Source: a virus. From it: a DNA stretch of 64,000 bases. Positions 1 through 64,000 of this stretch are shown piece after piece. The stretch covers positions 1-64,000 of IMG/VR virus record IMGVR_UViG_3300028364_000018. The stretch is one strand, 5' to 3'. The stretch's first letter is position 1. Every line of letters begins with the position of its first letter. The translations under genes and the position numbers were made by a program. The notes below the pieces were generated by a model that searched no databases, was not told the DNA's origin, and saw only the letters and a list, made by a program, of their open reading frames with translations.

Positions 1-1
1 A

Positions 2-121
2 CAATTTGAGATTGAGGCGCAGAGGCAGAACCACCAGGTGCTCAGCGTCGGTTGTAAGGTGTTTATGGAAGGACTTGGATTTAATATATTCTGCTTTATG
101 CGGACAGATGTGGAGGATTAA
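2..121 (+). CDS. C-terminal end of an unknown protein (5' truncated by the window)
   Basis: An open frame enters from the left edge and ends at TAA 119-121, giving 39 residues. There is no start codon that would make a sensible separate gene, so I read it as the tail of an upstream gene. The stop lies 2 nt before the next ATG, and the last codons supply the GGAGG ribosome site for that gene, which is typical of the tight gene packing here. Function not recognised. Confidence 0.5.
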   Translation, partial: QFEIEAQRQNHQVLSVGCKVFMEGLGFNIFCFMRTDVED

Positions 122-123
122 TT

Positions 124-450
124 ATGAGATGTAAACACTGCGGGAACATAGAGAATAAGCCAGCGTCATGGGACTGCTTAAGCCAGGCGCTGAAGGCTTT
201 GGATTCGGAGACTGTGGTTTCGGCTATAGTCACACAACTTAAGTATAGCCAACCGAGCGGGGAGGTGTATGAGTTTTTGAGTAGGACGCTACAGCTAGCT
301 ACTACAATACCATTAAAAAGGACGCCTCTTGCGGACTTGGACGCGCAGGCGCACGAGCTTTGGGTTCTCGCGCAATGCAGCCCGCTTGAAGGCATAGAGG
401 ATGCCGTAGACAGAATTATTGAATTTTTATCAACAAAGGTAACATTATGA
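124..450 (+). CDS. Hypothetical protein with N-terminal CxxC
   Basis: 108 aa. GGAGG lies 8 nt before the ATG. The N-terminus has Cys3 and Cys6 (CKHC), which could hold half of a metal site, but no second CxxC follows. The rest looks helical and mildly acidic. It overlaps the next gene by ATGA, so the two are probably translationally coupled. I do not recognise a family. Confidence 0.65.
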   Translation: MRCKHCGNIENKPASWDCLSQALKALDSETVVSAIVTQLKYSQPSGEVYEFLSRTLQLATTIPLKRTPLADLDAQAHELWVLAQCSPLEGIEDAVDRIIEFLSTKVTL

Positions 451-1211
451 TAAGAGTAGTATATAGAGGGCACCCCGATTTTCTGGAAGATAGTGAGTTT
501 CCGGATTTTCCAGCTGACGTGATAGAACTGAGAAATGTCCTGAAGCGGCATGGTTATATAGCTACGACAAGCGACATTGTTGCCGCTTGGACAGAGCACT
601 CTGTAGATTGGGGCGCGGGCTGGAATTGCCTGCACGGCGAAGAACTTGACCTGCAATTCCTTCTGGAGTACTTGACTGAGCAGGAAACTCCAGTTGTGAT
701 CGCCGGACAACCTAAAGTAAGTATCACTAATGTATTGAGACTGCTGGACCGCCGAGGGGATCTGCACGATGCACATGTCACAGTCGCGGCCACTCTGGAT
801 AATAAACGCCGTGTAACTGACCCTGTAGTAACGTATGTTTCAGAGTTGTGGAACGATATTAGCCTTGCGGAGCTGGCGGAGGCTGCGATGGGTGGTTCTA
901 CTGCTGAGAATAACAAAGAGGCTATACTAGGTTTAGACAAAGAGTCCTCCAAACCGCATCTCCTACCCGGAGATATCATAGAGACCAAGGCGGGTAACAT
1001 TGGTGTGATAGAGGAGTCCAAGGTAACTGTGAATGGCGGGGTAGTAGAGTGGAACAGGAAACTCCCGGAGGTGGTAAGGGATGGGCTACCTCCCGCCTAC
1101 GCAGTTAGGTTCTTTAGATCTTGTGGTGAGCATTATGCCTGGTGGTATGCCTCAGATTTCAAGTGCGTGGTTGAGTTAGGTCCCGCGCATAAGTACAGGG
1201 TCGATAATTGA
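447..1211 (+). CDS. Hypothetical protein, 254 aa
   Basis: 254 aa, starting inside the stop of the previous gene (ATGA) and sharing its last bases with the next small frame. It is acidic and soluble with no membrane segment. The C-terminal third (about residues 165-245) reads as a small beta-rich domain with 'PGDIIETKAGNIGVIEE', reminiscent of SH3/KOW-like beta barrels, but this is only an impression. No known family recognised. Confidence 0.65.
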   Translation: MIRVVYRGHPDFLEDSEFPDFPADVIELRNVLKRHGYIATTSDIVAAWTEHSVDWGAGWNCLHGEELDLQFLLEYLTEQETPVVIAGQPKVSITNVLRLLDRRGDLHDAHVTVAATLDNKRRVTDPVVTYVSELWNDISLAELAEAAMGGSTAENNKEAILGLDKESSKPHLLPGDIIETKAGNIGVIEESKVTVNGGVVEWNRKLPEVVRDGLPPAYAVRFFRSCGEHYAWWYASDFKCVVELGPAHKYRVDN

Positions 1212-1270
1212 TGAGAGTTGCACAAATAAAGGATATAAAAGCCTACGACAAGGGCAGACATAGATCTTAA
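1211..1270 (+). CDS. Possible 19-aa microprotein
   Basis: A 20-codon frame whose ATG overlaps the TGA of the preceding gene (TGATGAG). Its product is very basic (many K/R). The stop-start overlap matches the coupling used throughout the window, but a frame this short could be chance. Confidence 0.3.
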   Translation: MRVAQIKDIKAYDKGRHRS

Positions 1271-1294
1271 CAAAGAATATCAACAAAAGGTAAC

Positions 1295-1459
1295 ATGATG
1301 GAAAAGAATGCAAGAATCGAGAAAGGAAAGACACCAAGCCTCCAAAGTGGAGAGCGGTCTACCCGTGTTAAAAGCGGACAGGCGCTGGCCAAGGGCGAGC
1401 GCCATAAGAAAGATGAAAAGGATTTGAAGATTGAAACTGAAAACAGAGAACCCGTATGA
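1295..1459 (+). CDS. Small highly charged protein, 54 aa
   Basis: 54 aa starting at tandem ATGs after an AAAGG site. It is rich in K, E and R with almost no hydrophobic core, so probably disordered. It ends in ATGA overlap with the following gene. No function recognised. Confidence 0.5.
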   Translation: MMEKNARIEKGKTPSLQSGERSTRVKSGQALAKGERHKKDEKDLKIETENREPV

Positions 1460-1776
1460 GAATCCTACGACCAGGACACCGCTACGCACTGGACACGTGC
1501 GAACCAACACCTATAGGCGGGCAGACCCAGGTGATACAGTTCATTGAGAAAGAACAGGTGTGTAAGGGTGCCGTGCAGCTTCGTACGGTTTTCAACGGTA
1601 CCACCAACGAGGATGTGCTACGCGTTTTGATAGACCGGATGAATTTCCTTCAAGAGAAATTTCCGTGTAGGGAAAATGCGCTGGTGATCACCAAGCTTGA
1701 AGAGTCACTGATGTGGCTGTATAAGCGTACGTCGGACAGAATAGCACGCAAGGTAGAAGGACAGAACATAGAATAA
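1456..1776 (+). CDS. Hypothetical protein, 106 aa
   Basis: 106 aa, coupled to the preceding small gene by a 4-nt overlap. It ends 38 nt before the portal gene and is separated from it by a strong promoter. The C-terminal half resembles the short helical proteins often present in phage nucleotide or structural clusters, but no family is identifiable. The start is fixed by the overlap. Confidence 0.6.
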   Translation: MRILRPGHRYALDTCEPTPIGGQTQVIQFIEKEQVCKGAVQLRTVFNGTTNEDVLRVLIDRMNFLQEKFPCRENALVITKLEESLMWLYKRTSDRIARKVEGQNIE

Positions 1777-1778
1777 GA

Positions 1779-1814
1779 TTGACAACAACCCCTAACTAGG
1801 GATAGAAAGACCAG
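1779..1814 (+). promoter_or_regulatory. Leaderless sigma70-like promoter for the portal gene
   Basis: TTGACA 1779-1784, 18-bp spacer, TAGAAA 1803-1808, then 6 nt to the ATG at 1815. Transcription should begin at or next to the A of the start codon. It is one of at least thirteen promoters with this exact geometry in the window. Confidence 0.65.
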
Positions 1815-3614
1815 ATGGATATCACGTCACTTTACAACCCGAACAGCGCCGGTAAGTTCCCCGACCCGTTCGTCACCCCCTCAAACCAGTTCATTCCCAA
1901 GACACTGGACACCGCACTTGATCTGGGGTTGTTGCTGTATAATCTGAATCCGACTTACCGCAGGGCATCAATCCGCGTGTACAGTCATTTCATCAATGAC
2001 ATTGATATTGTCCAGAAAGGTATGTCCAAGGCTCAGAAAGATGACCATTACGATCTTCTCGTAAAAGGTATGAATATAGAGACCCACCTACAGACTATGG
2101 GACAAGACCATGCGGCTTTTGGTAACAGTATGTGGCGACTGCACTACCCATTCAAGCGCTGGTTACTAGACCGCAGGAGCGGGAGCCTGCGGGTGTATGC
2201 CCGTTCGGCGTTCCCCGACGGGCAGGTGAAGTACGACCACAAAAGTATGCAGTATGAAGTGCCCGACCCGGTACATCCAGGTAAGACTGTAAAGTTGGAT
2301 TTCATGGACAGGGCGGATACCGACGCGACGAAGATTGTTCCACGTCCGCTGGACGTCACCCATATGTTTATTCTATACTCTGATGTAAGCGGTAAATCTC
2401 AGTATATATACAAATTTCCCCCTGACTTACTATCGGATATTCACAAGGGGATGGTGCATCAGGTTGACGAGACACCCCGCGATATGTTGCAGGCTATAGC
2501 AAATGATCAGGATTTTCTATTCAAAGAGGGAGAGGTATTCCACTTTAAAGCCCCGACCATCAGTGGTATGAACGCCAAGGGTTGGGGTATACCCGAAACA
2601 CTTTTGAACTACCGCTCACTACACCAGCTTCAGATATATCGCAAGATCGATGAGCAGGTAGGACTGGACTACATGTTACCCTTCCGCCTATTCAGTCCTA
2701 ACTTTGGGCAGAATATCACGGACACCGCGTTGTACAATAATCTTGGTATATGGTCAGACAGAGTTCAGAAACTTATAGACGGTCGGCGCAAAGACCCGAC
2801 TAAGATGGCGGCATTCCCCTTCCCAGTCAACTATCAGGAGTTCGGTGCTGAGGGTAAGAACCTGGTGCCCAAGGATCTTATACAGTACCAAGAGAATTCT
2901 ATGCTGGATTCCATGGGGTACCCAGCAGAGTTGTTTAGAGCCAGCCTACAGGTGCAACAAGTGCCCACAGCTGTCAGGCTGTTTGAGAAAAGCTTTTTAT
3001 TCATCTACACTGGTTTTGACCGGTTCATAGGTTGGGTGTCAGACAGAGTTCGGTTGTTCCAGGGTATGGATCTGGTGCAGACATCCTTGCAACTTCCCTC
3101 TATGGCTGATGATCTGGAAGCCCGTAATGTTTACCTGCAGCTTGCCGCCGGCGGAGAGATCAGCCGTGCCAAAGCCTACAGCGGGTTTGGTATCAAGGAC
3201 CCTGTCGCGGAGATTGAGGAGCGTGCTGAGGAGGATATCGCTATCCAGAAGAGCATCCAAGAGAAACAGGAAGCGGCTGAGCGGGAGCAGATGGGAAGCA
3301 TGAACGACCAGTTGTCTGCGCAGAATCAGGCGGCGGCGGAACAGGCTGGACAGGCGCCAGGTGGTGCTCCTCCGGGCGGTTTGGATATGAACGTGAGCGA
3401 CTCTAACCCAGCGCAGGTAATGCAGAAGGCTGAGGGTATAGCCGTCCAGCTTCTTCAGATAGAGGACGATGGACAACGGGCCAAGGAGATGAACAAGATC
3501 CGGGGTTCTAATGAGACACTTTTTTCGGCTGTAAAGCAAAAAATGGAAGAGCTACGTTCTCAGGCTTCTAGTCAAGGTCGTGCGCAGGTGGGCCAGATGG
3601 TTGGTGGTCAATAG
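1815..3614 (+). CDS. Portal-like protein
   Basis: 599 aa. I call it a portal from overall layout: an N-terminal wing, a central 'FHFKAPTISGMNAKGWGIP' segment (residues ~240-260) followed by 'YRKIDEQVGLDYMLPFR', and a long helical region ending in a glutamine/alanine-rich acidic tail (~470-599). This matches the order in portal proteins of large tailed phages, where the head-tail vertex ring is the DNA gateway. It has its own leaderless promoter, and the next gene has another. Parts of it recur elsewhere: residues ~240-282 in the gene at 45164, and ~455-495 inside the gene at 8924. The assignment is by remembered motifs, not alignment; another large virion protein is the alternative. Confidence 0.7.
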   Translation: MDITSLYNPNSAGKFPDPFVTPSNQFIPKTLDTALDLGLLLYNLNPTYRRASIRVYSHFINDIDIVQKGMSKAQKDDHYDLLVKGMNIETHLQTMGQDHAAFGNSMWRLHYPFKRWLLDRRSGSLRVYARSAFPDGQVKYDHKSMQYEVPDPVHPGKTVKLDFMDRADTDATKIVPRPLDVTHMFILYSDVSGKSQYIYKFPPDLLSDIHKGMVHQVDETPRDMLQAIANDQDFLFKEGEVFHFKAPTISGMNAKGWGIPETLLNYRSLHQLQIYRKIDEQVGLDYMLPFRLFSPNFGQNITDTALYNNLGIWSDRVQKLIDGRRKDPTKMAAFPFPVNYQEFGAEGKNLVPKDLIQYQENSMLDSMGYPAELFRASLQVQQVPTAVRLFEKSFLFIYTGFDRFIGWVSDRVRLFQGMDLVQTSLQLPSMADDLEARNVYLQLAAGGEISRAKAYSGFGIKDPVAEIEERAEEDIAIQKSIQEKQEAAEREQMGSMNDQLSAQNQAAAEQAGQAPGGAPPGGLDMNVSDSNPAQVMQKAEGIAVQLLQIEDDGQRAKEMNKIRGSNETLFSAVKQKMEELRSQASSQGRAQVGQMVGGQ

Positions 3615-3617
3615 TTC

Positions 3618-3652
3618 TTGACCAACCACTGCCGTTAAGTTAGATTAGGCAG
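3618..3652 (+). promoter_or_regulatory. Leaderless sigma70-like promoter
   Basis: TTGACC 3618-3623, 17-bp spacer, TAGATT 3641-3646, 6 nt, ATG 3653. It directly follows the portal stop codon and should start the next operon (3653 to about 8.9 kb). Confidence 0.65.
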
Positions 3653-3913
3653 ATGAACAACAGTGATAAATTAACGGCAGCCAAACTTGCTTCGTCCTCA
3701 GCCTGGATAAGGTCCTGGCAGGATGGCATCAAGCGTCTCCAGAATCAAGGACGTCCCAAGGGATTGCCGGACATGCCTGGTAATGCCAACTACACTGATA
3801 CGGATAAGCCCCTGGGTTATAATCCCGAATTTATTTGGAACAATAATACGGTGACAGGATCGGGATCTGGACCCGAATTTGGCTTTGGCCCCACATCTGG
3901 AAGCGCCGAATGA
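3653..3913 (+). CDS. Small putative virion protein
   Basis: 86 aa beginning with MNNSDKLTAAKLASS, the same N-terminal style as the protein at 27142 (MNNSEKLEVAQLLKQ). The C-terminus is Gly/Pro/Ser-rich. It starts exactly 6 nt after a -10 box, has no Shine-Dalgarno and overlaps the next gene by 4 nt. A minor structural or scaffold role is inferred only from position after the portal. Confidence 0.55.
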   Translation: MNNSDKLTAAKLASSSAWIRSWQDGIKRLQNQGRPKGLPDMPGNANYTDTDKPLGYNPEFIWNNNTVTGSGSGPEFGFGPTSGSAE

Positions 3914-4734
3914 ATAGCCCAAGCCTAGCCCAAGCCCAGGTATTGGCGCAACAGGTCAACCAGAATAGACCTCAGGAGCATAACTGGACTTCCAGTCACC
4001 AGCTAGATAGCATGGGGCGACCTCTTAAATTGAATCTGACAGGAACCACCGCTCTAGCCAGCTTGCCTGAGAACAGCGAATGGCAGAGACAAAACCCAGA
4101 TCTTACGATACTCAGACGTTACAGAGGCCCGGCAACCCAAGGAACAGGCTCTTATCAGCTCGGAGAGTCCATTAGAGACGCGGTCACCAGTCCGAGTAAC
4201 ATGTGGAGGCGCAACATGCAGGGTGGACCTTTACGCGGTACACTAGTGGGCGGAGGCGTAGGAGGTCTCATGGGAGGAGCGCTGGGGGCCATCTTGGGTC
4301 TCATACGCGGGAGCGCCATGACAGGTCTTTCACGCGGAGCCCTCGTAGGAGGAGCTGCGGGAGGTCTACTCGGAGGGGTGGCCGGGAACAATCTAAGCAA
4401 GCAGGCATCTACCGGCTCAGCTAGAGAAGCGGTTGTAGACGCCTTACGGCGAGCGCCGGGACTGAGCTTCGCTGAGAAGTCCAGACTTCAACAGGGGGTA
4501 GGTAGGTTATCTGAGTCGGATGCCCAGACCCTTATACGCCTCCTGCAAACAGCTGGAGGAGGTGCTATTGGAGCATTGATAGCCAGATTCCTGATGGATA
4601 AAGGCTTGGCAGGAACGCTGGTTGGTGCTATAACAGGCGGGGTGATAGGGCGAGCACTGACCCGTCCCGGGCAAACCAACGCCTTCGGGCAGCGAGTCCA
4701 AACTGGACTCAACGCCTACGGACAACACTTTTGA
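3910..4734 (+). CDS. Glycine-zipper membrane protein, putative virion component
   Basis: 274 aa. Residues ~105-165 are two long Gly/Ala-rich stretches (GGGVGGLMGGALGAILGL and GALVGGAAGGLLGGVAG) and a third lies at ~215-250: glycine zippers that form tightly packed transmembrane helices. In phages such proteins are often internal virion proteins that enter the host envelope during DNA delivery. A SKQAS tetrapeptide follows the second zipper, one of many KxA motifs in this block. Coupled to both neighbours. The role is inferred. Confidence 0.6.
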   Translation: MNSPSLAQAQVLAQQVNQNRPQEHNWTSSHQLDSMGRPLKLNLTGTTALASLPENSEWQRQNPDLTILRRYRGPATQGTGSYQLGESIRDAVTSPSNMWRRNMQGGPLRGTLVGGGVGGLMGGALGAILGLIRGSAMTGLSRGALVGGAAGGLLGGVAGNNLSKQASTGSAREAVVDALRRAPGLSFAEKSRLQQGVGRLSESDAQTLIRLLQTAGGGAIGALIARFLMDKGLAGTLVGAITGGVIGRALTRPGQTNAFGQRVQTGLNAYGQHF

Positions 4735-4744
4735 AAAGGAAATT

Positions 4745-5365
4745 ATGAAATCACATCAAGCAGCATTTAACATAGGGCGAGGACTCGCGCAGGCCTGTGC
4801 CTCCGAGCGGTCCAACTCTACGGAGTATCAACAGAGCTTAACATCTACGTTGTGTAAGTCGGCTGGTTTTCAGAGCAAGATGTTTAGAGAGGTCCGAGAC
4901 ATGTACGACCTCTGTGATAAATCATACCGATTCGAGCGTCAGCTGTTCGATAAGGCGGCCAGCGACTGCCACAACCCGGACTCACAGGGCTTGAGAGAGT
5001 CGCTGTCCGAGATTGTACTGGAGTCTTTTGGTAGAGAGAAGCGGGCGGGCGTCAAAGGGGTGGCGTCGGCTGTGACCACCGCAGGTAGGGCTGGATTAGG
5101 CCTGGCTCCTGGGGTTCTGAAAGGGTTGTTGCTGGCAGGGTCCGCCACGGGCGCAGGTCTAGGTAGTCTAGCTTGGTATTTAAACAGGGACGCAAATCAG
5201 GACGACCAGGATATAAACCGAATGCAGGAGCAGATTGATACCTATAATAGGATCACTCATGAGATTAGCCAGAACCTGTACCGCAAGGGCGTGGGTGCTG
5301 AGGATATGACCGATGAGGAGCTTCGGGATATTTCAGGAGCGGACAGTGCTGAGGTATACGCATGA
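4745..5365 (+). CDS. Putative virion membrane protein with Cys-containing N-terminal half
   Basis: 206 aa with a good site (AAAAGGAAATT ATG). The N-terminal half carries six cysteines (ACASERS, LCKSAGF, DLCDKS, DCHNP and others). Residues ~110-145 form a Gly/Ala/Leu hydrophobic segment likely to span a membrane, and the tail is acidic. The segment LCKSAG matches the recurrent KxA motif. It overlaps the next gene by ATGA. No family known to me. Confidence 0.6.
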   Translation: MKSHQAAFNIGRGLAQACASERSNSTEYQQSLTSTLCKSAGFQSKMFREVRDMYDLCDKSYRFERQLFDKAASDCHNPDSQGLRESLSEIVLESFGREKRAGVKGVASAVTTAGRAGLGLAPGVLKGLLLAGSATGAGLGSLAWYLNRDANQDDQDINRMQEQIDTYNRITHEISQNLYRKGVGAEDMTDEELRDISGADSAEVYA

Positions 5366-5820
5366 GTACCCGAAGCGTGCAGGCGCAGGTACCTCCGGAG
5401 GAAACTGAGCAGGATAAACTGCTGGATATGGGAGGAGGCATCAGTCGGACTCTGACGCTTATACCATCCTACAAAGACAAAGACTCGGACGAGCTGGTGG
5501 AGAAAGAACGCCCTGTAGAACCGCCTGAAGTCATTTCTACAGATGAATGGGTAGACCGCCCGGTGATAAAGAACCAGGCGGAGCAGCACCCCAACACATG
5601 TCGCGAGACCGGCAGAGTTGCCCGGGTTCTAGACATGTCCATACCGGACCATGTCGACACATGGAACGACTGGTTAGTGGCTGTGAGGGAACAACGGGCT
5701 ATCATTCACGATCACGACCGCAATTTTTATGAAGGTAAATATTTTATTTATGCTGTATGCTCGTTTTTAGAGTATAAGCGTATTGCACCAACCAGGAAAG
5801 ACGATGGACAAACAAGCTGA
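5362..5820 (+). CDS. Hypothetical protein, 152 aa
   Basis: 152 aa, soluble, rich in D/E/R, with no membrane segment. It starts in the stop of the previous gene and ends 17 nt inside the next one, so it belongs to the same transcription unit from 3618. The last third (aromatic residues, 'FYEGKYFIYAVCSFLEY') is the only part that looks folded. Function unknown. Confidence 0.55.
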   Translation: MSTRSVQAQVPPEETEQDKLLDMGGGISRTLTLIPSYKDKDSDELVEKERPVEPPEVISTDEWVDRPVIKNQAEQHPNTCRETGRVARVLDMSIPDHVDTWNDWLVAVREQRAIIHDHDRNFYEGKYFIYAVCSFLEYKRIAPTRKDDGQTS

Positions 5821-7027
5821 ATTCTCACAAGCAGATTTACAACTCCTACGGAGTTACGCGACAGGTGGTTTAGCCATAGGGTCAGGCACCGCTCTGGCAA
5901 CCGCTATGCTCAACCACTGGAAGCAGCTCTCTAACGAGCGTATGAAAAGCCAACAGCTGGATGATGATGTCCTGACGGTAAAGGTCAAACGTCCAGCAAC
6001 AAAGCAGGCAATGGTCAGCGGAGGTCTGGGTTTAGCGACGGGCGCGCTTACGACCCTGGGTTCATACGCCGCGGTCCGCGCCGCGTATCAGGAGATGAAG
6101 AAACGACGCATGCAGAAACTTCTGGATGAGGCGCAGGTAAATTTCGCGGAGCTATCGTCTGAGGAGGCGCAACAGAAATTAGCGAGTGGTGGCAGGCCTA
6201 TGAGTCTGACAGACGTACTCACCGCATCCCCGGTGGCAGCAACCCTACTACTCGCCTTGGGGTCCGCTGGTCTGGCCAACACCTATTTGAAAAAGAACTT
6301 TCCCTCAACTAAACCAGCGAAACCTATCAAGCCGCGGAGAGTTGTATTAAAATACATGGACGACGAGCAGGAGAAAGAAGCCAGTCTGGATGAGGATAGT
6401 GGTTTCGAGCTTATGGTCAAGACGGTTCTGGCCGGACAGAAAGAGGCCCACGACCTACGGGACCTGGTGGGAGCCTGCGCTTCTGGACGGGCTCAGGAAG
6501 TGGAAGACAATTTAGGTACCGGTACAGAACTCGCGCTGGACCTCATTAAAGGAGCTTCCGCGGGTATGTCTGATACGGATTATGACCTAGGGGTCAGCTT
6601 GGCAGTCAGGCACCCGGTTATAGGCCCTGTAACCAAACTCCTGGCTTCAGCTGAGATGTTGGATATGGCCCCCTCACATTTGAAGATGGCACAAGCTCTG
6701 TCAGAGACGGATCAACTGGTACTAGCCGGATTGTTCTGCGCCGTGGGTGATGCCGACCGTTGGGATGGGCAGGATAAACTGGCGTCAATGCTGGAGACTA
6801 ACCCGGAGGTCCTAAGTCAGTTGGTTAAGGCTCTTAGAGGACAAGACGAGGATCCAGAGGTAGAAGAGGCCAAGGATGATCTGGAAGTCATGGGTCAAGG
6901 CGGAGCAGTGGACAACAGTGTGAGCGAGAAAGAAACACCGGAGCAGGCCGCCCAACGTATGGGTGTAGGATCTGCAGAGGACGACGTTATAGACGAGTTG
7001 TTCTCAACGGAAGCGGAAGAAAAATAA
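5804..7027 (+). CDS. Large putative virion membrane protein
   Basis: 407 aa. I chose ATG 5804, which has AGGAAAG upstream, rather than the in-frame TTG at 5783. Two hydrophobic Gly/Ala segments (about residues 75-95 and 140-165) flank a basic KKRRM stretch. The C-terminal half is acidic and helical. It begins MDKQAEF and contains KEAS, KEAH and similar KxA strings shared with neighbours. Likely a structural or internal head protein. No family recognised. Confidence 0.6.
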   Translation: MDKQAEFSQADLQLLRSYATGGLAIGSGTALATAMLNHWKQLSNERMKSQQLDDDVLTVKVKRPATKQAMVSGGLGLATGALTTLGSYAAVRAAYQEMKKRRMQKLLDEAQVNFAELSSEEAQQKLASGGRPMSLTDVLTASPVAATLLLALGSAGLANTYLKKNFPSTKPAKPIKPRRVVLKYMDDEQEKEASLDEDSGFELMVKTVLAGQKEAHDLRDLVGACASGRAQEVEDNLGTGTELALDLIKGASAGMSDTDYDLGVSLAVRHPVIGPVTKLLASAEMLDMAPSHLKMAQALSETDQLVLAGLFCAVGDADRWDGQDKLASMLETNPEVLSQLVKALRGQDEDPEVEEAKDDLEVMGQGGAVDNSVSEKETPEQAAQRMGVGSAEDDVIDELFSTEAEEK

Positions 7028-7040
7028 ACAAAGGATTGTT

Positions 7041-7532
7041 ATGAGTGACTGGAAAGAAGAAGTTATCGGCGTTTTTAAACAGGCAGCCGACCAGAAGAAG
7101 ATGATCAGGGTAACGGCGTATAAAGACAGCAAAGGCCTGCAGCATGACTACGTGCTGACGCCATGCGTGTACTTGGATCTGGTGAAGGATAGTCTGCAGG
7201 TTCTGGACGACCACAGAAAAGAGTGGGTTAAGAACTTCGGAGATGAGGAGGTCGACACACTGGAGATAAGCCTAAGTGGCTCAGTCGACCGTATCACAGA
7301 CAAGGACTACAAACCCAAGACTAAGGCTTACACCGATGATCTGGCACCGCACTTAGCACCGTCCACAAAGGACCCGGAAGTCCTGTACGTATATGACATG
7401 GCTATTTTGACTCATGTGTGCGCGGATCAGGAGGAGAAGGAACTTAAGTTAAAGGACGCACTACCCATCTCGTTGTACGTCCCGATGTTGAAACTCGAAA
7501 AAGGAAAATATGGAACAATCGATACTATCTGA
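7041..7532 (+). CDS. Hypothetical protein, 163 aa
   Basis: 163 aa preceded by AAAGGATTGTT. Soluble, charged and balanced, with an acidic pair-rich middle and no membrane segment. Overlaps the MazG-like gene by 23 nt. The two may act together, but nothing in the sequence says how. Confidence 0.6.
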   Translation: MSDWKEEVIGVFKQAADQKKMIRVTAYKDSKGLQHDYVLTPCVYLDLVKDSLQVLDDHRKEWVKNFGDEEVDTLEISLSGSVDRITDKDYKPKTKAYTDDLAPHLAPSTKDPEVLYVYDMAILTHVCADQEEKELKLKDALPISLYVPMLKLEKGKYGTIDTI

Positions 7533-8154
7533 TTACATTAAGAATTATAACTGCACAGAGTGTGAGTACCAAACGGAAGACCCAAACCCCGCCATGGATG
7601 TGATACAGACACCAAGGTTTGTACATGCGGTCCTCGGGCTGTGTAGCGAAACCGCGGAGTACGCGGAGGCTACAGGTTCCCATCATCGCGATGAGGAGTT
7701 AGGAGACTTGGTGTGGTTCACCACTCTTGCGGCAGAGGCCGTCTCAGAGGCACCAGAGCTTCTATGGTTAGATGCGTTACGTATCAATAAGATGCAGGAT
7801 GCTATCCGACCATTGGAAGATCTTCAGCATGCTACTGGAGCACTGGCGGACCGACTGAAAGCCCTTCTGTTCTACCAGAGCCAGACACTCAAGCCGTTTT
7901 TCCCCCGGGGTGGAGAGTACAAACGGGACAAGGTGGAGCCTCTGGAATGCCTGGCAACCATTATACGCGCGGTAGCCGTAGCGATAGTGGGTTTGTCACT
8001 GCAGTTGGAGGGGGAGGGTCAGTTCGAGAGATGCTTACTGAAAAACTTAGCCAAACTGCAGGCTAGGCACGGGGGCGCAGCTAAGTCCGACACCCGCGAC
8101 TACGATCAGGAAAAACTGGCTATGGAAGCGGTCTGTGTGGAAGCAAGCCTCTAG
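7510..8154 (+). CDS. MazG-like nucleotide pyrophosphohydrolase
   Basis: 214 aa. Residues ~38-75 show the MazG pattern: VLGLCSETAEYAEA (ExxE-type metal ligands) followed by DEELGDLVWFTTLA (EExxD). 'LLKNLAKLQARHGG' near residue 180 corresponds to the lysine/arginine helix that closes the site in phage MazG-like proteins. These enzymes split NTPs or alarmones to NMP and PPi; in phages they may adjust ppGpp or dNTP pools. The middle is longer than in simple phage versions (~100-150 aa). Substrate cannot be told from sequence. Confidence 0.65.
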   Translation: MEQSILSDYIKNYNCTECEYQTEDPNPAMDVIQTPRFVHAVLGLCSETAEYAEATGSHHRDEELGDLVWFTTLAAEAVSEAPELLWLDALRINKMQDAIRPLEDLQHATGALADRLKALLFYQSQTLKPFFPRGGEYKRDKVEPLECLATIIRAVAVAIVGLSLQLEGEGQFERCLLKNLAKLQARHGGAAKSDTRDYDQEKLAMEAVCVEASL

Positions 8155-8446
8155 GAAGTCCAGAGACACCCGCCTACTGCGAGCGTGCTGTGCGCGGTTA
8201 CCAGGGTATGTAGTCCTGGTGGTCTTGCGCAGCTTACGCCATGGGTGGGTTTGGGTGGAGTACACGATAGACGGGAAAACGTTTCTAGCGGTGCACGACC
8301 TACAGATCAGACCATTGATCAGGATCAAAAAAGGGAAACCAGACCCAGGGCCCGAGCGGATGGCGGCCTTCACCAGATGGTGTGAATGGGCCGCAAGATT
8401 ACAACAACAGGGGCACGAACCCCAGATAAGGCGACAACGAATATGA
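8135..8446 (+). CDS. Small basic protein, 103 aa
   Basis: 103 aa from a GTG start inside the end of the MazG-like gene. Strongly basic (Arg-rich at both ends), with Trp/Val in the middle. It ends ATGA with the following gene, which supports it as real. A nucleic-acid-binding role would be a guess. Confidence 0.45.
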   Translation: MWKQASRKSRDTRLLRACCARLPGYVVLVVLRSLRHGWVWVEYTIDGKTFLAVHDLQIRPLIRIKKGKPDPGPERMAAFTRWCEWAARLQQQGHEPQIRRQRI

Positions 8447-8685
8447 CAGACGATAAAGACATTAAAGATAAACGGGATATACAAGAGTTGAAGCGCCTTA
8501 AAACCTATGTGATGAAGGAAGGGGCTGCCAATAATATGAGCGACCCGGAGTTCGCCGGGTTGACAAAGACCTGGGACTTCAGACACTATGACAACTACGG
8601 TATGGGGGTTGTGAACGAATTTCACTTCTTCACGGAGACAGGGCGGGACCAAGCCGAGAGCTTCGTACAAGGGGCGCGAGCATAA
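8443..8685 (+). CDS. Hypothetical protein, 80 aa
   Basis: 80 aa. Start set at ATG 8443, which overlaps the previous stop, in preference to the upstream in-frame ATG at 8386. The first 30 residues are a charged helix, the rest contains aromatic residues (TWDFRHYDNYGMG). Coupled to the next gene by sharing its final bases. Unknown. Confidence 0.5.
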   Translation: MTDDKDIKDKRDIQELKRLKTYVMKEGAANNMSDPEFAGLTKTWDFRHYDNYGMGVVNEFHFFTETGRDQAESFVQGARA

Positions 8686-8924
8686 TGTCCACGCTTTATG
8701 AGCAACTGGTGGACCGGATGATATTCTGGCGCAGGATAGAGACAGGGGTACTGTCTTTACTCATAATTCTGATACCGTTGCTGAGTTTAGCAGGGTCGCC
8801 GATTGAGGTCTACGCCCCAACTTACGCGGGGGTACTCGCAGCGCTGGTCTACAGTAACCGACGGCGTATGGACTGTCGGCATGCAGCGAGGGAAGAATAT
8901 GAACATAAATATGGAGAATTTTAA
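8685..8924 (+). CDS. Small two-helix membrane protein
   Basis: 79 aa with a hydrophobic hairpin: residues ~20-36 (VLSLLIILIPLLSLAG) and ~45-57 (YAGVLAALVY), then a basic RRR stop-transfer sequence. Holin-like topology fits, but no lysin lies next to it, so holin is only one option. Confidence 0.5.
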   Translation: MSTLYEQLVDRMIFWRRIETGVLSLLIILIPLLSLAGSPIEVYAPTYAGVLAALVYSNRRRMDCRHAAREEYEHKYGEF

Positions 8925-9640
8925 TGAATGAACACGAGATGAGTAAAAATGATTGGTTAAGGCTTAGAGAGGCGTGCGAATGGATACAGTCTGCGAGCGT
9001 CAGCAGATCCAGCTTTTATGAGAAGTTCGGTATTACCGGACAGGTTGCAGAAGCGCAGGAGCGTATGGAGGAAGACATCGCTATTCATAAGAGAGTCCAA
9101 GAGAAGCAGGAAGTGGCTGAACGGGAGCAGGCGGACAACACCAAACGTTGTGAAGTATCCTATGACGAAATACGGGATAGGCTGGTGCAGAAAACATTGG
9201 ACAGAACTATTCCAGCGTGGTGGTCCCTCAGGACCGTTCTGACGGAACACCGAACCATCAACCTGGACTTCGGCAGGCAGACAGGGGCTACGACTTGGGG
9301 GCTTCGCTACTGTGCAAGCAACCCAGGGACAATCATACTAGCCTCGCACCAATTCCAGCGGGGGCGTCTACGTAATAAGGCTAGAGAGATAGGGCTAGAC
9401 ACGGAGCGTATTGTGATCAACACGTACTCCGAGTTAGTTAATGATGAAATTCCTAAGCAACACACAAGCAAAGGCACCTACAGCGATGACCGTGTTCGAT
9501 TGCAGGATTGCCAAATGAGCTGGCCGAGATCGATACATACGATTCTGTTAGAGAACTCCGAAACAGCATCTGAAGAAGTCAAGGCGTATATGCTGGACTT
9601 AGCTGTAGATCTGAACGCCAAACTACTGGTGCATCTATGA
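8924..9640 (+). CDS. Chimeric protein: portal-tail fragment fused to a P-loop-like domain
   Basis: 238 aa. Residues ~25-72 (from SRSSFYEKFGITGQVAEAQ through EKQEVAEREQ) closely match the helical tail of the portal protein (portal about residues 450-495). The matching DNA at 9069-9128 is clearly related to 3231-3290. The rest begins a separate domain with LDFGRQTGATTW (~105-116): a Walker-A-like loop with Ala where Lys is expected, then beta-strand/helix pairs and 'IILASHQFQRGRLRN'. That resembles the nucleotide-binding half of phage helicase/terminase-type ATPases, perhaps inactive. A fragment of the portal gene seems to have been captured here. Confidence 0.6.
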   Translation: MNEHEMSKNDWLRLREACEWIQSASVSRSSFYEKFGITGQVAEAQERMEEDIAIHKRVQEKQEVAEREQADNTKRCEVSYDEIRDRLVQKTLDRTIPAWWSLRTVLTEHRTINLDFGRQTGATTWGLRYCASNPGTIILASHQFQRGRLRNKAREIGLDTERIVINTYSELVNDEIPKQHTSKGTYSDDRVRLQDCQMSWPRSIHTILLENSETASEEVKAYMLDLAVDLNAKLLVHL

Positions 9641-9909
9641 ATAGCACCCCAAAAGAAATAGAGGTACTGGCTGTCGCGTTGTTTAACCTGAACACGCAAG
9701 GGACACCCCAAGCGCTTTACAGCGACTGGCGACAAGCAGATACAGGACTCCGGAATACACACCGGGAGATGGCCAAGAAACTTATTGACACTCTCTGGTC
9801 ATCTAGTATACGTTGCTCCGCACGGTCAACCAAGCAGGTGGATCAGGCCTTTCACGAGATTGTGACACAACCAGCCCGACCGGCTTATGACATAGAAGAG
9901 GAAACCTGA
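9637..9909 (+). CDS. Hypothetical protein, 90 aa
   Basis: 90 aa, overlapping both neighbours by 4 or 1 nt. Mixed polar protein, mostly helical, with no motif recognised. Coupling on both sides makes it a credible gene. Confidence 0.5.
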   Translation: MNSTPKEIEVLAVALFNLNTQGTPQALYSDWRQADTGLRNTHREMAKKLIDTLWSSSIRCSARSTKQVDQAFHEIVTQPARPAYDIEEET

Positions 9910-10505
9910 TGAGTAACAGTAAAAAGAAATCTAAAAAACGCCCCAACTCCAAACTATTAGCGGATGAACTACGAGCTCTCCCAGAAGATCAGATGGAGTC
10001 CCGGCTCTTGGAAATCCGAGAGGAAGACCCGGTGCTTAGTGGTCGGGTTATGGGGTACTTAGGCCTTGACTGGGAAGAGCCCGAAGAGGAAGAAGAACCT
10101 TTTCAGCTGGAGCAGGAGCAGGAGGTCATTAAGGGGGTTAACGAGACGGACAAGGCATTCATACAGACCGTAGAGGCTATTCTGGATGTGCAGAACATTC
10201 GCGGACCCCAGCAACTCGCGGCAACACCGACGGAACAGGATATACCCGATCAGGAACAAAAAGGGGTTGAAACCCTAGAAGTACCGGAAGATATTCCCGA
10301 TAGGGTATATCCAGAGGCCTCCGTACTAGGGGTGGCGTCCGCGGTTGATGAACAGCAATCCAAGGATTCGGAGCAGGACTTAGACCAACAACTGGTTAAC
10401 CATCTTGGAGAGTCCAAGGACACCAGCGATCGTCGTAGACGACGTAAGAACTTCTTACGCAACCGCCCAGATAAATCGCGTTATAGCAAACGCTTTAGTC
10501 GTTGA
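9909..10505 (+). CDS. Acidic protein with basic ends
   Basis: 198 aa: a lysine-rich first 15 residues, a long acidic middle (EEPEEEEEPFQLEQEQE and similar), and a strongly basic tail beginning RRRRRKNFLRNRP. An acidic, helical body with a basic C-terminal tail is the shape of a phage scaffolding protein, and the gene lies in the head region, but no sequence match backs this. It ends inside the next promoter. Confidence 0.5.
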   Translation: MSNSKKKSKKRPNSKLLADELRALPEDQMESRLLEIREEDPVLSGRVMGYLGLDWEEPEEEEEPFQLEQEQEVIKGVNETDKAFIQTVEAILDVQNIRGPQQLAATPTEQDIPDQEQKGVETLEVPEDIPDRVYPEASVLGVASAVDEQQSKDSEQDLDQQLVNHLGESKDTSDRRRRRKNFLRNRPDKSRYSKRFSR

Positions 10506-10536
10506 CACCCAAACCCCCCCAGTGTAGAATAATAGC
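10502..10536 (+). promoter_or_regulatory. Leaderless sigma70-like promoter
   Basis: TTGACA 10502-10507, 17-bp spacer, TAGAAT 10525-10530, 6 nt, ATG 10537. Near-consensus in both boxes and overlapping the stop of the preceding gene. Confidence 0.7.
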
Positions 10537-10668
10537 ATGAACCACATCAAACCTAAACCTGTTAGATTCACCAAAGTTAAACCCAAACCCATGGTAAAGG
10601 CCAAGCCCGAACCTAAACCCATGGTAAAGGCCAAGCCTTCTCGGAAGGAAGGAAAGGGAGATGAGTAA
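10537..10668 (+). CDS. 43-aa KPxP-repeat leader protein upstream of the RRM gene
   Basis: Starts exactly where transcription should start. The product is Lys/Pro-rich with a direct repeat, 'PKPMVKAKP' twice, encoded by a near-identical DNA repeat at 10585-10606 and 10615-10637. It ends 8 nt inside the RRM gene, so it probably delivers ribosomes to that start. The basic KP repeats could bind RNA. Confidence 0.5.
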   Translation: MNHIKPKPVRFTKVKPKPMVKAKPEPKPMVKAKPSRKEGKGDE

Positions 10669-10957
10669 TAGGCTGTACTTAAGCAACTTACTGTTTGACG
10701 TGGATTATATAGAATTGCGGGAGTGGTTGGAAGACGATGACTGGGTAGTGCTGGATGTCTACGTTCCACCTGATCGAGATCATCAAGGGGGTTTCAAGAA
10801 TAAGGGCTACGCCTTTATTGAGTTTGAAACGGAGGAGGAGGCGGAGTCGGCTATCGAAGAGTTAGATGGCGAGCTTGGACCCGGAGGACGCCCAATGAAC
10901 CTATCAGTGGCGCACCCACGACAACAATATGACGAAGGAATTGATTATGAACGGTAA
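10661..10957 (+). CDS. RRM-domain RNA-binding protein
   Basis: 98 aa, a single RNA-recognition motif. RNP2 is LYLSNL (residues 4-9) and RNP1 is KGYAFIEF (~48-55), with the aromatic residues that stack on RNA. The beta-alpha-beta spacing and total length match bacterial and cyanobacterial single-RRM proteins of about 80-100 aa. It probably binds single-stranded RNA. The start has GGAAAGGGAG upstream and is coupled to the small KP protein. An RRM is uncommon in phage genomes, and its target is unknown. Confidence 0.85.
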   Translation: MSNRLYLSNLLFDVDYIELREWLEDDDWVVLDVYVPPDRDHQGGFKNKGYAFIEFETEEEAESAIEELDGELGPGGRPMNLSVAHPRQQYDEGIDYER

Positions 10958-10971
10958 ACGAGGATATTGAT

Positions 10972-11460
10972 ATGGTGAAGGATTTGATATTACCGCCAGG
11001 GTACAGACCACAGGCGCAGCCTGATGGTACGGATGGAGTAACGGTGTTTAAGCGCGGCAAGGTTACTCGGCACATGGAAGATAATACTATGGAGGAATTG
11101 GGATTCCAGGTGCATCCATGGCTCGTACGCCTCCGTATTGAACGCATGTCCCTCGATCTCACCCCGGTCTTCCAGGACTACTATGTACGTGCGCCCGGAG
11201 GCGCGGCGGCCATGATGGCCTCCAAGTTTTGGGAACGGTGGGAAAAGATAGATATGAAAATAGGCAACTATGAGTATCCGGATACATTAGGCGATCAATC
11301 CGTGCAGGCGTTGACAGATAAGGAATATTTGGAGTTATGGAAGTTCGCGAAGGACCTACCACGTGGTGAGTACATGCAATTTGAAGGACCTAAGAATAAC
11401 CCATCGGTATTTACCTTTTGGGAGAGTGGCAAGCCTAGACACAAGGGTAGCAACTTTTAA
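10972..11460 (+). CDS. Hypothetical protein, 162 aa
   Basis: 162 aa, 15 nt after the RRM gene and followed by a strong terminator, so it is the last gene of the 10502 unit. Soluble, with Trp/Phe/Tyr-rich middle and no signal peptide. The N-terminus (about 30 residues) reads like a small beta domain. Not recognised. Confidence 0.6.
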   Translation: MVKDLILPPGYRPQAQPDGTDGVTVFKRGKVTRHMEDNTMEELGFQVHPWLVRLRIERMSLDLTPVFQDYYVRAPGGAAAMMASKFWERWEKIDMKIGNYEYPDTLGDQSVQALTDKEYLELWKFAKDLPRGEYMQFEGPKNNPSVFTFWESGKPRHKGSNF

Positions 11461-11483
11461 GGACAGCCAATGGTTGTAACACA

Positions 11484-11507
11484 GGGACACATAAGTGTCC
11501 CTTTTTT
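11484..11507 (+). terminator. Rho-independent terminator
   Basis: GGGACAC / GTGTCCC perfect 7-bp stem with an ATAA loop followed by six T. Ends the RRM operon. Confidence 0.85.
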
Positions 11508-11518
11508 GTGTCGTGAAA

Positions 11519-11553
11519 TAACTGGGTGTATCCCGTTATATATACTTGAAGCC
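11519..11553 (+). promoter_or_regulatory. GTTATATATA-box, putative phage promoter (copy 1)
   Basis: TAAC, 12 nt, GTTATATATA (11535-11544), CTTGA, AGCCCC. Same layout as copies at 19534, 27866 and 31238. It lies after a terminator and before the gene at 11637, with a small CTCA/TGAG hairpin just downstream. A short 23-codon frame starts at 11562. Confidence 0.55.
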
Positions 11554-11636
11554 CCTCAATGCATGAGTGACTCCCCTACTGCTTTTCTATCTGGGAGCAG
11601 TCGGGTATCGATACAGGTAAACAGGAGATACTGATT

Positions 11637-12317
11637 ATGTCTAACTTCAATAAAACTAAACATCACAAACCGTTCATCCCCGAAGTCGGAGCACACGCTC
11701 TGTCCGCGGGTGCACTGGGGGAAGCCCTTAACTCTTTAAAGAAAGAGCTACCCCCAGGGCCTGCAAGCCCGAAGGTAAAAAAAGAAAAGGCGCAGGAGCG
11801 TCCGCAACACTTCCTGTGTTGTGCCAGACATGGTTCGGCCTACCTACTCGCGGAGTTCGGTTGTATCCTCCATGAGGATAAATCGGTTGAACTCACCTGC
11901 GCGGCAACCCCGCGGCCCGACCAAGTGGGACATCAGTCTGCGCCCTACTGGATGGACCGGCGGTCCGCCAATTCCGAGGCTGGAGAGAGACAGGCGCGCC
12001 TCCTGGTATTCCGGGGTCCCCACGGCACCTGGTCGCAACTGGGGCCGCTGGAGGGCGCCACCATGCTGCCTGTACAGGCGTTGCCGGCACTCCACCCAAA
12101 CACCCACGCGAGCCTTGCTCGCCGCCTTGCCGGGTTCCTCGGCTTGGAGTTGGGGGCGGAGGAAGGGCAACTCCATGCTGGTGAACCCGTGCAGCTAAGA
12201 TCCTGCACAGGGATCTTCGAGTTCCCGGGATTCACGCCCCGGGACCTGCGGGGTACCCCCCGCGCCATCCGCAAGGTCTTCGAGCACCTAGAGGCCTTGC
12301 GCCTCCAGGAAGCGTAG
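11637..12317 (+). CDS. Hypothetical protein, 226 aa (GC-rich gene)
   Basis: 226 aa with CAGGAG upstream. The gene is visibly more GC-rich than its neighbours (many GCC/CTG/CGG codons), suggesting separate origin. After a basic, Pro-rich 55-residue start comes a body with 'CARHGSAYLLAEFGCILHED' and 'GFLGLELGAEEGQ'. Followed by a 10-bp GC hairpin. No family recognised. Confidence 0.55.
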   Translation: MSNFNKTKHHKPFIPEVGAHALSAGALGEALNSLKKELPPGPASPKVKKEKAQERPQHFLCCARHGSAYLLAEFGCILHEDKSVELTCAATPRPDQVGHQSAPYWMDRRSANSEAGERQARLLVFRGPHGTWSQLGPLEGATMLPVQALPALHPNTHASLARRLAGFLGLELGAEEGQLHAGEPVQLRSCTGIFEFPGFTPRDLRGTPRAIRKVFEHLEALRLQEA

Positions 12318-12328
12318 ACCTCACACAT

Positions 12329-12353
12329 GGCCCTCCCCATTTCGGGGAGGGCC
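12329..12353 (+). terminator. Strong hairpin, likely terminator without U-tract
   Basis: GGCCCTCCCC / GGGGAGGGCC, 10 bp perfect, ATTTC loop. No run of T follows, so it may act as a weak terminator or a 3'-end stabiliser. Confidence 0.55.
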
Positions 12354-12387
12354 TGCAACCAAGGGAATAACATGAGAATTTTTTATT

Positions 12388-12999
12388 ATGTCTGAGGCGG
12401 CTATCACATGCCCGGACCGATCCTTCTTTGAGGAGATGCGCGAATCACTAAGGCACGCTACTGAGGTAGAGCGGATCGTCATACCCTGGGTCATGCCCAC
12501 CCTAAACAAGGCCCAAAACTGGCACCCATTCGCGAGGGCCAAGAATGTCCACATGATCCACGAGGCTGTGAGGCTGTCATCCGAGCATATGTTCGACCGA
12601 GAACCCCTTCCCGATACATGGGAGTGGTTATCGTTGGACAAGGATGGGGCCAGCAGTTGCCCACTGGTATCCGGTTGGGTAAAGTCCAGCTGGTTTATCG
12701 AGGCTTGGCACAAGAGTGTCCTAGGTCGGCGGTCGATAGAGCCGCACGGTACTGGCACCATAATCGAGTTGTTCAAGCTGGAGGATGGACGAACCCACGT
12801 ACACATCCATAGCTTGCTCACCAAGCTACGGGATAGTGACGGGACGTATACCAAACACGCGATCGACGGTCTGGTCCACGCTCAGTTCTTCAAGGATGAT
12901 AGTCCGGAGTACATGACCGGGCCAACCAAAACCCAATCACTAGTCCCCGGTAAAGCCATGGGACTTGTCAAATGGAAAAAACTACAAGGAGCCAAATGA
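12388..12999 (+). CDS. Hypothetical protein, 203 aa
   Basis: 203 aa. The ATG lies inside a tiny 8-codon frame (12372-12395) that has a good AAGGGA site, so the main start may rely on re-initiation. Soluble protein with several Trp and His and no recognisable motif. Ends ATGA with the next gene. Confidence 0.55.
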   Translation: MSEAAITCPDRSFFEEMRESLRHATEVERIVIPWVMPTLNKAQNWHPFARAKNVHMIHEAVRLSSEHMFDREPLPDTWEWLSLDKDGASSCPLVSGWVKSSWFIEAWHKSVLGRRSIEPHGTGTIIELFKLEDGRTHVHIHSLLTKLRDSDGTYTKHAIDGLVHAQFFKDDSPEYMTGPTKTQSLVPGKAMGLVKWKKLQGAK

Positions 13000-13379
13000 A
13001 ACTACAACAATTGCAACTAGACTTTGAGAATGCTAAGGTCGAATTTGACCGAGCCTCTCAGAACCTGATGAAGAAGGCCAAGGCCCTGACCAACTACGAC
13101 CCCGACCAGAGGAAAGTAGTCAAGTCCGAGTTATCGGACAAGCGCCGGTTGTTTAATCGGTTGGTCAGGCTATATGCCTACGGGCGGTGCGACCAAAACT
13201 TTGCCCAGGCCTACACCCAGGTCTACGGGCAAATACAAAAGGTGATGAACTATCACCCAATGGACGACCTGCAGAAGTGCGGGGAGACCATGTTGGACTA
13301 CTTGGAGCAGAAGGGGTTCATGGACGTGGCGTTGACCGCAGTTCGGGACCTGAATAAACGTGGATTAAAAACTAACTAA
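12996..13379 (+). CDS. Helical hypothetical protein, 127 aa
   Basis: 127 aa. Start placed at ATG 12996 with AAGGAG at the right distance and the stop of the previous gene overlapping; the in-frame ATG 12972 is less likely. The first 55 residues are a charged amphipathic helix, perhaps a coiled coil, then a compact helical region. Unknown. Confidence 0.55.
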   Translation: MKLQQLQLDFENAKVEFDRASQNLMKKAKALTNYDPDQRKVVKSELSDKRRLFNRLVRLYAYGRCDQNFAQAYTQVYGQIQKVMNYHPMDDLQKCGETMLDYLEQKGFMDVALTAVRDLNKRGLKTN

Positions 13380-13388
13380 GGATCAGCT

Positions 13389-13538
13389 ATGTGTAAATTT
13401 GAAGCAGTAGACAATGGTAAGAAGAAGATAGGCGAGTTTTTCACCCTGAAGGATATGGGTTGGCGAGTAGGCCAACCATTCTACTGGAAAGACAGCCCGT
13501 GGTTCGGGCGGTCAGTTACGGTCAGGCGTGTGGCCTGA
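13389..13538 (+). CDS. Small basic protein, 49 aa
   Basis: 49 aa with AAGGATC before the ATG. The end of the gene folds into a GGTCAGG/CCTGACC hairpin (13520-13540) and is followed at once by a 15-bp hairpin. Aromatic residues in the middle (YWKDSPWFG). Unknown. Confidence 0.5.
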   Translation: MCKFEAVDNGKKKIGEFFTLKDMGWRVGQPFYWKDSPWFGRSVTVRRVA

Positions 13539-13542
13539 CCAC

Positions 13543-13584
13543 CCTGTTGAGCGCGCTAGGCCCAAACCAAGCGCGCTCAACAGG
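13543..13584 (+). terminator. 15-bp perfect hairpin after the 13389 gene
   Basis: Stem 13543-13557 with 13570-13584 (CCTGTTGAGCGCGCT and its complement), 12-nt loop. No U-tract follows, so it could be a terminator, an RNase III site or another RNA signal. Confidence 0.5.
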
Positions 13585-13629
13585 TTAATCTTTAAGGAGT
13601 AATAACGGTTAGACTCCGTTTTATATATC

Positions 13630-13935
13630 ATGACAAAAGTAATTTATAAGATACAGTACAACGATTTCAGGGACGGGGACGAACCAGTCGCATTCTTCCC
13701 GGAAGAACCAGGCAATCAAAGCCCCTACACCTGCATGTGCTACCAGCATCTAGGGCAGCACAGCGCGGCCTGCGTGCAGTACGCAGCTGGCTTGAGGCCA
13801 GCCACGCCCGAGCAGTATCAGCGACTGCATTGGGAGTTGACGAAGATCGTCGGCTATACAGACCTGAAGGTGGTGAAGCGCTTCACACAGAAAAGTCAGG
13901 AAATCAGAAAACAGAAACTAGAACAATGGAAATAA
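13630..13935 (+). CDS. Hypothetical protein, 101 aa
   Basis: 101 aa. No Shine-Dalgarno just upstream; the ATG sits inside GTTTTATATATCATG, which resembles the GTTATATATA box of the putative phage promoters, with TAAC 11 nt further up. Leaderless start possible. The protein is basic at its C-terminus, with one CxC (CMCYQH). Unknown. Confidence 0.5.
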   Translation: MTKVIYKIQYNDFRDGDEPVAFFPEEPGNQSPYTCMCYQHLGQHSAACVQYAAGLRPATPEQYQRLHWELTKIVGYTDLKVVKRFTQKSQEIRKQKLEQWK

Positions 13936-13936
13936 A

Positions 13937-14944
13937 ATGATTAAGAAATTTATGGTTTATCAGGCACCAAAAGAACTGAAAGAAGATGATTTATTGGCGG
14001 AGATGGGGAATTACCCCTGCCGCGTACCCACATCAGAGGTGACAACGGGTTGGGCTGGGGGGTACGCAATCTCCGAACCTGCGGATGAGCAAAACAGCTT
14101 ACTAGGCTCGCAGCTTTACGTGCAGTTGGTGGAGGGAGAGCGGAAGGTACCCCCCACGATTATCAAGGCCATGATGGGTAAAGTTAAGAAAGTCAGACTG
14201 AAGCAAACAGGACAGGAATACCTGGGTCGCAAGGAGTTGGCGGAGCTCAAGAAGGAAGTGATGGACACTCTTCTGGAGCAGACGTTGCCGAGCTATGATG
14301 GTATGACAGTGGTCCGCGCCGACCGGGATCGGTATCTGGTGGAGACCACATCCGAAAATAAAATCGATAAGATGGTGGCGTTTCTAAGAGACGCGGCGGG
14401 CGTTCGGTTTGTACCATGTACACCCGAGGCTCTTTTGGGTGGAAAAGCGATACGGGCCTTGTCGTTCGGAGGGGTTGGGGACGCAGCGGGCACAGGCCTT
14501 GGGTCCGATTTCTTTACCTACCTACTGATGCGGAGCCAAGCGTGTGGCGATGACCAGATCCTGATTGAAGGCCCCCTACACTTCGCGGGCGAAGGTAGCG
14601 GCGCCCATCAGGTGGTGGTGAGTAAGGGGAATCCTTTTGCTGCAGATGAGTACAAGGCGGCTTTGAAGGATGGTAAGCGGTTAGTCAAAGCCAAGATCTC
14701 TATCGGAATGGGCGAGGAAGTCCTTAGTTGTACATTCAACTCTGAGCTGTTCGCCCTGACCTCCATCAAGTATCCGTCTAAGGACCTGACAGCAGATCGG
14801 CTTAGCCAGAATCAGACACAAGTTCAACAAGGGATAGGCGCTGCTGATGTACTATTTGGCAAATTCCAAGAGTTCTGCAAGCGTATGCGCAAGGATCCTG
14901 CAAAGGTTAATGCGGAGATGCAAGACTGGGTCGATCAACTTTAG
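13937..14944 (+). CDS. rdgC: RdgC-like DNA-binding/recombination protein
   Basis: 335 aa, close to the ~300 aa of bacterial RdgC. The N-terminus KKFMVYQAPKEL matches the RdgC start, and the middle 'VPPTIIKAMMGKVKKVRLKQ ... LKKEVMDTLLEQTLPSYD' aligns with the RdgC segment containing its conserved P-V-I-K and K-D-E-V-L-L-P positions. RdgC forms a ring around duplex DNA and restrains RecA. In a phage it could help recombination-dependent replication or block RecA action on phage DNA. The family assignment is from remembered sequence. Confidence 0.75.
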   Translation: MIKKFMVYQAPKELKEDDLLAEMGNYPCRVPTSEVTTGWAGGYAISEPADEQNSLLGSQLYVQLVEGERKVPPTIIKAMMGKVKKVRLKQTGQEYLGRKELAELKKEVMDTLLEQTLPSYDGMTVVRADRDRYLVETTSENKIDKMVAFLRDAAGVRFVPCTPEALLGGKAIRALSFGGVGDAAGTGLGSDFFTYLLMRSQACGDDQILIEGPLHFAGEGSGAHQVVVSKGNPFAADEYKAALKDGKRLVKAKISIGMGEEVLSCTFNSELFALTSIKYPSKDLTADRLSQNQTQVQQGIGAADVLFGKFQEFCKRMRKDPAKVNAEMQDWVDQL

Positions 14945-14964
14945 AGTTAATATTAGGATAATTT

Positions 14965-15186
14965 ATGACATACACAGAAGAGGTATTCGAGTATTTAGGA
15001 TTTCATGCACCCACGGCGCGGTATAGAAAGGTGGATCCGCGTGGACATGAATACGGTTATTTTACAGTGGAAGAAATGGCCCAGCATTATGCGGTGCAGA
15101 AGTTTAGTGCCTGCAATGACTTACAATGGGAGTGTCGCTTTACTAATACGGAGGACCTAAAGGCTTGGGCGCAGGAGTGTACATGA
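14965..15186 (+). CDS. Hypothetical protein, 73 aa
   Basis: 73 aa, 20 nt after rdgC, preceded by TTAGGATAATTT. Rich in aromatic residues and charged. Overlaps the next gene by ATGA. No motif. Confidence 0.55.
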   Translation: MTYTEEVFEYLGFHAPTARYRKVDPRGHEYGYFTVEEMAQHYAVQKFSACNDLQWECRFTNTEDLKAWAQECT

Positions 15187-15347
15187 GTGGAACACATCTT
15201 AGCAGTCTGGTGTTGGTCATCCTTATATGTGCGGGAACGTTGCTATCGGTTATGTTGGTTGTCAAGTTGGGACAGGTGGGTACGTATGTACGGAATAAAT
15301 TTCAAACCAAAAGGTGGTTATGTCGGAATATTTCGAAGAAGAAGTAG
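15183..15347 (+). CDS. Small single-span membrane protein, 54 aa
   Basis: 54 aa. Start at ATG 15183 in the previous stop. Residues ~8-30 form one transmembrane helix (SLVLVILICAGTLLSVMLVV) followed by a Lys/Arg-rich cytoplasmic tail. Overlaps the next gene by 28 nt. Possible lysis or membrane accessory peptide. Confidence 0.5.
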   Translation: MSGTHLSSLVLVILICAGTLLSVMLVVKLGQVGTYVRNKFQTKRWLCRNISKKK

Positions 15348-16168
15348 TTGAAGAGGGGGTTGTCATCAGGCTCTACCCAGACCAGGATGCGGAGGACCCG
15401 ACAGAGTGGTTGTTCGACGGAGGACTAACACTCCACGCATTCTCCCGGAACTACAGGCTGGGTGAGTCCCCGTTTAAGAACCCAGAGGATCTGGAGGAGT
15501 ACATGAAAGAGGTTTGGACGGACAAGGCCGAGGAGTTGTTTCCAGATCGTGTAGGTGAGCAAGCAGTCCTTCTATACTGGGACGGCGAGCTAAAACTCCG
15601 AGTTAAGCAGGTTTACCTTAGATGCGAGGATGAAGATACGGACGACACAGAAGTACTGAAGGCCTATTTTCTGAAAGATACTGATTATTACCTGGATCCT
15701 GATGAGTGTAGTTGGCGGGACCATCTAACAGCAGACGAACAACTAGAGGTGGAGAACGCGGCTAACAGCTTGTTCTTCCCTGTCTATCTCTACGACCATA
15801 GTGGGATCTCCATCAGCATGGGGCCGTTTGGGTGTCCATGGGATAGCGGGCAGGTCGGTTATATCGAGGCCGACCGGCAACGGCTGGTCAGGAACGGTTG
15901 GAAGATCGAGGACCTGACAAACGCTAAGTTAGAGGAATTGGCACAGTCAGCTATTGAAACCTATGATCAGTACCTCACGGGAGATGTGTGGGTGGTGACC
16001 ATCGAGTGGAAGTCAGATGACCCGGACGATCCACAGGAGTTCGAGGACAGTTGTGGGGGCTTCTACGGAGACGACCACGCTTGGGAAGATGGGCGGATCA
16101 TGGCGCAGGGTGTGGTGGAGCAGGTGCGGGAATACAAACAAAATAAGTGCGTAGGAGCGGGAATTTGA
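15320..16168 (+). CDS. Acidic hypothetical protein, 282 aa
   Basis: 282 aa. ATG 15320 preferred over the GTG two codons upstream, as AAAGGTGG is well placed. Very acidic with many Asp/Glu and Tyr/Trp, like several neighbours (15.3-18.3 kb), which may be paralogous or share a role. No transmembrane segment or known motif. Confidence 0.6.
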   Translation: MSEYFEEEVVEEGVVIRLYPDQDAEDPTEWLFDGGLTLHAFSRNYRLGESPFKNPEDLEEYMKEVWTDKAEELFPDRVGEQAVLLYWDGELKLRVKQVYLRCEDEDTDDTEVLKAYFLKDTDYYLDPDECSWRDHLTADEQLEVENAANSLFFPVYLYDHSGISISMGPFGCPWDSGQVGYIEADRQRLVRNGWKIEDLTNAKLEELAQSAIETYDQYLTGDVWVVTIEWKSDDPDDPQEFEDSCGGFYGDDHAWEDGRIMAQGVVEQVREYKQNKCVGAGI

Positions 16169-16551
16169 ACAGAGAAGAATTAGAAGAGAGGTTGGCGGAG
16201 ATTGAGGCGGAGCAGCTAGAGGCGCAGCAGAGTCGGGACGATGCACAAGCTGAAATAGACCTGTTCGAGGGCGAACCTAACGAGGAGGTCGAGCGTCAGT
16301 ACGATGAGGCACTTGACGCGGGTTATGAACTACCGTTCGACTGGAGTTGTAGCCGCGTCATGCAGGAGATGGATCCCACAATGTACCGGTGTGGGCTCAA
16401 TGACTACCACGACAGCGTTGTCAAAGATAAAGGCTGCGGGCTGGATGATCTCTACGTCAACCTAGAGGAGCAGGAGGATATACTGCGGGTTCTAAGCGAC
16501 GAGCAGGAAGATCTGCAAGCTGAGCTGGAGTATCTCGATGAAGAAGAATGA
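16165..16551 (+). CDS. Acidic coiled-coil protein, 128 aa
   Basis: 128 aa, start set at TTG 16165, which overlaps the previous TGA (TTGA) and has TAGGAGCGG upstream; a GTG at 16147 is the alternative. The first 40 and last 35 residues are Glu/Gln/Leu coiled coil, the middle has four cysteines. Function unknown. Confidence 0.5.
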   Translation: MNREELEERLAEIEAEQLEAQQSRDDAQAEIDLFEGEPNEEVERQYDEALDAGYELPFDWSCSRVMQEMDPTMYRCGLNDYHDSVVKDKGCGLDDLYVNLEEQEDILRVLSDEQEDLQAELEYLDEEE

Positions 16552-17359
16552 ATGGTCGTTCTTTGAGCAGGTACGATTCAACACCGGTAGACAGCTATGC
16601 GACTCTGGAGGGGCCTACGGGCGCCACCACGAGCGCCCGGCTGTCCCGTGGTCCTCACAAGGCATAGTCAGCTGGAACGCAGGAGAGAGCCCTACAATTA
16701 GCTTACCGGTCTATCTATTTGAGCATTATGATATACGACAGGACTTGATGGAGCGCTTCTGGGAATGGAAAGACTTGGAAGAGAACCAGGACCTCGACTG
16801 GTTTGAACTTGGTTGGAACTTTATGAAATCCCAAGGGTTTGTACCGCGGTTGTCCGGCAATAGCTATAATGAGGACAACGATCTGGATCAGGACTACGTG
16901 TATCATGCGTGCCTGCCTGAAGACAACTCAGAAGATCCTCTATACGCAGAAGGAGCGGTTGTGATGATCTACACCCACAACGGTTGTGACATCCGGGGAG
17001 GCTATGCGTACCCCATGTTCTGCGAAGCGCGGGATGAATATAACGTACCGACGGAGCTATGCGCGCAGATCCAAGTGGAAGAAGCGAGACCTCCCAGACC
17101 CAAGAAACCAACGCCGGTAGAGTTGTTTGTGTACGCGGGCCTAGAGCCAGCGCCAAGTGTTGCTCCTATCGCTCACGACTACGACCAATTGTGTTCGGAT
17201 ACGGGCGAGCTTTGGTACGGGCACCGCCCTGAGTACTACGAGCTGGAGAAGCATGTTCGGCGTTGGTTTGAGTGGACAAGAACCCAGGACAGTGTTTGTG
17301 TATTGATGAATTCTGGGGTGGTCTGCAAACTCCGAGCTGTTATGCCGGAGGTCAGTTAA
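16538..17359 (+). CDS. Acidic hypothetical protein, 273 aa
   Basis: 273 aa overlapping the previous gene by 14 nt. Rich in Trp, Tyr, Asp and Glu, soluble. The C-terminal 40 residues (HVRRWFEWTRTQ) look like a small helical unit. No family recognised. Confidence 0.6.
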   Translation: MKKNEWSFFEQVRFNTGRQLCDSGGAYGRHHERPAVPWSSQGIVSWNAGESPTISLPVYLFEHYDIRQDLMERFWEWKDLEENQDLDWFELGWNFMKSQGFVPRLSGNSYNEDNDLDQDYVYHACLPEDNSEDPLYAEGAVVMIYTHNGCDIRGGYAYPMFCEARDEYNVPTELCAQIQVEEARPPRPKKPTPVELFVYAGLEPAPSVAPIAHDYDQLCSDTGELWYGHRPEYYELEKHVRRWFEWTRTQDSVCVLMNSGVVCKLRAVMPEVS

Positions 17360-17695
17360 GTGGCGGGTAAAGGAGGTGCCGACAGTAGAAGCCCCGACCT
17401 TCGGGCTCGGTCTGATAGCTGGGATCGGATATACCGCGGACTTTATTCGACGCAGGATATGCTGCAGGCTCTGCAGGACGAAAAGGGATTATCTTTCACT
17501 CAGGAACAGAAGGGCGTACTTCACCGTTTTTACAAGGATGGCGAAGGGCGCATCTCCTATCACAAGGCAGGCCCTGGGTCCTCGTTTATGACAGCTACCT
17601 TACTGAAGCTAAGGGATGTACAGGAGATCGTAGAAGATCAGGGATTTGAACAAAACAACAAATGGAAAATACATGGAAGAACAAACAAAAGATAG
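17360..17695 (+). CDS. Hypothetical protein, 111 aa (start or frame uncertain)
   Basis: 111 aa from GTG 17360, directly after the previous TAA. Residues ~30-110 look like a normal soluble protein. A second frame starting at GTG 17376 has a far better AAAGGAGG site and a plausible hydrophobic N-terminus (FGLGLIAGIGYTADF) but soon looks unnatural. Either two genes overlap, or this is one gene with a frameshift near 17440-17460. An internal start at ATG 17458 is also possible. Confidence 0.4.
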   Translation: MAGKGGADSRSPDLRARSDSWDRIYRGLYSTQDMLQALQDEKGLSFTQEQKGVLHRFYKDGEGRISYHKAGPGSSFMTATLLKLRDVQEIVEDQGFEQNNKWKIHGRTNKR

Positions 17696-17855
17696 GTTAT
17701 TGAGCGTTTTAGGTCACGTGTGCCAGGCTGGCGCGGAGGGAGCAAGACTCGGAGGTAAATTTCTGGGTTGGGCTGGAAAAGAGCTGGGAACCGGCTTGGA
17801 TAAGGCTGCAGATCGCGTCAAGGACAAACGTAAAAAATCGACTTTGTCGGACTAG
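17673..17855 (+). CDS. Small amphipathic protein, 60 aa
   Basis: 60 aa, start at ATG 17673 overlapping the previous gene. Ala/Gly-rich amphipathic helix in the middle (GARLGGKFLGWAGKELG), Lys/Arg-rich C-terminus. Followed by a 16-bp hairpin. Could bind membranes; no family. Confidence 0.5.
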   Translation: MEEQTKDRLLSVLGHVCQAGAEGARLGGKFLGWAGKELGTGLDKAADRVKDKRKKSTLSD

Positions 17856-17870
17856 ATTCTCACCACGGTC

Positions 17871-17910
17871 CACTTACGTGCCCACTTTCACCCGAGTGGG
17901 CACGTAAGTG
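17871..17910 (+). terminator. 16-bp perfect hairpin ending the operon
   Basis: Stem 17871-17886 with 17895-17910, 8-nt loop. The downstream sequence ACACCCCTATTTTAG is only weakly T-rich. Likely a terminator or 3'-end processing signal. Confidence 0.6.
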
Positions 17911-17953
17911 ACACCCCTATTTTAGCTTACAAACCCTTTATACATAAGGTTAT

Positions 17954-18322
17954 ATGAAAGAATTTAAGAAAATGACGGAGCCCATGACCACCCCGGGAGA
18001 AGAGGAGATTGATGCGTCGGTGTTTAAAGAGGACCTAGAGTGCTTGAGTGAGTTGCATTGGATAGTAGCTTACTGCCAGGAAATCCTCCAGGACAACCCT
18101 GAGTGGTTCGTTGATGACGAGGGGAATCAAGGTGGAGTGCCTCTTACTATCGGTGTGTCGGCAGATGGTGAGTCCTGTGGTTGGCAAACGGGGGACAACA
18201 GTTATACAGGTGGCGCCTATAGCTACCCGCATTGGGCTGTGACAGAGGTGTACGCAGATACGACCTGGGAAGAACTTTTGGAAGAACTTAAACAACAGAT
18301 TTTGGAGCTTGCAGTATGGTAG
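17954..18322 (+). CDS. Hypothetical protein, 122 aa
   Basis: 122 aa after a short AT-rich intergenic gap (TTTATACATAAGGTTAT ATG). Acidic; the centre has a Gly/Ser/Tyr-rich strand region (DGESCGWQTGDNSYTGG), the ends are helical. Overlaps the next gene by 7 nt. Unknown. Confidence 0.55.
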   Translation: MKEFKKMTEPMTTPGEEEIDASVFKEDLECLSELHWIVAYCQEILQDNPEWFVDDEGNQGGVPLTIGVSADGESCGWQTGDNSYTGGAYSYPHWAVTEVYADTTWEELLEELKQQILELAVW

Positions 18323-19116
18323 CAGAAAACAATGATAGATTAAGTAACGGGTGTATAAATCCGCACGCTTTCGACTGGATGGCGGCGAACACCAAGAGAG
18401 CTCAAGACCCCCGCCTCCAACAATGGATGGCTGATTTCTTAGATGAGAACAAGGTCACTAAGATAGTTAGCTTTCCAGGTGCTCATTGGTGCTTTGAGCA
18501 GTCTGTGGCACGGGCATTCCCTGCCTTTAACTTTGAGTTCATAGGTATAGAGCAGAACCCAGAGGTACATACGGACATGGTGGAATTCGCTAAAGTGAAC
18601 AGCCCCTTATTCCCCAACGCGGTATTTAAACCCTACAAAGAGCACCCGTGTACAACCCAAGAGTTTCTGGACGACGCGCAGGGGGATGACTGCGATGTGC
18701 TGTATTTTGATTACCTGGGAACATGGTCTTTGGAAAAGCAAGCGCACTTAGATATTGTGGCCCGGAAGAGAGTATGTAAGGCTTTATTCCTTACCATAAT
18801 GCTCAACAGAGGGCAGCCTGCGGTGAACGAGCCCATAGCCAAAGCAATGCAACTAATGAAAGAAGCTGAAGGGCATATCCCATACCTACACCTGATTAAT
18901 GTGGACGCACCCCGGCAATCTTTAAAACCAGGAAGCGTCAGTATGATAAAGATAGAGGGGTTACCTGCACGGGTATACGAGCTCTGCCAGAAGCACGGGG
19001 TGACTCCCAGTTTAATAGGTAGCAGCGTATATGATAGCTACCCCAAGATTGAAACAACCCGAATGGCGCCTAACGCAGAAATGAGCCTAGCGTTCGACCT
19101 GACAACAGAGGAATAG
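18316..19116 (+). CDS. Putative Rossmann-fold methyltransferase
   Basis: 266 aa. The central part follows class I SAM methyltransferase order: strand 1 KIVSFPGAHWCFEQSVA (glycine loop degenerate), strand 2 with acidic end FIGIEQNPEV, then CDVLYFDYLGTWS where an FD(Y)xG segment would sit at strand 4. No DPPY/NPPF amine-methylase motif is visible, so the substrate cannot be told and loss of activity is possible. Coupled to the gene before. Confidence 0.45.
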   Translation: MVAENNDRLSNGCINPHAFDWMAANTKRAQDPRLQQWMADFLDENKVTKIVSFPGAHWCFEQSVARAFPAFNFEFIGIEQNPEVHTDMVEFAKVNSPLFPNAVFKPYKEHPCTTQEFLDDAQGDDCDVLYFDYLGTWSLEKQAHLDIVARKRVCKALFLTIMLNRGQPAVNEPIAKAMQLMKEAEGHIPYLHLINVDAPRQSLKPGSVSMIKIEGLPARVYELCQKHGVTPSLIGSSVYDSYPKIETTRMAPNAEMSLAFDLTTEE

Positions 19117-19119
19117 CGA

Positions 19120-19536
19120 TTGAATGAACTAGCCGAAGCCTATGATCTATTCCCTGTGAAGTTCCGAACACAGCCGACCAGCATCAGTTGCCAGCACACG
19201 TGTGTAGCGATGCTGGTCGGCGTCGCACCCGCTGAGATCCTACGGCGTTGGCCACAGCAACTCAGCACAACCGATGTACTGAAGGTTCTGGCATCCTACG
19301 GGTACTCCACGTTGTACACCCCTGTGGAGTTCGCTCATATGATCCCTGGCGTTTACCTAGGGACGGTCGGGCAAACGATGGAGCAGTGTCATGCTGTAGT
19401 TCTGGTATCTGGTAACCCCGATATCCCAGGGTATGAGCAACTGATACTGCATGACCCGATGGAGGACGCACCCCAGATTGAACCAGAGGTGGTGGGGGTT
19501 ATCAACGTACTTAAGGTCCTCCCCCCGATGCAATAA
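19120..19536 (+). CDS. C39-like papain-fold protein
   Basis: 138 aa from TTG 19120. The pattern QPTSISCQHTCVAMLVG (residues ~18-34) is the Gln-x-Cys helix of C39/papain-like peptidases, HAVVLVSG (~90) supplies the His, and ILHDPM (~109) the Asp. C39-like domains cleave double-glycine peptides or serve as inactive substrate binders. With no transporter nearby, a free protease or host-interaction role is the likely reading. The start lacks a strong site. Confidence 0.5.
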   Translation: MNELAEAYDLFPVKFRTQPTSISCQHTCVAMLVGVAPAEILRRWPQQLSTTDVLKVLASYGYSTLYTPVEFAHMIPGVYLGTVGQTMEQCHAVVLVSGNPDIPGYEQLILHDPMEDAPQIEPEVVGVINVLKVLPPMQ

Positions 19537-19569
19537 CCCGCCTAACCATGTTATATATATTTGATGCCC
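19534..19569 (+). promoter_or_regulatory. GTTATATATA-box, putative phage promoter (copy 2) for the RNA locus
   Basis: TAAC, 12 nt, GTTATATATA (19550-19559), TTTGA, TGCCCC. It sits right after a stop codon and in front of the structured region, tRNA and tmRNA. Confidence 0.55.
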
Positions 19570-19677
19570 CAACAAGTGAAAAAACCAAAGCTCCCGGTTC
19601 GCCGGGACTTCACTGTGGATCGTCGTGGCGTCGTGCTCACACCAAGTGAGTTACTGGCGTTGCGTCACCCACGCTGA
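19564..19677 (+). CDS. Possible 37-aa basic peptide
   Basis: A 38-codon frame starting at ATG 19564 inside the promoter-like box. Basic (many K/R) with no Shine-Dalgarno. It overlaps a CCCGG-TTCG-CCGGG tetraloop hairpin, so the segment may instead be RNA structure. Confidence 0.25.
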   Translation: MPQQVKKPKLPVRRDFTVDRRGVVLTPSELLALRHPR

Positions 19678-19890
19678 GACTATCTTAAACAGATAGTTGT
19701 TAGAGTGTGCAAGGTGACCCTCTCCCTCTGGGAGCGCACACTGGGATGTCCGTCCCCGAATGACGGAACAGGTGCCTAGACCGAAAGCTAGGACAAGCAA
19801 GTGGCGAGAGCCCGACTGCTGAGACACAGGTCTTTAAACGCGAAGTCCGCGACCCTCCTAGGTTAACGCCTGGGTTGGGTCACATTTTTA
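19589..19890 (+). ncRNA. Densely structured RNA region upstream of tRNA/tmRNA
   Basis: About 300 nt with one small frame at most and many stable hairpins: CCCGG-TTCG-CCGGG (19592-19605), ACTATCT-TAAAC-AGATAGT (19679-19697), GTGTGC/GCACAC enclosing CTCCC-TCT-GGGAG (~19705-19741), CCGT/ACGG (~19750-19766), and CCTAG-ACCGAAAG-CTAGG (~19775-19792). It does not match tRNA, RNase P or 6S features I know. Boundaries are approximate. It could be a phage ncRNA of unknown class or the remains of tRNA genes. Confidence 0.35.
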
Positions 19891-19892
19891 GA

Positions 19893-19927
19893 TTGACCTA
19901 CACCCTAGATGGTGTATACAGATTTAT
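19893..19927 (+). promoter_or_regulatory. Promoter firing at the 5' end of tRNA-Met
   Basis: TTGACC 19893-19898, 16-bp spacer, TATACA 19915-19920, then 7 nt to the first base of the tRNA. Transcription may begin at or very near the mature 5' end. Confidence 0.55.
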
Positions 19928-20004
19928 GGCGGGATGGAGGAGTTTGGCACCTCGCAAGCCTCATAAGCTTGAGATCGCGGGTTCAAATCCTGCTCCCGCT
20001 ACCA
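19928..20004 (+). tRNA. tRNA-Met (CAU), initiator-like
   Basis: 77 nt with encoded CCA. Acceptor GGCGGGA/TCCCGCT (first pair G-U), D arm GGAG...CCTC, anticodon arm CAAGC-CTCATAA-GCTTG, T arm GCGGG-TTCAAAT-CCTGC. The D arm and CTCATAA loop are close to initiator tRNA, and the weak 1:72 pair also fits an initiator, though an elongator or lysidine-type tRNA-Ile cannot be excluded. Confidence 0.8.
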
Positions 20005-20109
20005 ATTTAAACACGCCCACAAGCCTCTCAGCGATGCTCAAATCCGGAACACGAACCGACGTGTGAACACCAGGGACGCTTGGTGCTAGGGCGTAAACTT
20101 ATTTAATAT

Positions 20110-20505
20110 GCGGCCGAAAGGTGTCGATTGGCACCCAGAAGCGTTATCTGCATGCAGAGGGATTGGTTAAAGCCCCTCTTAAATCCGCCAGACCAAACAC
20201 AGATGCAAAAGTATCTAACCTGATTCAGGGTGCATTTGGGGCCTTCACGGCACCACGTGCGCTCGCAGCCTAACCGCTGGATCCCCCTAGTACACTGTCG
20301 GTCTATGCGGTGTGTAATAAGGGGTCATTACTTAGACTGGTTTCAAACACGTGTTCGCGGTGTTTGGAATAAGATAGACAGAGAACTAGCACAGTATTAA
20401 GGTAAGCCTATCGTCGTAAGCTGTGTGAGATTAATGAATAGGACAAGCATGTAGAGGATAACGTAAAGGGTGTACAACACGAGGGTTCGATTCCCTCCGG
20501 CTGCA
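20110..20505 (+). ncRNA. ssrA: Phage-encoded tmRNA
   Basis: 396 nt. 5' end GCGGCCG pairs perfectly (one G-U) with CGGCTGC at 20498-20504. The 5' D-like segment AAGGTGTCGATTGG follows tmRNA consensus; the 3' part has AAGCATGTAG (20446-20455) and a T arm GAGGG-TTCGATT-CCCTC (20481-20497). CCA is not encoded. A frame ending TAA 20271 encodes a tag finishing in ...PRALAA, the classic ALAA end that ClpXP-type proteases read. If translation resumes at GCA 20205 the tag is 22 residues, longer than the usual 10-16. It would rescue stalled ribosomes or compete with host ssrA. Confidence 0.9.
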
Positions 20506-20797
20506 GGCTATACGAAAAGTATAAACACGCTGACATCCTGGGAGTTCCCGGGGTGAGTGAAGCGGGGGTGTAGATCCAGGTCTGTATCGGAGCGGAGGCT
20601 GAGTGCTAGCGACTCACACCACTCTGTTACAGGCCCCTTTTTATTTTACAATTTGGTGCACGGTAGTTTGAAAGCAGTAACTTGCGAATGGGTGTACCTC
20701 TTTTCGGGGAGCTCACCCAGACTACACCCGGGACGCCGGACGTGCATCATTCCAACCCAAGGATACGAGGAAACCAAAACAACTGTCATATGGTCAG
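20506..20797 (+). other. Non-coding stretch after tmRNA
   Basis: No convincing gene. 20540-20640 is GC-rich with local hairpins (GGGA/TCCC, GAGT-GCTAGCG-ACTC) and ends in GGCCCCTTTTTATTTT at about 20632-20647, a plausible transcription end for the tmRNA transcript. 20650-20797 shows no feature I can name. Confidence 0.4.
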
Positions 20798-21178
20798 ATG
20801 CAAAGGTTACGGGAGTGTCACATTGATGTTGACACTAATAACATCCAATTCAAGGATAATGACTTCGTGGGCGACGACGCCGCGTGCCAGGAGTACTTAC
20901 AACGGTGCGGGTACAACGTGGACGAGGATCTGATCCTCAGGCCCCGGTACACCCACGACTGTGCAGAATGTACGTGGATGAGGTTCGACGCGATCAATGG
21001 GCAGAAGTTCGAATTCTACCACCGCCACCACGATAGCCTGCTCGCGCGTTGCGGTAACGAACCGCATGAGTACGCCAGTTGCGCACTCCGGGTCATGGAA
21101 GCAAGGGATAACCCCTGGATGGGCCTACCAGAGTTATGGTGGGCGTATATCCGGTATCTGCAGGATTTTCAACCTTAA
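20798..21178 (+). CDS. Hypothetical protein, 126 aa
   Basis: 126 aa from ATG 20798. Contains three cysteine pairs in a C..C/H-rich middle (HDCAECTWMRFD) and is aromatic near the end. No membrane part. It may hold a metal, as CAEC plus nearby His would allow, but no family is recognised. Confidence 0.5.
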   Translation: MQRLRECHIDVDTNNIQFKDNDFVGDDAACQEYLQRCGYNVDEDLILRPRYTHDCAECTWMRFDAINGQKFEFYHRHHDSLLARCGNEPHEYASCALRVMEARDNPWMGLPELWWAYIRYLQDFQP

Positions 21179-21366
21179 CGTCGGCACTTGCCGGAGCCCC
21201 TGTGTCATGTGGGGGACAACCGGTCGGCGAAACACCAGGCGGCGACGCCTGGTAGCATGGCGAACCTGGTCCAACCCTCGCGGGGAGGGCCAGTAACATT
21301 TTTGGTGGTCCAGCCCAGGGCCTATCCAGCCCGCCCTTGTTGGGTCGGGCTGGGCCACCTTTTTTC
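21179..21366 (+). terminator. Structured spacer ending in a strong terminator
   Basis: Several hairpins: CGGC-ACTT-GCCG (21182-21193), ACCAGGCG-GCGA-CGCCTGGT with a GNRA loop (21234-21253), a CCCTC/GAGGG stem (~21275-21290), then a nested GC stem (21304-21316 with 21347-21359; inner CCAGCCCG/CGGGCTGG) and six T at 21360-21365. The last part is a Rho-independent terminator; the rest may be a small RNA. Confidence 0.6.
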
Positions 21367-21400
21367 TTTACCTATCAGGAGCCTGTGCTATAATCCGCAT
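21367..21400 (+). promoter_or_regulatory. Leaderless sigma70-like promoter
   Basis: TTTACC 21367-21372, 16-bp spacer, TATAAT 21389-21394 (perfect), 6 nt, ATG 21401. Confidence 0.7.
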
Positions 21401-21820
21401 ATGCAAACTACAGTCAACTACACGTCTTATGCCAAGCAAGCATCCTCCGAGTCTCGACAAGAAGTCCAGAATATCATGGAGACCATCCGACAGGAGAACC
21501 CAGAGTACTGGCCTTATGGTCTATCCATTGGGCACCATGATGGTGGAGTGTACATGATCCGAGAGGCCTCCACACAATCCCCGGTAGGCTTTGTCGGTTG
21601 GCAGGAACGTCTCAGACCCCCTATGAAGAAAGTAGGGTTCTACAGCATCGGCGTGCTTCCAGAGCATCGAGGCCATGGTTACGCCAAGGAGGCTATCCAA
21701 AAGATCATCAGGGAGAAAGCCTCGGGCGTTGACGAGGTGCGGGCCATGATCGTCCACACAAACAAGGCCAGCAAGAACCTGGCGGAAGCTCTGGGCATAC
21801 CCGTAGACCAAGTAAGCTAG
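21401..21820 (+). CDS. GNAT-family N-acetyltransferase
   Basis: 139 aa. The acetyl-CoA-binding motif A is clear: VGFYSIGVLPEHRGHGYAKEA (around residues 76-96), with the R/Q-x-x-G-x-G/A loop, and a motif B region after. N-terminal 30 residues precede the fold and contain YAKQAS, the KxA motif of the putative virion proteins nearby. The target could be a host or virion protein or a small molecule. Leaderless start (ATG 21401), so the longer upstream frame is not used. Confidence 0.75.
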   Translation: MQTTVNYTSYAKQASSESRQEVQNIMETIRQENPEYWPYGLSIGHHDGGVYMIREASTQSPVGFVGWQERLRPPMKKVGFYSIGVLPEHRGHGYAKEAIQKIIREKASGVDEVRAMIVHTNKASKNLAEALGIPVDQVS

Positions 21821-21823
21821 TTC

Positions 21824-21858
21824 TTGACAATCCTTACAATTTAAACCAGAGTACCCTG
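21824..21858 (+). promoter_or_regulatory. Leaderless promoter, consensus -35 with weak -10
   Basis: TTGACA 21824-21829, 17-bp spacer, CAGAGT 21847-21852, 6 nt, ATG 21859. The -10 is poor but the spacing is exact. Confidence 0.5.
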
Positions 21859-23889
21859 ATGCAACCTACTTTAACAAAATCAGCTAACCCCGCGGCGAAA
21901 GCAAGTCTATTGAAGCGGTTTTTGGCCAACCCCTACACGTATGGAACGGCCGCAGCTATACCCATGACAATGGCGGAGTATCAGGGGTATAACCCTTTTA
22001 TGGCGAGTCTGAAGGACAGGAACCCAACAGGTATCCAGCAGGTTGCTGCTACGGGCCTGAACGCCGCGAGTTTGGGTTACTTGATTAAGGCCATGAGACC
22101 CGGTGGACCCAAGCTTCCTCTAGGACTGGGTATTCCACTGGCAGCGACGGCCTTGTCCACACCAATAATGCATTTGATAGATCCGGGCATTCAGGCGTTG
22201 GAGAATAACAATAGTCGCTTTGACGCCAGTCAGAGCTCCGAGCGTAACAAACTGCTTTTAGGGGCTGGGTTGGGTGTTGGAGCTTTGGGACTTGGAGCTT
22301 TGGGCGTACGTCAGGCATATAAGGCGCGTCGTCAGATGGAGAAACCTAAGGAAGTCCGAGACCCCGGATTGGTCCGAATCACGCTTCCAACGAAAAATCC
22401 GAACGATACCGAGACACAGATTGAACTACCTTTGAACACCACACATATAACCCAGACTGCCATGAAACAGATGCAACGAGACCTCCGACGCCGCCTCCGA
22501 GATGGAGGAGCTGAGCGTACGTACACCAGACTCCCAAGCGGAGAACTAAAAGCGGCTTCAGCTAACGACCCGAGGCTGGCTCAGATGGAGCGGGCTATTA
22601 ACCGCTGGATAAAGAGCTCGGCTATTCCAGATATCACACCGAAGACTCAGGCTATCACACCGACACCAAATGCGATTAAACCGCCTGCAGTTGCACCTAA
22701 GATAGACATTCCCCCGGCTCCCGCATATAATATACCAGCGAGCAAACCCTACGTACCGGAGTCCGCTGCTGATAGATCTGTAGATTATAATAAACTTAGA
22801 GTGGGCGCATCTCCTGCGCAACAGCGTAACATAAACACTAACGAGTGGACCGAGAACTATTTAGCTAACAACGCTGCTAATACTCAAGCCGTACAGAATT
22901 CTGTAGCGGGAGGCAACGGGGGGTACCAAGCAGGTACCTTAAATGCGCAGTATCACCAACAGGCTAACAGGAACTCCGTACCTGAAACTATAAACGCCCC
23001 AGTGCAGCATAACGGTCCAGCTAACCCCCCGGGCGGCGCAATCCGGAACCGGGATCAGGCGTACCGAGATACCTCCGGGGGTATACCAGTCGCTTTTCAG
23101 GGTATGGATGCACAGCGCCTTACCAGTATAGGACGCCCTGATCTCGCGGCCATTAAAACACAGCAAGACAGTGCGGGATTCGCCCAACCGTATGTACCAC
23201 CTTTAAACGCCAGCCCGCAGGCTCCGACGCAACAAAGTTGGCTGGATTTCCAAGCGCAACAGGAAGCACAGAACCCACCTCCCGCGCCAGTAGCACCCCC
23301 TGTAGAGCAACCTGCCACTCCTCCAATGCCTACAAAGGGTTGGACTAACAACTATACCCCACCTCCTGCACCAGTGACACCGCCTACACGAGCGCTAGGA
23401 CCCGTAACACAGCCCATGAATCCCGTATGGACCCCTGGGCAGGTAGGTAGTCAGCACTTAGAAGGCGTAGATGACTACAGCCAAGCTCCTACAGTAGCCC
23501 AAGATAACCCAACTCCGGACACGACATCAGGACAACAGGGGTCTAACTGGGGCGTACTACAGCCTGGAGTAAACGCTTTGCGACCTGCGATGAACGCTGT
23601 TGGAGGCGCGGTTAGTAACGCCGCGAGCGCCTACCAACCTTGGTACGAGGCTAAAAGGGATGCAGAGCTGGCGAACAGAGACATCAACGTGGCCACGGGC
23701 GCGCGGCGTAAGATGCGACAGAGAGTGCCAGAAGAGCGGTTACGGTACGCTATGGGTCTGATGCCGGAGGAAGTCCAACAGCAGAGCGCAGAGTACAACA
23801 AACTACCCTGGCTCCGCCGCATGAACTACAATTATCGTAATCCTCAGAAAGCTAGGGAGCAACAAGCGCTGGGTAAACTCTACCGATGA
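21859..23889 (+). CDS. Large Pro/Gln-rich putative virion protein
   Basis: 676 aa. N-terminus MQPTLTKSANPAAKAS has the KxA motif. Hydrophobic Gly/Ala/Leu segments lie at ~65-100 and ~130-150 (LLLGAGLGVGALGLGALGV), then a basic stretch and a ~400-residue disordered region rich in Pro, Ala, Gln and Asn. The last 80 residues are helical and basic. It heads a three-gene overlapping set ending in the RNA polymerase polypeptide at 25181. Architecture suggests an internal or injected virion protein; no named family. Confidence 0.55.
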   Translation: MQPTLTKSANPAAKASLLKRFLANPYTYGTAAAIPMTMAEYQGYNPFMASLKDRNPTGIQQVAATGLNAASLGYLIKAMRPGGPKLPLGLGIPLAATALSTPIMHLIDPGIQALENNNSRFDASQSSERNKLLLGAGLGVGALGLGALGVRQAYKARRQMEKPKEVRDPGLVRITLPTKNPNDTETQIELPLNTTHITQTAMKQMQRDLRRRLRDGGAERTYTRLPSGELKAASANDPRLAQMERAINRWIKSSAIPDITPKTQAITPTPNAIKPPAVAPKIDIPPAPAYNIPASKPYVPESAADRSVDYNKLRVGASPAQQRNINTNEWTENYLANNAANTQAVQNSVAGGNGGYQAGTLNAQYHQQANRNSVPETINAPVQHNGPANPPGGAIRNRDQAYRDTSGGIPVAFQGMDAQRLTSIGRPDLAAIKTQQDSAGFAQPYVPPLNASPQAPTQQSWLDFQAQQEAQNPPPAPVAPPVEQPATPPMPTKGWTNNYTPPPAPVTPPTRALGPVTQPMNPVWTPGQVGSQHLEGVDDYSQAPTVAQDNPTPDTTSGQQGSNWGVLQPGVNALRPAMNAVGGAVSNAASAYQPWYEAKRDAELANRDINVATGARRKMRQRVPEERLRYAMGLMPEEVQQQSAEYNKLPWLRRMNYNYRNPQKAREQQALGKLYR

Positions 23890-25184
23890 ACAACCTCCAA
23901 CTCCTATCTCAACTCCGCAGTATAAAGCGCGCAGGACAGTTCCCTTACGGGCCGCTGTCCCTGACGCAGAACGCCCCGCAACCACAGATGGCGCCCCCTC
24001 CTCCTCCACCGGAAGAACCGGAGGAGGATCCACGCCTGGGCGAGATGCAGGGACAGATAGAACAGAGTCAACAGGAACTTCAAAAGCTACAAGAGCAGAC
24101 GCGTCAACAAGACTCCGAACTTAAGTCCGAAAAACTTAGGACACAACAGGCTCAGGCCGAGTCACAGTTGATGAAACGTGATGCGGACCTGACCAAACGT
24201 GAGGCGGATCTCGTACGACAACAGGCGGAGGCCCAGACTCAAGCTGACGGTAAGACCGTACCTCATTTTAGCCCGACGGCCATGACTCAACTTAAGAATA
24301 TCCAGAAGAAGCTGCAGTTCCTTACTAAGGGCGCGGAGGCTGACAGATCCTTTGAACTACCTGCATCTTATGGCCCGAAGTCCCAGGAGTTTAAGGATAT
24401 AGTGGCGGCCCGCAGTCAGACCGACAACGGGTTTGTTCCTACCAGCTTCAAAGGTCCCAACGCTAGGGAAGCCTTTAATGTTAGTCAGGATGTCAATCAG
24501 ACTATGAACACTGGGCCCGGCAATACCCCGGAGGGGTATGATAGACGGTGGTTAACTACAGGACAGGCGGAGGGCCTTGCAGACGGTAACTGGCTAGAGC
24601 GACAATCACAACGTGCTGTGAATCTAGCACGACCTTTTGCTGTAGGGGCGCAGGGAGCCAGAGAAAACTGGCGTGCTGGCAATTACGGTAAAGCTGTTGG
24701 TCATGTCGCACAAGGAGCTCTAAGTACAGCCTGGAATCTGTCTCCCTGGGGCGCGGTAGGTAACATGGTCCTTAACGGCGATGGGGATAGTATGATTAAT
24801 CTAGGGATGCCGGAAACTGATAAGTATATGGAAGACTGGACAACCAACAGGCTCAACACCATGGAGTCCGCGTCAAGCGGACGGGACCTACTCCAAGGCC
24901 TATCCAACGATTACAAGGTGAACAACGACTTGCTGGGCGCGCCCGAGGGTGTGAGCGCTCAGGCCCTTAACCGCTACGAGCAGTACGCGGGTCTCACAAA
25001 GAATCCCAACGCAGGCCCGACCTTCATGCAAGGTACTCTAGATGCATACCGCGGTAACCAATATGGGGACCCCAACACATGGTTCGGACAAATCCTGAAT
25101 AGCGGGCTACCCTATCTATCTAAACTTATGACAGGCGGCCCACGCCCAACCCTACAACCCCCTAACCCAGGGTTGTACGCATGA
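23886..25184 (+). CDS. Putative virion protein with Pro stretch and coiled coil
   Basis: 432 aa overlapping both neighbours by 4 nt. Starts MNNLQLLSQLRSIKRAGQF (KxA motif). A polyproline run (~40-47) is followed by a glutamine-rich coiled coil (~55-125), then a Gly/Ala/Asn-rich body. Co-translated with the RNA polymerase piece, so it may be packaged with it. No enzyme motif seen. Confidence 0.55.
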   Translation: MNNLQLLSQLRSIKRAGQFPYGPLSLTQNAPQPQMAPPPPPPEEPEEDPRLGEMQGQIEQSQQELQKLQEQTRQQDSELKSEKLRTQQAQAESQLMKRDADLTKREADLVRQQAEAQTQADGKTVPHFSPTAMTQLKNIQKKLQFLTKGAEADRSFELPASYGPKSQEFKDIVAARSQTDNGFVPTSFKGPNAREAFNVSQDVNQTMNTGPGNTPEGYDRRWLTTGQAEGLADGNWLERQSQRAVNLARPFAVGAQGARENWRAGNYGKAVGHVAQGALSTAWNLSPWGAVGNMVLNGDGDSMINLGMPETDKYMEDWTTNRLNTMESASSGRDLLQGLSNDYKVNNDLLGAPEGVSAQALNRYEQYAGLTKNPNAGPTFMQGTLDAYRGNQYGDPNTWFGQILNSGLPYLSKLMTGGPRPTLQPPNPGLYA

Positions 25185-27085
25185 CCTACGCAGTAAAAGA
25201 CGGGCGAATTCAAGAGGTTGATGATCAGGAGATTGACATTGAGCTTCCGTCTGCCAATTCATTTTTAAGTATCCACGGTAACACCATTCCCATGCAGTCA
25301 GGGGTGCAGGCCCCCCGTGTGTTCTACGGGTCTAGGTTCTTGAATCAGGCACTACCGTTGGTCAACCCTGAGGCACCGCTGGTCCAGACCAAGATAGACG
25401 GACAGGACCGGAGCTTCGATCAGGAGCTAGGGAAGTCTATGGGCGCGGTATTCAGCGACAGACTTGGGCGGGTGCTGAACGTGGACAATGACCACGTCGA
25501 GTTAGAGGACCCGGAGACCGGGGAAACCTGGACTAAACAGCTTTATAACAACTTTCTTTTTAATCGTAAGACTAGTTTGCACAGCACCCCCAGTGTTAAG
25601 CAGGGAGATATGGTGGAGCCTGGCCAACTTCTGGCGCGCTCCAACTACACAGACGACAAAGGGACGTTGGCTATGAGTGTCAACGCCCGCATAGGTCTAG
25701 TCCCCTACAAGGGTTACTCCATGGATGACGCGGTGGTCATCAGCCAGAGCCTAGCCAATCGCCTTACTAGTAGGCAGACCTACGTAGAGGACCAAGAGTT
25801 TGATGGGGATGTTAAGGGTGGTAAGAATCATTTCCACTCGTTGTTCCCCACGGCTTTCAAGCAAACTCAATTGAAGAAGTTGGATGCAGAGGGGGTGGCG
25901 CGGGCCGGTCAGATTCTGGAGAAGGGTGACCCTTATGTGTTGGCGACCAAACCCAGGATGTTCACCTCACAAGCGGGGAGCTTGGGTAAGCTCAGCCGGG
26001 CTATGCAACAGACCCGGCAGGACGCGAGTTTGGTGTGGGATCACAATGAGCCTGGGACTGTGCAGGATGTCGTCCGGACTAAGAAAGGTGTGAAGGTAGT
26101 GATAGATACAGAGACACCTGTGATGGTGGGGGACAAGCTGACAGAGCGTCACGGAAATAAGGGCGTCGTATCCAAGATACTCTCTGATGAGGAGATGCCA
26201 CGCACTGTGGATGGTCTACCATTGGAGATGTTACTTAATCCTTTGGGAATTCCGAGCCGGGTGAATTCTGCGATGGTTTATGATATTTTACTGGGGAAGG
26301 TCGCCAAGAAAAGGGGCGAGGGTTACAATCTTCCGGCGTTTAATAAACCAGGGGAGAAATGGTATGACTTTGTAGAACAACAACTGGCGGAGCATGGGAT
26401 CGACGCGGAAGAACGGGTGTTTGATCCGATGGAGCAACGTGAATTGGAGAATCCAATTACAGTGGGTTACGCTCCTGTTATGAAGTTGCATCACATGGCC
26501 TCGTCGAAGCTCAGTGGTAGAAGTCAAGGCAGCTATTCGATGGACGAACAACCATTAAAAGGCGGATCCGACGCAGCCCAAGCCAAGCGTTTATCTGGAT
26601 TGGAACGTAATGCCCTAATCTCCAGCGGGGCCTACGCCACCCTACGAGAGAGTTCGACAATTCGAGGTCAGCGCAACGACGACTTCTGGAAGGCCGTTAG
26701 GTCAGGCCACACCCCGCGCGAACCAGGCTCACCCTTCGTCTGGGATAAGTTTCAGGCGCTTCTCCAAGGTAGTGGGATGCTCGCCAGAGATCTAGGTGGG
26801 GGCAAGCTGCGCCTCGGACCCTTTACCGATAAGAGCTTGGCGGAGCTCAAACCCCGAACGTTGGACAACGCCGACTCCGTTAACCCCGACACATTGGAGC
26901 CCGTAGCAGGCGGTCTGTTCGACCCTGTTCTGGTTGGTGGCGGACGTTGGGGTGCGATCGATCTGGATACCCCGGTACCCAACCCAGCGTTTGAGAAGCA
27001 GATAGCGCAATTGCTGGGCGTCCGGGAGAAGGATGTGCGTCGGGTGGTGGCAGGTGAGCTGGATCTGGAAGAAGCGCAAAAGTGA
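25181..27085 (+). CDS. RNA polymerase: C-terminal half of beta fused to the N-terminus of beta'
   Basis: 634 aa. It starts at the beta region after the rif cluster (FLSIHGNTIPM, AP.RV..GS..LNQALPL) and keeps beta hallmarks: NARIGLVPYKGYSMDDAVVIS (~170-190), GDKLTERHGNKGVVS (~317-331) with the active-site lysines, GLPLEMLLNPLGIPSRVN (~345-362), and LHHMASSKLSGRSQGSYS (~430). From ~555 the beta' start follows: LKPRTLDNADSVNPDTLEP-VAGGLFDP, as in the 'IRxWSxGEVxxPET..GGLFxxxIFG' beginning of beta'. So one chain carries beta-C plus beta'-N, while beta-N is not in the window and beta' continues at 51374. It would pair with the other pieces to form a phage-specific polymerase. Confidence 0.9.
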   Translation: MTYAVKDGRIQEVDDQEIDIELPSANSFLSIHGNTIPMQSGVQAPRVFYGSRFLNQALPLVNPEAPLVQTKIDGQDRSFDQELGKSMGAVFSDRLGRVLNVDNDHVELEDPETGETWTKQLYNNFLFNRKTSLHSTPSVKQGDMVEPGQLLARSNYTDDKGTLAMSVNARIGLVPYKGYSMDDAVVISQSLANRLTSRQTYVEDQEFDGDVKGGKNHFHSLFPTAFKQTQLKKLDAEGVARAGQILEKGDPYVLATKPRMFTSQAGSLGKLSRAMQQTRQDASLVWDHNEPGTVQDVVRTKKGVKVVIDTETPVMVGDKLTERHGNKGVVSKILSDEEMPRTVDGLPLEMLLNPLGIPSRVNSAMVYDILLGKVAKKRGEGYNLPAFNKPGEKWYDFVEQQLAEHGIDAEERVFDPMEQRELENPITVGYAPVMKLHHMASSKLSGRSQGSYSMDEQPLKGGSDAAQAKRLSGLERNALISSGAYATLRESSTIRGQRNDDFWKAVRSGHTPREPGSPFVWDKFQALLQGSGMLARDLGGGKLRLGPFTDKSLAELKPRTLDNADSVNPDTLEPVAGGLFDPVLVGGGRWGAIDLDTPVPNPAFEKQIAQLLGVREKDVRRVVAGELDLEEAQK

Positions 27086-27115
27086 TTGACGATACGCAGA
27101 GCCAGGGGGTATGAT
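27086..27115 (+). promoter_or_regulatory. Sigma70-like promoter with short leader
   Basis: TTGACG 27086-27091, 18-bp spacer, TATGAT 27110-27115. The next gene at 27142 has AAGGA upstream, so this transcript has a short leader. An 8-codon frame (27119-27145) ends in ATGA overlap with that gene. Confidence 0.55.
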
Positions 27116-27141
27116 ACAATGATTAACAACAAGGACGAACA

Positions 27142-27858
27142 ATGAATAACTCAGAAAAATTAGAGGTAGCGCAACTCCTCAAACAAGCCAATAAACTCCA
27201 GTCTTTGAAACAGTTATTGCTGGGCAACGCCGCAGGAGCATATCTAGTTAAGACCCAGATGGGTAACCCCAGCTGGAGGGAAGCTTACCAGACAGCGAAG
27301 CGTATTAACATGGTTCCAAATATTATGGCCAAGGCAGACTTAAAAAGCATGGTACCGAGCAAGGTTCGCAGGGGTTGGGGGCGTTATCTGGACCTAATGC
27401 AGGGTACGGATGATATGATGTCAGGACGTTACTTCAATCGCAGAACGAGAGAACAGAAGGACCATTTGGGTTACATGAAAGATGAGATTATGGGGTATCT
27501 TAAGGGTGATAAAATGGGTATATACGACTCAGGTCAAGGCCCCGTCTTGGGTCGGAAAGCTGTATCTATGAACCCGAATAGTCCTAACTTTGGTCTAGTA
27601 GACTTAGAGGTGAGCGTACCTACTGGTATTAGCAAACTTAAGAAAATGCTAGGCGGTGCGGAGCGTAAGATTATCACAGAGCGGGAATCTTTACGCGGGG
27701 ATTTAGACAGGCATATCGGAAAGCTGGAGGATTTTATCGCTTCGGGTCCAGAGAATGTAAGTCAATGGCGGAAGACTATGGCAACGCGTGCCGGAACAGG
27801 GGCCGCGGGAGGGTTCGGATTGTCGCAGCTATTACAGGGTAACGACGACGAGGTCTAA
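27142..27858 (+). CDS. Putative virion protein, 238 aa
   Basis: 238 aa starting MNNSEKLEVAQLLKQANKLQ, like the protein at 3653 and with the KxA motif. Basic and mostly helical, ending in a Gly-rich segment (TGAAGGFGLSQLLQG). The next feature is a GTTATATATA box. Structural role is inferred from the shared N-terminus. Confidence 0.55.
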   Translation: MNNSEKLEVAQLLKQANKLQSLKQLLLGNAAGAYLVKTQMGNPSWREAYQTAKRINMVPNIMAKADLKSMVPSKVRRGWGRYLDLMQGTDDMMSGRYFNRRTREQKDHLGYMKDEIMGYLKGDKMGIYDSGQGPVLGRKAVSMNPNSPNFGLVDLEVSVPTGISKLKKMLGGAERKIITERESLRGDLDRHIGKLEDFIASGPENVSQWRKTMATRAGTGAAGGFGLSQLLQGNDDEV

Positions 27859-27865
27859 AGTGCAA

Positions 27866-27902
27866 TAACACCTCCAACTACGTTATATATATTTGAGTCC
27901 CC
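27866..27902 (+). promoter_or_regulatory. GTTATATATA-box, putative phage promoter (copy 3)
   Basis: TAAC, 12 nt, GTTATATATA (27882-27891), TTTGA, GTCCCC. The start codon at 27943 is about 60 nt further; a short CCCC/GGGG hairpin lies just after the box. Confidence 0.55.
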
Positions 27903-27942
27903 TCCACTTCGGTTGGGGTATTTTAACGTTAAAATTGGAGAT

Positions 27943-28326
27943 ATGATCATGATCAAATTACACACACTCAACGCCGGAATCTTTATTGGAACTAAGTTGG
28001 AAAACACAGGTTCGAAACTGTCTACCCACTGTACTGCTAAAATAGAACAACTCGGACCAGAGAAGGACCTTGCGGATTACCGCAAACAACTGAAGGTCCT
28101 CCGCAAGGACCATAAGGCCTTGACTCAGGTCGCGGGACTTGGGGATTTCCAGGAAGCAGCGGTGGAAGCCGTGCTGATGGAGACCAACAAGTTGGAGGCC
28201 AAAGTACTGTCTTTGGATGGTATCAAGGGGCAAGCTAAGACCCTGGACAAGGTTCAGGCATTCCAACGCGTACTTACTGGAGCTCCGGCTCCTGAAGAGG
28301 TTGACGCAGTGCTTAGGCCTGCGTAA
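27943..28326 (+). CDS. Helical protein, 127 aa, last gene before a terminator
   Basis: 127 aa from ATG 27943 with TTGGAG upstream. After a short beta-like start (LHTLNAGIFIGTKLENTG) the rest is a long charged helix pair with regular Leu/Lys/Glu spacing, possibly a coiled coil. Monocistronic: a GTTATATATA box upstream and a terminator just after the stop imply high, separate expression, as for a major virion or early host-takeover protein. Unknown. Confidence 0.6.
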   Translation: MIMIKLHTLNAGIFIGTKLENTGSKLSTHCTAKIEQLGPEKDLADYRKQLKVLRKDHKALTQVAGLGDFQEAAVEAVLMETNKLEAKVLSLDGIKGQAKTLDKVQAFQRVLTGAPAPEEVDAVLRPA

Positions 28327-28336
28327 CTTCTAAATG

Positions 28337-28360
28337 AAAAGAGCCTTCGGGCTCTTTTTT
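28337..28360 (+). terminator. Rho-independent terminator
   Basis: AAAAGAGCC-TTCG-GGCTCTTTT with TT extension: 9-bp stem, UUCG tetraloop, six T in a row. Strong and A-rich on the left, so possibly bidirectional. Confidence 0.9.
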
Positions 28361-28373
28361 AGCTACTATGGAC

Positions 28374-28407
28374 TGGACAAACCCAGGCAAACCCTCATAA
28401 TGCTAGC
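28374..28407 (+). promoter_or_regulatory. Leaderless sigma70-like promoter
   Basis: TGGACA 28374-28379, 16-bp spacer, CATAAT 28396-28401, 6 nt, ATG 28408. Confidence 0.6.
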
Positions 28408-29094
28408 ATGACAACACACATCGGACAACGACTTTACCTTGACTACCTAACTAAATGTGCAGGTGATGACCTGATGGAGTTCCCCAGAAATAGGGTATCG
28501 ACTCCCAGCTTCTTGTGGGATGCACTGAAGAGCCCGTTGGGAAACGCTCGACAACTCTCTGAAGCTACGGGGCGTGATTCAGCGGGGTACCTCAGCGCAG
28601 GTCTCGGTATGCTAGGACGAGCAGGCGGTCTCGCGGCTTCCGCCCTGCCTGGTAGAGGCGTGACTCGCACAGGCATGCAGAGCGCCGGACGCCTTCTACG
28701 ACACCTAGCAGCGGTTTACGCAGGAGGCGCTGCGGGACACGGACTAGCCGCTAATAGGTCCAACGCAGCGCAAGACCGTGAGTTCATGAGCTACGTCGAC
28801 GACTACCTACCTGATATCATGCGAACCAAGGCCATAGGCAGACAACTTGATAAGAGCTCCCCAAGGGGGTTAGCCAAGGCACTAGACCAGAGTTCGTTCT
28901 TACCAGGTAACTTACGCGAGGCCCTACGCACCCGTAACCCGGTGAAAGCCGCAACAGCACCTCCCCCAACCCAGCAGATACAGGTCAAGCCCATCCAGCC
29001 AACTTTAGCCAAACCCGTAAAACCACTGGGGCAGGCGGGTAAGGTCTCTGCGGGTCCGGGTGGAGAAGTCACCACACCAACTAAAAAGCTATAG
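28408..29094 (+). CDS. Putative virion membrane protein, 228 aa
   Basis: 228 aa. N-terminus MTTHIGQRLYLDYLTKCAGDD carries the KxA motif in the position common to other virion-like proteins. Gly/Ala-rich segments at ~65-90 and ~105-122, then a polar and Pro/Lys-rich tail. Leaderless start. Role inferred. Confidence 0.55.
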   Translation: MTTHIGQRLYLDYLTKCAGDDLMEFPRNRVSTPSFLWDALKSPLGNARQLSEATGRDSAGYLSAGLGMLGRAGGLAASALPGRGVTRTGMQSAGRLLRHLAAVYAGGAAGHGLAANRSNAAQDREFMSYVDDYLPDIMRTKAIGRQLDKSSPRGLAKALDQSSFLPGNLREALRTRNPVKAATAPPPTQQIQVKPIQPTLAKPVKPLGQAGKVSAGPGGEVTTPTKKL

Positions 29095-29098
29095 GGTC

Positions 29099-30040
29099 GT
29101 GCGTATTTCAAAAGACGACTTAAGGGTCCTGCGAGAAGGACTAAAGCAGGCGGCGGCGCAAGAACCCCCCGCAGAGGCCTCTCGTTCATGGATAGATCGT
29201 TTGTTAAGACGACCTACCCCTAACTCTAAGGCGTTGATACAATGGGCGGTGGATCACCCAGATCAGGGATTAGATTACCCGAGTATACTTAAGCTCAAAA
29301 GGATGATAGACACACACGTAGACCATCCGATGATAGGACCTAAAAGGATAGACAGCATACCAAGGTCTATGATAAGCAAGCAACAACTGAGTAAGGATGA
29401 GATGTTATCGGCGGGGTTTGTACCAAGCTTAGTGTCGGTCCCTGAGCGAGGTCAAAAAACATGGACGAGTTACAGACACCCCAGCTCCGGTACGCACATC
29501 CACGATCACGACGAAGACTGGGTGATACATAACGACGACTGGCCTAGTATGGCGATGCAGAGTATCAAGGCACGGCACACGGGTAATAAAGTGAACTACG
29601 CGGAGGGAGCAAAACATACTGTGTTTGAAGGTATACCAGGGTACTACAACTTTGGTTTGAGCTCTATACTAGGGTCACCCACCATACCACAGCTGATAAA
29701 AGACCCTGAATTAGCGAATAGAGCCACAGCAGGTCGAGCGGCTTTGGGACTACTCACAGCTACAGCAATACCGGCAGGGTTGGCATCGCTGCTTCCCGGC
29801 GACCGCAGCGGAAGGGCCTTGCGAACTGGGGGGACGGTAGCAGGAGGTCTCGGTGGGTTGATGGCGGCCCAAAAATTACGAGGTACACTCCCAGTACGAT
29901 TTAGCAGCGATCCACGTGTTCGGTTCTTCGGGGACACAGCGGGATTGGTCGGCGGGGCGTTAGGAGGGCGAGCACTAGCCCGTAGGCTAGACGGTAGGGT
30001 TGAAGCCGAAAACACAGATTTAGATGAACCAGAACAGTAA
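29099..30040 (+). CDS. Putative virion protein with C-terminal glycine-zipper segment
   Basis: 313 aa from GTG 29099, which gives the N-terminus MRISKDDLRVLREGLKQAA with the KxA motif; a GTG at 29060 inside the previous gene is possible. Residues ~190-300 hold three Gly/Ala hydrophobic stretches (GLLTATAIPAGLASLLPG, GGTVAGGLGGLMAAQ, GLVGGALGGRALA). The middle has His-rich SGTHIHDHDEDW. No family known; likely an internal virion protein. Confidence 0.5.
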   Translation: MRISKDDLRVLREGLKQAAAQEPPAEASRSWIDRLLRRPTPNSKALIQWAVDHPDQGLDYPSILKLKRMIDTHVDHPMIGPKRIDSIPRSMISKQQLSKDEMLSAGFVPSLVSVPERGQKTWTSYRHPSSGTHIHDHDEDWVIHNDDWPSMAMQSIKARHTGNKVNYAEGAKHTVFEGIPGYYNFGLSSILGSPTIPQLIKDPELANRATAGRAALGLLTATAIPAGLASLLPGDRSGRALRTGGTVAGGLGGLMAAQKLRGTLPVRFSSDPRVRFFGDTAGLVGGALGGRALARRLDGRVEAENTDLDEPEQ

Positions 30041-30048
30041 GGAAAAAT

Positions 30049-30198
30049 ATGCTTGAGAAACCCGAGATACACACCTGGACGTTCAACAGAGGCGTAACAG
30101 ACTGGTACGGGCGGATGGCACAGGTCTACCGCCTTAGACGTGTGCGCAAACAAGTCTTCCGACAACCGGAAGCAAATATAAGGAATGATTATGAATGA
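30049..30198 (+). CDS. Small basic protein, 49 aa
   Basis: 49 aa with AAGGAAAAAT upstream. Basic C-terminal half (LRRVRKQVFRQ). Overlaps the next gene by 8 nt. Unknown. Confidence 0.45.
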   Translation: MLEKPEIHTWTFNRGVTDWYGRMAQVYRLRRVRKQVFRQPEANIRNDYE

Positions 30199-30793
30199 TG
30201 TTTTTTACGTCGGGATAGCAGGTCGCGCAGGATCAGGTAAGGACCCAGCCGCGCAGGTAGTGGCGGGGCACATGACCAAACCCTCCACAATCAAAGCCCT
30301 AGCCGAGGGGTTGAAGAACATGCTGGCCGCTCACTATGGTGTGGCGCAGGACAACCCACTACTCTACACAGCAGAGGGTAAGGCCAGCCCCAGTCCAAAC
30401 CCACTGACAAAGGGTAACACCGTACGTGATGACCTCATACAATTGGGGGACGCGACGAGAGCGATCAACCTAAACATATGGGTGAACGACATGAAGCGGC
30501 GTGCGATGCAGACTGGCGCGCAGATCGTTGTAGTACCGGACGTCCGTTACAAGAACGAGAAGGAACAGTTGGATATGCTGATATGGGTCGGACCTGATAA
30601 ACCCGGCAAGCACCCTACTGAAGCGGAACTGACTTCGGAAGACGCGACTCTTAATTGCGCGTTCCTGCAACTGACGGTGGGAGAGCGCCTGGATGCACTG
30701 CGGGAGATATTACAAACTACACGTAAGCTAGTAGAGGATGGGTCTACTAGATCTCAGATAGAGGCGTATCGGTTATTCGGGGCGGGAGTTTGA
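30191..30793 (+). CDS. P-loop deoxynucleoside monophosphate kinase
   Basis: 200 aa. Walker A is GRAGSGKD (~residues 9-16), as in phage T4-type dNMP kinases, followed by helix 'ALAEGLKNMLAAHYG' and DVRYKNEKEQ (~118-127), the conserved segment that positions substrate. These enzymes turn dNMP into dNDP for phage DNA synthesis. ATG 30191 has AAGGA at the right distance; ATG 30185 is the alternative. Overlaps the next frame by TTGA. Confidence 0.75.
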   Translation: MNDVFYVGIAGRAGSGKDPAAQVVAGHMTKPSTIKALAEGLKNMLAAHYGVAQDNPLLYTAEGKASPSPNPLTKGNTVRDDLIQLGDATRAINLNIWVNDMKRRAMQTGAQIVVVPDVRYKNEKEQLDMLIWVGPDKPGKHPTEAELTSEDATLNCAFLQLTVGERLDALREILQTTRKLVEDGSTRSQIEAYRLFGAGV

Positions 30794-31014
30794 AGGCCTT
30801 TCAAGTGGTTCTCACCTGTGATAAGTGGGTGGACGACAAAGCGATGGACCATGTACAGCACGTGATCTTTCCTGTCCTAAAGGCCTCGGGCCTAGTTCCT
30901 CATATTGAAGAGCTTGACCAACCCACCCCCGAGGTGTTAGAGTCGGTACATGCACCGACCTGTTCAAACGGCTGTCCTACGACACAAACGCTGGAGAGTC
31001 CAGGACTCAGCTGA
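30790..31014 (+). CDS. Hypothetical protein, 74 aa
   Basis: 74 aa from TTG 30790 (TTGA overlap with the kinase). Its first 55 residues look folded; the last 20 overlap the next gene in another frame and look random, so the real end may be shared by chance. Low-confidence gene with the next promoter inside it. Confidence 0.4.
   Translation: MKAFQVVLTCDKWVDDKAMDHVQHVIFPVLKASGLVPHIEELDQPTPEVLESVHAPTCSNGCPTTQTLESPGLS
30914..30949 (+). promoter_or_regulatory. Internal leaderless promoter
   Basis: TTGACC 30914-30919, 18-bp spacer, TAGAGT 30938-30943, 6 nt, ATG 30950. Lies inside the upstream frame. Confidence 0.5.
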
Positions 31015-31240
31015 GATCCCGGACGGGCACCGGACCGAGGGCGAACGACTTTTGGGCATCTGCATATACAGCGACAAGACAATCCATGTCCCTAAAGAGG
31101 GGGAGACCCTGGTGGATCTTGATGTGATTCTACATGAAGGCCTGCACGCCTGTACGGAGCTAGATGAGCAGGCGGTGGATGAGACAGCGTCGTCCCTTGC
31201 CCTACTGCTTTGGAGGCTAGGTTGGCGAAAGGGAATTTAA
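30950..31240 (+). CDS. Small zincin-like metallopeptidase (HExxH)
   Basis: 96 aa. VILHEGLHACTELDEQAVDE (around 60-79) has HEGLH, the HExxH zinc motif, with Glu residues 8-12 positions on that may be the third ligand, as in small phage SprT/ImmA-like zincins. Short for a full peptidase. Leaderless promoter fixes the start. It ends just before a GTTATATATA box. Confidence 0.55.
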   Translation: MHRPVQTAVLRHKRWRVQDSAEIPDGHRTEGERLLGICIYSDKTIHVPKEGETLVDLDVILHEGLHACTELDEQAVDETASSLALLLWRLGWRKGI

Positions 31241-31270
31241 CCCCTGTCTACGTTATATATACTTGAAGGC
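31238..31270 (+). promoter_or_regulatory. GTTATATATA-box, putative phage promoter (copy 4)
   Basis: TAAC, 10 nt, GTTATATATA (31252-31261), CTTGA, AGGCCC. A CACG-CTT-CGTG hairpin follows. First gene downstream starts at 31317. Confidence 0.55.
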
Positions 31271-31316
31271 CCACGCTTCGTGAGTCTCATATTTTTAACC
31301 ATAACAAAGGAATAAA

Positions 31317-31400
31317 ATGAATGTATTCATCATGGGAATGTGGGTGGGGTTTTTTATAGCTATGGCGATAACAGTTCTAGCATGGGTGGCGGGCATATGA
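31317..31400 (+). CDS. 27-aa single-span membrane peptide
   Basis: Nearly all hydrophobic (VFIMGMWVGFFIAMAITVLAW). AAAGGAATAAA upstream and ATGA overlap downstream support it. Could be a small lysis or membrane peptide. Confidence 0.45.
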   Translation: MNVFIMGMWVGFFIAMAITVLAWVAGI

Positions 31401-31537
31401 CCGAGGACGATCTGGCCCAAGCTCAGAAGAGAGAAGATCTACAGGCCGACATCGAGCATTACGGACCTACTGTGATAGGCGCTTTGATTGTGGCGGGGGC
31501 TCTCGTCTACGTAGCTTATAAGGCCCTCCGTGGATAA
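31397..31537 (+). CDS. 46-aa membrane protein
   Basis: 46 aa from ATG 31397 in the stop of the previous gene. Acidic N-terminal helix, then one transmembrane helix (VIGALIVAGALVYVAYKAL). Together with 31317 it forms a pair of tiny membrane proteins, a layout seen for holin/antiholin or spanin parts. Confidence 0.5.
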   Translation: MTEDDLAQAQKREDLQADIEHYGPTVIGALIVAGALVYVAYKALRG

Positions 31538-31913
31538 GCGTCAATGGCGAGAGGATTGCACGGCCTTCTTGCTGGAACAACTCCTAGAAGCTGTTCTAGA
31601 AGGTCAACCTCAGAGTGTTGTAGTCGGACGAGATGACCCCCACGCGGCGGATCTACGCCTTCAATTCAAGCAGATGTTAATGGATATCTACATGAGGTTC
31701 GAACAACCTCGTTATAATGAACTGCAGATTGACGGATCCTTGGTAACGTTTATCGGAGCCGGACAGATTCGTGAGTGGCAAAAAACACACAGGATAGGCG
31801 TGGGTGAATTCTGGGACAACAGTTGCGCTCATTGGCAGGGTCCCTTCTGGGAACCCTCTGCTTGCACCGTCACAAACTTAATTAAGGAACCTATGCGCGA
31901 TTGGCGCATTTGA
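31530..31913 (+). CDS. Hypothetical protein, 127 aa
   Basis: 127 aa from GTG 31530, 8 nt inside the previous gene. Soluble, with several Trp near the C-terminus. Not recognised. Confidence 0.5.
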   Translation: MDKRQWREDCTAFLLEQLLEAVLEGQPQSVVVGRDDPHAADLRLQFKQMLMDIYMRFEQPRYNELQIDGSLVTFIGAGQIREWQKTHRIGVGEFWDNSCAHWQGPFWEPSACTVTNLIKEPMRDWRI

Positions 31914-31918
31914 ATAAT

Positions 31919-32395
31919 ATGAAAGTAGATGAAAGCATGATTCAGACGGTAGTGGCGGTTGCCGACCAGTACTACACAGATGATAGATCCAACGAGTTGT
32001 ACGATCTGCTAGGGGAGAAAGTTGGCGGGTTCCCCTCTATCTGGTTCGAAGTTGGCGTGTTTGCGCTGGCCATGGACCAACAATTAGCAGGCGAGTGGAG
32101 CATAGGAGCCCGGGAGTTCATAGATGACGTAATGGAGCTGACCCGCGATTGGATAACCCTCTGTCTGATGAACGGGACCTTCGTTACCTTCGACCACCTA
32201 TGGGATACACGCCTGGAACGTTTTAAGGTAGTGGTAGAGAGTACCACGACCTTGACGCATACAGTCTGGCCCTTAGCACCCAGAGGGGACGTGTCACAGG
32301 CACGGGCCTTGGCGTTGAAGGAGGTGCGGGACACCTGCGGAGCTCTAGCTAATCTCAGGGTTGTAGAAGTCAAGAGGGCCGCAGGTCGACCATGA
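31919..32395 (+). CDS. Hypothetical protein, 158 aa
   Basis: 158 aa from ATG 31919; TTG 31910 (TTGA overlap) is equally possible as no clear Shine-Dalgarno exists. Acidic first half, basic tail. Ends ATGA with the next frame. Unknown. Confidence 0.5.
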   Translation: MKVDESMIQTVVAVADQYYTDDRSNELYDLLGEKVGGFPSIWFEVGVFALAMDQQLAGEWSIGAREFIDDVMELTRDWITLCLMNGTFVTFDHLWDTRLERFKVVVESTTTLTHTVWPLAPRGDVSQARALALKEVRDTCGALANLRVVEVKRAAGRP

Positions 32396-32523
32396 AAACC
32401 TATAAAACGATGGATAGCCTTCTAAGGCGTTTGGCCTACAAAGGTCGGTCGAAGAAGTGGGAAAGGCGCAGAACGAAGAAAGCAACAAGATTACCCAAGG
32501 ATAAACATGCAGTACGTAGTTGA
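32392..32523 (+). CDS. 43-aa very basic protein
   Basis: ATGA overlap start. About 40% Lys/Arg, no hydrophobic core; may bind nucleic acid. Ends 17 nt inside the next gene. Confidence 0.4.
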   Translation: MKTYKTMDSLLRRLAYKGRSKKWERRRTKKATRLPKDKHAVRS

Positions 32524-32797
32524 GATAGATAAATTGGACGACTCATTAGAGGCCTCGTATGTAGCTCGTAAACGGGGGGAGGTGGGGGGCACCTACCGCT
32601 CTGAACACCCGATGGTGTTCCGTAATCAGAGCGTGGCATCCAAGGTTCGCCGTAAGTGGAATAGGCAGACAGGCACCATAGCCACGGAGCGACCTTATGA
32701 CGCCCTGATACATCCGAACGTGGTGTTTGAGAAGGTGGTGGAGTTGGACCCCTATAGATTTGTTAAAACTGAAAAACAAATGGAGAAAATTAAATGA
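32507..32797 (+). CDS. Hypothetical protein, 96 aa
   Basis: 96 aa with CAAGGAT upstream, basic overall. Overlaps both neighbours. From here the sequence becomes more AT-rich. Unknown. Confidence 0.5.
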   Translation: MQYVVEIDKLDDSLEASYVARKRGEVGGTYRSEHPMVFRNQSVASKVRRKWNRQTGTIATERPYDALIHPNVVFEKVVELDPYRFVKTEKQMEKIK

Positions 32798-32979
32798 CAA
32801 TATTATGCTTTTGCCCCTCGTGTGACCGCATCTACGCAGATGAAGACTTTTGCATAGATTGCACATATGAAGGTCATCCAGATGACGACGTTGAGCTTGA
32901 GGTTATAGGTGACTTTTCTTCCGAGCAACTAATCAACGCAAAAGCTGGCGGGATTGCCGACACAAAGGAGAACGTATGA
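32794..32979 (+). CDS. Small zinc-ribbon protein, 61 aa
   Basis: 61 aa with CPSC (8-11) and CIDC (20-23), a compact CxxC...CxxC zinc knuckle, then an acidic tail. ATGA overlap start, ATGA end. May bind nucleic acid or protein. Confidence 0.55.
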   Translation: MTILCFCPSCDRIYADEDFCIDCTYEGHPDDDVELEVIGDFSSEQLINAKAGGIADTKENV

Positions 32980-33206
32980 AAAATGAGAACGATAAAAGCA
33001 ATTCCGCTGATTTTATGGTTGAAGTAAACGCAGATGACTTAATATCTGTTTTGCGCGGGATCACTCAAGGGAACTATATGGAGTTTTTAGTTGCCCAAAA
33101 CTACTACATCACAACAGGCCAGCACTCTTCGGTGCAGTCACTCATGGAGGCGTGGGTTAAGCACAACGCCGAAGTCCACCGGATCGACGAAGGAGAAGAG
33201 GCATGA
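32976..33206 (+). CDS. Accessory-module protein, 76 aa
   Basis: 76 aa. The C-terminal HNAEVHRIDEGEEA recurs in related form at the ends of the genes at 33203, 33619 and 34080, showing shared duplicated DNA. The module is AT-richer than the rest of the window. Unknown. Confidence 0.5.
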   Translation: MKNENDKSNSADFMVEVNADDLISVLRGITQGNYMEFLVAQNYYITTGQHSSVQSLMEAWVKHNAEVHRIDEGEEA

Positions 33207-33598
33207 AAAATGGAAACACTGCCTCAGATTGGATGGATGCGACAAAATCCGCGCCGCCAAGAAACAATGAATTTGAGGTTCTTCACTTCGGAGACCTTGC
33301 CGAGAAACATTGGCTAATCCAAAAGGGGAAATGGGATGAGTTTGGATTTTGCGGGGTGGAAAATGAGGAAGGTGAGCACTGCAAAGTTTCTACAATTACC
33401 CACTGGCGCATTTCTAACGAAGAGTTAGCGGGACGTGATTCTGAGCGTTCCGCTGATTGTATTATTGAAATACCCCCAAACCAAGATCGGTCATACGTTG
33501 ATTTATTAGATGCTATAAAACGCAATCCTTTTATGTTTTCGCCCAACTCCGACTTGTGCGGATCGACGAAGGAGATTCGCACGGAGGACTCGTTGTGA
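33203..33598 (+). CDS. Accessory-module protein with AGRDSERSADC segment
   Basis: 131 aa. The middle reads LHFGDLAEKHWLIQKGKWDEFGFCG; then comes AGRDSERSADCIIE (~75-88), encoded by DNA almost identical to 33813-33862 in the next gene. The C-terminus may have been reshaped by recombination. Unknown function. Confidence 0.5.
   Translation: MKNGNTASDWMDATKSAPPRNNEFEVLHFGDLAEKHWLIQKGKWDEFGFCGVENEEGEHCKVSTITHWRISNEELAGRDSERSADCIIEIPPNQDRSYVDLLDAIKRNPFMFSPNSDLCGSTKEIRTEDSL
33421..33470 (+). repeat. 50-bp direct repeat, copy A
   Basis: Encodes the AGRDSERSADC segment; matches 33813-33862 with only a few differences (TTAGCGGGACGTGATTCTGA against ATAGCGGGACGCGATTCTGA at the start). Confidence 0.75.
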
Positions 33599-33618
33599 TT
33601 ACAATCGAGGAATACAAA

Positions 33619-34083
33619 ATGAAAAACTGGTATGAAGTCCATGAAGATCGTCGGAATTATCACGGCAACGGAAACGCAAATGGTTGTACCAATCGTTTCC
33701 ACACAGGGCAGTACGAAACTGCCGAAGAGGCGTTTGAATACGTCGAGAAAAGTAGAGGTTATGGATTTCACCGTCTTGTGGTGGTAAAATGTTCGGCTGA
33801 AATAATTAACGCAGAGATAGCGGGACGCGATTCTGAGCGTTCCGCTGATTGTCTGGTTGAAACGGATTACAGTAATGCCGTTGAACGTGCAACGAGGGCT
33901 GAAAACATATTGAGCCGTTTACTGTCAGGATTTTGGGTCCACATGATGAACGAAATTGCACCCGAGGAGGCAATGGGTGATCAGGTAACGGCATACTGGG
34001 AAAAATATAACGCCGAAACTGACCGGATCGACGAAGTAGATTCGGGCGAGGGTCTTGTTGAGACTAAAAAGGATAAGTCATGA
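33619..34083 (+). CDS. Accessory-module protein, 154 aa
   Basis: 154 aa from ATG 33619 (CGAGG upstream). Start has MKNWYEVHEDRRNYHG and 'TGQYETAEEAFEYVEK', a small alpha/beta fold with a helix-forming repeat. It then carries the shared AGRDSERSADC segment and a helical C-terminal half ending in the RIDE motif. Unknown. Confidence 0.5.
   Translation: MKNWYEVHEDRRNYHGNGNANGCTNRFHTGQYETAEEAFEYVEKSRGYGFHRLVVVKCSAEIINAEIAGRDSERSADCLVETDYSNAVERATRAENILSRLLSGFWVHMMNEIAPEEAMGDQVTAYWEKYNAETDRIDEVDSGEGLVETKKDKS
33813..33862 (+). repeat. 50-bp direct repeat, copy B
   Basis: Second copy of the AGRDSERSADC-encoding DNA (see 33421-33470). Shorter related pieces (CGGATCGACGAAGGAG and TTGTCTGGTTGA strings) occur at 33180, 33559, 34310 and 34678. 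Confidence 0.75.
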
Positions 34084-34343
34084 GTCACCCTGAACCAAAT
34101 AATATCCATGACAGCTTACTAAACTGTGTGGCTTTTTGCTCCCGCGATTGGTCGCAGAACAAGCGGGACGCATGGATTTATGGAATAGTTTGCGGGTGGG
34201 AAGACGCCATAGAAGACGTGGCCCAAGATCATAACTGGACTCCTGAAGCTGTTAAACGCTTAGAGATGCTTCACGAGCAGTTCGAAGGCCTCAACACCGA
34301 ATTGGCTGGATCGACGAAGGAGAAGAGGCATGAGTCTGGTTGA
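34080..34343 (+). CDS. Accessory-module protein, 87 aa
   Basis: 87 aa, ATGA overlap start. Short helical protein (WIYGIVCGWEDAIEDVAQDH); C-terminus TELAGSTKEKRHES is again related to neighbouring ends. Unknown. Confidence 0.5.
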   Translation: MSHPEPNNIHDSLLNCVAFCSRDWSQNKRDAWIYGIVCGWEDAIEDVAQDHNWTPEAVKRLEMLHEQFEGLNTELAGSTKEKRHESG

Positions 34344-34361
34344 AAATGATGGAGGTAAATT

Positions 34362-34709
34362 ATGAAATCTATTTATGACAAAAAAGGGAGACCTATCCAC
34401 GTTGGTGATGTAATTAAAATCTACCATTTTACTGCGGCTTTAAGGCGTGAAAAAAACTACATGTACAAACATGTTAAATCTATAACCGAATATGATTTTG
34501 GCACTATGTACGTCCTAGACCATTTGGAAGAAGATCCAAAAACATTTGCGGTGAGAGCAGAGGGTGAAATTGTCCCACATTGGGAAGTCATTCAGGGATT
34601 TAACGGAGGCCACTTTAGCGAGAGACGAAAGCTCAACGCCGAAGTCTGCGGATCGAGCCATAGCGAAGACTCGCCCAATTGTCTGGTTGACCATAAGGAC
34701 GGTGAATGA
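34362..34709 (+). CDS. Hypothetical protein, 115 aa, with small beta-barrel look
   Basis: 115 aa with GGAGGTAAATT ATG. 'GRPIHVGDVIKIYHFTAALRR' resembles the start of small SH3/YopX-like domains found in phage proteins; the C-terminus CGSSHSEDSPNCLVD is related to the repeat segment. Overlaps the next gene. Confidence 0.5.
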   Translation: MKSIYDKKGRPIHVGDVIKIYHFTAALRREKNYMYKHVKSITEYDFGTMYVLDHLEEDPKTFAVRAEGEIVPHWEVIQGFNGGHFSERRKLNAEVCGSSHSEDSPNCLVDHKDGE

Positions 34710-34843
34710 TGCAATATAAAATCATTACAGCATTCGGCGTTAACCGCCTTGAGACTTTAGTGCGGAGGTGTTTGGATAAAGGCTGGATACCTAAAGGCGG
34801 ACCTTTTGTCCTCGGTGTGGAGATACTCCCAGAAGCCATTTAA
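34709..34843 (+). CDS. DUF1737-like small protein
   Basis: 44 aa, ATGA overlap start. YKIITAFGVNRLETLV...GWIPKGGPFV...PEAI matches the short domain of unknown function DUF1737 (Y-K-I-I-T, L-E-x-x-V, G-W-x-x-x-G-G). Common as a tiny phage protein of unknown role. Confidence 0.65.
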   Translation: MQYKIITAFGVNRLETLVRRCLDKGWIPKGGPFVLGVEILPEAI

Positions 34844-34901
34844 GTACCTAACAGTGTTTGGAAGTGTTAAAATTAAACACAAAATAAAATACAAACAGGG
34901 G

Positions 34902-34936
34902 TTGACAGTATCGCAATAAGTATGTAAGGTATAACC
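34902..34936 (+). promoter_or_regulatory. Leaderless sigma70-like promoter for the RHH/TnpB-like pair
   Basis: TTGACA 34902-34907, 17-bp spacer, TAAGGT 34925-34930, 6 nt, ATG 34937. Confidence 0.6.
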
Positions 34937-35080
34937 ATGAATCAAGTAAAAAGAATGATGAGCTACCCCCGACGCATGTTCGAGCGCCTAACCCGGTTTT
35001 CGAACCACACAGGTCTGGCGCTGACAGAGATAGTCCGCCGGGCTGTTGATGAGTACCTGGATCGTAACGAAGTAAAATGA
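34937..35080 (+). CDS. Ribbon-helix-helix (CopG-like) DNA-binding protein
   Basis: 47 aa. Pattern of a basic strand (YPRRMFERLTRFS), then TGLALTEIVRRAVDEYLDR, the second helix of RHH repressors. It overlaps the nuclease gene by ATGA. RHH proteins bind operator DNA as dimers, so autoregulation of this promoter, which lies only a few bases upstream, is likely. Confidence 0.7.
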   Translation: MNQVKRMMSYPRRMFERLTRFSNHTGLALTEIVRRAVDEYLDRNEVK

Positions 35081-36459
35081 AAGTCACACGCATCATAAAC
35101 GCCGAACCTAATCAGGCCTTGCTACCTATATGCAAGGCCACAGCGTTTATGCGTGCTGACATCTGGCGGCGTTACGGCGCACTAGGCACAGCCGGTAAAA
35201 GGTTGAACACCGTAAAACCCGAGCTGCCTGCGTTGTACAAGTACCTAGATCTGGACGGTACGATTCGGGCAGAGACTGCCAAAGACGTACTCAACGATAT
35301 ATACTCATACAAAGAGGCGGCCAAGGAGAGGGTGCGAAAGTCTGTTAGGAAGAGGGCCGAGACCGACGAGGAGTTGAAACGGTTGTACACCCTGCTTAAG
35401 AAAGATGAGTGGTTGGACGACAACTTCCTACACCGGCAGATGCGTAAGCACTTCAAGCACGGCGTAGCCCATTGCGCGAATCAATTTGTGGTTCGTAGTG
35501 ATAGGGTGCTGACCGAGGTAGTGGAAGGGCGCCTAGTTGTAATCCTAAAGATTGCACCAAAATACGGGAACTCTATAAGGCTGACTACCACAACAAGTGG
35601 TAAGAACGTAGACCTCAAGGGCTCGAACCTGCGAGTAATTGTGAAAGATACGGGGGTGGAGATCCACTACTGCGCAGACAAACAACCCGGACGAGCGCCA
35701 GGAGTGGGTAAGATTGGGGTGGATAAGGGTTACACTGAGGCGTTTGCCGATAGCCGGGGAGGTCTACACGGACAGGGTTTCGGGCAGACCATGACCAAGT
35801 TCAGCGACCGGGTTAAGGAGACGGGTAAGTCCCGTAACAAACTCCGCGCGTTGGAGGAGAAGCACCGGGAAGCCGGTAGGGTGGCTAAAGCAGACCGGAT
35901 TAATAAAAACAACTTAGGAAATAAGAAGATTGAGAGACGAAAAGAACGGACACAAAAGAGACTGCGGACAATCGCTTTCAAAGCGGCTCACGCAGTTGTT
36001 GACCATGCCTCCCATGTGGGAGCAGAAGATTTGAGTTCTCCGATATGCTCCAAGCATAAATGGAGGAATTACAATCGGAGAATGAGTTCCTGGGCCAAAG
36101 GCGTTTTAGCCGAGGCATTGGAAAACGTCACGCAACAGCGTGGCTCGAAGTTACAGCTTGTTGCTTCGGCCTACACATCGCAAATTGATTCACAGACGGG
36201 CTTGCTGGAAGGCCAGCGCGTCGGGGATCGGTTTTACCACGTAAGTGGGGATGTCAGTCAGGCCGACACCAACGCTGCACGAGTGATTGAGCGACGGATG
36301 GATGACCCGGAGATAGGGCGTTACACGCCCTTCAAAGACATCCGTCTGATACTACTCAATCGCTCTCCGGCGCAACTGAGCGTCAATAGGGTCGAGTTGG
36401 GATCTTTGGATCGTCAACCGACTGCGGATAAACTCAATGCGCACTTATACGCATACTAA
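35077..36459 (+). CDS. TnpB/Cas12-like RuvC nuclease without zinc finger
   Basis: 460 aa. C-terminal half has the split RuvC motifs: IGVDKGYTEAFADSRG (Asp, ~215-230), HVGAEDLSSP (Glu, ~312), and SGDVSQADTNAARVIERR (last Asp, ~397). YTSQIDSQTGLLEGQRVGDR stands where canonical TnpB has a CxxC...CxxC finger, so the zinc-binding Cys are absent. This variant resembles the RNA-guided nuclease group between TnpB and small Cas12 proteins. No serine or tyrosine transposase adjoins it and no CRISPR array is seen. It is paired with an RHH protein and a leaderless promoter, suggesting domestication by the phage. Confidence 0.8.
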   Translation: MKVTRIINAEPNQALLPICKATAFMRADIWRRYGALGTAGKRLNTVKPELPALYKYLDLDGTIRAETAKDVLNDIYSYKEAAKERVRKSVRKRAETDEELKRLYTLLKKDEWLDDNFLHRQMRKHFKHGVAHCANQFVVRSDRVLTEVVEGRLVVILKIAPKYGNSIRLTTTTSGKNVDLKGSNLRVIVKDTGVEIHYCADKQPGRAPGVGKIGVDKGYTEAFADSRGGLHGQGFGQTMTKFSDRVKETGKSRNKLRALEEKHREAGRVAKADRINKNNLGNKKIERRKERTQKRLRTIAFKAAHAVVDHASHVGAEDLSSPICSKHKWRNYNRRMSSWAKGVLAEALENVTQQRGSKLQLVASAYTSQIDSQTGLLEGQRVGDRFYHVSGDVSQADTNAARVIERRMDDPEIGRYTPFKDIRLILLNRSPAQLSVNRVELGSLDRQPTADKLNAHLYAY

Positions 36460-36476
36460 ATGAGGCAGGATTCAGC

Positions 36477-37058
36477 ATGACCATATTCTTCGCGTCCGAC
36501 ACCCACTTCGGACATAAAAACATTGTGGAGCTTGGGGAGGGTAAACGCCCGGGGATCTGCTCGGAAGAGCATGACGAGATTCTAGTAAACAACTGGAATC
36601 GACAGGTGCCCAAGAAGCGTTCAGTCACGTATCTCCTCGGAGATGTCTCTATGTCCGCTGAGGGCTGGCACCACCTAACCAGGCTCAATGGAGATATCCG
36701 GATAATACTGGGCAATCATGACGACCGTTGGCTAGACCACCAGGGCATCCGGGACTTGGATAAGTGGTTGCCAGCTAACATCCAGCTCGAGCCTGTCAGC
36801 CTCCTACGCTACAAGCGTATGTGGTTAAGCCATTGCCCGATCCACCCGGACGAGATGCGTAAGTGCCTATGTAACATGCACGGACACATCCATAATCACG
36901 TTATTGACGACCCTCGGTACATGAATGTCTGTATGGAGCAACTGCCCGGCTTCTGTCCTATATCATTGGATGATGTACGGGCGGAGTTCCGCCGACGCGG
37001 GATTGAGTTGATGAGCGAGAAGTGGCAGGCTCTCCAAGGAAGTTTAAGTGCCAAGTAA
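36477..37058 (+). CDS. Calcineurin-like metallophosphoesterase
   Basis: 193 aa. All family motifs are present: DTHFGH (residues 6-11), GDVS (~57), GNHDDRW (~80-86), SHCPIHP (~118) and HGHIHNH (~135-141). It is a compact two-metal phosphoesterase. Family members act on nucleotides, 2',3'-cyclic phosphates, DNA or phosphoproteins; a role in nucleic-acid end processing would suit the RNA-repair genes at 41.5-43 kb, but that is inference. Confidence 0.85.
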   Translation: MTIFFASDTHFGHKNIVELGEGKRPGICSEEHDEILVNNWNRQVPKKRSVTYLLGDVSMSAEGWHHLTRLNGDIRIILGNHDDRWLDHQGIRDLDKWLPANIQLEPVSLLRYKRMWLSHCPIHPDEMRKCLCNMHGHIHNHVIDDPRYMNVCMEQLPGFCPISLDDVRAEFRRRGIELMSEKWQALQGSLSAK

Positions 37059-37091
37059 ATATTAAGGTCGCAACTTAACAATAGGAATTAG

Positions 37092-37259
37092 ATGAAAGAT
37101 AACGAAAGAATGGAATGGATAGAACGTGCTAGGGAGATCCACGAGAAGGAGGGGCGGGTCGAGATCGATGATAATGCGGAGGTCTCCAAAGGAGATGACC
37201 CGGGAGTGTACGTCCAAGCTTGGGTTTGGGTGGCTGCTCCTGAGGAGGCAGATCAATGA
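37092..37259 (+). CDS. Acidic small protein, 55 aa
   Basis: 55 aa with AATAGGAATTAG upstream. Charged helix then a beta strand (VYVQAWVWVAAPEE). ATGA end. Unknown. Confidence 0.5.
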   Translation: MKDNERMEWIERAREIHEKEGRVEIDDNAEVSKGDDPGVYVQAWVWVAAPEEADQ

Positions 37260-37795
37260 TGGGCCAATACTTTGCTGAGGAGTTCCTGGAGTACGCTGGA
37301 CGACTCCTAACTACGATGGCCTACGCCAGTGCCATGGAGGAGGAGGATGCGCCTGAAGGGCCTGTGGCACGGATGGGAGCGGATTGGATGGACACGATGC
37401 CAGACTGTATCCCCATCTGGCCTGCGTCCGTTGAGGTGGCGTTGGTCGTCGCCAATCTGGATATGCGAGGTAATTACCCGAATATCCCAGACTTTATCGT
37501 ACGCACCCTGCAACATAATGAGGCCCTCCCCGAGGATTTCGATCCAGCAGAACCCTGCTACGAGCTAATAGAAAATATGGAGAGCCCAGACGGACGGCAC
37601 ACAAGCATAGTCGGGTACCTCGCCAGCAACTTCGCCCATCACATGGTGGGATCAGGAGTTGGTCTTTTTGACGAGGGTTGGGAGTGGCCACCCGAGTGGG
37701 ACGCTGTTATCTCACACAGCTGCGAGGCTTATATGGATAGTCTTGTACCGGACTGGCGAGAACGATTAAAGGGGTGGGGACCACCGGATGAATAA
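37256..37795 (+). CDS. Acidic hypothetical protein, 179 aa
   Basis: 179 aa, strongly acidic, with many Met/Trp/Pro. No motif seen. Overlaps both neighbours. Confidence 0.55.
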   Translation: MMGQYFAEEFLEYAGRLLTTMAYASAMEEEDAPEGPVARMGADWMDTMPDCIPIWPASVEVALVVANLDMRGNYPNIPDFIVRTLQHNEALPEDFDPAEPCYELIENMESPDGRHTSIVGYLASNFAHHMVGSGVGLFDEGWEWPPEWDAVISHSCEAYMDSLVPDWRERLKGWGPPDE

Positions 37796-37964
37796 AGAAC
37801 AGGCTCTTAAGATATTCGCGGAACTAGGGATACCCCCATCCGAAGCGCTATACGCTTTGGAGGACTTTCGCCGGGCTCGCACGAATTTCGCCGAAGAGGA
37901 ATACACAACGAAGGAGCACACTCGGCGCCTCGAAGCGGCTTACACCCTGCTGAGGACCAAATGA
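37788..37964 (+). CDS. Helical small protein, 58 aa
   Basis: 58 aa, a three-helix charged protein. ATGA end into the nuclease-like gene. Possibly a partner of it. Confidence 0.5.
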   Translation: MNKEQALKIFAELGIPPSEALYALEDFRRARTNFAEEEYTTKEHTRRLEAAYTLLRTK

Positions 37965-38476
37965 CGGACGCACAGAAAGCCAGGATCTGTACCAACGCGA
38001 TACTGGAGGATAAGTATAGGCGTAGCTTGTGCTGTCCGCGGTGCATACCGGCGTTCTGGACTGAGTGTGACGTACTGCAGGTGACCAAGGCTGGTTACTG
38101 GGTGGAGTATGAGATAAAGGTGTCGCGCGCTGACTTCAAGGCAGATGCTCGCAAGCAGGTGACAGCCGGTAGGTACAGCTCCCGGCACCGGACCGCACCC
38201 CTTAAACACGATCTCCTCCGTACAGGATCTACGAGAGGACCAAACCGGTTCTACTACGTGACACCCCTGGGCCTCATTACCCCGGAAGAGCTTCCGGAAT
38301 TTGCGGGATTAATTGAGGTCAACATTGATTGGGATAAACGCAGGAGATGGCCGCATCCCCGGGAGGTGGTGAAAGCCCCTCGCCTACATACAGAGAAGTT
38401 GGATAAGAAAGAGGTGGATCGGATGATGGTTGGTTTCTACCACCGTTACATGCAACAACAATTAAAGAAGGATTGA
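37961..38476 (+). CDS. PD-(D/E)XK-like nuclease family protein
   Basis: 171 aa. ECDVLQVTKAGYWVEYEIKVSRADFK (~34-59) gives Asp-x13-Glu-x-Lys, the restriction-fold catalytic pattern; the rest (PNRFYYVTPLGLITPEELPEFAGLIEV) matches a group of phage proteins resembling MmcB-type DNA repair nucleases. Two CxxC-like Cys pairs precede it (CCPRC). Probably cuts or processes DNA; whether metal site is complete cannot be told. Confidence 0.65.
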   Translation: MTDAQKARICTNAILEDKYRRSLCCPRCIPAFWTECDVLQVTKAGYWVEYEIKVSRADFKADARKQVTAGRYSSRHRTAPLKHDLLRTGSTRGPNRFYYVTPLGLITPEELPEFAGLIEVNIDWDKRRRWPHPREVVKAPRLHTEKLDKKEVDRMMVGFYHRYMQQQLKKD

Positions 38477-38477
38477 T

Positions 38478-39275
38478 ATGAGTATGATCGACGAATTAGA
38501 AAAACAACTGCGAGAGCTCCGAAAGAAAGGAGAGGAGCAGGAGAGGCTGGATCTGGAAGAGGCAGTCAAGCCCTACATGAAACGCAGTTTCGTAGTATCC
38601 GGACCTTCTAGGAATCTGGATACTGTTCGGGTGGACCACGGGCTTATCAAGCTCAAATCATTTAAGCAGGATAAATGGAAGAACCTGGCCGTAGATGTCA
38701 GTATCAAGTATGTCGACTTCGCCGTTTCCCGATCCGGCCACAACCCGTTCGTTAGAAATGGGTTGTACACCCGGACTGACACTTGCAGCTTCTGTTTGAG
38801 TGATTGGAAGTCTTTCATCAGCGAGCTTGGCGACGAGGTAAGTAGCAGTGTGTTCGACCGGGTATTCCGGACAGTGGATGACCTCGGGTTGCTGGCTTCC
38901 CAAGAACTATGGGAGAAACACGGGTTGGAGACACTGGAGCAGAACGCAGGTCTCGTCGCATCAGAAAGTCGCAACTCCCTTGTTTGTAAGAAAAAGATGG
39001 CGTTGGACATACCGCATATCCAACTGGTAGGGGGCGACTCCTCTTACCTAGGCGGGGATTCTAACATCTTTATCCACGGAGATCTATACCTCATTAGCCG
39101 CGGCAGTCTGGAGCTGGCAGAGGAGCACCTAATCAGAAAGAGCGGGTTTGGGCTGAACCTAGCTACTACGAATCTCCTGGATGGAGAATACGGATACCTT
39201 GAACGCAGATCCTCAGACGTTAAGAGTTTGCGTGCGAGATTACAGGAAGCCGGTAAACAATTAAATAAGGATTAA
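38478..39275 (+). CDS. Hypothetical protein, 265 aa
   Basis: 265 aa after a GGATTGAT site. N-terminal coiled coil (~1-30, IDELEKQLRELRKKGEEQ), then a mixed alpha/beta body. No motif recognised. Followed at once by the cysteine-ladder protein, possibly a partner. Confidence 0.55.
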   Translation: MSMIDELEKQLRELRKKGEEQERLDLEEAVKPYMKRSFVVSGPSRNLDTVRVDHGLIKLKSFKQDKWKNLAVDVSIKYVDFAVSRSGHNPFVRNGLYTRTDTCSFCLSDWKSFISELGDEVSSSVFDRVFRTVDDLGLLASQELWEKHGLETLEQNAGLVASESRNSLVCKKKMALDIPHIQLVGGDSSYLGGDSNIFIHGDLYLISRGSLELAEEHLIRKSGFGLNLATTNLLDGEYGYLERRSSDVKSLRARLQEAGKQLNKD

Positions 39276-39276
39276 G

Positions 39277-40548
39277 ATGAAAGAATTACAGATTAAATGT
39301 CCGATTTGTGAGCAGTCGGGCGGGATCGAAGAGGTTTTGGTCAACGCGGTGGTGGTGACGCGCATGACGTTGCGGGAGGATAGCGACGGAGAGTTGGAAC
39401 CCGTGTACGAGCACCACAACGTGCTCTCAAGCGATGTAGAGCGCTACCAGTGCTTTTTCTGCGGTGGATTTCTGGCCGCTGATATGGAGAATCTCAAGGA
39501 GTTGGCGAGGGAGAATACCGAACTCACAACAAAGGAAAAGATGAATTTTAAACTAAACAAGAGCGGGGGTTGGATCATTCCCGCTGATACGCGCATCGAA
39601 CGTGACTGCGTTATACCCGCCCACAGTCAGCTTGGGGATGAGTGTGAGCTCGGGGATGAGTGTAAGCTGGGAGCGTGGTGTAAGCTGGGAGAGAGGTGTA
39701 AGCTGGGAGCGTGGTGTAAGCTTGGAGATGAGTGTGAGCTGGGAGTGGGGTGTAAGCTGGGAGAGAGGTGTAAGCTGGGAGAGGGGTGTAAGCTGGGAGA
39801 GAGGTGTAAGCTGGGAGCGTGGTGTAAGCTTGGAGATGAGTGTAAGCTTGGATATGAGGGTGAGCTGGGAGCGGGGTGTAAGCTGGGAGCGTGGTGTAAG
39901 CTGGGAGCGTGGTGTAAGCTGGGAGCGTGGTGTAAGCTTGGAGATGAGTGTGAGCTGGGAGAGTGGTGTGAGCTGGGATCGGGGTGTGAGCTGGGAGCGG
40001 GGTGTGAGCTTGGAGAGAAGTGTGAGCTTGGAGCGTGGTGTAAGCTTGGAGCGGGGTGTGTACGGCCGTTTAAGGGACCTATGCTCAAGTTAGTAGCTAC
40101 GGAGCTTGACGAGGACCTGGAAGTTCCTGAAGATATCAATTGGTCTATGTACGGACCCTTTATAAAGATGCATCTTGTTGAGGCGGGGCTAACCGAAGAG
40201 CAGGCAGACAGCGGTATAGCTCGTAGGTCGTTCTTAGCAAGGGCAGCGTTAGCGGGGTACTTGAGTAAAACCGAACCCAAGGTTAGTCAGAGGATAAAGG
40301 AACTTAGGCGGGAAACCAAGACCGCGGCAGAACAACTGGTTGAGACCGTGAACGTCACGGGCGGCCTAACACACCCACCAGCTGGCGGACCCGCAATTCA
40401 CGACTCTTGGTTGGACTTGGGCGAGGCTTATTTACAGGCATGCGCCGAGTTGGGCGTCGAACCACAATATGAGGAACAAGATGAACATCGAGGAACACCA
40501 GTTAGCGAACATGAGGAAAACCATCATAAACCACTGCGCCGAAACTAA
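39277..40548 (+). CDS. Cysteine-ladder left-handed beta-helix protein
   Basis: 423 aa. Residues 8-70 form a zinc-ribbon pair (CPIC ... CFFC). Residues ~105-118 (WIIPADTRIERDC) begin a hexapeptide beta-helix that continues as 24 uninterrupted copies of L-G-x-x-C-(K/E) (residues ~119-262; DNA 39631-40062). The pattern fits the [LIV]-G-x-x-[STAVC]-x rule of left-handed beta-helices with Cys in the buried turn at all but one step. That would stack about 23 thiols in a line. The C-terminal 150 residues are helical and charged. No acyltransferase active-site His is evident, so it is probably structural or metal-binding. Confidence 0.7.
   Translation: MKELQIKCPICEQSGGIEEVLVNAVVVTRMTLREDSDGELEPVYEHHNVLSSDVERYQCFFCGGFLAADMENLKELARENTELTTKEKMNFKLNKSGGWIIPADTRIERDCVIPAHSQLGDECELGDECKLGAWCKLGERCKLGAWCKLGDECELGVGCKLGERCKLGEGCKLGERCKLGAWCKLGDECKLGYEGELGAGCKLGAWCKLGAWCKLGAWCKLGDECELGEWCELGSGCELGAGCELGEKCELGAWCKLGAGCVRPFKGPMLKLVATELDEDLEVPEDINWSMYGPFIKMHLVEAGLTEEQADSGIARRSFLARAALAGYLSKTEPKVSQRIKELRRETKTAAEQLVETVNVTGGLTHPPAGGPAIHDSWLDLGEAYLQACAELGVEPQYEEQDEHRGTPVSEHEENHHKPLRRN
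39631..40062 (+). repeat. 24 tandem 18-bp units encoding LGxxC(K/E)
   Basis: Units such as CTGGGAGCGTGGTGTAAG repeat in frame. The two variable codons come in a small set (GCG TGG, GAG AGG, GAT GAG, GAG GGG) while the others are nearly fixed, so the array probably grows and shrinks by slippage or recombination. Confidence 0.85.
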
Positions 40549-40726
40549 ACTAGGTATTGCGTGGGCGGTGGATCTGTATTACGAAATCACGCTTAATATG
40601 GATTACCAACGCGTGTCAGCGGCCTCGGAGGATATAAAACATACACTGAGAAGTATGCGGAAGGAACCAGACGGGATGTATAGGGCGTCGCACGCGTATA
40701 TAGACAGGAGCATTAAAGGTTTATGA
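40481..40726 (+). CDS. Hypothetical protein, 81 aa
   Basis: 81 aa, ATG 40481 chosen for its AGGA site over 40469. It overlaps the previous frame by 68 nt, in which the previous protein's tail may be non-natural. Helical. Unknown. Confidence 0.45.
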   Translation: MNIEEHQLANMRKTIINHCAETKLGIAWAVDLYYEITLNMDYQRVSAASEDIKHTLRSMRKEPDGMYRASHAYIDRSIKGL

Positions 40727-40884
40727 ATAAAACACTGTATATTCTCAGAGGAATCCCCGGTAGTGGGAAGTCAAGTCTGGCACAACTGCTTGTGGATGGA
40801 CCCCTGCAGATATATTCGGAAGATTCACGCCGGATATTGGCAGACATCGATAGTTTGCGGACATGGTTAGAAAACAATTATTAA
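40723..40884 (+). pseudogene. Truncated duplicate of the polynucleotide kinase gene
   Basis: 53-aa frame. The first ~28 codons (MNKTLYILRGIPGSGKSSLA onward) match 41539-41624 in DNA with only a few changes, including the Walker A GIPGSGKS, then the reading continues into unrelated sequence and stops. A recent partial duplication that keeps start and P-loop but no kinase body. Confidence 0.75.
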
Positions 40885-40895
40885 AGGAGTCTATA

Positions 40896-41153
40896 ATGGT
40901 AGCAGTAAAAGACGGGATATGTACTGGACGTAACGGTACGGTAGAGATTAAGGGCGTGCAGGTAAGTAGCTTTGCTAACACCATCCGGCTTGACTACGTA
41001 AGCCGGGCCAGAGGTACGGTGCTCAACGCCGGCTTCAGCATGGATCTGGAAGAGGCGAAGGCCGTAGCGGAGGAGATCATCAGGCGGGTGTTAGATCAGG
41101 AATTTGAGAAGAGTTTCCCAACAACCCCAAAACTGGGCGTAACCTATGATTAA
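40896..41153 (+). CDS. Hypothetical protein, 85 aa
   Basis: 85 aa, ATG 40896 with AAAGGAG. Beta-strand start then helix with EEAKAVAEEIIRRVL. Unknown. Overlaps the next gene. Confidence 0.55.
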   Translation: MVAVKDGICTGRNGTVEIKGVQVSSFANTIRLDYVSRARGTVLNAGFSMDLEEAKAVAEEIIRRVLDQEFEKSFPTTPKLGVTYD

Positions 41154-41334
41154 AAAGGGTACGCGCCTGTACTTCCGACCGGAGTTCTGCGACGGACGCG
41201 AGAATGACTACCCCCACCACGCGGTGGACGACGAGTATGCAGGTCGTGTACTCGTCGCATCGGAGTTACCAGGTTGGAGCTTCAGACCAACAGAGGTTGT
41301 AAAGACCTTGATGCTAACAAAGGAGAAACCATGA
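41146..41334 (+). CDS. Hypothetical protein, 62 aa
   Basis: 62 aa, coupled to both neighbours by overlaps. Arg/Pro-rich, soluble. Unknown. Confidence 0.45.
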   Translation: MIKKGTRLYFRPEFCDGRENDYPHHAVDDEYAGRVLVASELPGWSFRPTEVVKTLMLTKEKP

Positions 41335-41546
41335 GTTTTACACTGAAGTTACTAGAAAAAAAGGATGGTTGGATTGAACCAGACACGAGACACGAGATGG
41401 GTGGAACGGATTCAGAGCAGTTCCACGCGTTCTTACACCTTACCAGAGGCGCATACATCATCGCACCACTAGACTTAGATGAGTTGGACTTCCTGGCACG
41501 ACTGCACGGATGGAACGTAACACTTGAGGCATCGTCAGATGAATAA
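41331..41546 (+). CDS. Hypothetical protein, 71 aa
   Basis: 71 aa, ATG 41331 with AAAGGAG. Acidic, small alpha/beta. Overlaps the kinase gene by 8 nt, so it belongs to the repair cassette unit. Confidence 0.5.
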   Translation: MSFTLKLLEKKDGWIEPDTRHEMGGTDSEQFHAFLHLTRGAYIIAPLDLDELDFLARLHGWNVTLEASSDE

Positions 41547-41937
41547 AACACTATATATTCTCAGAGGAATCCCCGGTAGTGGGAAGTCAAGTCTGGCGCA
41601 ACTGCTGGTGGATGGACCCCTGCATGTGGTGGAAGCTGATGATTACTTCACAGACCCCCAGACAGGCAAGTACCACTTCCAAGGGCGTCTAATAGGGGAG
41701 GCGCACAAGTACTGCCAGGAGAGGGTAGCCCGACTACTGTCTAACGGAGTAGAGCGGGTAGTGGTGTCGAACACCAGCCTACGACCGCAAGATGTAAGGC
41801 TCTACACCAAGATGGCGGAAGACGCGGGCTACACCCCGTTCGTTATTAGGTGTGAGAATGACTTTGGTAACATCCATGGTGTCCCAGAGGAAAAGATGGA
41901 GATGTTTCGGGAGTACGCCAGATGCGCATCTCGTTAG
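41539..41937 (+). CDS. Polynucleotide-kinase-type P-loop kinase
   Basis: 132 aa. Walker A GIPGSGKS (10-17), VEADDYF (~33-39) as the lid/DxD site, FQGRLIGEAHKYCQ (~48-61) and VVVSNTSLRPQDVRLYTKMA (~73-92), the order found in PNK and N4BP2-like kinase domains that phosphorylate RNA or DNA 5' ends. No fused phosphatase; instead the next gene encodes a HAD phosphatase, overlapping by 16 nt, then comes a Thg1-like protein. Together they look like separated parts of an end-healing system. Confidence 0.75.
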   Translation: MNKTLYILRGIPGSGKSSLAQLLVDGPLHVVEADDYFTDPQTGKYHFQGRLIGEAHKYCQERVARLLSNGVERVVVSNTSLRPQDVRLYTKMAEDAGYTPFVIRCENDFGNIHGVPEEKMEMFREYARCASR

Positions 41938-42215
41938 ATTATGATGGGACGTTCACGGAAGATCCGGATCTCTGGCTTTCTTTCGTAAGGCAGGCCAAGC
42001 TATCTGGACACACAGTGTACTGCATCACAATACGGACACCTGAAGAAGGAAAGGAAGTACGACATCACCTTCTCAACGCGGTGGATGAGATCTACTTCAC
42101 AAGCAGGCAGGGTAAGATGAGTTACTGTGCGGAGAACTATATTAAGGTGGATGTTTGGATTGACGACCAGCCGTATTTTATTACAGGCAACGCGCTGGAT
42201 ATAACAAAGGAGTAG
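41922..42215 (+). CDS. Small HAD-superfamily phosphatase
   Basis: 97 aa. Motif I is SLDYDGTFTED (Asp nucleophile and Asp+2 acid at 6 and 8), and VDVWIDDQP (~79-87) is motif IV. It is a minimal HAD domain without cap. In T4-type Pnkp the phosphatase half that removes 3' phosphates belongs to this superfamily; here it stands alone after the kinase. Confidence 0.7.
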   Translation: MRISLDYDGTFTEDPDLWLSFVRQAKLSGHTVYCITIRTPEEGKEVRHHLLNAVDEIYFTSRQGKMSYCAENYIKVDVWIDDQPYFITGNALDITKE

Positions 42216-42218
42216 TGT

Positions 42219-43025
42219 ATGAAAGATGATTTTGGAGATCGTATGAAAGGTTATGAGCGCTTAAGTGAGCCCTGTTTGATGCCGTTGCTGCCAACCTTCG
42301 CGCGCATAGACGGGCGGGCGTTTCATACCTTTACACAGGGGTTGCAACGTCCCTACGACGAGCGGTTGTCACAGGCCATGGTGGAGACCACAAAACTTCT
42401 GGCAGAAGAGACGGGGGCGTGCATGGCCTACACCCAGTCGGATGAGATTACGCTGGTTTGGTACACAACCAATCCCAAAATACAGATATGGTTTGGTGGT
42501 AAATACTCTAAGATCGTATCGCAGGTAGCGGCGCTGACCACTCTCTACTTTTACCGGGAGTGTTGCCAGCACCTACCCCAATACAACCAGAGACTGCCCT
42601 CATTTGATGCGCGCGTATGGCAGGTTCCTAACTTAGTGGAGGCCTCTAATGTGTTTCTATGGCGTGAGCAGGACGCAACACGCAACAGTATCCAGATGGC
42701 TGCCCAAGCGGTTTACTCACACAAGCAACTGCACGGAAAGAACACAAGTGAACAGCAGCAGATGTTGTTTGAGTCTGGTATCAACTGGAATGACTACCCT
42801 GCTTTTTTCAAACGGGGCACCTACGTGCAGCGTCAGAAGACGTTTAGGACTTTTTCATGTAATGAACTAGAGAGGCTCCCATCGAAGCATGCGGCGCGCA
42901 CCAACCCAGGGTTACAGGTAGAGCGTCAGGAGTATCACGAACTGAGTCTCCCACCGATGGGGTCAATACAGAATAAGGTTGGTGTTATCTTTGAGGGTCA
43001 GACGCCTAGTAATGAGAATTTATAG
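42219..43025 (+). CDS. Thg1-like 3'-5' tRNA polymerase
   Basis: 268 aa. RIDGRAFHTFTQGL (~27-40) contains the first metal Asp, and AYTQSDEITLVW (~74-85) the DE pair; FDARVWQVP...WREQDATRNSIQMAA follows. The HINN motif of eukaryotic tRNA-His guanylyltransferases is replaced, as in bacterial/archaeal Thg1-like proteins that repair 5'-truncated tRNAs. The window holds a tRNA-His with no encoded G-1 and a tRNA-Cys with a mismatched 5' end: candidate substrates. SD-like AAAGGAGTAGTGT upstream. Confidence 0.85.
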   Translation: MKDDFGDRMKGYERLSEPCLMPLLPTFARIDGRAFHTFTQGLQRPYDERLSQAMVETTKLLAEETGACMAYTQSDEITLVWYTTNPKIQIWFGGKYSKIVSQVAALTTLYFYRECCQHLPQYNQRLPSFDARVWQVPNLVEASNVFLWREQDATRNSIQMAAQAVYSHKQLHGKNTSEQQQMLFESGINWNDYPAFFKRGTYVQRQKTFRTFSCNELERLPSKHAARTNPGLQVERQEYHELSLPPMGSIQNKVGVIFEGQTPSNENL

Positions 43026-43113
43026 TAGTAAACCCAACTTACGTGGCAGACCGCAGCATCTGATAATGCTGGATGATCAGAGTTTTGTGACATCAACGAA
43101 CCCGAGGAAAAAG

Positions 43114-43242
43114 ATGAGTATATTAAACAGACTGAGAATGTGGTGGACCAACTTTGGTACAACCGACGAGGCGCAGCGCGAGGTTCTGATCAGCACCCAG
43201 ACCAACCCTATTGAGGATCGTCTAAATGGAGGTGCTTTATGA
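43114..43242 (+). CDS. Hypothetical protein, 42 aa
   Basis: 42 aa from ATG 43114 with GAGGAAAA upstream; the same frame is open back to ATG 43012 inside the Thg1 gene, which would give 76 aa. Mixed polar. Unknown. The 88 nt between 43026 and 43113 hold no other feature. Confidence 0.4.
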   Translation: MSILNRLRMWWTNFGTTDEAQREVLISTQTNPIEDRLNGGAL

Positions 43243-43331
43243 GCATGAGCGATTGTGGTAGATGCTGGAGCGCCCCCGAGAAGCACCAAGCTAAATTAAA
43301 GGAAGAATATGAATCCCATATCCACGTCTGA
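43239..43331 (+). CDS. 30-aa microprotein
   Basis: ATGA overlap start, CGRCW motif near the N-terminus, His-containing end. May bind metal. Overlaps the next gene by 23 nt. Confidence 0.35.
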   Translation: MSMSDCGRCWSAPEKHQAKLKEEYESHIHV

Positions 43332-43533
43332 TGATAATATGTTTGTCCCAGACCACACGTTTCACGACTGGGGGATAGATATGTCGGGCCTGCTACGAGC
43401 CACTCTTATAGACGAGCTGTTCAATAACCAGCGAGAAACTAACCAGGGTCGGAAGCAGGTTAAGCGTGTGAGGCAAAATAAGAGGCGACGTAAAACCACT
43501 AAGCGTTCAAGAAAATTGAACAGAGGTAAATGA
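43309..43533 (+). CDS. Small protein with basic tail, 74 aa
   Basis: 74 aa, AAAGGAAG site. First 45 residues neutral/acidic, last 30 almost all Lys/Arg (GRKQVKRVRQNKRRRKTTKR), likely to bind nucleic acid. ATGA end. Confidence 0.55.
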   Translation: MNPISTSDDNMFVPDHTFHDWGIDMSGLLRATLIDELFNNQRETNQGRKQVKRVRQNKRRRKTTKRSRKLNRGK

Positions 43534-43715
43534 TGAACGGCGCAGCACAGCACTTAAAGTCCGGCAGTCCGGCAGTCCCAACCCCCGGTTCCATACCTAA
43601 GGCCGGGATGACACGACTACTACCAGAGGGTACCACGGGCCTATTTGTAGCAATGGAGATGGACCCCGAACAATCATTAAAAAGAATCAAGGAACTGTAT
43701 GAAAAAATCAAGTAA
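43530..43715 (+). CDS. Hypothetical protein, 61 aa
   Basis: 61 aa, ATGA overlap start. Ser/Pro/Gly-rich start, helical end (MDPEQSLKRIKELYEKIK). Unknown. Confidence 0.45.
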   Translation: MMNGAAQHLKSGSPAVPTPGSIPKAGMTRLLPEGTTGLFVAMEMDPEQSLKRIKELYEKIK

Positions 43716-43917
43716 TTTTATGAGATTCGCAGAGGTCATGGTCGACAGCATCCCCCCACCTTGGGTCATCCACCAGATCAATGCGCACGACCCAGCGCAA
43801 GACATTGAGATCATACTGCGACACCCGACAACAGGGGTGGTCGACAGCGCGCTGTACTTCGACCGTCAGGAACAGACCGTTAGAGGTCCTTGCTACTGGT
43901 CGGAGGTGCAGATATAA
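43699..43917 (+). CDS. Hypothetical protein, 72 aa
   Basis: 72 aa overlapping the previous gene by 17 nt and the next by 1. Small alpha/beta. Unknown. Confidence 0.5.
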   Translation: MKKSSNFMRFAEVMVDSIPPPWVIHQINAHDPAQDIEIILRHPTTGVVDSALYFDRQEQTVRGPCYWSEVQI

Positions 43918-44171
43918 TGAGGCTATTTAAAAGAAAATGTAAGTGCGAGACGTGTCAACGCGGGTGGGGATATCTGAATCAGGCTAAGCAAGACCACCTG
44001 CGGCTAAGGTGGGCACCCGAATTCAAGTACTGCCCTTGGTGCGGGGGTCGTGTACCAATTGAGGCCTCCCCCCAGAAAGAAAATGAAGAGGTCATGCTCC
44101 GGGCGTTAATGGAAATCATGTTCCCCACCAGAAGGAAGCAGGTAATATGCAAAATAAGGAAATTGATATGA
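43917..44171 (+). CDS. Zinc-ribbon-like protein, 84 aa
   Basis: 84 aa from ATG 43917. CKCETCQRG (7-15) and FKYCPWCGGRV (~35-45) give a CxxC...CxxCG zinc ribbon, as in small phage nucleic-acid binding proteins. ATGA overlap downstream. Confidence 0.6.
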   Translation: MRLFKRKCKCETCQRGWGYLNQAKQDHLRLRWAPEFKYCPWCGGRVPIEASPQKENEEVMLRALMEIMFPTRRKQVICKIRKLI

Positions 44172-44413
44172 GTAAGAACAACGTAGAGTTTCTAACGGAA
44201 ATAATGGAGTGCAGCAAGCATGGGGCGTTGATGCAGGCGTTTGTGTTGGACGCCCTAGATCATTGGTGTAATCACCTCCTTAAGGATGAGGAGCAGACGC
44301 TCCAGGCGTTGGAGAGCTCGATGGTGAGTGGTCCAGCTTGGTTGGGCTGTGCTCGGGAATTGAAAGATAAGTTGGATAAACGATATGAAATACCAAAGGA
44401 GGCTTTAGATTAA
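44168..44413 (+). CDS. Helical hypothetical protein, 81 aa
   Basis: 81 aa; ATG 44168 (AAGGAAATTGAT upstream, stop overlap) chosen over ATG 44147. All-alpha. Unknown. Confidence 0.45.
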   Translation: MSKNNVEFLTEIMECSKHGALMQAFVLDALDHWCNHLLKDEEQTLQALESSMVSGPAWLGCARELKDKLDKRYEIPKEALD

Positions 44414-44574
44414 TGGATAAATTACAGAAGAAGATAGAAGAGAAGCAGGTCGTGATTATGGAGTTGGAGCAAAAATTACTGGTTCAACGGATGCTGTTGC
44501 AGGAGTTGATCAAAAAGTCAGATAAACTCCATTATCAAGAACAACATCGGATGATGGATGTGGTGGTTCCATGA
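44413..44574 (+). CDS. Coiled-coil small protein, 53 aa
   Basis: 53 aa, one long Leu/Lys/Glu heptad helix (KIEEKQVVIMELEQKLLVQR). Single-base overlap with the previous stop (TAATGG) and ATGA with the next. Unknown. Confidence 0.5.
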   Translation: MDKLQKKIEEKQVVIMELEQKLLVQRMLLQELIKKSDKLHYQEQHRMMDVVVP

Positions 44575-44903
44575 GTGGTAAATACTTAGGGGAGGTAGTG
44601 CCGGATATCAAAGACACAACATTCGCGGACTATAAACCCTCCGACTGGGCGCTATACTTGATAGCAAGCTACGGTCAAATAGACGGTGGACACCACAAGC
44701 AATGGGTCCTAGATCAAGTAGCAAGGGTCCTACACGGGACCCCGGTGATAGTTAAGTTGGCCAGATGGGAGGATGAGCAGGAATGGCGCGTGAACCTCGA
44801 TGAGCCATCTGATGATTATAAAGATTGGGTGGAAGAGCTTAAAGAGTGGGATGAGCAAAGCGACGAGTACATATACAGTTACGATACTGGCATTGCACCC
44901 TGA
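44571..44903 (+). CDS. Acidic hypothetical protein, 110 aa
   Basis: 110 aa, ATGA overlap start. Contains IDGGHHKQWVLDQVARVLHG and a very acidic tail; this resembles a small phage family whose N-terminal half repeats 'YGQIDGAHHKAWVIDQ', function unknown to me. Confidence 0.5.
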   Translation: MSGKYLGEVVPDIKDTTFADYKPSDWALYLIASYGQIDGGHHKQWVLDQVARVLHGTPVIVKLARWEDEQEWRVNLDEPSDDYKDWVEELKEWDEQSDEYIYSYDTGIAP

Positions 44904-44932
44904 ATAACGGCGATTTTCATGAAGCTAGGTGA

Positions 44933-45109
44933 ATATTCAAACGGTTCATACTCAATCAGCTCGGGTACTGGAAGCAATTAAATATTAATCATTGGGACCG
45001 CCTGAAGCATGAAGCTATAAAGCGGAACCTAGTCATCGAGAGAGTTACCTACCCCAAAGGGAACTATACTTACGAGCTGATCCCGGTAACACCAGATTCT
45101 GAACAGTAA
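44933..45109 (+). pseudogene. Remnant open frame without start codon
   Basis: 59 codons with protein-like composition (LGYWKQLNINHWDRLKHEA ... KGNYTYELIPVTP) but no ATG/GTG/TTG near its beginning, directly after an in-frame TGA. A short frame (44919-44981) overlaps it. Probably a decayed gene; otherwise 44904-45163 holds nothing recognisable. Confidence 0.35.
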
Positions 45110-45163
45110 ACCTCAGTGGTTTATTATACATAGGGAGTTTATCAACATAAGTAGGAGTAGGTT

Positions 45164-45391
45164 ATGAAAGCAGACGAACACTGGGATTTAGAATCCCAAC
45201 CAGTGGGTACAGCGGTAGAGGCCAACCAGGACACACCCCAAGGACGGTTGACATCCTACCATTTCAAGGCGCCAACGATCTCGGGAATGAACAGCAAGGG
45301 TTGGGGTATCCTCGAGACGCTTTTAAACTACCGCGTGCTACACCAACTTCAGGTGTACCGAAAGATCGACGAGCAGGTGGAAAATGAGTGA
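45164..45391 (+). CDS. Portal-protein fragment as a short gene
   Basis: 75 aa. After ~30 unrelated residues, YHFKAPTISGMNSKGWGI...LETLLNYR..LHQLQ.YRKIDEQV matches portal residues ~240-282 nearly exactly, but third-codon positions differ often, so the copy is not very recent. It ends where the HNH gene begins (8-nt overlap). Preceded by TATTATACAT and GTAGGAGTAGGTT. It may be a leftover homing/co-conversion tract or a small regulator of portal assembly. Confidence 0.7.
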   Translation: MKADEHWDLESQPVGTAVEANQDTPQGRLTSYHFKAPTISGMNSKGWGILETLLNYRVLHQLQVYRKIDEQVENE

Positions 45392-45671
45392 GCTACGGGC
45401 TAAACGCCTTGCGAAGATTCGGGATGGTGGTAAATGTCTAATGTGTTACCGAGGTGGTGTATGGTCCTTGCATGGGCATCATGTCTATCCGAAGTCGCTG
45501 TACCCCGAGAGGGTGGCGGACATAAACAACATAGCGACACTCTGTCTACATTGCCATTTGGGTATCGTACATTCGGGGCGCATACCGGATGGCGGCGACC
45601 CCGAAGGTAATTGGCGGTTGTGGTGCTTCTGGCTGAAATGGCGCATCCGGATGGAAGATGGCAACTCTTGA
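45384..45671 (+). CDS. HNH endonuclease
   Basis: 95 aa. GGKCLMCYRGG (~14-24), LHGHHVYPKS (HH, ~29-38), NNIATLCLHCHLGIVHSG (~50-67) form the HNH/beta-beta-alpha metal site with two CxxC zinc pairs. Typical of free-standing phage homing endonucleases. Its position next to a portal-gene fragment suggests past mobility linked to the portal gene. Confidence 0.8.
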   Translation: MSELRAKRLAKIRDGGKCLMCYRGGVWSLHGHHVYPKSLYPERVADINNIATLCLHCHLGIVHSGRIPDGGDPEGNWRLWCFWLKWRIRMEDGNS

Positions 45672-45719
45672 GCGCCGGAGCGGGGCGTCTGATTAGATTG
45701 ATTAAACCAAAGGAAGAAT

Positions 45720-45941
45720 ATGAGCACACAAAAAATACAACGGTATGTGAAGATCACAAACATGATTGCGGGGATGGAACGCCTACGTACGTCCGTCGCG
45801 TTGGAGTTGCTAGAGACCAAGGTAAAGGTTGGTAGTTCGCCTGGCGTGGTTGTTAGCGTTTGTAGGCATGGTTCGGTTGTGCGGTTTACCGATGGTAGCC
45901 AGCGCGTGGTTGACTACCGCGAGCTGAAGGCCTGTCGGTGA
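45720..45941 (+). CDS. Small basic protein, 73 aa
   Basis: 73 aa with AAAGGAAGAAT. Beta-rich C-terminal half (SSPGVVVSVCRHGSVVRFTDGSQR) like a small SH3/KOW barrel. GTGA overlap with the next. Unknown. Confidence 0.5.
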   Translation: MSTQKIQRYVKITNMIAGMERLRTSVALELLETKVKVGSSPGVVVSVCRHGSVVRFTDGSQRVVDYRELKACR

Positions 45942-46075
45942 ACGGTAAGATCAAGGGCCTGACATTACAAGAAGTTGCGGAGTTCCTCAAGGAGTTCACA
46001 GGCGCCGCAGCGACTTTCGAGGTTCACCGCATGGGGGACGAGACATTTACAATTGAATTCACAGGAGGGTTCTGA
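45938..46075 (+). CDS. 45-aa protein from GTG start
   Basis: GTGA overlap with the previous gene. Helix then two strands (TFEVHRMGDETFTIEFTGG). Its last codons give AGGAGGG before the next ATG at 46077. Unknown. Confidence 0.45.
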   Translation: MNGKIKGLTLQEVAEFLKEFTGAAATFEVHRMGDETFTIEFTGGF

Positions 46076-46076
46076 A

Positions 46077-46283
46077 ATGAGAGAACCACTAATTCCAAAC
46101 TTTGGCGAAGAACCGGGGGAGCTGGTTGTGGAGTACCACCCGCCTTACAAACCACCGATCCTCTCCTTCAGACGACCACTCGGTGCGGGCTATAAAGACG
46201 GGGAGGTATTCGAGGATACAGCTGGCACCCAGTACGTGAAACACGGACGAACTATACATAAACTTAAGAAGGAGAGCTCATGA
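46077..46283 (+). CDS. Hypothetical protein, 68 aa
   Basis: 68 aa, strong AGGAGGG upstream, Pro/Tyr-rich. ATGA overlap into the NTG-repeat gene. Unknown. Confidence 0.5.
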   Translation: MREPLIPNFGEEPGELVVEYHPPYKPPILSFRRPLGAGYKDGEVFEDTAGTQYVKHGRTIHKLKKESS

Positions 46284-47131
46284 CAAGTAGACAGAACATA
46301 GGCGACCGGAACACAGGCAACCTGAACACAGGCAACCGGAACACAGGCAACCAGAACACAGGCAACCGGAACACAGGCCACCGGAACACAGGCGACTGGA
46401 ACACAGGCCACTGGAACACAGGCAACTGGAACACAGGCGACCGGAACACAGGCCACTGGAACACAGGCGACCTGAACACAGGCAACCGGAACACAGGCCA
46501 CTGGAACACAAGCAACCAGAACACAGGCAACCTGAACACAGGCAACCGGAACACAGGCGACCGGAACACAGGCAACTGGAACACAGGCAACCAGAACACG
46601 GGCAACCAGAACACAGGCAACCGGAACACAGGCGACCGGAACACAGGCAACTGGAACACAGGCAACCAGAACACAGGCAACTGGAACACAGGCAACCACA
46701 GTTCAAGTACTCTATCGACTATCAACGGCCTGGGTTACGCTATATTCAACACACCTTTAGAGTATGGAGACTTGGATAGTAGCGTATTCCCCTCGTGGAT
46801 GTATTTCTCATTAACCGAATGGGTTGATGAAGATCGTATGACAGAACAAGAGAAAATCGACAATCCCAGTTTTCATACAACAGAAGGGTTTCTGCGTCAA
46901 CATGATTACAAAGAAGCGTTTCGGTCGTCATTTAACGGGGCCACAGAAGACGAAAAAAGAGCGGTTATGGATCTCCCTCACTGGGACAATGAGATCTTCA
47001 AAGAGATAAGCGGTATTGACGTAGAGGGGTACTTCAAAAAATCAATGACCAGAAAAATAAAAATAGGGGGTATTGATTACGATGCTGAGGAGGTTGAAGA
47101 AAAATTAAAAGACCTTAAACCAATTAGATAG
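46280..47131 (+). CDS. NTG pentapeptide-repeat protein
   Basis: 283 aa. Residues 11-140 are 26 consecutive N-T-G-x-x units (only one variant, NTS), x-x drawn from a small set (NR, NQ, NW, DR, HW, NL). Such Asn/Gly pentapeptides form thin right-handed beta-helices, with Asn ladders. The last ~140 residues are a separate acidic domain (GYAIFNTPLEYGDLDSSVFP ... MDLPHWDNEIFKEISG). Similar N-terminal arrays precede small domains in other phages and bacteria; DNA mimicry or receptor contact are guesses. AT-richer C-terminal half suggests different origin. Confidence 0.65.
   Translation: MTSRQNIGDRNTGNLNTGNRNTGNQNTGNRNTGHRNTGDWNTGHWNTGNWNTGDRNTGHWNTGDLNTGNRNTGHWNTSNQNTGNLNTGNRNTGDRNTGNWNTGNQNTGNQNTGNRNTGDRNTGNWNTGNQNTGNWNTGNHSSSTLSTINGLGYAIFNTPLEYGDLDSSVFPSWMYFSLTEWVDEDRMTEQEKIDNPSFHTTEGFLRQHDYKEAFRSSFNGATEDEKRAVMDLPHWDNEIFKEISGIDVEGYFKKSMTRKIKIGGIDYDAEEVEEKLKDLKPIR
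46310..46699 (+). repeat. 26 tandem 15-bp units encoding NTGxx
   Basis: Repeats of AACACAGGC plus two variable codons, in frame. Long AT/GC-mixed open reading on all frames here results from the repeat. Array length is likely variable. Confidence 0.85.
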
Positions 47132-47177
47132 CCGTATGTGGCTTGTGAAGTACGGATAAACTTAATAAGGATAAATC

Positions 47178-47555
47178 ATGAATAACATAAAGTTTGAAGT
47201 CGGTAAGTATTACAAAACAGAGAATGGTAACGTCTTTCTGGTGGGGCGGTTCGGGACTCAAAAGATTGCGACATGGATGCATACGGGTGCGTGTATGGAG
47301 TTGAAGTGTCGGCTGGGAGGAGGCGGGGTTCGCGAATGCGATGCGGATGGTAACCTCATCTTACCGAAACCCGCCCACGGTCAAATGTGGCGGGACGCAG
47401 ACGGCGAGCTCCTTACTCTGGTAGAGTACGAAGATCCGGATGGTGACATCTGCTGGTTGATGGTGGACAATGCCTTTACGGTGGTCTACAGTTGCGTCAA
47501 ACAAGATTGGGAAGGTCATATCCCGTTCCACCAGATGGAGCTGATTCGTGAATAA
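47178..47555 (+). CDS. Hypothetical protein, 125 aa
   Basis: 125 aa with ATAAGGATAAATC. Beta-rich, with 'GKYYKTENGNVFLVGRF' start, typical of small phage proteins of unknown role. GTGA overlap with the next frame. Confidence 0.55.
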   Translation: MNNIKFEVGKYYKTENGNVFLVGRFGTQKIATWMHTGACMELKCRLGGGGVRECDADGNLILPKPAHGQMWRDADGELLTLVEYEDPDGDICWLMVDNAFTVVYSCVKQDWEGHIPFHQMELIRE

Positions 47556-47704
47556 GTACACTGTATGCCTGTTCGCCTGGGCTCTTGACGATGGGTTTCT
47601 GTGTGAATGGGCGAGTTATTGTCGTACCCGAGGCAAACACCGCGTTCTCCAAGCACGACATCAACACCATGATTGAGTTATTGATGCAACATAATGCAGC
47701 TTAA
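47548..47704 (+). pseudogene. Short gene probably broken by a frameshift
   Basis: A GTG frame (47548-47673) looks natural at first (VNKYTVCLFAWALDDGF) but then unnatural; a frame from ATG 47591 to TAA 47704 (GRVIVVPEANTAFSKHDIN) looks natural at its end. One gene with a shift near 47590-47610, or two overlapping micro-genes. Confidence 0.35.
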
Positions 47705-47708
47705 CACC

Positions 47709-47750
47709 AAAGGACAAACTGGGCTTGCGAGCCCGGTTTGTCCTTTTCTT
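47709..47750 (+). terminator. Strong Rho-independent terminator
   Basis: 17-bp stem (47709-47725 with 47730-47746, one G-U), TGCG loop, then TTTTCTTT. A-rich left side allows use from both strands. It marks the left edge of the IS607-type element. Confidence 0.85.
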
Positions 47751-47791
47751 TACATATCAGGTGTTGCAATAGCTCCCAATCCAATAGTATT

Positions 47792-48844
47792 CTATTGAAC
47801 CGAGTATAAAGCAGGAGGGCTATAAACTCCCCTGTTGCGAATGTTGATGGCTGCGTTTAAATCCGCATCCATACGATTATCACAAGCAGTACAAGCAAAG
47901 GCTTTCCCCTTACGGGAGGCCCGGTCTTGTACGCCGCACGCACTACAGGTCTGAGAAGTATAAGCCGGGTTGACCTTCGTAAAGGTCAACCCAGCTTCTT
48001 CACAAACAGATGCTAGCTTGCCCAAAACCTTTGGGTACGACCAGCGCTGTAGTTTGTTATTAAATTTCTTACTCATCTGCCCTCTGGATTTGTGCTTGAC
48101 CGACTTCAGGTCTTCAACCACAACCTCCCGTACCCCCGCCAAGTCCAACTTATTCACCACCCGGTTAATCAGGTTATCCCTCTCTGTCAGCGCCCGCTTG
48201 AAGGCCTGGGAGCCTTGTTTCTTACGTGCGATCTTTTCGTATTGAGCTTCAAGTTCCTGCCCATGCTCCACTCCTTCGGAGTCTGCGAGCAGCGTCTTGT
48301 AACCGCAATCATAACCAACGGACTTACCTTTCTTGACAGGAAGGGGCTCTACCTTCTCAGCATAAAGGTCCAAGTAATACCTATCCCCGGCCTTGCGTAG
48401 CCGGGAGCTCTGCTTGATTAAAAACCCTTTGTCCAGCAGGTCGAGCATATGACGATGCTTACGGCTAGGAAGATTTAGTATAATCTTAGATCCAAGACAG
48501 GAGAGTCTAAACCACACATCATATGAGTTTTGATCAAGTTTTATGTCTAAGAACCTAGCATCTAAGTTTATGGTCTTGCGTGTTAAGGTCGGTTTAGACT
48601 TCTTGCGCTTCTTACGTTGCGACTTAACGATCTCCAACGCTTGCTTACCCAGAGCCTGCTGTAATCGCGCGGATAACCATGTTGGGACTTTATAAGTAAC
48701 GAACTTGGAAGAAAAGTCCCGCTCATCCCACAACCTGTCAATAAACAGATTCACAACTTTAACCGACTCTTCCAGCACCCGGTCAAGCTCCAGTAGCTTT
48801 CCATGGTTGGAGTCTGCCAGATTAAATTGTATACGTCTAATCAT
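47792..48844 (-). CDS. tnpB: TnpB RNA-guided nuclease
   Basis: 350 aa, full length for a compact TnpB. RuvC-I GYDCGYKTLLADSEG, RuvC-II VVVEDLKSV, the zinc finger TCSACG...FACTAC and RuvC-III DADLNAAINI are all intact, so catalysis is expected. TnpB uses an RNA from the element's end to cut the donor or target site and so maintain the element. Translationally coupled to the recombinase. Confidence 0.9.
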   Translation of the reverse strand: MIRRIQFNLADSNHGKLLELDRVLEESVKVVNLFIDRLWDERDFSSKFVTYKVPTWLSARLQQALGKQALEIVKSQRKKRKKSKPTLTRKTINLDARFLDIKLDQNSYDVWFRLSCLGSKIILNLPSRKHRHMLDLLDKGFLIKQSSRLRKAGDRYYLDLYAEKVEPLPVKKGKSVGYDCGYKTLLADSEGVEHGQELEAQYEKIARKKQGSQAFKRALTERDNLINRVVNKLDLAGVREVVVEDLKSVKHKSRGQMSKKFNNKLQRWSYPKVLGKLASVCEEAGLTFTKVNPAYTSQTCSACGVQDRASRKGKAFACTACDNRMDADLNAAINIRNRGVYSPPALYSVQ

Positions 48845-49406
48845 TACTAAGCTCTTTTATTAATTTTTCCGTTTTTCGCTTAGTTCTTCTAAGTCCGTAA
48901 AGTCTGGCACAAAAAGAGGTGACTAAAGACACAAAGTCTTGCATCAGATCTTGCTTGTCGTCCTCTACCTTATTGACCACCACCAATTCTGCATTACGCT
49001 CATCCATCAATACTTCAAGATACTTAAACCCGAACCTTGTTAGCCTGTCTTTATGCTCTACAATGATGCGCGTGTAAGTCGGATCTTTTAATAACCGCAG
49101 TAACTTAGGTCTTGCATCATTTAACCCGGAGCCCACCTCTTTTACTACAGCATCAACACCCCAACCTCTCGCGTTAGCGTATGCGACGAGTCTGCTGGCC
49201 TGCCCTTCTAAGTTAGATTCGTTCTGCGAGGAGCTAACTCTAGTGTAAATAGCAGTTTTTTCCGGGCGTTGTGGTGCATCCTCCGGTATAAGAATCTTAC
49301 CTAGGTCATCCTTAAACGCGCCGGGTATTTTGCCAAGGTTAAACCTGTTCCACGCAGCTCGGTACTGTATACCGTGCTGTTTTGCATATTTACTTAGTGT
49401 CAACAT
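48837..49406 (-). CDS. tnpA: IS607-family serine recombinase
   Basis: 189 aa. N-terminal MerR-like helix-turn-helix (LSKYAKQHGIQYRAAWNRF), then the resolvase domain with catalytic Ser in AIYTRVSSSQN (~55-64) and EHKDRLTRFGFKYLE (~115), ending in a basic helix RTKRKTEK. Length and layout match IS607 transposases with N-terminal DNA-binding domain. Starts 6 nt after a -10 box. Confidence 0.9.
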   Translation of the reverse strand: MLTLSKYAKQHGIQYRAAWNRFNLGKIPGAFKDDLGKILIPEDAPQRPEKTAIYTRVSSSQNESNLEGQASRLVAYANARGWGVDAVVKEVGSGLNDARPKLLRLLKDPTYTRIIVEHKDRLTRFGFKYLEVLMDERNAELVVVNKVEDDKQDLMQDFVSLVTSFCARLYGLRRTKRKTEKLIKELSND

Positions 49407-49440
49407 ACTACCACGATAGTCTATTATTTACTATTGTCAA
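49407..49440 (-). promoter_or_regulatory. Leaderless promoter for the IS607 recombinase
   Basis: Read on the minus strand: TTGACA (49435-49440), 16-bp spacer, TATCGT (49413-49418), 6 nt, ATG. Same geometry as the phage promoters. Confidence 0.55.
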
Positions 49441-49574
49441 GGGTAAATAAAGAGATACGCAGAAACACCTGTTATGCTCCTTCCATGAATCGCACATGCC
49501 CTACATTACATCTCTATTGCCTACCCCCACCCGGAGTCGGTTGATACTGCTGTAGACACGTGCTGTCCTGTATC

Positions 49575-49606
49575 ACCCGATCTCCCAACAGAGGTCGGGT
49601 TTTTTG
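49575..49606 (+). terminator. Rho-independent terminator before the tRNA cluster
   Basis: ACCCGATCTC / GAGGTCGGGT 10-bp stem (one G-U), CCAACA loop, then T-run (TTTTTT at 49600-49605). The segment 49441-49574 shows no gene I can support. Confidence 0.75.
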
Positions 49607-49622
49607 TTCTTTAAATTTTAAA

Positions 49623-49700
49623 CTCTCTAAGGGCCATTTGGTAGGCCACTCCGTTTGGGGCGGAGAAATCGTACAGGTTCGACTCCTGTTAGAGAGACCA
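49623..49700 (+). tRNA. tRNA-Pro (UGG)
   Basis: 78 nt with encoded CCA. Perfect 7-bp acceptor CTCTCTA/TAGAGAG, D arm GGCC..GGCC with GG in the loop, anticodon arm CTCCG-TTTGGGG-CGGAG, T arm ACAGG-TTCGACT-CCTGT. Fully canonical, the only fully normal tRNA of this cluster. Confidence 0.85.
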
Positions 49701-49706
49701 TTTTAC

Positions 49707-49795
49707 AGGAGTTGTCCCTGTCGTCGGTCTGTAAAACCGAAGTCTTTAAACCGACAGGAACTTGACGAGTGGCGGGATACCACCAACTCCTACCA
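49707..49795 (+). tRNA. tRNA-Tyr(GUA)-like element of abnormal shape
   Basis: 89 nt with 7-bp acceptor AGGAGTT/AACTCCT, discriminator A and encoded CCA. An anticodon-like hairpin TCGGT-CTGTAAA-ACCGA (GUA, Tyr) is present. Only 10 nt separate acceptor and anticodon stem, so there is no D arm; those bases (CCTGTCG) pair instead with CGACAGG after the anticodon. The T-arm loop is CGGGATA, not TTCGAAT. Length fits a type II tRNA; function doubtful. Confidence 0.45.
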
Positions 49796-49797
49796 AT

Positions 49798-49871
49798 TTG
49801 GCTGTAGCTCAAAATCAGAGCGGGGAGCTGTGACCTCCCAGACCCCGGAGAGTTACCGGGCAGTCAACCCA
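49798..49871 (+). tRNA. tRNA-His (GUG) lacking encoded G-1, with unusual loops
   Basis: 74 nt with CCA and the His-specific C73. Acceptor TTGGCTG/CAGTCAA, D arm GCTC-AAAATCA-GAGC (no GG), anticodon arm GGGAG-CTGTGAC-CTCCC, T arm CCCGG-AGAGTTA-CCGGG (no TTC). All stems pair perfectly. The base before position 1 is T, so the G-1 that histidyl-tRNA synthetase needs is not encoded and would have to be added, as Thg1 does. Confidence 0.65.
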
Positions 49872-49878
49872 TTTTAAA

Positions 49879-49949
49879 CACTCGGTGACCGAGAGGCTAG
49901 GTACCAGCTTGCAACCCTGGTTACGTCAGTTCGATTCTGACCCGCGCCA
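49879..49949 (+). tRNA. tRNA-Cys (GCA) with mismatched 5' acceptor end
   Basis: 71 nt without encoded CCA. D arm ACC-GAGAGGCTA-GGT, anticodon arm CCAGC-TTGCAAC-CCTGG (inner C-C mismatch), T arm GTCAG-TTCGATT-CTGAC. The 3' acceptor strand CCGCGCC calls for GGCGCGG, but the DNA has CACTCGG: positions 1, 2 and 4 do not pair. This is the sort of defect that 5' editing by Thg1-like enzymes can repair; decay is the plain alternative. Confidence 0.6.
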
Positions 49950-49964
49950 CTTCCGCCATTTTTC

Positions 49965-50041
49965 GCCCTTGTAGCTCAGTTGGTAGAGCACCCCACCTGT
50001 ACTGGGGATGTCGTCGGTTCGATTCCAGGCCAAGGGCTCCA
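49965..50041 (+). tRNA. tRNA-Thr (UGU) with C33
   Basis: 77 nt with encoded CCA. Perfect acceptor GCCCTTG/CAAGGGC, normal D arm GCTC-AGTTGGTA-GAGC, anticodon arm CCCCA-CCTGTAC-TGGGG. Position 33 is C rather than the near-universal U, and the T arm has a mismatch and an extra base (GTCGG / CAGGC with 8-nt loop). Confidence 0.7.
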
Positions 50042-50082
50042 TTTATACTTCCCTTTGACCTCCGGGCATGCTACGGATCTGT

Positions 50083-50214
50083 ATGGCCTTACTACTCAAA
50101 AACAGCGTGTTCCTGCATATCCCCAAAACAGGCGGGAACTATGTCCAGGCTATCCTAGAAAGGATTATGCATCAGGAAGAATGGGCAATGACGTACTTCG
50201 ACTACCAAAGTTAG
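50083..50214 (+). pseudogene. Truncated sulfotransferase-like gene start
   Basis: 43-aa frame: SVFLHIPKTGGNYVQAILE is the HIPKTGG PAPS-binding start of family-2-type sulfotransferases, but the protein ends after 43 residues, where a ~250-residue enzyme would continue. A remnant, or the tail of a replaced gene. A full sulfotransferase of another type is at 58011. Confidence 0.55.
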
Positions 50215-50217
50215 TTC

Positions 50218-50252
50218 TTCCATTCCCACCATACTTACGCTATAACAACCGT
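50218..50252 (+). promoter_or_regulatory. Leaderless promoter, good -10
   Basis: TTCCAT 50218-50223 (weak -35), 17-bp spacer, TATAAC 50241-50246, 6 nt, ATG 50253. Confidence 0.55.
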
Positions 50253-51308
50253 ATGCCAGATAAAGCCCTATTCCAGATGTTAGCCGCCAAGAACGACAGT
50301 GACCAAGGTCAGTACAAAGCCAAGGCGGACAAGATGTTTAAGCTCCTGATGACACAACCGGATGAGTTTGAGGTGGAGGACGATCCCAAAGGTGGGCATC
50401 CTCTCCTCACCCATCGCCCCACCCACTTCAAGATGCACCTACCTAAGCGGTACATCCCGGCACGTGTATGGGACTCCCCGCACGAAGCGTTGGTTAGCAG
50501 GGAAGTGATAGATAAAGAAAAGGAGGCGAGCACTAAGGAGGACCGAGCGGTCCCTGCTTACGTAGCCAAGCAAGCTGGACTCCCCAGGAGTGTGAAGATG
50601 ATACCTTACATTCGGAATTACGCAGACGAGGGTATGCGGCAGATTCTATCACGACCCCGATGGCCAGCTACCCTACGGGAGCCACTACCATGGGGTAACT
50701 TTGCCGCATACGCGCCGGAAGGTACAAATGCTTACAACGTGATAGGCTCTGACATCCCCAAGGTACTACAAGGGATGGGTTACGGTCGGAAAATGTATGG
50801 AGCAGCAATACGTACAGCGTATGAGGACTACCTAAAAGGGGGTCCTCGGTGGTTTGGGTCAGATAGCAGTGGGCGGACCACTACTAAGGCTTGGCACCTG
50901 TGGGAGAGCCTACAGAGAAGAGGTTACCCGGCTAAACAGATGCCGATGGATTTCCCCAGAAAAGGTTACCACTCACGATGGGCCATCGACTTAGATGACA
51001 TGAAGAAATTTTACAAGGATGTTAAACCCAATGGTCCGGCTACGGGCAAGCCCGTGACACGCGTAGGTCCCCCGGTTAAGGAAGCAAGCGTCCCGTCCGA
51101 CAAACAACTGCTGTCCCAGACCGACCTGAACCCCAGTGAAGCTCAGCAGGAAGCCGGTAACTACCGGAAGGCCCATATCAAACTACATGGGTTGGACATC
51201 TCAATCGAGAATCCCCGGGGAAGTACCAGGAGCGGGGTTGGTCCAGATGGTAAAGAGTGGAGCCACAAGCTCGATCTACACTATGGATATATCAAGGGCT
51301 TCAGCTAA
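50253..51308 (+). CDS. GNAT-like protein ending in the N-terminal half of an InPase domain
   Basis: 351 aa from ATG 50253 (promoter-set). Middle part has AKQAG (KxA motif), then an acetyltransferase-like stretch VIGSDIPKVLQGMGYGRKMYGAAIRTAYED (~165-195) with a following SD(S).G..T.KAWHLWESLQRRG. The C-terminus KAHIKLHGLDISIENPRGS ... HYGYIKG is the first half of the InPase (inorganic-pyrophosphatase-like) domain typical of polyvalent phage proteins. It stops right after GYIKG; the second half (DGDAPDCFIGP) lies at 51374 in another frame. Part of a virion-delivered protein set, by inference. Confidence 0.7.
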   Translation: MPDKALFQMLAAKNDSDQGQYKAKADKMFKLLMTQPDEFEVEDDPKGGHPLLTHRPTHFKMHLPKRYIPARVWDSPHEALVSREVIDKEKEASTKEDRAVPAYVAKQAGLPRSVKMIPYIRNYADEGMRQILSRPRWPATLREPLPWGNFAAYAPEGTNAYNVIGSDIPKVLQGMGYGRKMYGAAIRTAYEDYLKGGPRWFGSDSSGRTTTKAWHLWESLQRRGYPAKQMPMDFPRKGYHSRWAIDLDDMKKFYKDVKPNGPATGKPVTRVGPPVKEASVPSDKQLLSQTDLNPSEAQQEAGNYRKAHIKLHGLDISIENPRGSTRSGVGPDGKEWSHKLDLHYGYIKGFS

Positions 51309-51328
51309 GCTCCAGCCTTCCTTTTTTT
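51294..51328 (+). terminator. Terminator-like hairpin inside the split InPase gene
   Basis: AAGG(G)CT 51294-51300 pairs with AGCCTT 51314-51319, with bulge, then seven T (51322-51328). Weak stem but with a T-run; it spans the stop codon 51306-51308. Confidence 0.45.
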
Positions 51329-51338
51329 AGCTATGACC

Positions 51339-51373
51339 TTGACCAACGCCCCTTTAAATACTACCATCCGAGG
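51339..51373 (+). promoter_or_regulatory. Leaderless promoter for the 1408-aa polymerase protein
   Basis: TTGACC 51339-51344, 17-bp spacer, TACCAT 51362-51367, 6 nt, ATG 51374. It lies in the gap that splits the InPase domain. Confidence 0.6.
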
Positions 51374-54300
51374 ATGAATACCAAACTACAGGCCATAGAC
51401 GGAGACGCCCCAGATTGCTTTATAGGACCTAACCCTGAATCTACCAAGGTTTGGGTGGTAGACCAATGCAAACCCAATGGGAAGTTTGACGAGCCCAAGG
51501 TACTACTGGGGTTCGACACCCAGAAGGAAGCTACGGACGGATATCTCAGTGCTTACGATGAAGGCTGGAAGCTGGGGCCGGTCACTGCCTGCACCATAGA
51601 TGAGTTAAAGGGTTGGTTGGGGGATGGGTGTGTGCCCCATGAGTTTGCTGAGTATAAGAAGGGGGTGAAGTCGGAAGGAGAGAAGGAAGCGGCTAGTAAC
51701 TCAGTAGCCCTCATCAAGGGTAACCCTAAGCACATCAAAGACAATCCCAACGCTACGTCCTTCTATGAACAACTAGAAGGGTTACTACAAGAACAAGGCT
51801 ACGACGTAACTATGGATGACGGAGAACCCTTCACACAACCCGGAGAAGGGCACTCAGCATGGATCGGGCATAGTAGAGGTGGGGATAGGTTAAGGTTTGC
51901 GCCTGAGGGTGTAAGCACCCTAAGGTTAGACGACTACGAGCCAGAAGACTCACATGGGGAGGATGGTGTTCCTAATGACAACCACTATATGATAACAGAT
52001 GAGATGCGTGAAGCTATACTCGGGTTGTCTAAGAGTGGCGAGAAGAGTGCTAACGGCGGGCGAGCTGTGGGGTTGGATAATTTTGACGGCTCGACGCAGG
52101 ACCCAAACCTAGGCACACCCCAACCCAACCTTGCTCTCGGCATACGGGATTTGGCGAAGCAAGCTGGCCAGGCGCCGACCACAGGGACCCCCACTCCATG
52201 GGCGGGGCAAGAACAGATGCTCAAACACCTGTGGAACGCCGAGAACAACATACGCGACGGTTACAACCCGCAGTCCGGGACTTGGACAACCTACGATGAC
52301 AACGGCACGCCCGCTGTAGGACCCGGAGTACGTGTACCAGGTAAACAAGGCCAGACTTGGACGGATCAGCAGGTACAGGAGTTGGCGATTACCTCGATGC
52401 AAGAACACCTGGAACGGACCCGCAGGCGTTACCCACAGTTCGATACACTACCCATGCATTATCAGATGGGCTTGGTGGACGCCACCTACAACAGCGTGCG
52501 AACACCCCTGATGTACCAAGCGATGTTGGATGGGGATCATCGACGTGTGCTCGGAGAGAACTCAACACATTGGACGGATAAACATGGTGTTCGGCAACCG
52601 CATACCCGTCGGGATGGACTCAGACAGGAACTGATGGCACCTCCGGGCGGTGTACCAGCCCTTCCCACTCCACAACCCACGCCTACTCCAACCCCAGTGC
52701 CTACTCCCGCCCCAGCTGTTGCCCCAGCTGCAACCCCCGCACCCACAGGTCCCACGATGGCCCCAGGGCCGGGCGTACCTGCTCCTGCTGGGTACATGCC
52801 AACCACTGACAACCCCCCTACAAGCTACCATCAGGGTGCTGACGGTGCTGTGAGCTACATGGTACCCAAGAGCGGGGCTGTCGTGGAAAGGGCTGTGACC
52901 GGCCCCAGGGCGCTGGCTGAGGCCCTATCCGAGTTAGATCTGGATAAGCTGGAGGCCGAACAACGGGAGATCATCAAGAGCGGTAGTCGGAGTAAACGCT
53001 CTAAGGCTGTGCAGATCCTGGGCGCTATTGAAGGCCTCCGCCGTAATGAACTGACACCCAATCAGCTGATGATCAGCCGTGTGCCGGTCTTGCCCGCGCA
53101 ATTCAGACCTTTCAGCGCACAGGGCACGACCTTCATCCCCGGAGATGCTAATGTACTGTACAAAGACCTGTTTAACCTGAAGAAGGCCTATGCACAGGAG
53201 AGTCAGGTGTTTGGCGAGGACCAGGCAGGGGAAAGCCGGGGGTCGCTCTATGATGCGGTACGCGCTGTCTACGGTTACGGACCTCCGACCAACGATAAGG
53301 CGCGGGCCAAGGGTGTGAGCGGTTTCATGCAGAAGGTGCTGGGTGCTGGGTCCCCGAAACACAGTTTTTACCAACGAAACCTGATTAGCAAGACCCAGGA
53401 CAGCTCCGCACGCTCTGTGATTGGGGTGGACCCAGAGTTGGGCATGGATGAGATTGGTATACCCCAGGAGATGGGTTGGACTTTGTATGGGCCTTGGGTG
53501 CAGCGACGGCTCGTGCAGTCAGGGATGAATCCGGGCACGGCGTTGGAGAATGTCCGGGATCGGACGGACTATGCTGTGCGAGCTTTGGAGAAGGAGATGA
53601 GGGAGAGGCCGATTTTGGCGACGCGTAGTCCTGTATGGTGGAAATTCGGCGTGCTAGGCCTTACCCCGCACCTAGTAGATGGTGATGCGATTATGTCCAA
53701 CCCTTGGATTGAAACCGGCCTGGGCGCGGATCACGATGGTAATTGCGTCATAATCGGAACCAAGTTGATGGTGAAAGTACAGGATGTAAGGCTCGTGGCT
53801 GATAGGTCAGGAGATTGTGTCATAATCAGCGTTGACAAGGATAGGGAGACTGGTTATGATAGGCGTTACATGAGAATACCTAAAGGCGCCAAGGTTCTTT
53901 CCCAGCTCGGAACCGATACCATCATTGAGCTACCTATTGAAAACTTCCCACGCATGGGAGAGGCGCACACCGCTAAAGACGGAGGACTAACCTACGAAGT
54001 CCCGCCAGGAGTCCAGGTCCTGACCAACGCCCCGGACGGTCTGGGTGTGCGCTGGACACCGGTCACGACCTTCACGGTGGATGGAGTTAAACCCATACGC
54101 AGGCTTACCAGCAGCTCTAAGAAGGTGGTGGAGGTTAGCAACAATGAGTCAGTGGCAATCTACAACAAAGGTGGAACCATCGGAAGGACCAGCCCGGATG
54201 AACTCCGACCCTGGGATATGGTACCAACCATCCGTAACCTACCGGAGCCTGCTGAATCACGTTCATGTCCTTGGGCGTGGTTCTACGGAGCGTTCGTATC

Positions 54301-55600
54301 CGACGGCTGGGTTAGCGAGGGTAAGACAGTTGGTTACACCAAGGTAGATGCGGCTAAGCGTCGGCGTTTCCTGAAAGAGGCGGTGGAGTTCATCGGCATG
54401 GATGTGGACGTCAAACACTACTCTGAGACTCACGAGGCCCTGACCAACTCCGGCATTGGCGGTGAAAGCACTAAGATACATATCAACCTACGAGAGGATT
54501 CCCCGCAGGGTGTTCGGGACATGATCGAGGCCTTGGAGCGTTGTTACCACCCGAGTGTAAAGGATCGGGAGCCCGACCAACGCAGTTGCCTATTCAAACG
54601 ACTTCCTCCCGGTTATTTGGAATGGGACCAACCCAGTCGCATGGATTTGTTCTCCGGACTGCTGGATGGGGACGGTTGTATATCAATCAACAACTCCAGA
54701 GCCAAGCCCCAGGTGCTGGTTAACTTCAGTACCAGCTCCCCCTTCCTCAGGGACGACGTCTTCAAGCTATGTCTATCTCTGGGCATCCGGTGCTCCACCT
54801 CAGTGGGAGAGGCCAAGAAAGAGCGGGTACAGACACACGAGAGTTATGTGATGAACATCAGTACCCCGGACCTACTACCACTCGCGGGTCAACTGAACAT
54901 GGTGGAGAATAATAGGGGCCTGCAGATGCTACGAGCCTGCCCCAGCTTGAAGGATGACCGGGATACTCTACCTGTGGAGGAACCACTCCTGCACCAAGCC
55001 TGTGTACTCGGCGCGTTAGACCCCAAGGGCTCTAGTAACAGAGTGACTCTGATGGACTTGCGGTCTAAAGCTCGTCGTCAAGAGGGTTTGGTGGGAGTCA
55101 CCCGTAATCTTGCACGCAATCTCCTACAGGATTACCTGGGCGAGCGTGATGAGCGCTGGGAGGTGTTGGAACGCCTTGTTCAGGACACATCCCTTGGTTG
55201 GGAGACCATCAAGACCGTGGAGGACACGGGAGAGGCTGAGGTATTTGATATCGGAGTACCGGAGACCAAGGTCTATGCCTTGAGTAACGGCCTCATCATC
55301 TACGACACCTTCAACGTACATCTCCCAGCCTCTGCGAAGGGTGTGGAGGAGGCGCGGACCATCTTGAAGCCCAGTAGCATGCTGTTCCAAACCCGGGATC
55401 CCGGTAAAATTTTGCCGGTTCCCAAACATGAGCAAATTTCGGGAATTTCTTCAGCCATGCGACGCCCTGCCCGGAACTCCCACGTGTTTACCTCGGAGGA
55501 GGAGGCGATTAAGGCTATCAACAGTAAGCAGGTGAGCATGTCGGATGAAATAACGATTAGTGCCTTGCCAAACCCAACTCAAACCCCTACAATACTCTGA
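51374..55600 (+). CDS. Polyvalent RNA polymerase beta' protein: InPase-C, lysozyme-like, RpoC catalytic centre, intein
   Basis: 1408 aa. 1-90: rest of the InPase domain (GDAPDCFIGPNPES...VDQ...KFDE.KVLLGFDT). ~255-265 LAKQAGQ; ~270-410 GH24/muramidase-like (NAENNIRDGY...TYDDNGTPAVGPGV...HTRRDGLRQELM); Pro-rich linker ~415-475. From ~540 beta' follows: PVLPAQFRPF...YKDLFNLKKAY, then FYQRNLISKTQDSSARSVIGV.PELGMDEIGIP, WWKFGVLGLTPHLVDGDAIMSNPWIETGLGADHDGN. Here a 521-aa intein (791-1311) breaks the ADFDGD motif; then TFNVHLPASAKGVEEARTI continues beta' for ~97 residues. Bridge helix and trigger loop must be encoded elsewhere. Domain company suggests a virion-carried, injected polymerase. Confidence 0.9.
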   Translation: MNTKLQAIDGDAPDCFIGPNPESTKVWVVDQCKPNGKFDEPKVLLGFDTQKEATDGYLSAYDEGWKLGPVTACTIDELKGWLGDGCVPHEFAEYKKGVKSEGEKEAASNSVALIKGNPKHIKDNPNATSFYEQLEGLLQEQGYDVTMDDGEPFTQPGEGHSAWIGHSRGGDRLRFAPEGVSTLRLDDYEPEDSHGEDGVPNDNHYMITDEMREAILGLSKSGEKSANGGRAVGLDNFDGSTQDPNLGTPQPNLALGIRDLAKQAGQAPTTGTPTPWAGQEQMLKHLWNAENNIRDGYNPQSGTWTTYDDNGTPAVGPGVRVPGKQGQTWTDQQVQELAITSMQEHLERTRRRYPQFDTLPMHYQMGLVDATYNSVRTPLMYQAMLDGDHRRVLGENSTHWTDKHGVRQPHTRRDGLRQELMAPPGGVPALPTPQPTPTPTPVPTPAPAVAPAATPAPTGPTMAPGPGVPAPAGYMPTTDNPPTSYHQGADGAVSYMVPKSGAVVERAVTGPRALAEALSELDLDKLEAEQREIIKSGSRSKRSKAVQILGAIEGLRRNELTPNQLMISRVPVLPAQFRPFSAQGTTFIPGDANVLYKDLFNLKKAYAQESQVFGEDQAGESRGSLYDAVRAVYGYGPPTNDKARAKGVSGFMQKVLGAGSPKHSFYQRNLISKTQDSSARSVIGVDPELGMDEIGIPQEMGWTLYGPWVQRRLVQSGMNPGTALENVRDRTDYAVRALEKEMRERPILATRSPVWWKFGVLGLTPHLVDGDAIMSNPWIETGLGADHDGNCVIIGTKLMVKVQDVRLVADRSGDCVIISVDKDRETGYDRRYMRIPKGAKVLSQLGTDTIIELPIENFPRMGEAHTAKDGGLTYEVPPGVQVLTNAPDGLGVRWTPVTTFTVDGVKPIRRLTSSSKKVVEVSNNESVAIYNKGGTIGRTSPDELRPWDMVPTIRNLPEPAESRSCPWAWFYGAFVSDGWVSEGKTVGYTKVDAAKRRRFLKEAVEFIGMDVDVKHYSETHEALTNSGIGGESTKIHINLREDSPQGVRDMIEALERCYHPSVKDREPDQRSCLFKRLPPGYLEWDQPSRMDLFSGLLDGDGCISINNSRAKPQVLVNFSTSSPFLRDDVFKLCLSLGIRCSTSVGEAKKERVQTHESYVMNISTPDLLPLAGQLNMVENNRGLQMLRACPSLKDDRDTLPVEEPLLHQACVLGALDPKGSSNRVTLMDLRSKARRQEGLVGVTRNLARNLLQDYLGERDERWEVLERLVQDTSLGWETIKTVEDTGEAEVFDIGVPETKVYALSNGLIIYDTFNVHLPASAKGVEEARTILKPSSMLFQTRDPGKILPVPKHEQISGISSAMRRPARNSHVFTSEEEAIKAINSKQVSMSDEITISALPNPTQTPTIL
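53744..55306 (+). other. LAGLIDADG intein in the beta' metal-binding motif
   Basis: 521 aa: Cys1 start CVIIGTKLMVK; two LAGLIDADG motifs FYGAFVSDGWV (host residue ~970) and FSGLLDGDGCI (~1093); C-terminal block VFDIGVPETKVYALSNGLI, then IYD followed by Thr. The last residue is Asp instead of Asn and the penultimate Tyr instead of His. Spliced extein would read ADHDGN-TFNVHLP, with Asn where the third catalytic Asp of ADFDGD belongs. Insertion in the most conserved DNA of the gene is typical of homing inteins. Confidence 0.9.
55565..55593 (+). promoter_or_regulatory. Sigma70-like promoter with short leader
   Basis: TTGCCA 55565-55570, 17-bp spacer, TACAAT 55588-55593. Start expected near 55600, leaving about 17 nt before ATG 55617. 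Confidence 0.45.
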
Positions 55601-55616
55601 CAACCACGGAACCCCT

Positions 55617-56069
55617 ATGACACCTAAAGAAATTCTAGCCTCCTTACAGACGTTCAACAAAACCGCGTTTCAACCACAGATGGCACCCCAACAAGGACCA
55701 CCCCAACAAGGACCACCCCAGGGTGGACCACCTCCAGGCATCGACCCGCAGACAGGTCAACCCATGGGACCACCTCCAGGCATCGATCCACAGACCGGAC
55801 AGCCTATGGGTCCTCCGATGCAAGGCCCTCCCCCAGGAGTAGATCCGATGACAGGCCAACCCATGGGTGGGCCTCCAGGCCAGCCTGGTATCCCTCCAGA
55901 GGAGCTGGAAGGGGTCATTAGTCAGCTAATGCAGGGGATGGACCAACTGGCACAGCACGCACAACAATCTCAGCAGCAACTTGCCCAACAGCAAGAGCAG
56001 ATGATGGCACAGCAACAACAGTTAGAGGAGTTTAGACAGGCGATCATGGCGCCTGGAGGGTTAAGCTAA
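55617..56069 (+). CDS. Pro/Gln-rich putative virion protein
   Basis: 150 aa from ATG 55617 (MTPKEILASLQTFNKTAFQ, KxA motif). Residues 20-100 are Pro/Gly/Gln repeats of PPPGIDPQTGQPMGP type in near-identical DNA units, then a glutamine-rich helix (QQSQQQLAQQQEQMMAQQ). Low-complexity tail-of-virion type; coupled to the next gene by TAATGG. Confidence 0.55.
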   Translation: MTPKEILASLQTFNKTAFQPQMAPQQGPPQQGPPQGGPPPGIDPQTGQPMGPPPGIDPQTGQPMGPPMQGPPPGVDPMTGQPMGGPPGQPGIPPEELEGVISQLMQGMDQLAQHAQQSQQQLAQQQEQMMAQQQQLEEFRQAIMAPGGLS

Positions 56070-56356
56070 TGGCGAGTATTAAGATTAGAAGAAGCAAGGT
56101 ATCCCCCCGTAACCCCGGTAAGGGCTACATCAACATCTGGTTCAACGACCAGGGCCTGCTCATGTTTGAGAACGACCAGGGTCATACCAAAGAGATAGAT
56201 ACCTCATCCTTTGAGTTCGAACTACCGGCACCCACCCCAACAACCACGGGCGACCAGCGGGATGTACGTGTAGCTGGGAATTTTATGTACATCTGCTATG
56301 AGCAGAACAAATGGGGTAGAATCCCCTTCGCAAAAACATATTCATTAGAGGACTAA
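56069..56356 (+). CDS. Small beta-rich protein, 95 aa, probably tail-related
   Basis: 95 aa; ATG shares the A of the previous TAA. 'GYINIWFNDQGLLMFENDQGHTKEID' and 'RDVRVAGNFMYICYEQNKWGRI' resemble short repeats in phage tail-tip/fibre proteins: the second motif recurs as 'ERDVVYDGNYLNLCVGPNTWVR' at the end of the protein at 62463. So the two probably share a domain. Confidence 0.55.
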   Translation: MASIKIRRSKVSPRNPGKGYINIWFNDQGLLMFENDQGHTKEIDTSSFEFELPAPTPTTTGDQRDVRVAGNFMYICYEQNKWGRIPFAKTYSLED

Positions 56357-56359
56357 ACT

Positions 56360-56776
56360 GTGAACTTATACCGCAAGATCAAAGACAAGTTGCACCGCGC
56401 GTTCTTCTGGACAGAGTACGAGGACGAACGCCGTGTCCGTGATATCGGTCGCACTATAGGCAAACGCCGGCGTCCAGATGATGCGGTTGACATCACTGCA
56501 GGACCGCACGCCGGATACCCAGAGACCGCGATCTTAAGCGTTGTCGAACCGAACAACGCGCGTAAGGCCGGGACCACCTTTAGCTTTGGCCTGCTTAAGG
56601 GCTGGGGAGATAGCACCATCTGGCAGCAGCAGGATGGTATGGTACGGCACGTGGGCGTACTACCAGAAGGTAGCATTACATTCTACGGCGTACTACCCAG
56701 CACCAGCGGTGTGTTTTATCTGATAAGCACCCAGCTGGGTCAGCGCACAAATGGGCTGAAATTTAAACAAAACTAA
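56360..56776 (+). CDS. Hypothetical virion-associated protein, 138 aa
   Basis: 138 aa from GTG 56360. Basic N-terminal helix, then beta-rich Gly/Ser body. Placed between tail-like genes, unknown family. Confidence 0.5.
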   Translation: MNLYRKIKDKLHRAFFWTEYEDERRVRDIGRTIGKRRRPDDAVDITAGPHAGYPETAILSVVEPNNARKAGTTFSFGLLKGWGDSTIWQQQDGMVRHVGVLPEGSITFYGVLPSTSGVFYLISTQLGQRTNGLKFKQN

Positions 56777-56791
56777 ACTAGGAACACGACC

Positions 56792-58009
56792 ATGGCTGAC
56801 AAAGACTTAAAATTCATTCAAGAAAATGTGGACGGACTGTTTGAAGAACGCACAGTAACGCCCGTATCCGGACAGGCGTTGATGTTTGACTCAGAGGGGT
56901 TTCCCGTGAGTGGAAATGCCGCTGAACCTTTCACCCTCCACGACGTAACCAACGCCCAACGCCTCGCAGGAACACGCAACGACGACACCACGCCTCTTGT
57001 CGCTGGTGACACGGTGCGGGTGACTGACCTGCCTGATGACCCGATCATGCTTATGCTGGGTACTGGTGATTGGACTACGATTTCAGAGCCGTTACAGATG
57101 CCATATTTCACGGCCCATACTTTTGTAACAACCGCAACGGATACGGTAGAAGCTTACAACGGAGATATCCCCGACGACTTTGCTTCAACAAATAGTTTAG
57201 GAAGCGCAAAAGCCCTTTCTTTAGGTAATTCAGTTACATCTATTGGCAGTGAGGCTTTTTATAATTGCTCAGGATTTACAGGATATTTAAATATTCCTGA
57301 TTCCGTTACATCTATTGGAAATAATGCTTTTAGGAGTTGCTCAGGATTTACCAGTTTAACAATTCCTGATTCAGTTACAACAATTGGAAATAATGCTTTT
57401 AGGAGTTGCTCAGGATTTACCAGTTTAACAATTCCTGATTCAGTTACATCTATTGGAAGTTATGCTTTTGCTGGTTGCTTAGGATTAACAGGAAGTTTAA
57501 CAATTCCTGATTCCGTTACATCTATTGGAAATAATGTTTTTGCGTATTGCACAGGCTTCACAGGAAGTTTAACAATTGCTGATTCAGTTACAAGTATTGG
57601 AAGTTATGCTTTTTATACTTGCACAGGATTTACAGGAGATTTAAATATTCCAGATTCAGTTACATCTATTGGAAGTAGTGCTTTTTGGGGTTGCACAGGA
57701 TTTACAGGAGATTTAAATATTCCTGATTCAGTTACATCTATTGGAGGTCAGGCTTTTCAGGGTTGCTCAGGCTTCACAAGTTTAACAATTCCTGATTCAG
57801 TTACATCTATTGGAGGTGGTGTTTTTAGGGATTGCACAAACCTTACAAACGTAAATTGCTATGTAACCAAAACTATATTTAATCAAAGTAATGTTTTAGC
57901 AGGAACAGGAGTTACAACCTTACACGCCCTTGCAAGTGATGGAACATGGACAGCAGGTGCCGACACAATTGGTGGAAAAGCATTAACAGTAATTAAGGAT
58001 TTGGTGTAA
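56792..58009 (+). CDS. BspA-type leucine-rich-repeat protein, putative receptor-binding fibre
   Basis: 405 aa. First ~130 residues look like a phage structural attachment region (LKFIQENVDGLFEERTVTPV). Residues ~145-350 are nine ~23-residue repeats of IPDSVTSIGxxAFxxCxGFTG, the LRR_5/BspA type used for cell-surface binding. The repeats use AT-rich codons (TCAGTTACATCTATTGGA) unlike the first part, so they were probably acquired and grafted on. The C-terminus returns to a short capping unit. Likely a host-recognition fibre. Confidence 0.75.
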   Translation: MADKDLKFIQENVDGLFEERTVTPVSGQALMFDSEGFPVSGNAAEPFTLHDVTNAQRLAGTRNDDTTPLVAGDTVRVTDLPDDPIMLMLGTGDWTTISEPLQMPYFTAHTFVTTATDTVEAYNGDIPDDFASTNSLGSAKALSLGNSVTSIGSEAFYNCSGFTGYLNIPDSVTSIGNNAFRSCSGFTSLTIPDSVTTIGNNAFRSCSGFTSLTIPDSVTSIGSYAFAGCLGLTGSLTIPDSVTSIGNNVFAYCTGFTGSLTIADSVTSIGSYAFYTCTGFTGDLNIPDSVTSIGSSAFWGCTGFTGDLNIPDSVTSIGGQAFQGCSGFTSLTIPDSVTSIGGGVFRDCTNLTNVNCYVTKTIFNQSNVLAGTGVTTLHALASDGTWTAGADTIGGKALTVIKDLV

Positions 58010-58010
58010 T

Positions 58011-58808
58011 ATGAAAACTGTTCATTATACATCGGGACTTCCGAGAGCTTGCTCCAGCCTCCTCCAAAACCTCCTTGCCCAGAATCCTCAAGTCCATGCC
58101 ACGGCCACAAGCGGTGTGCATGAGATAGGGTATATCGCCCGTGGGTTCTTTGACACGGAAGAGTTCAAGACTTTCAAGAACCCACTTGACGGAGAACAGC
58201 AATACTATGACTTCCTCCGTGGCGGTATTCAATCCGCTTTCGACTCCCGTACAGACAGACCGATTGTGGTTGATAAGTGTCGTTCGTGGGTGGGGCACCT
58301 AGACCAACTCTTCAAAGTCTTTCCCGATGCAAAGGTGCTTGTTCCTGTTCGTGATGTCCGTGGAATCCTGACTTCCCTTGAGAAGAAACGAGCGCAACAC
58401 CCTTCACGATTTACGGGAGTGGAAAAAGCTAACCCGCAAAACTGGACGACCGTTGAAAAGCGGGCACAAGGTTGGCTTTCGATCCCACCCCTTTCAATCG
58501 CTCTTGAGCGCATTCATGATGCGGTGCGTACCCATAAAGGCAGGCTTCACTTTGTACACGCTGAAGACCTGACAAACGATCCACAAGAAACGATGAACAA
58601 GGTCTGGTCGTATCTGGGGATGGATCCATTTGTACACAACACCAATAACGTGGAACAATACACCACCGAACATGAGCTTGGATTCCCCTATGGGGACCAT
58701 AAAATAAGACCCAAGATCGAACCGCTTAAAAAAGAGTGGAACGAGGTATTGGGCAGAGATTTATCAAGCGCAATCGCAACAAAATTCCAATGGATAAACG
58801 AATTATGA
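58011..58808 (+). CDS. Sulfotransferase
   Basis: 265 aa. TSGLPRACSSLLQNLLAQ (7-24) is the 5'-phosphosulfate loop of sulfotransferases and KVLVPVRDVRGILTSL (~103-118) the 3'-phosphate site; these bind PAPS. Found in marine and gut phages near fibre genes; possible substrates are glycans or tail proteins. Only 1 nt separates it from the LRR fibre gene. Confidence 0.8.
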   Translation: MKTVHYTSGLPRACSSLLQNLLAQNPQVHATATSGVHEIGYIARGFFDTEEFKTFKNPLDGEQQYYDFLRGGIQSAFDSRTDRPIVVDKCRSWVGHLDQLFKVFPDAKVLVPVRDVRGILTSLEKKRAQHPSRFTGVEKANPQNWTTVEKRAQGWLSIPPLSIALERIHDAVRTHKGRLHFVHAEDLTNDPQETMNKVWSYLGMDPFVHNTNNVEQYTTEHELGFPYGDHKIRPKIEPLKKEWNEVLGRDLSSAIATKFQWINEL

Positions 58809-59362
58809 AATACGCAATAACAGGACCAAGAGGACGGATATTTAATATCCTAGACGAAGAACCGCAACGGGAGCATTCTTCTCTTACGGACGAACAAGCG
58901 GTGCAAGCCTCCGAGGGTATCTGGTTCATCGTCGAAGGTGAGTTAAAAACACAGGCGGAGTTCCGTGTAGTGGCACAGGCACAGAGACAGGCTGAACGCA
59001 TGACTGAGCTGTATGCTCAAGACCCGGCCCAAGCCAAGGCACACAAACGCCAAGCGCTATCGGATGCACGCTACCAAGCGGAGATAGGAGGCACGACCTT
59101 CAACGGCATCCCCCTCCGCACGGACAGGCAGACGCAGGCAACGCTCACAAGCGCGATGCTCTTTGCGCAAGCCGATGCAAACTTCACGACTGACTGGAAG
59201 CTGGGCGATGGGCAATTTATCACGCTGGATGCCGCGACTGTCATCGGCCTTGCGGGTGCGGTTCTCTCCCATGTGCAGACGCAATTCACGCGGGAGAAAG
59301 ACCTAAATGCCCTTGTCGATTCCGCGACTACCGCCGAAGAACTTAACACCATCACTTGGTAA
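58805..59362 (+). CDS. DUF4376-like tail fibre-associated protein
   Basis: 185 aa from ATG 58805 (ATGA overlap). C-terminal half (KRQALSDARYQAEIGGTTFNGIPLRTDRQTQAT...ADANFTTDWKLGDGQFITLDAATV) follows the DUF4376 pattern seen at the ends of phage tail fibre or chaperone proteins. Probably a fibre accessory. Confidence 0.65.
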   Translation: MKYAITGPRGRIFNILDEEPQREHSSLTDEQAVQASEGIWFIVEGELKTQAEFRVVAQAQRQAERMTELYAQDPAQAKAHKRQALSDARYQAEIGGTTFNGIPLRTDRQTQATLTSAMLFAQADANFTTDWKLGDGQFITLDAATVIGLAGAVLSHVQTQFTREKDLNALVDSATTAEELNTITW

Positions 59363-59372
59363 CAAATAAATT

Positions 59373-59762
59373 ATGACAAAATTACTACTAACGATTTGCA
59401 TCCTGACTTTTACAGGGTGCTCAACTCCTACCCCGTCTGACTCCAAACCTGTACCGGAAAACTACATGGGGCATCCTACGCTCACGCGTGGGCTTTTCCG
59501 AGAGCTACATGGCTCCTACTTTAACGAGACCGCTGAAAGTCGTATGGTGGTGCGGGTTGAGATGGGCACTGAGTATCAATACGAGTACTCCTCACGCCTC
59601 TACGAAAATAAGCTTACCTATGAGTTCCGCGTTTGGATCGGTAATACGCAAACGGATTTTGATCGAGCGGTAAGCGACATCATGGCGACGATTAAAACCC
59701 TGCCAGAAGAGGATTGGGGTAAGCTTGATGTCGGTCTAAATTATGATCGGGGTCAGCTATGA
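59373..59762 (+). CDS. Lipoprotein, 129 aa
   Basis: 129 aa with signal peptide and lipobox LTFTGC (Cys ~16). Mature part is small and alpha/beta. AT-rich codons. First of a four-lipoprotein group flanking a subtilase. Overlaps the protease gene by ATGA. Confidence 0.6.
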   Translation: MTKLLLTICILTFTGCSTPTPSDSKPVPENYMGHPTLTRGLFRELHGSYFNETAESRMVVRVEMGTEYQYEYSSRLYENKLTYEFRVWIGNTQTDFDRAVSDIMATIKTLPEEDWGKLDVGLNYDRGQL

Positions 59763-60736
59763 CGTTTCGGGTCGATGATCATGGGGCATCTACCCCGCCT
59801 GATGTAATTCGGGTTTTGGTTAATGATACCTGGGGCGGAGAATTGCACCCCGCGCAAGCCAAGCTGTTTCCTTGGGCAGATGTCCGTCGATTGGACTACA
59901 AAGCTCTACGCAATCCGCACGGTCACATGGTTCTTGTAGAGTTTCTGCTTGCTTTAAAACGTGCACACATCGAAAAATACGGGATACTTCCAAACCGCGT
60001 AGAGGTTGATATGTTTCCGTTTTTAGAGATGCAACGCAAGTATCCAGATAGCTGGTTTACAAATATTGCAAAGAAAAAGTATCATGCCGTAATCAATTCT
60101 TGGGGGGATGCCTCTCGCTCCATTTTAGACATGGCCTTTGCCAAATCTAAATTTGCTCAATCCGATAAGCGTAAACGCATTGAGGATGCTGTAGGTGACA
60201 CGCTCCTTTTTTGGGCTTCGGGAAATTCGGATGTTTCGGAGCGTGGAAAGCCTGATGTCCAGTTAAATCTAAATTATACGCAATACCTTTTACGGAGATT
60301 TATCGAGTCCTCAATCATTGTGGGCAGCTGCGATCAGGTTGGATTGCCGTCAACTTTTTCGTCCGATGGCTGGGTGGATGTCGCGTACCGCGGCGAAAAT
60401 ATCTTGTTGTACAATCCGATCAACCGCAAATACCAAAAGGGTCAGGGCACAAGCTTTTCAAATCCTGCGGCCTCCGGTGACTGTGTAGGCCGTGGCCTGT
60501 TTACTGCTGAGGGCGTAAGAGCCTATTTCAAGGCTCGAGCAACCTCTCATCCATCTTGGGATGGGGACAAGTTGCATCCTAAATTTGGTGAGGGTGTGAT
60601 CGTTTTTGATGGTGAGAAGCAAGTCACGAGTGATGTGCTGGCGATGCCGCTATCGTGGCACGATAATAAAAAACTGACCGTGTTTAACCACCGCCGATTT
60701 ATTAGCGGTTTGAAACTTCGTCGGGTGAGTCGATGA
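59759..60736 (+). CDS. Subtilisin-like (S8) serine protease
   Basis: 325 aa. Catalytic blocks: VLVNDTWGG (Asp, ~20), NPHGHMVLVEF (His, ~57-67), FWASGNSD (oxyanion Asn, ~145) and GTSFSNPAASGD (Ser, ~232). No signal peptide, unlike secreted subtilases, so it would act in the host cell or in the virion. Neighbouring lipoproteins are unexplained. Not a typical prohead protease. Confidence 0.75.
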   Translation: MTFRVDDHGASTPPDVIRVLVNDTWGGELHPAQAKLFPWADVRRLDYKALRNPHGHMVLVEFLLALKRAHIEKYGILPNRVEVDMFPFLEMQRKYPDSWFTNIAKKKYHAVINSWGDASRSILDMAFAKSKFAQSDKRKRIEDAVGDTLLFWASGNSDVSERGKPDVQLNLNYTQYLLRRFIESSIIVGSCDQVGLPSTFSSDGWVDVAYRGENILLYNPINRKYQKGQGTSFSNPAASGDCVGRGLFTAEGVRAYFKARATSHPSWDGDKLHPKFGEGVIVFDGEKQVTSDVLAMPLSWHDNKKLTVFNHRRFISGLKLRRVSR

Positions 60737-60945
60737 AGCTTAAGCTCCTTTGTATGGCTGCTTTAATCCTGCTTACTAGCGGATGCGTCTATGTTACGAT
60801 ATCAATCGTTGGTGTCCAGAATAGAAGCAACACCCTTTTACCGTCGGGCGAAGCGTTGACCACCTCGGATACTGATAGTACCGGCGGTGGTTCGGTAGAC
60901 GCAAAACTTTCGCCTTTAGATGAACCCTTGGAGATTGAATTATGA
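60733..60945 (+). CDS. Lipoprotein, 70 aa
   Basis: 70 aa, start in the stop of the protease gene. Signal MKLKLLCMAALILLTSGC, lipobox LTSGC; short acidic mature part. A spanin-like (o-spanin) role is conceivable. Confidence 0.55.
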   Translation: MKLKLLCMAALILLTSGCVYVTISIVGVQNRSNTLLPSGEALTTSDTDSTGGGSVDAKLSPLDEPLEIEL

Positions 60946-61112
60946 AAAAGAAAATAAATAATTGGTACACCTTTGTAATTTGCTTTGTCTTACTGTTGCT
61001 CTGTCTGCTACCCCTTAGCGGATGCCGAACCTATTACAAATACTCTGATTGGGCCGAGGAGACTTTCGACCCTGATTTTACTCACCCTCAAATTGAAAAC
61101 CCAGCGGAATAA
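60942..61112 (+). CDS. Lipoprotein, 56 aa
   Basis: 56 aa, overlapping the previous gene (ATGA). Long hydrophobic signal and lipobox PLSGC; ~28-residue acidic mature part. Small size is like outer-membrane spanin subunits. Confidence 0.55.
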   Translation: MKKKINNWYTFVICFVLLLLCLLPLSGCRTYYKYSDWAEETFDPDFTHPQIENPAE

Positions 61113-61114
61113 TT

Positions 61115-61762
61115 ATGAAAAATAAAAATGGATCTACAACTTTTGAATGGATCGCCCTAATCCTAATCGCGGTCTTTGGCTTCTTTGTGCTTACAGCTTG
61201 CGCCCTAACACCAGACCAGCGGGACTCGTTGAATCGGTTATTCGCATTTGGCGAAGACGTATTCGAGGTCTATGACCAATTTAAAGACAACGGTGAAGAA
61301 GTACCTCCTACTCCCAACCCCGATCAGCCAGACAATGACCTTGGGGAATTTGTGGATTGTACTAAACATGGCAATTTCCTGTATAAGGTGGAGGGCGGTA
61401 AACGATACCAAAAAAGCGCATCTAAAGAGAAATGGTATCTAGTTGACTGCGAGGGGGTACACTTGCCTTATAGCAACTGGTGGCTATTAAAACTGGATTC
61501 GGAAACGGGCGGTCAAATGGCCTTACTGGTCCCATATAAATATAGAGGTTTAATTGCTTCTGTATCTGTAAATGGGGTAGGTGCAAATGTCCGTAACAAT
61601 ATTGCCAATGGTGGTCGGAGCCACTACTACTTCCCAGTCACAAAGGGCCCTTATGCGGTAGTAGTAACCCTCAAAGATGGTACTGTATTAACACATACTG
61701 TACCTGATGGCGCAATGCGTAGTGACAGACCCGGGCAAGCGGGTGAGGTTTGGGCAGACTAA
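61115..61762 (+). CDS. Membrane-anchored/lipoprotein-like protein, 215 aa
   Basis: 215 aa. Hydrophobic segment ~10-27 ending VLTACA could be a lipobox or an N-terminal anchor. The body is a beta-rich domain with Tyr/Gly (SHYYFPVTKGPYAVVV). Last of the four. Confidence 0.5.
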   Translation: MKNKNGSTTFEWIALILIAVFGFFVLTACALTPDQRDSLNRLFAFGEDVFEVYDQFKDNGEEVPPTPNPDQPDNDLGEFVDCTKHGNFLYKVEGGKRYQKSASKEKWYLVDCEGVHLPYSNWWLLKLDSETGGQMALLVPYKYRGLIASVSVNGVGANVRNNIANGGRSHYYFPVTKGPYAVVVTLKDGTVLTHTVPDGAMRSDRPGQAGEVWAD

Positions 61763-61777
61763 TGGCCACACGATTAT

Positions 61778-61978
61778 TTGTGTGACGTGCTTCCTAAACT
61801 TTGCACATCCAAGCAAGCGGCTGAGGTCTTCAAAGAGTTTATGATTTTGGATGGGGTACCAAAACGCATCTGGTACCCAAAATACAAAGGTGTGCAGCAT
61901 TTCGGGCCTCAGTTTGGCCGGGCTAAAGATCTGGAGGCGTTGGGCAGCCAGCCGGAGCCTGTTGTGATGTTGGGGTAA
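61778..61978 (+). CDS. Hypothetical protein, 66 aa
   Basis: 66 aa from TTG 61778, without a clear ribosome site. Amino-acid composition is protein-like (WYPKYKGVQHFGPQFGRAKD). Low confidence; may be the remains of a fibre protein. Confidence 0.35.
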   Translation: MCDVLPKLCTSKQAAEVFKEFMILDGVPKRIWYPKYKGVQHFGPQFGRAKDLEALGSQPEPVVMLG

Positions 61979-61991
61979 ATTTTTTTGACCG

Positions 61992-62123
61992 CTAAATTTC
62001 GCTAATGAGATCGGTAAGAAATTGAGTCTTGTTCATCCCGCTTTTTTTAATGGCGATCATTAGCTTTTGATTTAAATCTTCGGGGAGCGTGAAAGAATGC
62101 CGATTGTGGTTGGGACCATCTGG
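61992..62123 (-). pseudogene. Antisense remnant of an RHH-type DNA-binding protein
   Basis: On the minus strand, SFTLPEDLNQKLMIAIKKSG...NKTQFLTDLISEI is a convincing ribbon-helix-helix domain that ends in TAG, but the frame has no start codon and is closed upstream by TAG. Probably a 5'-truncated repressor/antitoxin gene brought in with the AT-rich segment. Confidence 0.5.
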
Positions 62124-62187
62124 CTAGATGGGGCGGTTGTTGGAGAGGACCAGAACATACAGGTGGAGTTGGTGGTCATCCCATAAA
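62098..62187 (+). other. 29-aa frame, possible gene end
   Basis: ATG 62098 to TAA 62187 (MPIVVGTIWLDGAVVGEDQN...) overlaps the RHH remnant on the other strand. It looks like the last strands of a tail protein, perhaps the tail of a disrupted gene, and is followed directly by a promoter. Confidence 0.3.
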
Positions 62188-62191
62188 GGCC

Positions 62192-62226
62192 TTGACAAAC
62201 TGCTGACTCTAAGGCAATCTGCGTAG
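62192..62226 (+). promoter_or_regulatory. Leaderless promoter, consensus -35
   Basis: TTGACA 62192-62197, 17-bp spacer, CAATCT 62215-62220 (weak -10), 6 nt, ATG 62227. Confidence 0.5.
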
Positions 62227-62466
62227 ATGCCTATCCAACTCCGAACAACCGATAATAAGGTCCAGATTCTCACCCCGCAAACGCGGTTTGTGGAGGTTGT
62301 GGATGACCAACAGCATTTGGTATCCCTGGTCTGGCAGGACCAGGAGGGTCTAACTTGCGTGGCTAGTACCCCGGATAAGATGATCGACCGTTATTGCCGG
62401 ATGTTCGGACTGACGCCCTGCGAATCGCGAACACTACCCAACCACATGTTTCAGGACTCCCAATGA
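62227..62466 (+). CDS. Hypothetical protein, 79 aa
   Basis: 79 aa, leaderless. Beta-rich first half; ends ATGA with the next gene. Probably tail-related by position. Confidence 0.5.
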   Translation: MPIQLRTTDNKVQILTPQTRFVEVVDDQQHLVSLVWQDQEGLTCVASTPDKMIDRYCRMFGLTPCESRTLPNHMFQDSQ

Positions 62467-63140
62467 GCTTAATTCAGGGATTACAGGATATAGCAGATGC
62501 GCAGGATGAGCAGGTGGTGGTGTTCGACACCCCATTGACGGCACCCCCGGAAGTGATACTGGCTGTGGTGGAGAACACATCAGCAGACTCCCTTAAACTC
62601 GCTATATCAGCGGAGATCACCAGTAAATCCACCACGGGCTTCACCGCCTCCCTCAGTCAGACGACCAACAGTGCGAACTACAAGCTGAGTTGGTACGTAT
62701 CAGACGCCGGGGCGCTCGCGGCGCTGGTCAATACAGCGTTGGGTGGCCGGCGTATATCAGAGTTACCGACCGCCCCCACCCTGGAGGAGGGTGATACGCT
62801 GACGCTTATACGTCCCTACCCCTACCCGCATGCCATGCAGGTTCAATGGGGATCTACTGCCAATGGCTTGCTCAGGCGTACTGACGTACCGGTCTCAGAG
62901 GTAAGCCCGGGTACAGTAGGAGATTGGGCGGCGACTTCCAGTGGCTTCTGGTTCTACGGAGACAGTGGTTGGGTCCTGTATGAGGGTCAACCCGCTGTTC
63001 CACGCCTTAATTGGGTGGAGAGCGTACCGGCTGATAGCGATGCGCCTGGGACGGAGCGGGATGTGGTTTATGACGGCAACTACCTGAATCTTTGCGTTGG
63101 GCCCAACACCTGGGTACGCTTCCAGGGCCTCACTTTCTAA
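62463..63140 (+). CDS. Tail-tip/fibre-like protein, 225 aa
   Basis: 225 aa from ATG 62463. Beta-rich, with 'PLTAPPEVILAVVENTSADSLKLAISAEITSKSTTGFTASLSQTTNS' matching the style of phage H-type receptor-binding/appendage domains, and 'ERDVVYDGNYLNLCVGPNTWVR' shared with the protein at 56069. Ends before a promoter. Confidence 0.55.
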   Translation: MSLIQGLQDIADAQDEQVVVFDTPLTAPPEVILAVVENTSADSLKLAISAEITSKSTTGFTASLSQTTNSANYKLSWYVSDAGALAALVNTALGGRRISELPTAPTLEEGDTLTLIRPYPYPHAMQVQWGSTANGLLRRTDVPVSEVSPGTVGDWAATSSGFWFYGDSGWVLYEGQPAVPRLNWVESVPADSDAPGTERDVVYDGNYLNLCVGPNTWVRFQGLTF

Positions 63141-63174
63141 TTGACAACCACCAGTAACTACCTATACTCCGATT
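63141..63174 (+). promoter_or_regulatory. Leaderless sigma70-like promoter
   Basis: TTGACA 63141-63146, 16-bp spacer, TATACT 63163-63168, 6 nt, ATG 63175. Nearly consensus. Confidence 0.7.
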
Positions 63175-63492
63175 ATGAGCTACATTACTACAATCCCATT
63201 TGGTCCCGCTGTTTTCACCCTTGTGAATGGGGTGGGAAGCGGTAGTGGCATACCCCTTCCTGCGCTGGGATCCTCCGCAGAACCCCTGACAGAGGTCGAG
63301 CCCGACTTTAGTGGGTTGTACGAGGCCGCGGGAGAGGTACGCAAGATGTACCACCAAGCAGCTTCCTTCGTTCCTCCCAGCACTTGGGTGTTGATCGGCT
63401 CTGGCGCATACGAAGCCGGGGTGTTGAACATCATCTACTTTGAGAAGGTAGGTGCTCGGGTGGAGTACTGGGTAGCACAAGAGGAAGAGTAA
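63175..63492 (+). CDS. Hypothetical tail-region protein, 105 aa
   Basis: 105 aa, leaderless. Gly/Ser/Pro-rich, small beta protein. Overlaps the next start by one base (TAATG). Function unknown. Confidence 0.5.
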   Translation: MSYITTIPFGPAVFTLVNGVGSGSGIPLPALGSSAEPLTEVEPDFSGLYEAAGEVRKMYHQAASFVPPSTWVLIGSGAYEAGVLNIIYFEKVGARVEYWVAQEEE

Positions 63493-64000
63493 TGAGTTAT
63501 CGACAGGCATTACTACAGAATGGTTACTCGCTTGACCCTTTGTTCTTCCGTGATTTTTTCCCAAACGGATCGGCAATTCTTTCGACGCGGGTTTTGAGTT
63601 CGGACTTTGTAGGCTCCGACCTATTAACTTCCCGCCGCTCCAGTGACAATGCGGAACTAGGTTTTACCGCACCGGCAATCGCAGATGGGACGCTTACAAC
63701 TTGGGCAGGCGCGAATGATGGACTGGTTCCTACTTGGTACGACCAGAGAGTGCCTACTAATAAGGACTATATGTATTTTGGAGGTGCAAGTTCAGGGGAC
63801 AAGGTTGTTTTTGGTAGTCGTATAGAATTAACTGTAAACAATTTTATAATTAAATATAAAAACCTTATCGTAGACACTCCTAGTGATATTGATATTCTAA
63901 ACTTTGACACAGTGAGCAATGCACAAGCTGTTTGTTATCACAACACGACAAACGTCAGGGTCAGGGCATACAACTCTCCCTTTAATTTGTATAATATAAG
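63492..64000 (+). CDS. Tail fibre/lectin-like protein, truncated by the window
   Basis: At least 169 aa, running off the right edge. 'GTLTTWAGANDGLVPTWYDQ' is the W..G..DG.V.TWYDQ motif of concanavalin/LamG-like domains in phage fibres. From about 63600 on the codons become AT-rich, as in the LRR gene, suggesting acquired receptor-binding parts. Confidence 0.55.
   Translation, partial: MSYRQALLQNGYSLDPLFFRDFFPNGSAILSTRVLSSDFVGSDLLTSRRSSDNAELGFTAPAIADGTLTTWAGANDGLVPTWYDQRVPTNKDYMYFGGASSGDKVVFGSRIELTVNNFIIKYKNLIVDTPSDIDILNFDTVSNAQAVCYHNTTNVRVRAYNSPFNLYNI

Follow-up and report, generated by a model that had tools for sequence, protein, structure and literature searches.

What does an intein leave behind when it interrupts the metal-binding loop of an RNA polymerase and the residue at its left edge is not the catalytic aspartate? 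The window analyzed here, a stretch of 64,000 nt from a virus record of 122,487 bp, raises this question in an ORF encoding the N-terminal half of the beta' subunit. The features concerned are as follows.

51257..55600 (+), ORF of 1447 aa, start codon provisional: InPase-like domain, lysozyme-like stretch and N-terminal half of RNA polymerase beta', intein-interrupted
51389..51619 (+), InPase domain (PF18823; Pfam E 1.5e-21), fused upstream of beta'
52892..53743 (+), beta' N-extein (RNA_pol_Rpb1_2, preceding the intein; Pfam E 1.9e-7), ending ...GLGADHDGN
53741..53743 (+), residue -1, Asn (AAT), at the position of the third catalytic Asp
53744..55306 (+), intein of 521 aa, Cys1 to Asp521
53744..53761 (+), block A, Cys1 to Thr6 (CVIIGT)
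53798..53827 (+), internal extein-like copy ADRSGDCVII, 72 nt after ADHDGNCVII
54137..54151 (+), block B, S132-N-N-E135-S136, with Glu replacing His B:10
54287..54310 (+), LAGLIDADG motif 1, GAFVSDGW, catalytic Asp kept
54656..54676 (+), LAGLIDADG motif 2, GLLDGDG, catalytic Asp kept
55241..55306 (+), blocks F and G, VFDIGVPETKVYALSNGLIIYD, the most conserved 22 aa of the N-type inteins defined below
55307..55597 (+), beta' C-extein from Thr+1 (TFNVHLP...)
25181..27085 (+), RNA polymerase beta subunit segment of the same phage, without an intein

Cys1 is encoded by TGC at 53744-53746, and the last intein codon, GAC (Asp521) at 55304-55306, is followed by ACC (Thr+1), giving the junctions ...ADHDGN/CVIIGTKLMVK and LSNGLIIYD/TFNVHLP. 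The first-pass annotation had placed an intein with Asp as its last residue in this loop; its frame and coordinates are exact, and homologous inserts occur at the same site. It had also predicted that plain splicing would leave ADHDGN, with which the N/C and D/T junctions agree. The DxDGD triad of two-barrel beta' is therefore encoded as DxDGN, while the other active-site motifs and the Rpb1_2 match are kept. The C-terminal half of beta' lies at about 69,898-72,141 of the record, beyond the window, so that beta' is split into two genes. No second intact beta' gene copy was found in the 122,487-bp record or in the records of relatives, which may be incomplete. A similar InPase-beta' fusion was seen by eye in one relative, L107. 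Elsewhere in the window, a beta'-like fragment (40111-40251; weak match, 28%, E 4e-5) lies inside the ORF of a hexapeptide-repeat protein (39277-40548), and TnpB-like ORFs were recognized by eye at 47792-49406 and 35077-36459, one of them adjoining a resolvase-like ORF (IS607-type pair).

To establish the native residue, the N-extein was used as the query and the site was read in about 80 related phage loci. The third position is Asp in all intein-less loci, mostly within ADFDGD. A stricter non-redundant count over all loci gives 58 different sites with Asp in 56; the two Asn sites, L114 (on the same contig as L158) and L128, each carry an insert. Native Asn was thus found in none of the intein-less relatives read, and the outcome that the first-pass annotation had named as refuting its reading did not occur. 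A DNA scan for ADFDGD followed by Cys returned only native Cys and no inteins, and missed L107. A related beta' frame on a MAG contig (L127:5049-5079) breaks after GLNADF near the contig end, through either an insert or misassembly.

Six further homologous inteins occupy exactly the same site (L031, L107, L114, L119, L125/L126 and L128), making seven with that of the window. Their left junction, block B and right junction read as follows.

L031: GD/S, SSDH, QD/T
L107: GD/C, SEDH, QD/T
L125: GD/S, SDDH, FD/T
L119: GD/D, TDDD, SN/T
window: GN/C, SNNE, YD/T
L114: GN/C, SANE, FD/T
L128: GN/C, SANE, YD/T

We refer to L031, L107 and L125 as D-type (GD/S or GD/C, block B S-x-D-H, end [Q/F]D/T) and to the window, L114 and L128 as N-type (GN/C, block B S-x-N-E, end [Y/F]D/T). 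Asn at -1 is paired with Glu at block B position 10 in 3/3 inteins, and Asp at -1 with His in 3/3, L119 standing apart; the N-type sample comprises three members, one of which (L128) comes from a MAG contig. L119 (5847-7775) has no Cys or Ser at position 1 (GD/DANN) and displays another non-canonical set of residues. The C-terminal Asp, which had been called rare, is the norm in this family (6/7). Beyond what the first-pass annotation noticed are the block B Glu, the absence of the block F His, the same-site family itself and the occurrence of Asn-1 in three phages.

Searches for further members were pattern-based or limited to the matches listed, so absence elsewhere is a weak result: the window insert gave only partial tblastn matches to other inteins in phages, mostly in the LAGLIDADG region, the search of plasmids gave none, and the L031, L114 and L128 inteins gave none in phages. 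The same phage also has a canonical-looking mini-intein (Cys1, TDDH, KN/S) in its beta' C-half (L013:6858-7271, at about 70,858-71,271 of the record, beyond the window), of which several relatives carry a longer, LAGLIDADG-bearing version. Long in-frame gaps break the beta and beta' C-half matches in four relatives (G003, G005, G010 and G011), suggesting that this phage group carries several inteins per polymerase.

The fold was modeled with AlphaFold from the seven-member alignment, as single-sequence folding was uninformative. The model (pLDDT 75, pTM 0.79) finds its best PDB matches in the homing-endonuclease inteins PI-PfuI, TliVMA and PI-SceI (Foldseek, E down to 4e-18). Searched alone, the insert contains LAGLIDADG_3 (Pfam, E 3.3e-7), and its Intein_splicing match is sub-threshold (E 1.7e-4). 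It is thus predicted to combine a Hint splicing fold with an endonuclease. Like the class 1 LAGLIDADG inteins named above, it has Cys1, a hydroxyl or thiol residue at +1 (Thr) and the block F Asp. Unlike them, it has SNNE (SANE in L114 and L128) in place of the block B TxxH, Lys509 in place of the block F His, and Tyr-Asp instead of the C-terminal His-Asn, for which rare Gln and Asp variants are known; [Y/F]D ends all three N-type inteins. The block B His, the block F His, the penultimate His and the final Asn are therefore missing together. The insert is in frame at a conserved site that homologues have uninterrupted, but its plain removal gives DGN rather than the DGD of the host, whereas removal restores the native residue in L031, L107, L125 and L119. 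Cys1 speaks against class 2, which has no Cys or Ser at position 1. A class 3 reading from an early alignment with phage inteins was dropped, because position 4 of block F carries Asp502 and not Cys.

The internal copy ADRSGDCVII might seem to offer another boundary. As a duplication of the junction (ADHDGNCVII) it is not convincing, an equally good match being found in 6 of 1530 control 30-mers, and if the inner Cys were the splice point, the product would keep ADRSGD and be 24 residues longer. The copy probably belongs to the intein, since the L128 and L125 inteins have an insertion at this place with an extein-like GGDF of their own. N-extein-like stretches thus lie near the N-terminus of three inteins: ADRSGDCVII in the window, FGGDFDRN in L125 and AATGGDFER in L128. 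An RNA intron was rejected by reasoning, as the ends obey neither the group I nor the group II rules under which GGT-GAC would be restored.

Without its block B His and terminal His/Asn pair, the intein could be degraded and no longer splice, in a polymerase on its way out; PMC3196547 presents such a case, Arth_1007, as a pseudogene intein. We regard this as unlikely for the window. The N-type inteins are mutually only 33-36% identical, and yet all have N-1, C1, S-x-N-E-S, VPETKV[YF]A and [YF]D/T. Their last 22 aa are 59% invariant, against 21% overall, and rank first of all 22-residue windows. The -1 codon differs among them (AAT, AAT and AAC), and therefore the amino acid is what is kept. 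The reading frame is open, and GC3 of the insert (0.62) is close to that of the extein (0.65). Nor is the host polymerase fast-evolving: from root to tip its extein measures 1.51, the median being 1.66. Decay does not fit these sequences. Since three unlike phages have Asn-1 and the other odd splicing residues in common, the element appears to be a distinct type of intein that is being maintained, not one that has broken down.

The inheritance of the Asn was followed by comparing trees. In the intein tree, a branch with support 1.0 separates the N-type members from the others, and it is from the inteins, not from the exteins, that the group is named. In the extein tree, from which the last 20 residues were left out and in which most deeper forks are unresolved and three rows have long branches, the N-type hosts are scattered, L128 being sister to the intein-less ADFDGD locus L030 (93/95). 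A topology uniting the three hosts is rejected (AU p = 1.4e-5); three changes of state are counted. Because the N-type inteins form one clade while their host polymerases do not, the Asn appears to travel with the intein: either homing carried the Asn along with the intein, or the intein drove each host to Asn.

If the polymerase tolerates Asn, compensating changes might be visible in its sequence. No N-extein column has a residue common to the three hosts and absent from the others; one column in the beta' C-half (Ile88) and five in beta, where L128 has no coverage, are private to N-type hosts. We therefore see no active-site compensation in their sequences. The first-pass annotation had offered three options, namely a tolerant polymerase, atypical splicing and a switch. 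Tolerance is possible, with no compensating change apparent behind it; atypical splicing gains most, as the odd residue set is kept in three divergent inteins; the switch has no positive evidence.

We consider it reasonably probable that the element is a functional, non-canonical, class-1-like homing intein and that the Asn enters the metal loop, there to be either tolerated or turned into Asp; we infer that the intein splices, at which junctions it does so, and what becomes of the Asn. Its insertion point would lie directly after the third metal-binding Asp (D/T) of a phage beta'. In the N-type lineage, -1 would have become Asn together with the replacement of the block B His by Glu, both being inherited with the intein. 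An N-S shift at Cys1 would start splicing, followed by transfer to Thr+1, cyclization of Asp521 to free the C-terminal bond, and an O-N shift joining ADHDGN to TFNVHLP. By known chemistry, the junctions N/C and D/T would thus place the Asn in the metal loop. An Asp in the -1 position tends to attack the (thio)ester of which it is part, and Asn-1 could therefore spare the intein premature cleavage.

Each odd feature has a published precedent singly, which supports this reading. Inteins ending in Asp or Gln can cyclize and the last Asn is replaceable; no intein residue is more conserved than His B:10, to which two exceptions were known in 2014 (PMC4031507). Engineering has demonstrated that the role of the block B His can be taken over by a bulkier residue at -1 (PMC6333167). 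Archaeal PolII inteins have an Asn-1/Cys1 junction (PMC8175363), and the equivalent catalytic loop of PolD carries an intein and has a motif less strict than DFDGD (PMC4996933). The Pyrococcus PolII (PolD DP2) inteins resemble the window intein in their position in the catalytic loop of a homologous double-psi barrel, in Asn-1/Cys1 and in a last residue other than Asn (Gln), but they keep the block B His and have Cys+1; moreover, the two known critical Asp of PolD are not the Asn at the junction. The Tko CDC21-1 intein has likewise lost the block B His naturally, but uses a Lys outside the motifs, whereas the window intein has Glu at the same position, linked to Asn-1. A Carboxydothermus intein, a single case, reportedly ends in Asp as the window intein does.

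The resulting Asn could be a weaker metal ligand, or it could be deamidated to Asp at or after splicing, alternatives that we rate about equally. Replacing the third Asp should cripple a multi-subunit RNA polymerase. The presence of Asn in three separate hosts without compensation leads us to lean towards conversion, while the slow deamidation normal for Asn-Thr leads us to lean against it. That Asn-1 is deamidated, or the junction shifted, during splicing with the help of the block B Glu, giving back the catalytic Asp, is accordingly a tentative proposal that we find possible but doubtful.

Two other readings are less likely than a functional non-canonical intein. The first-pass annotation had noted that a splice one residue out of register would restore ADHDGD. 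Excision of N829...Y1349 of the ORF would indeed keep the right-hand Asp, present in all D-type and N-type members (6/7), and yield a normal polymerase in each; but it needs cleavage at G/N and [Y/F]/D, for which we know of no intein chemistry, L119 (GD/D...SN/T) sets the insertion phase at D/T, and in D-type inteins an Asp invariably stands on the left, as though that were the residue kept, so that we give this account very little credence. It is just as improbable that the intein cleaves without ligation or is regulated, splitting or silencing beta' in the metal loop as a switch, since regulatory evidence of any kind is absent and every N-type intein retains Cys1 and Thr+1, the nucleophiles for ligation, even if hindered chemistry would favor a slow or partial reaction and beta' of this phage is already two genes.

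The third Asp of DxDGD is invariant in every relative read without an intein of the N-type subfamily. In three separate host polymerases both this residue and the block B His have changed, in concert and on a mobile element. The pattern resembles extein-intein co-evolution arising naturally at -1 and block B, comparable to the engineering of this pair in PMC6333167. Either RNA polymerase works with Asn at this position, which bears on two-metal catalysis, or splicing alters the residue that it leaves behind. If the latter is true, splicing would edit an active-site residue, and every new host could be saddled by the intein with a seemingly lethal mutation that is then put right in the protein.
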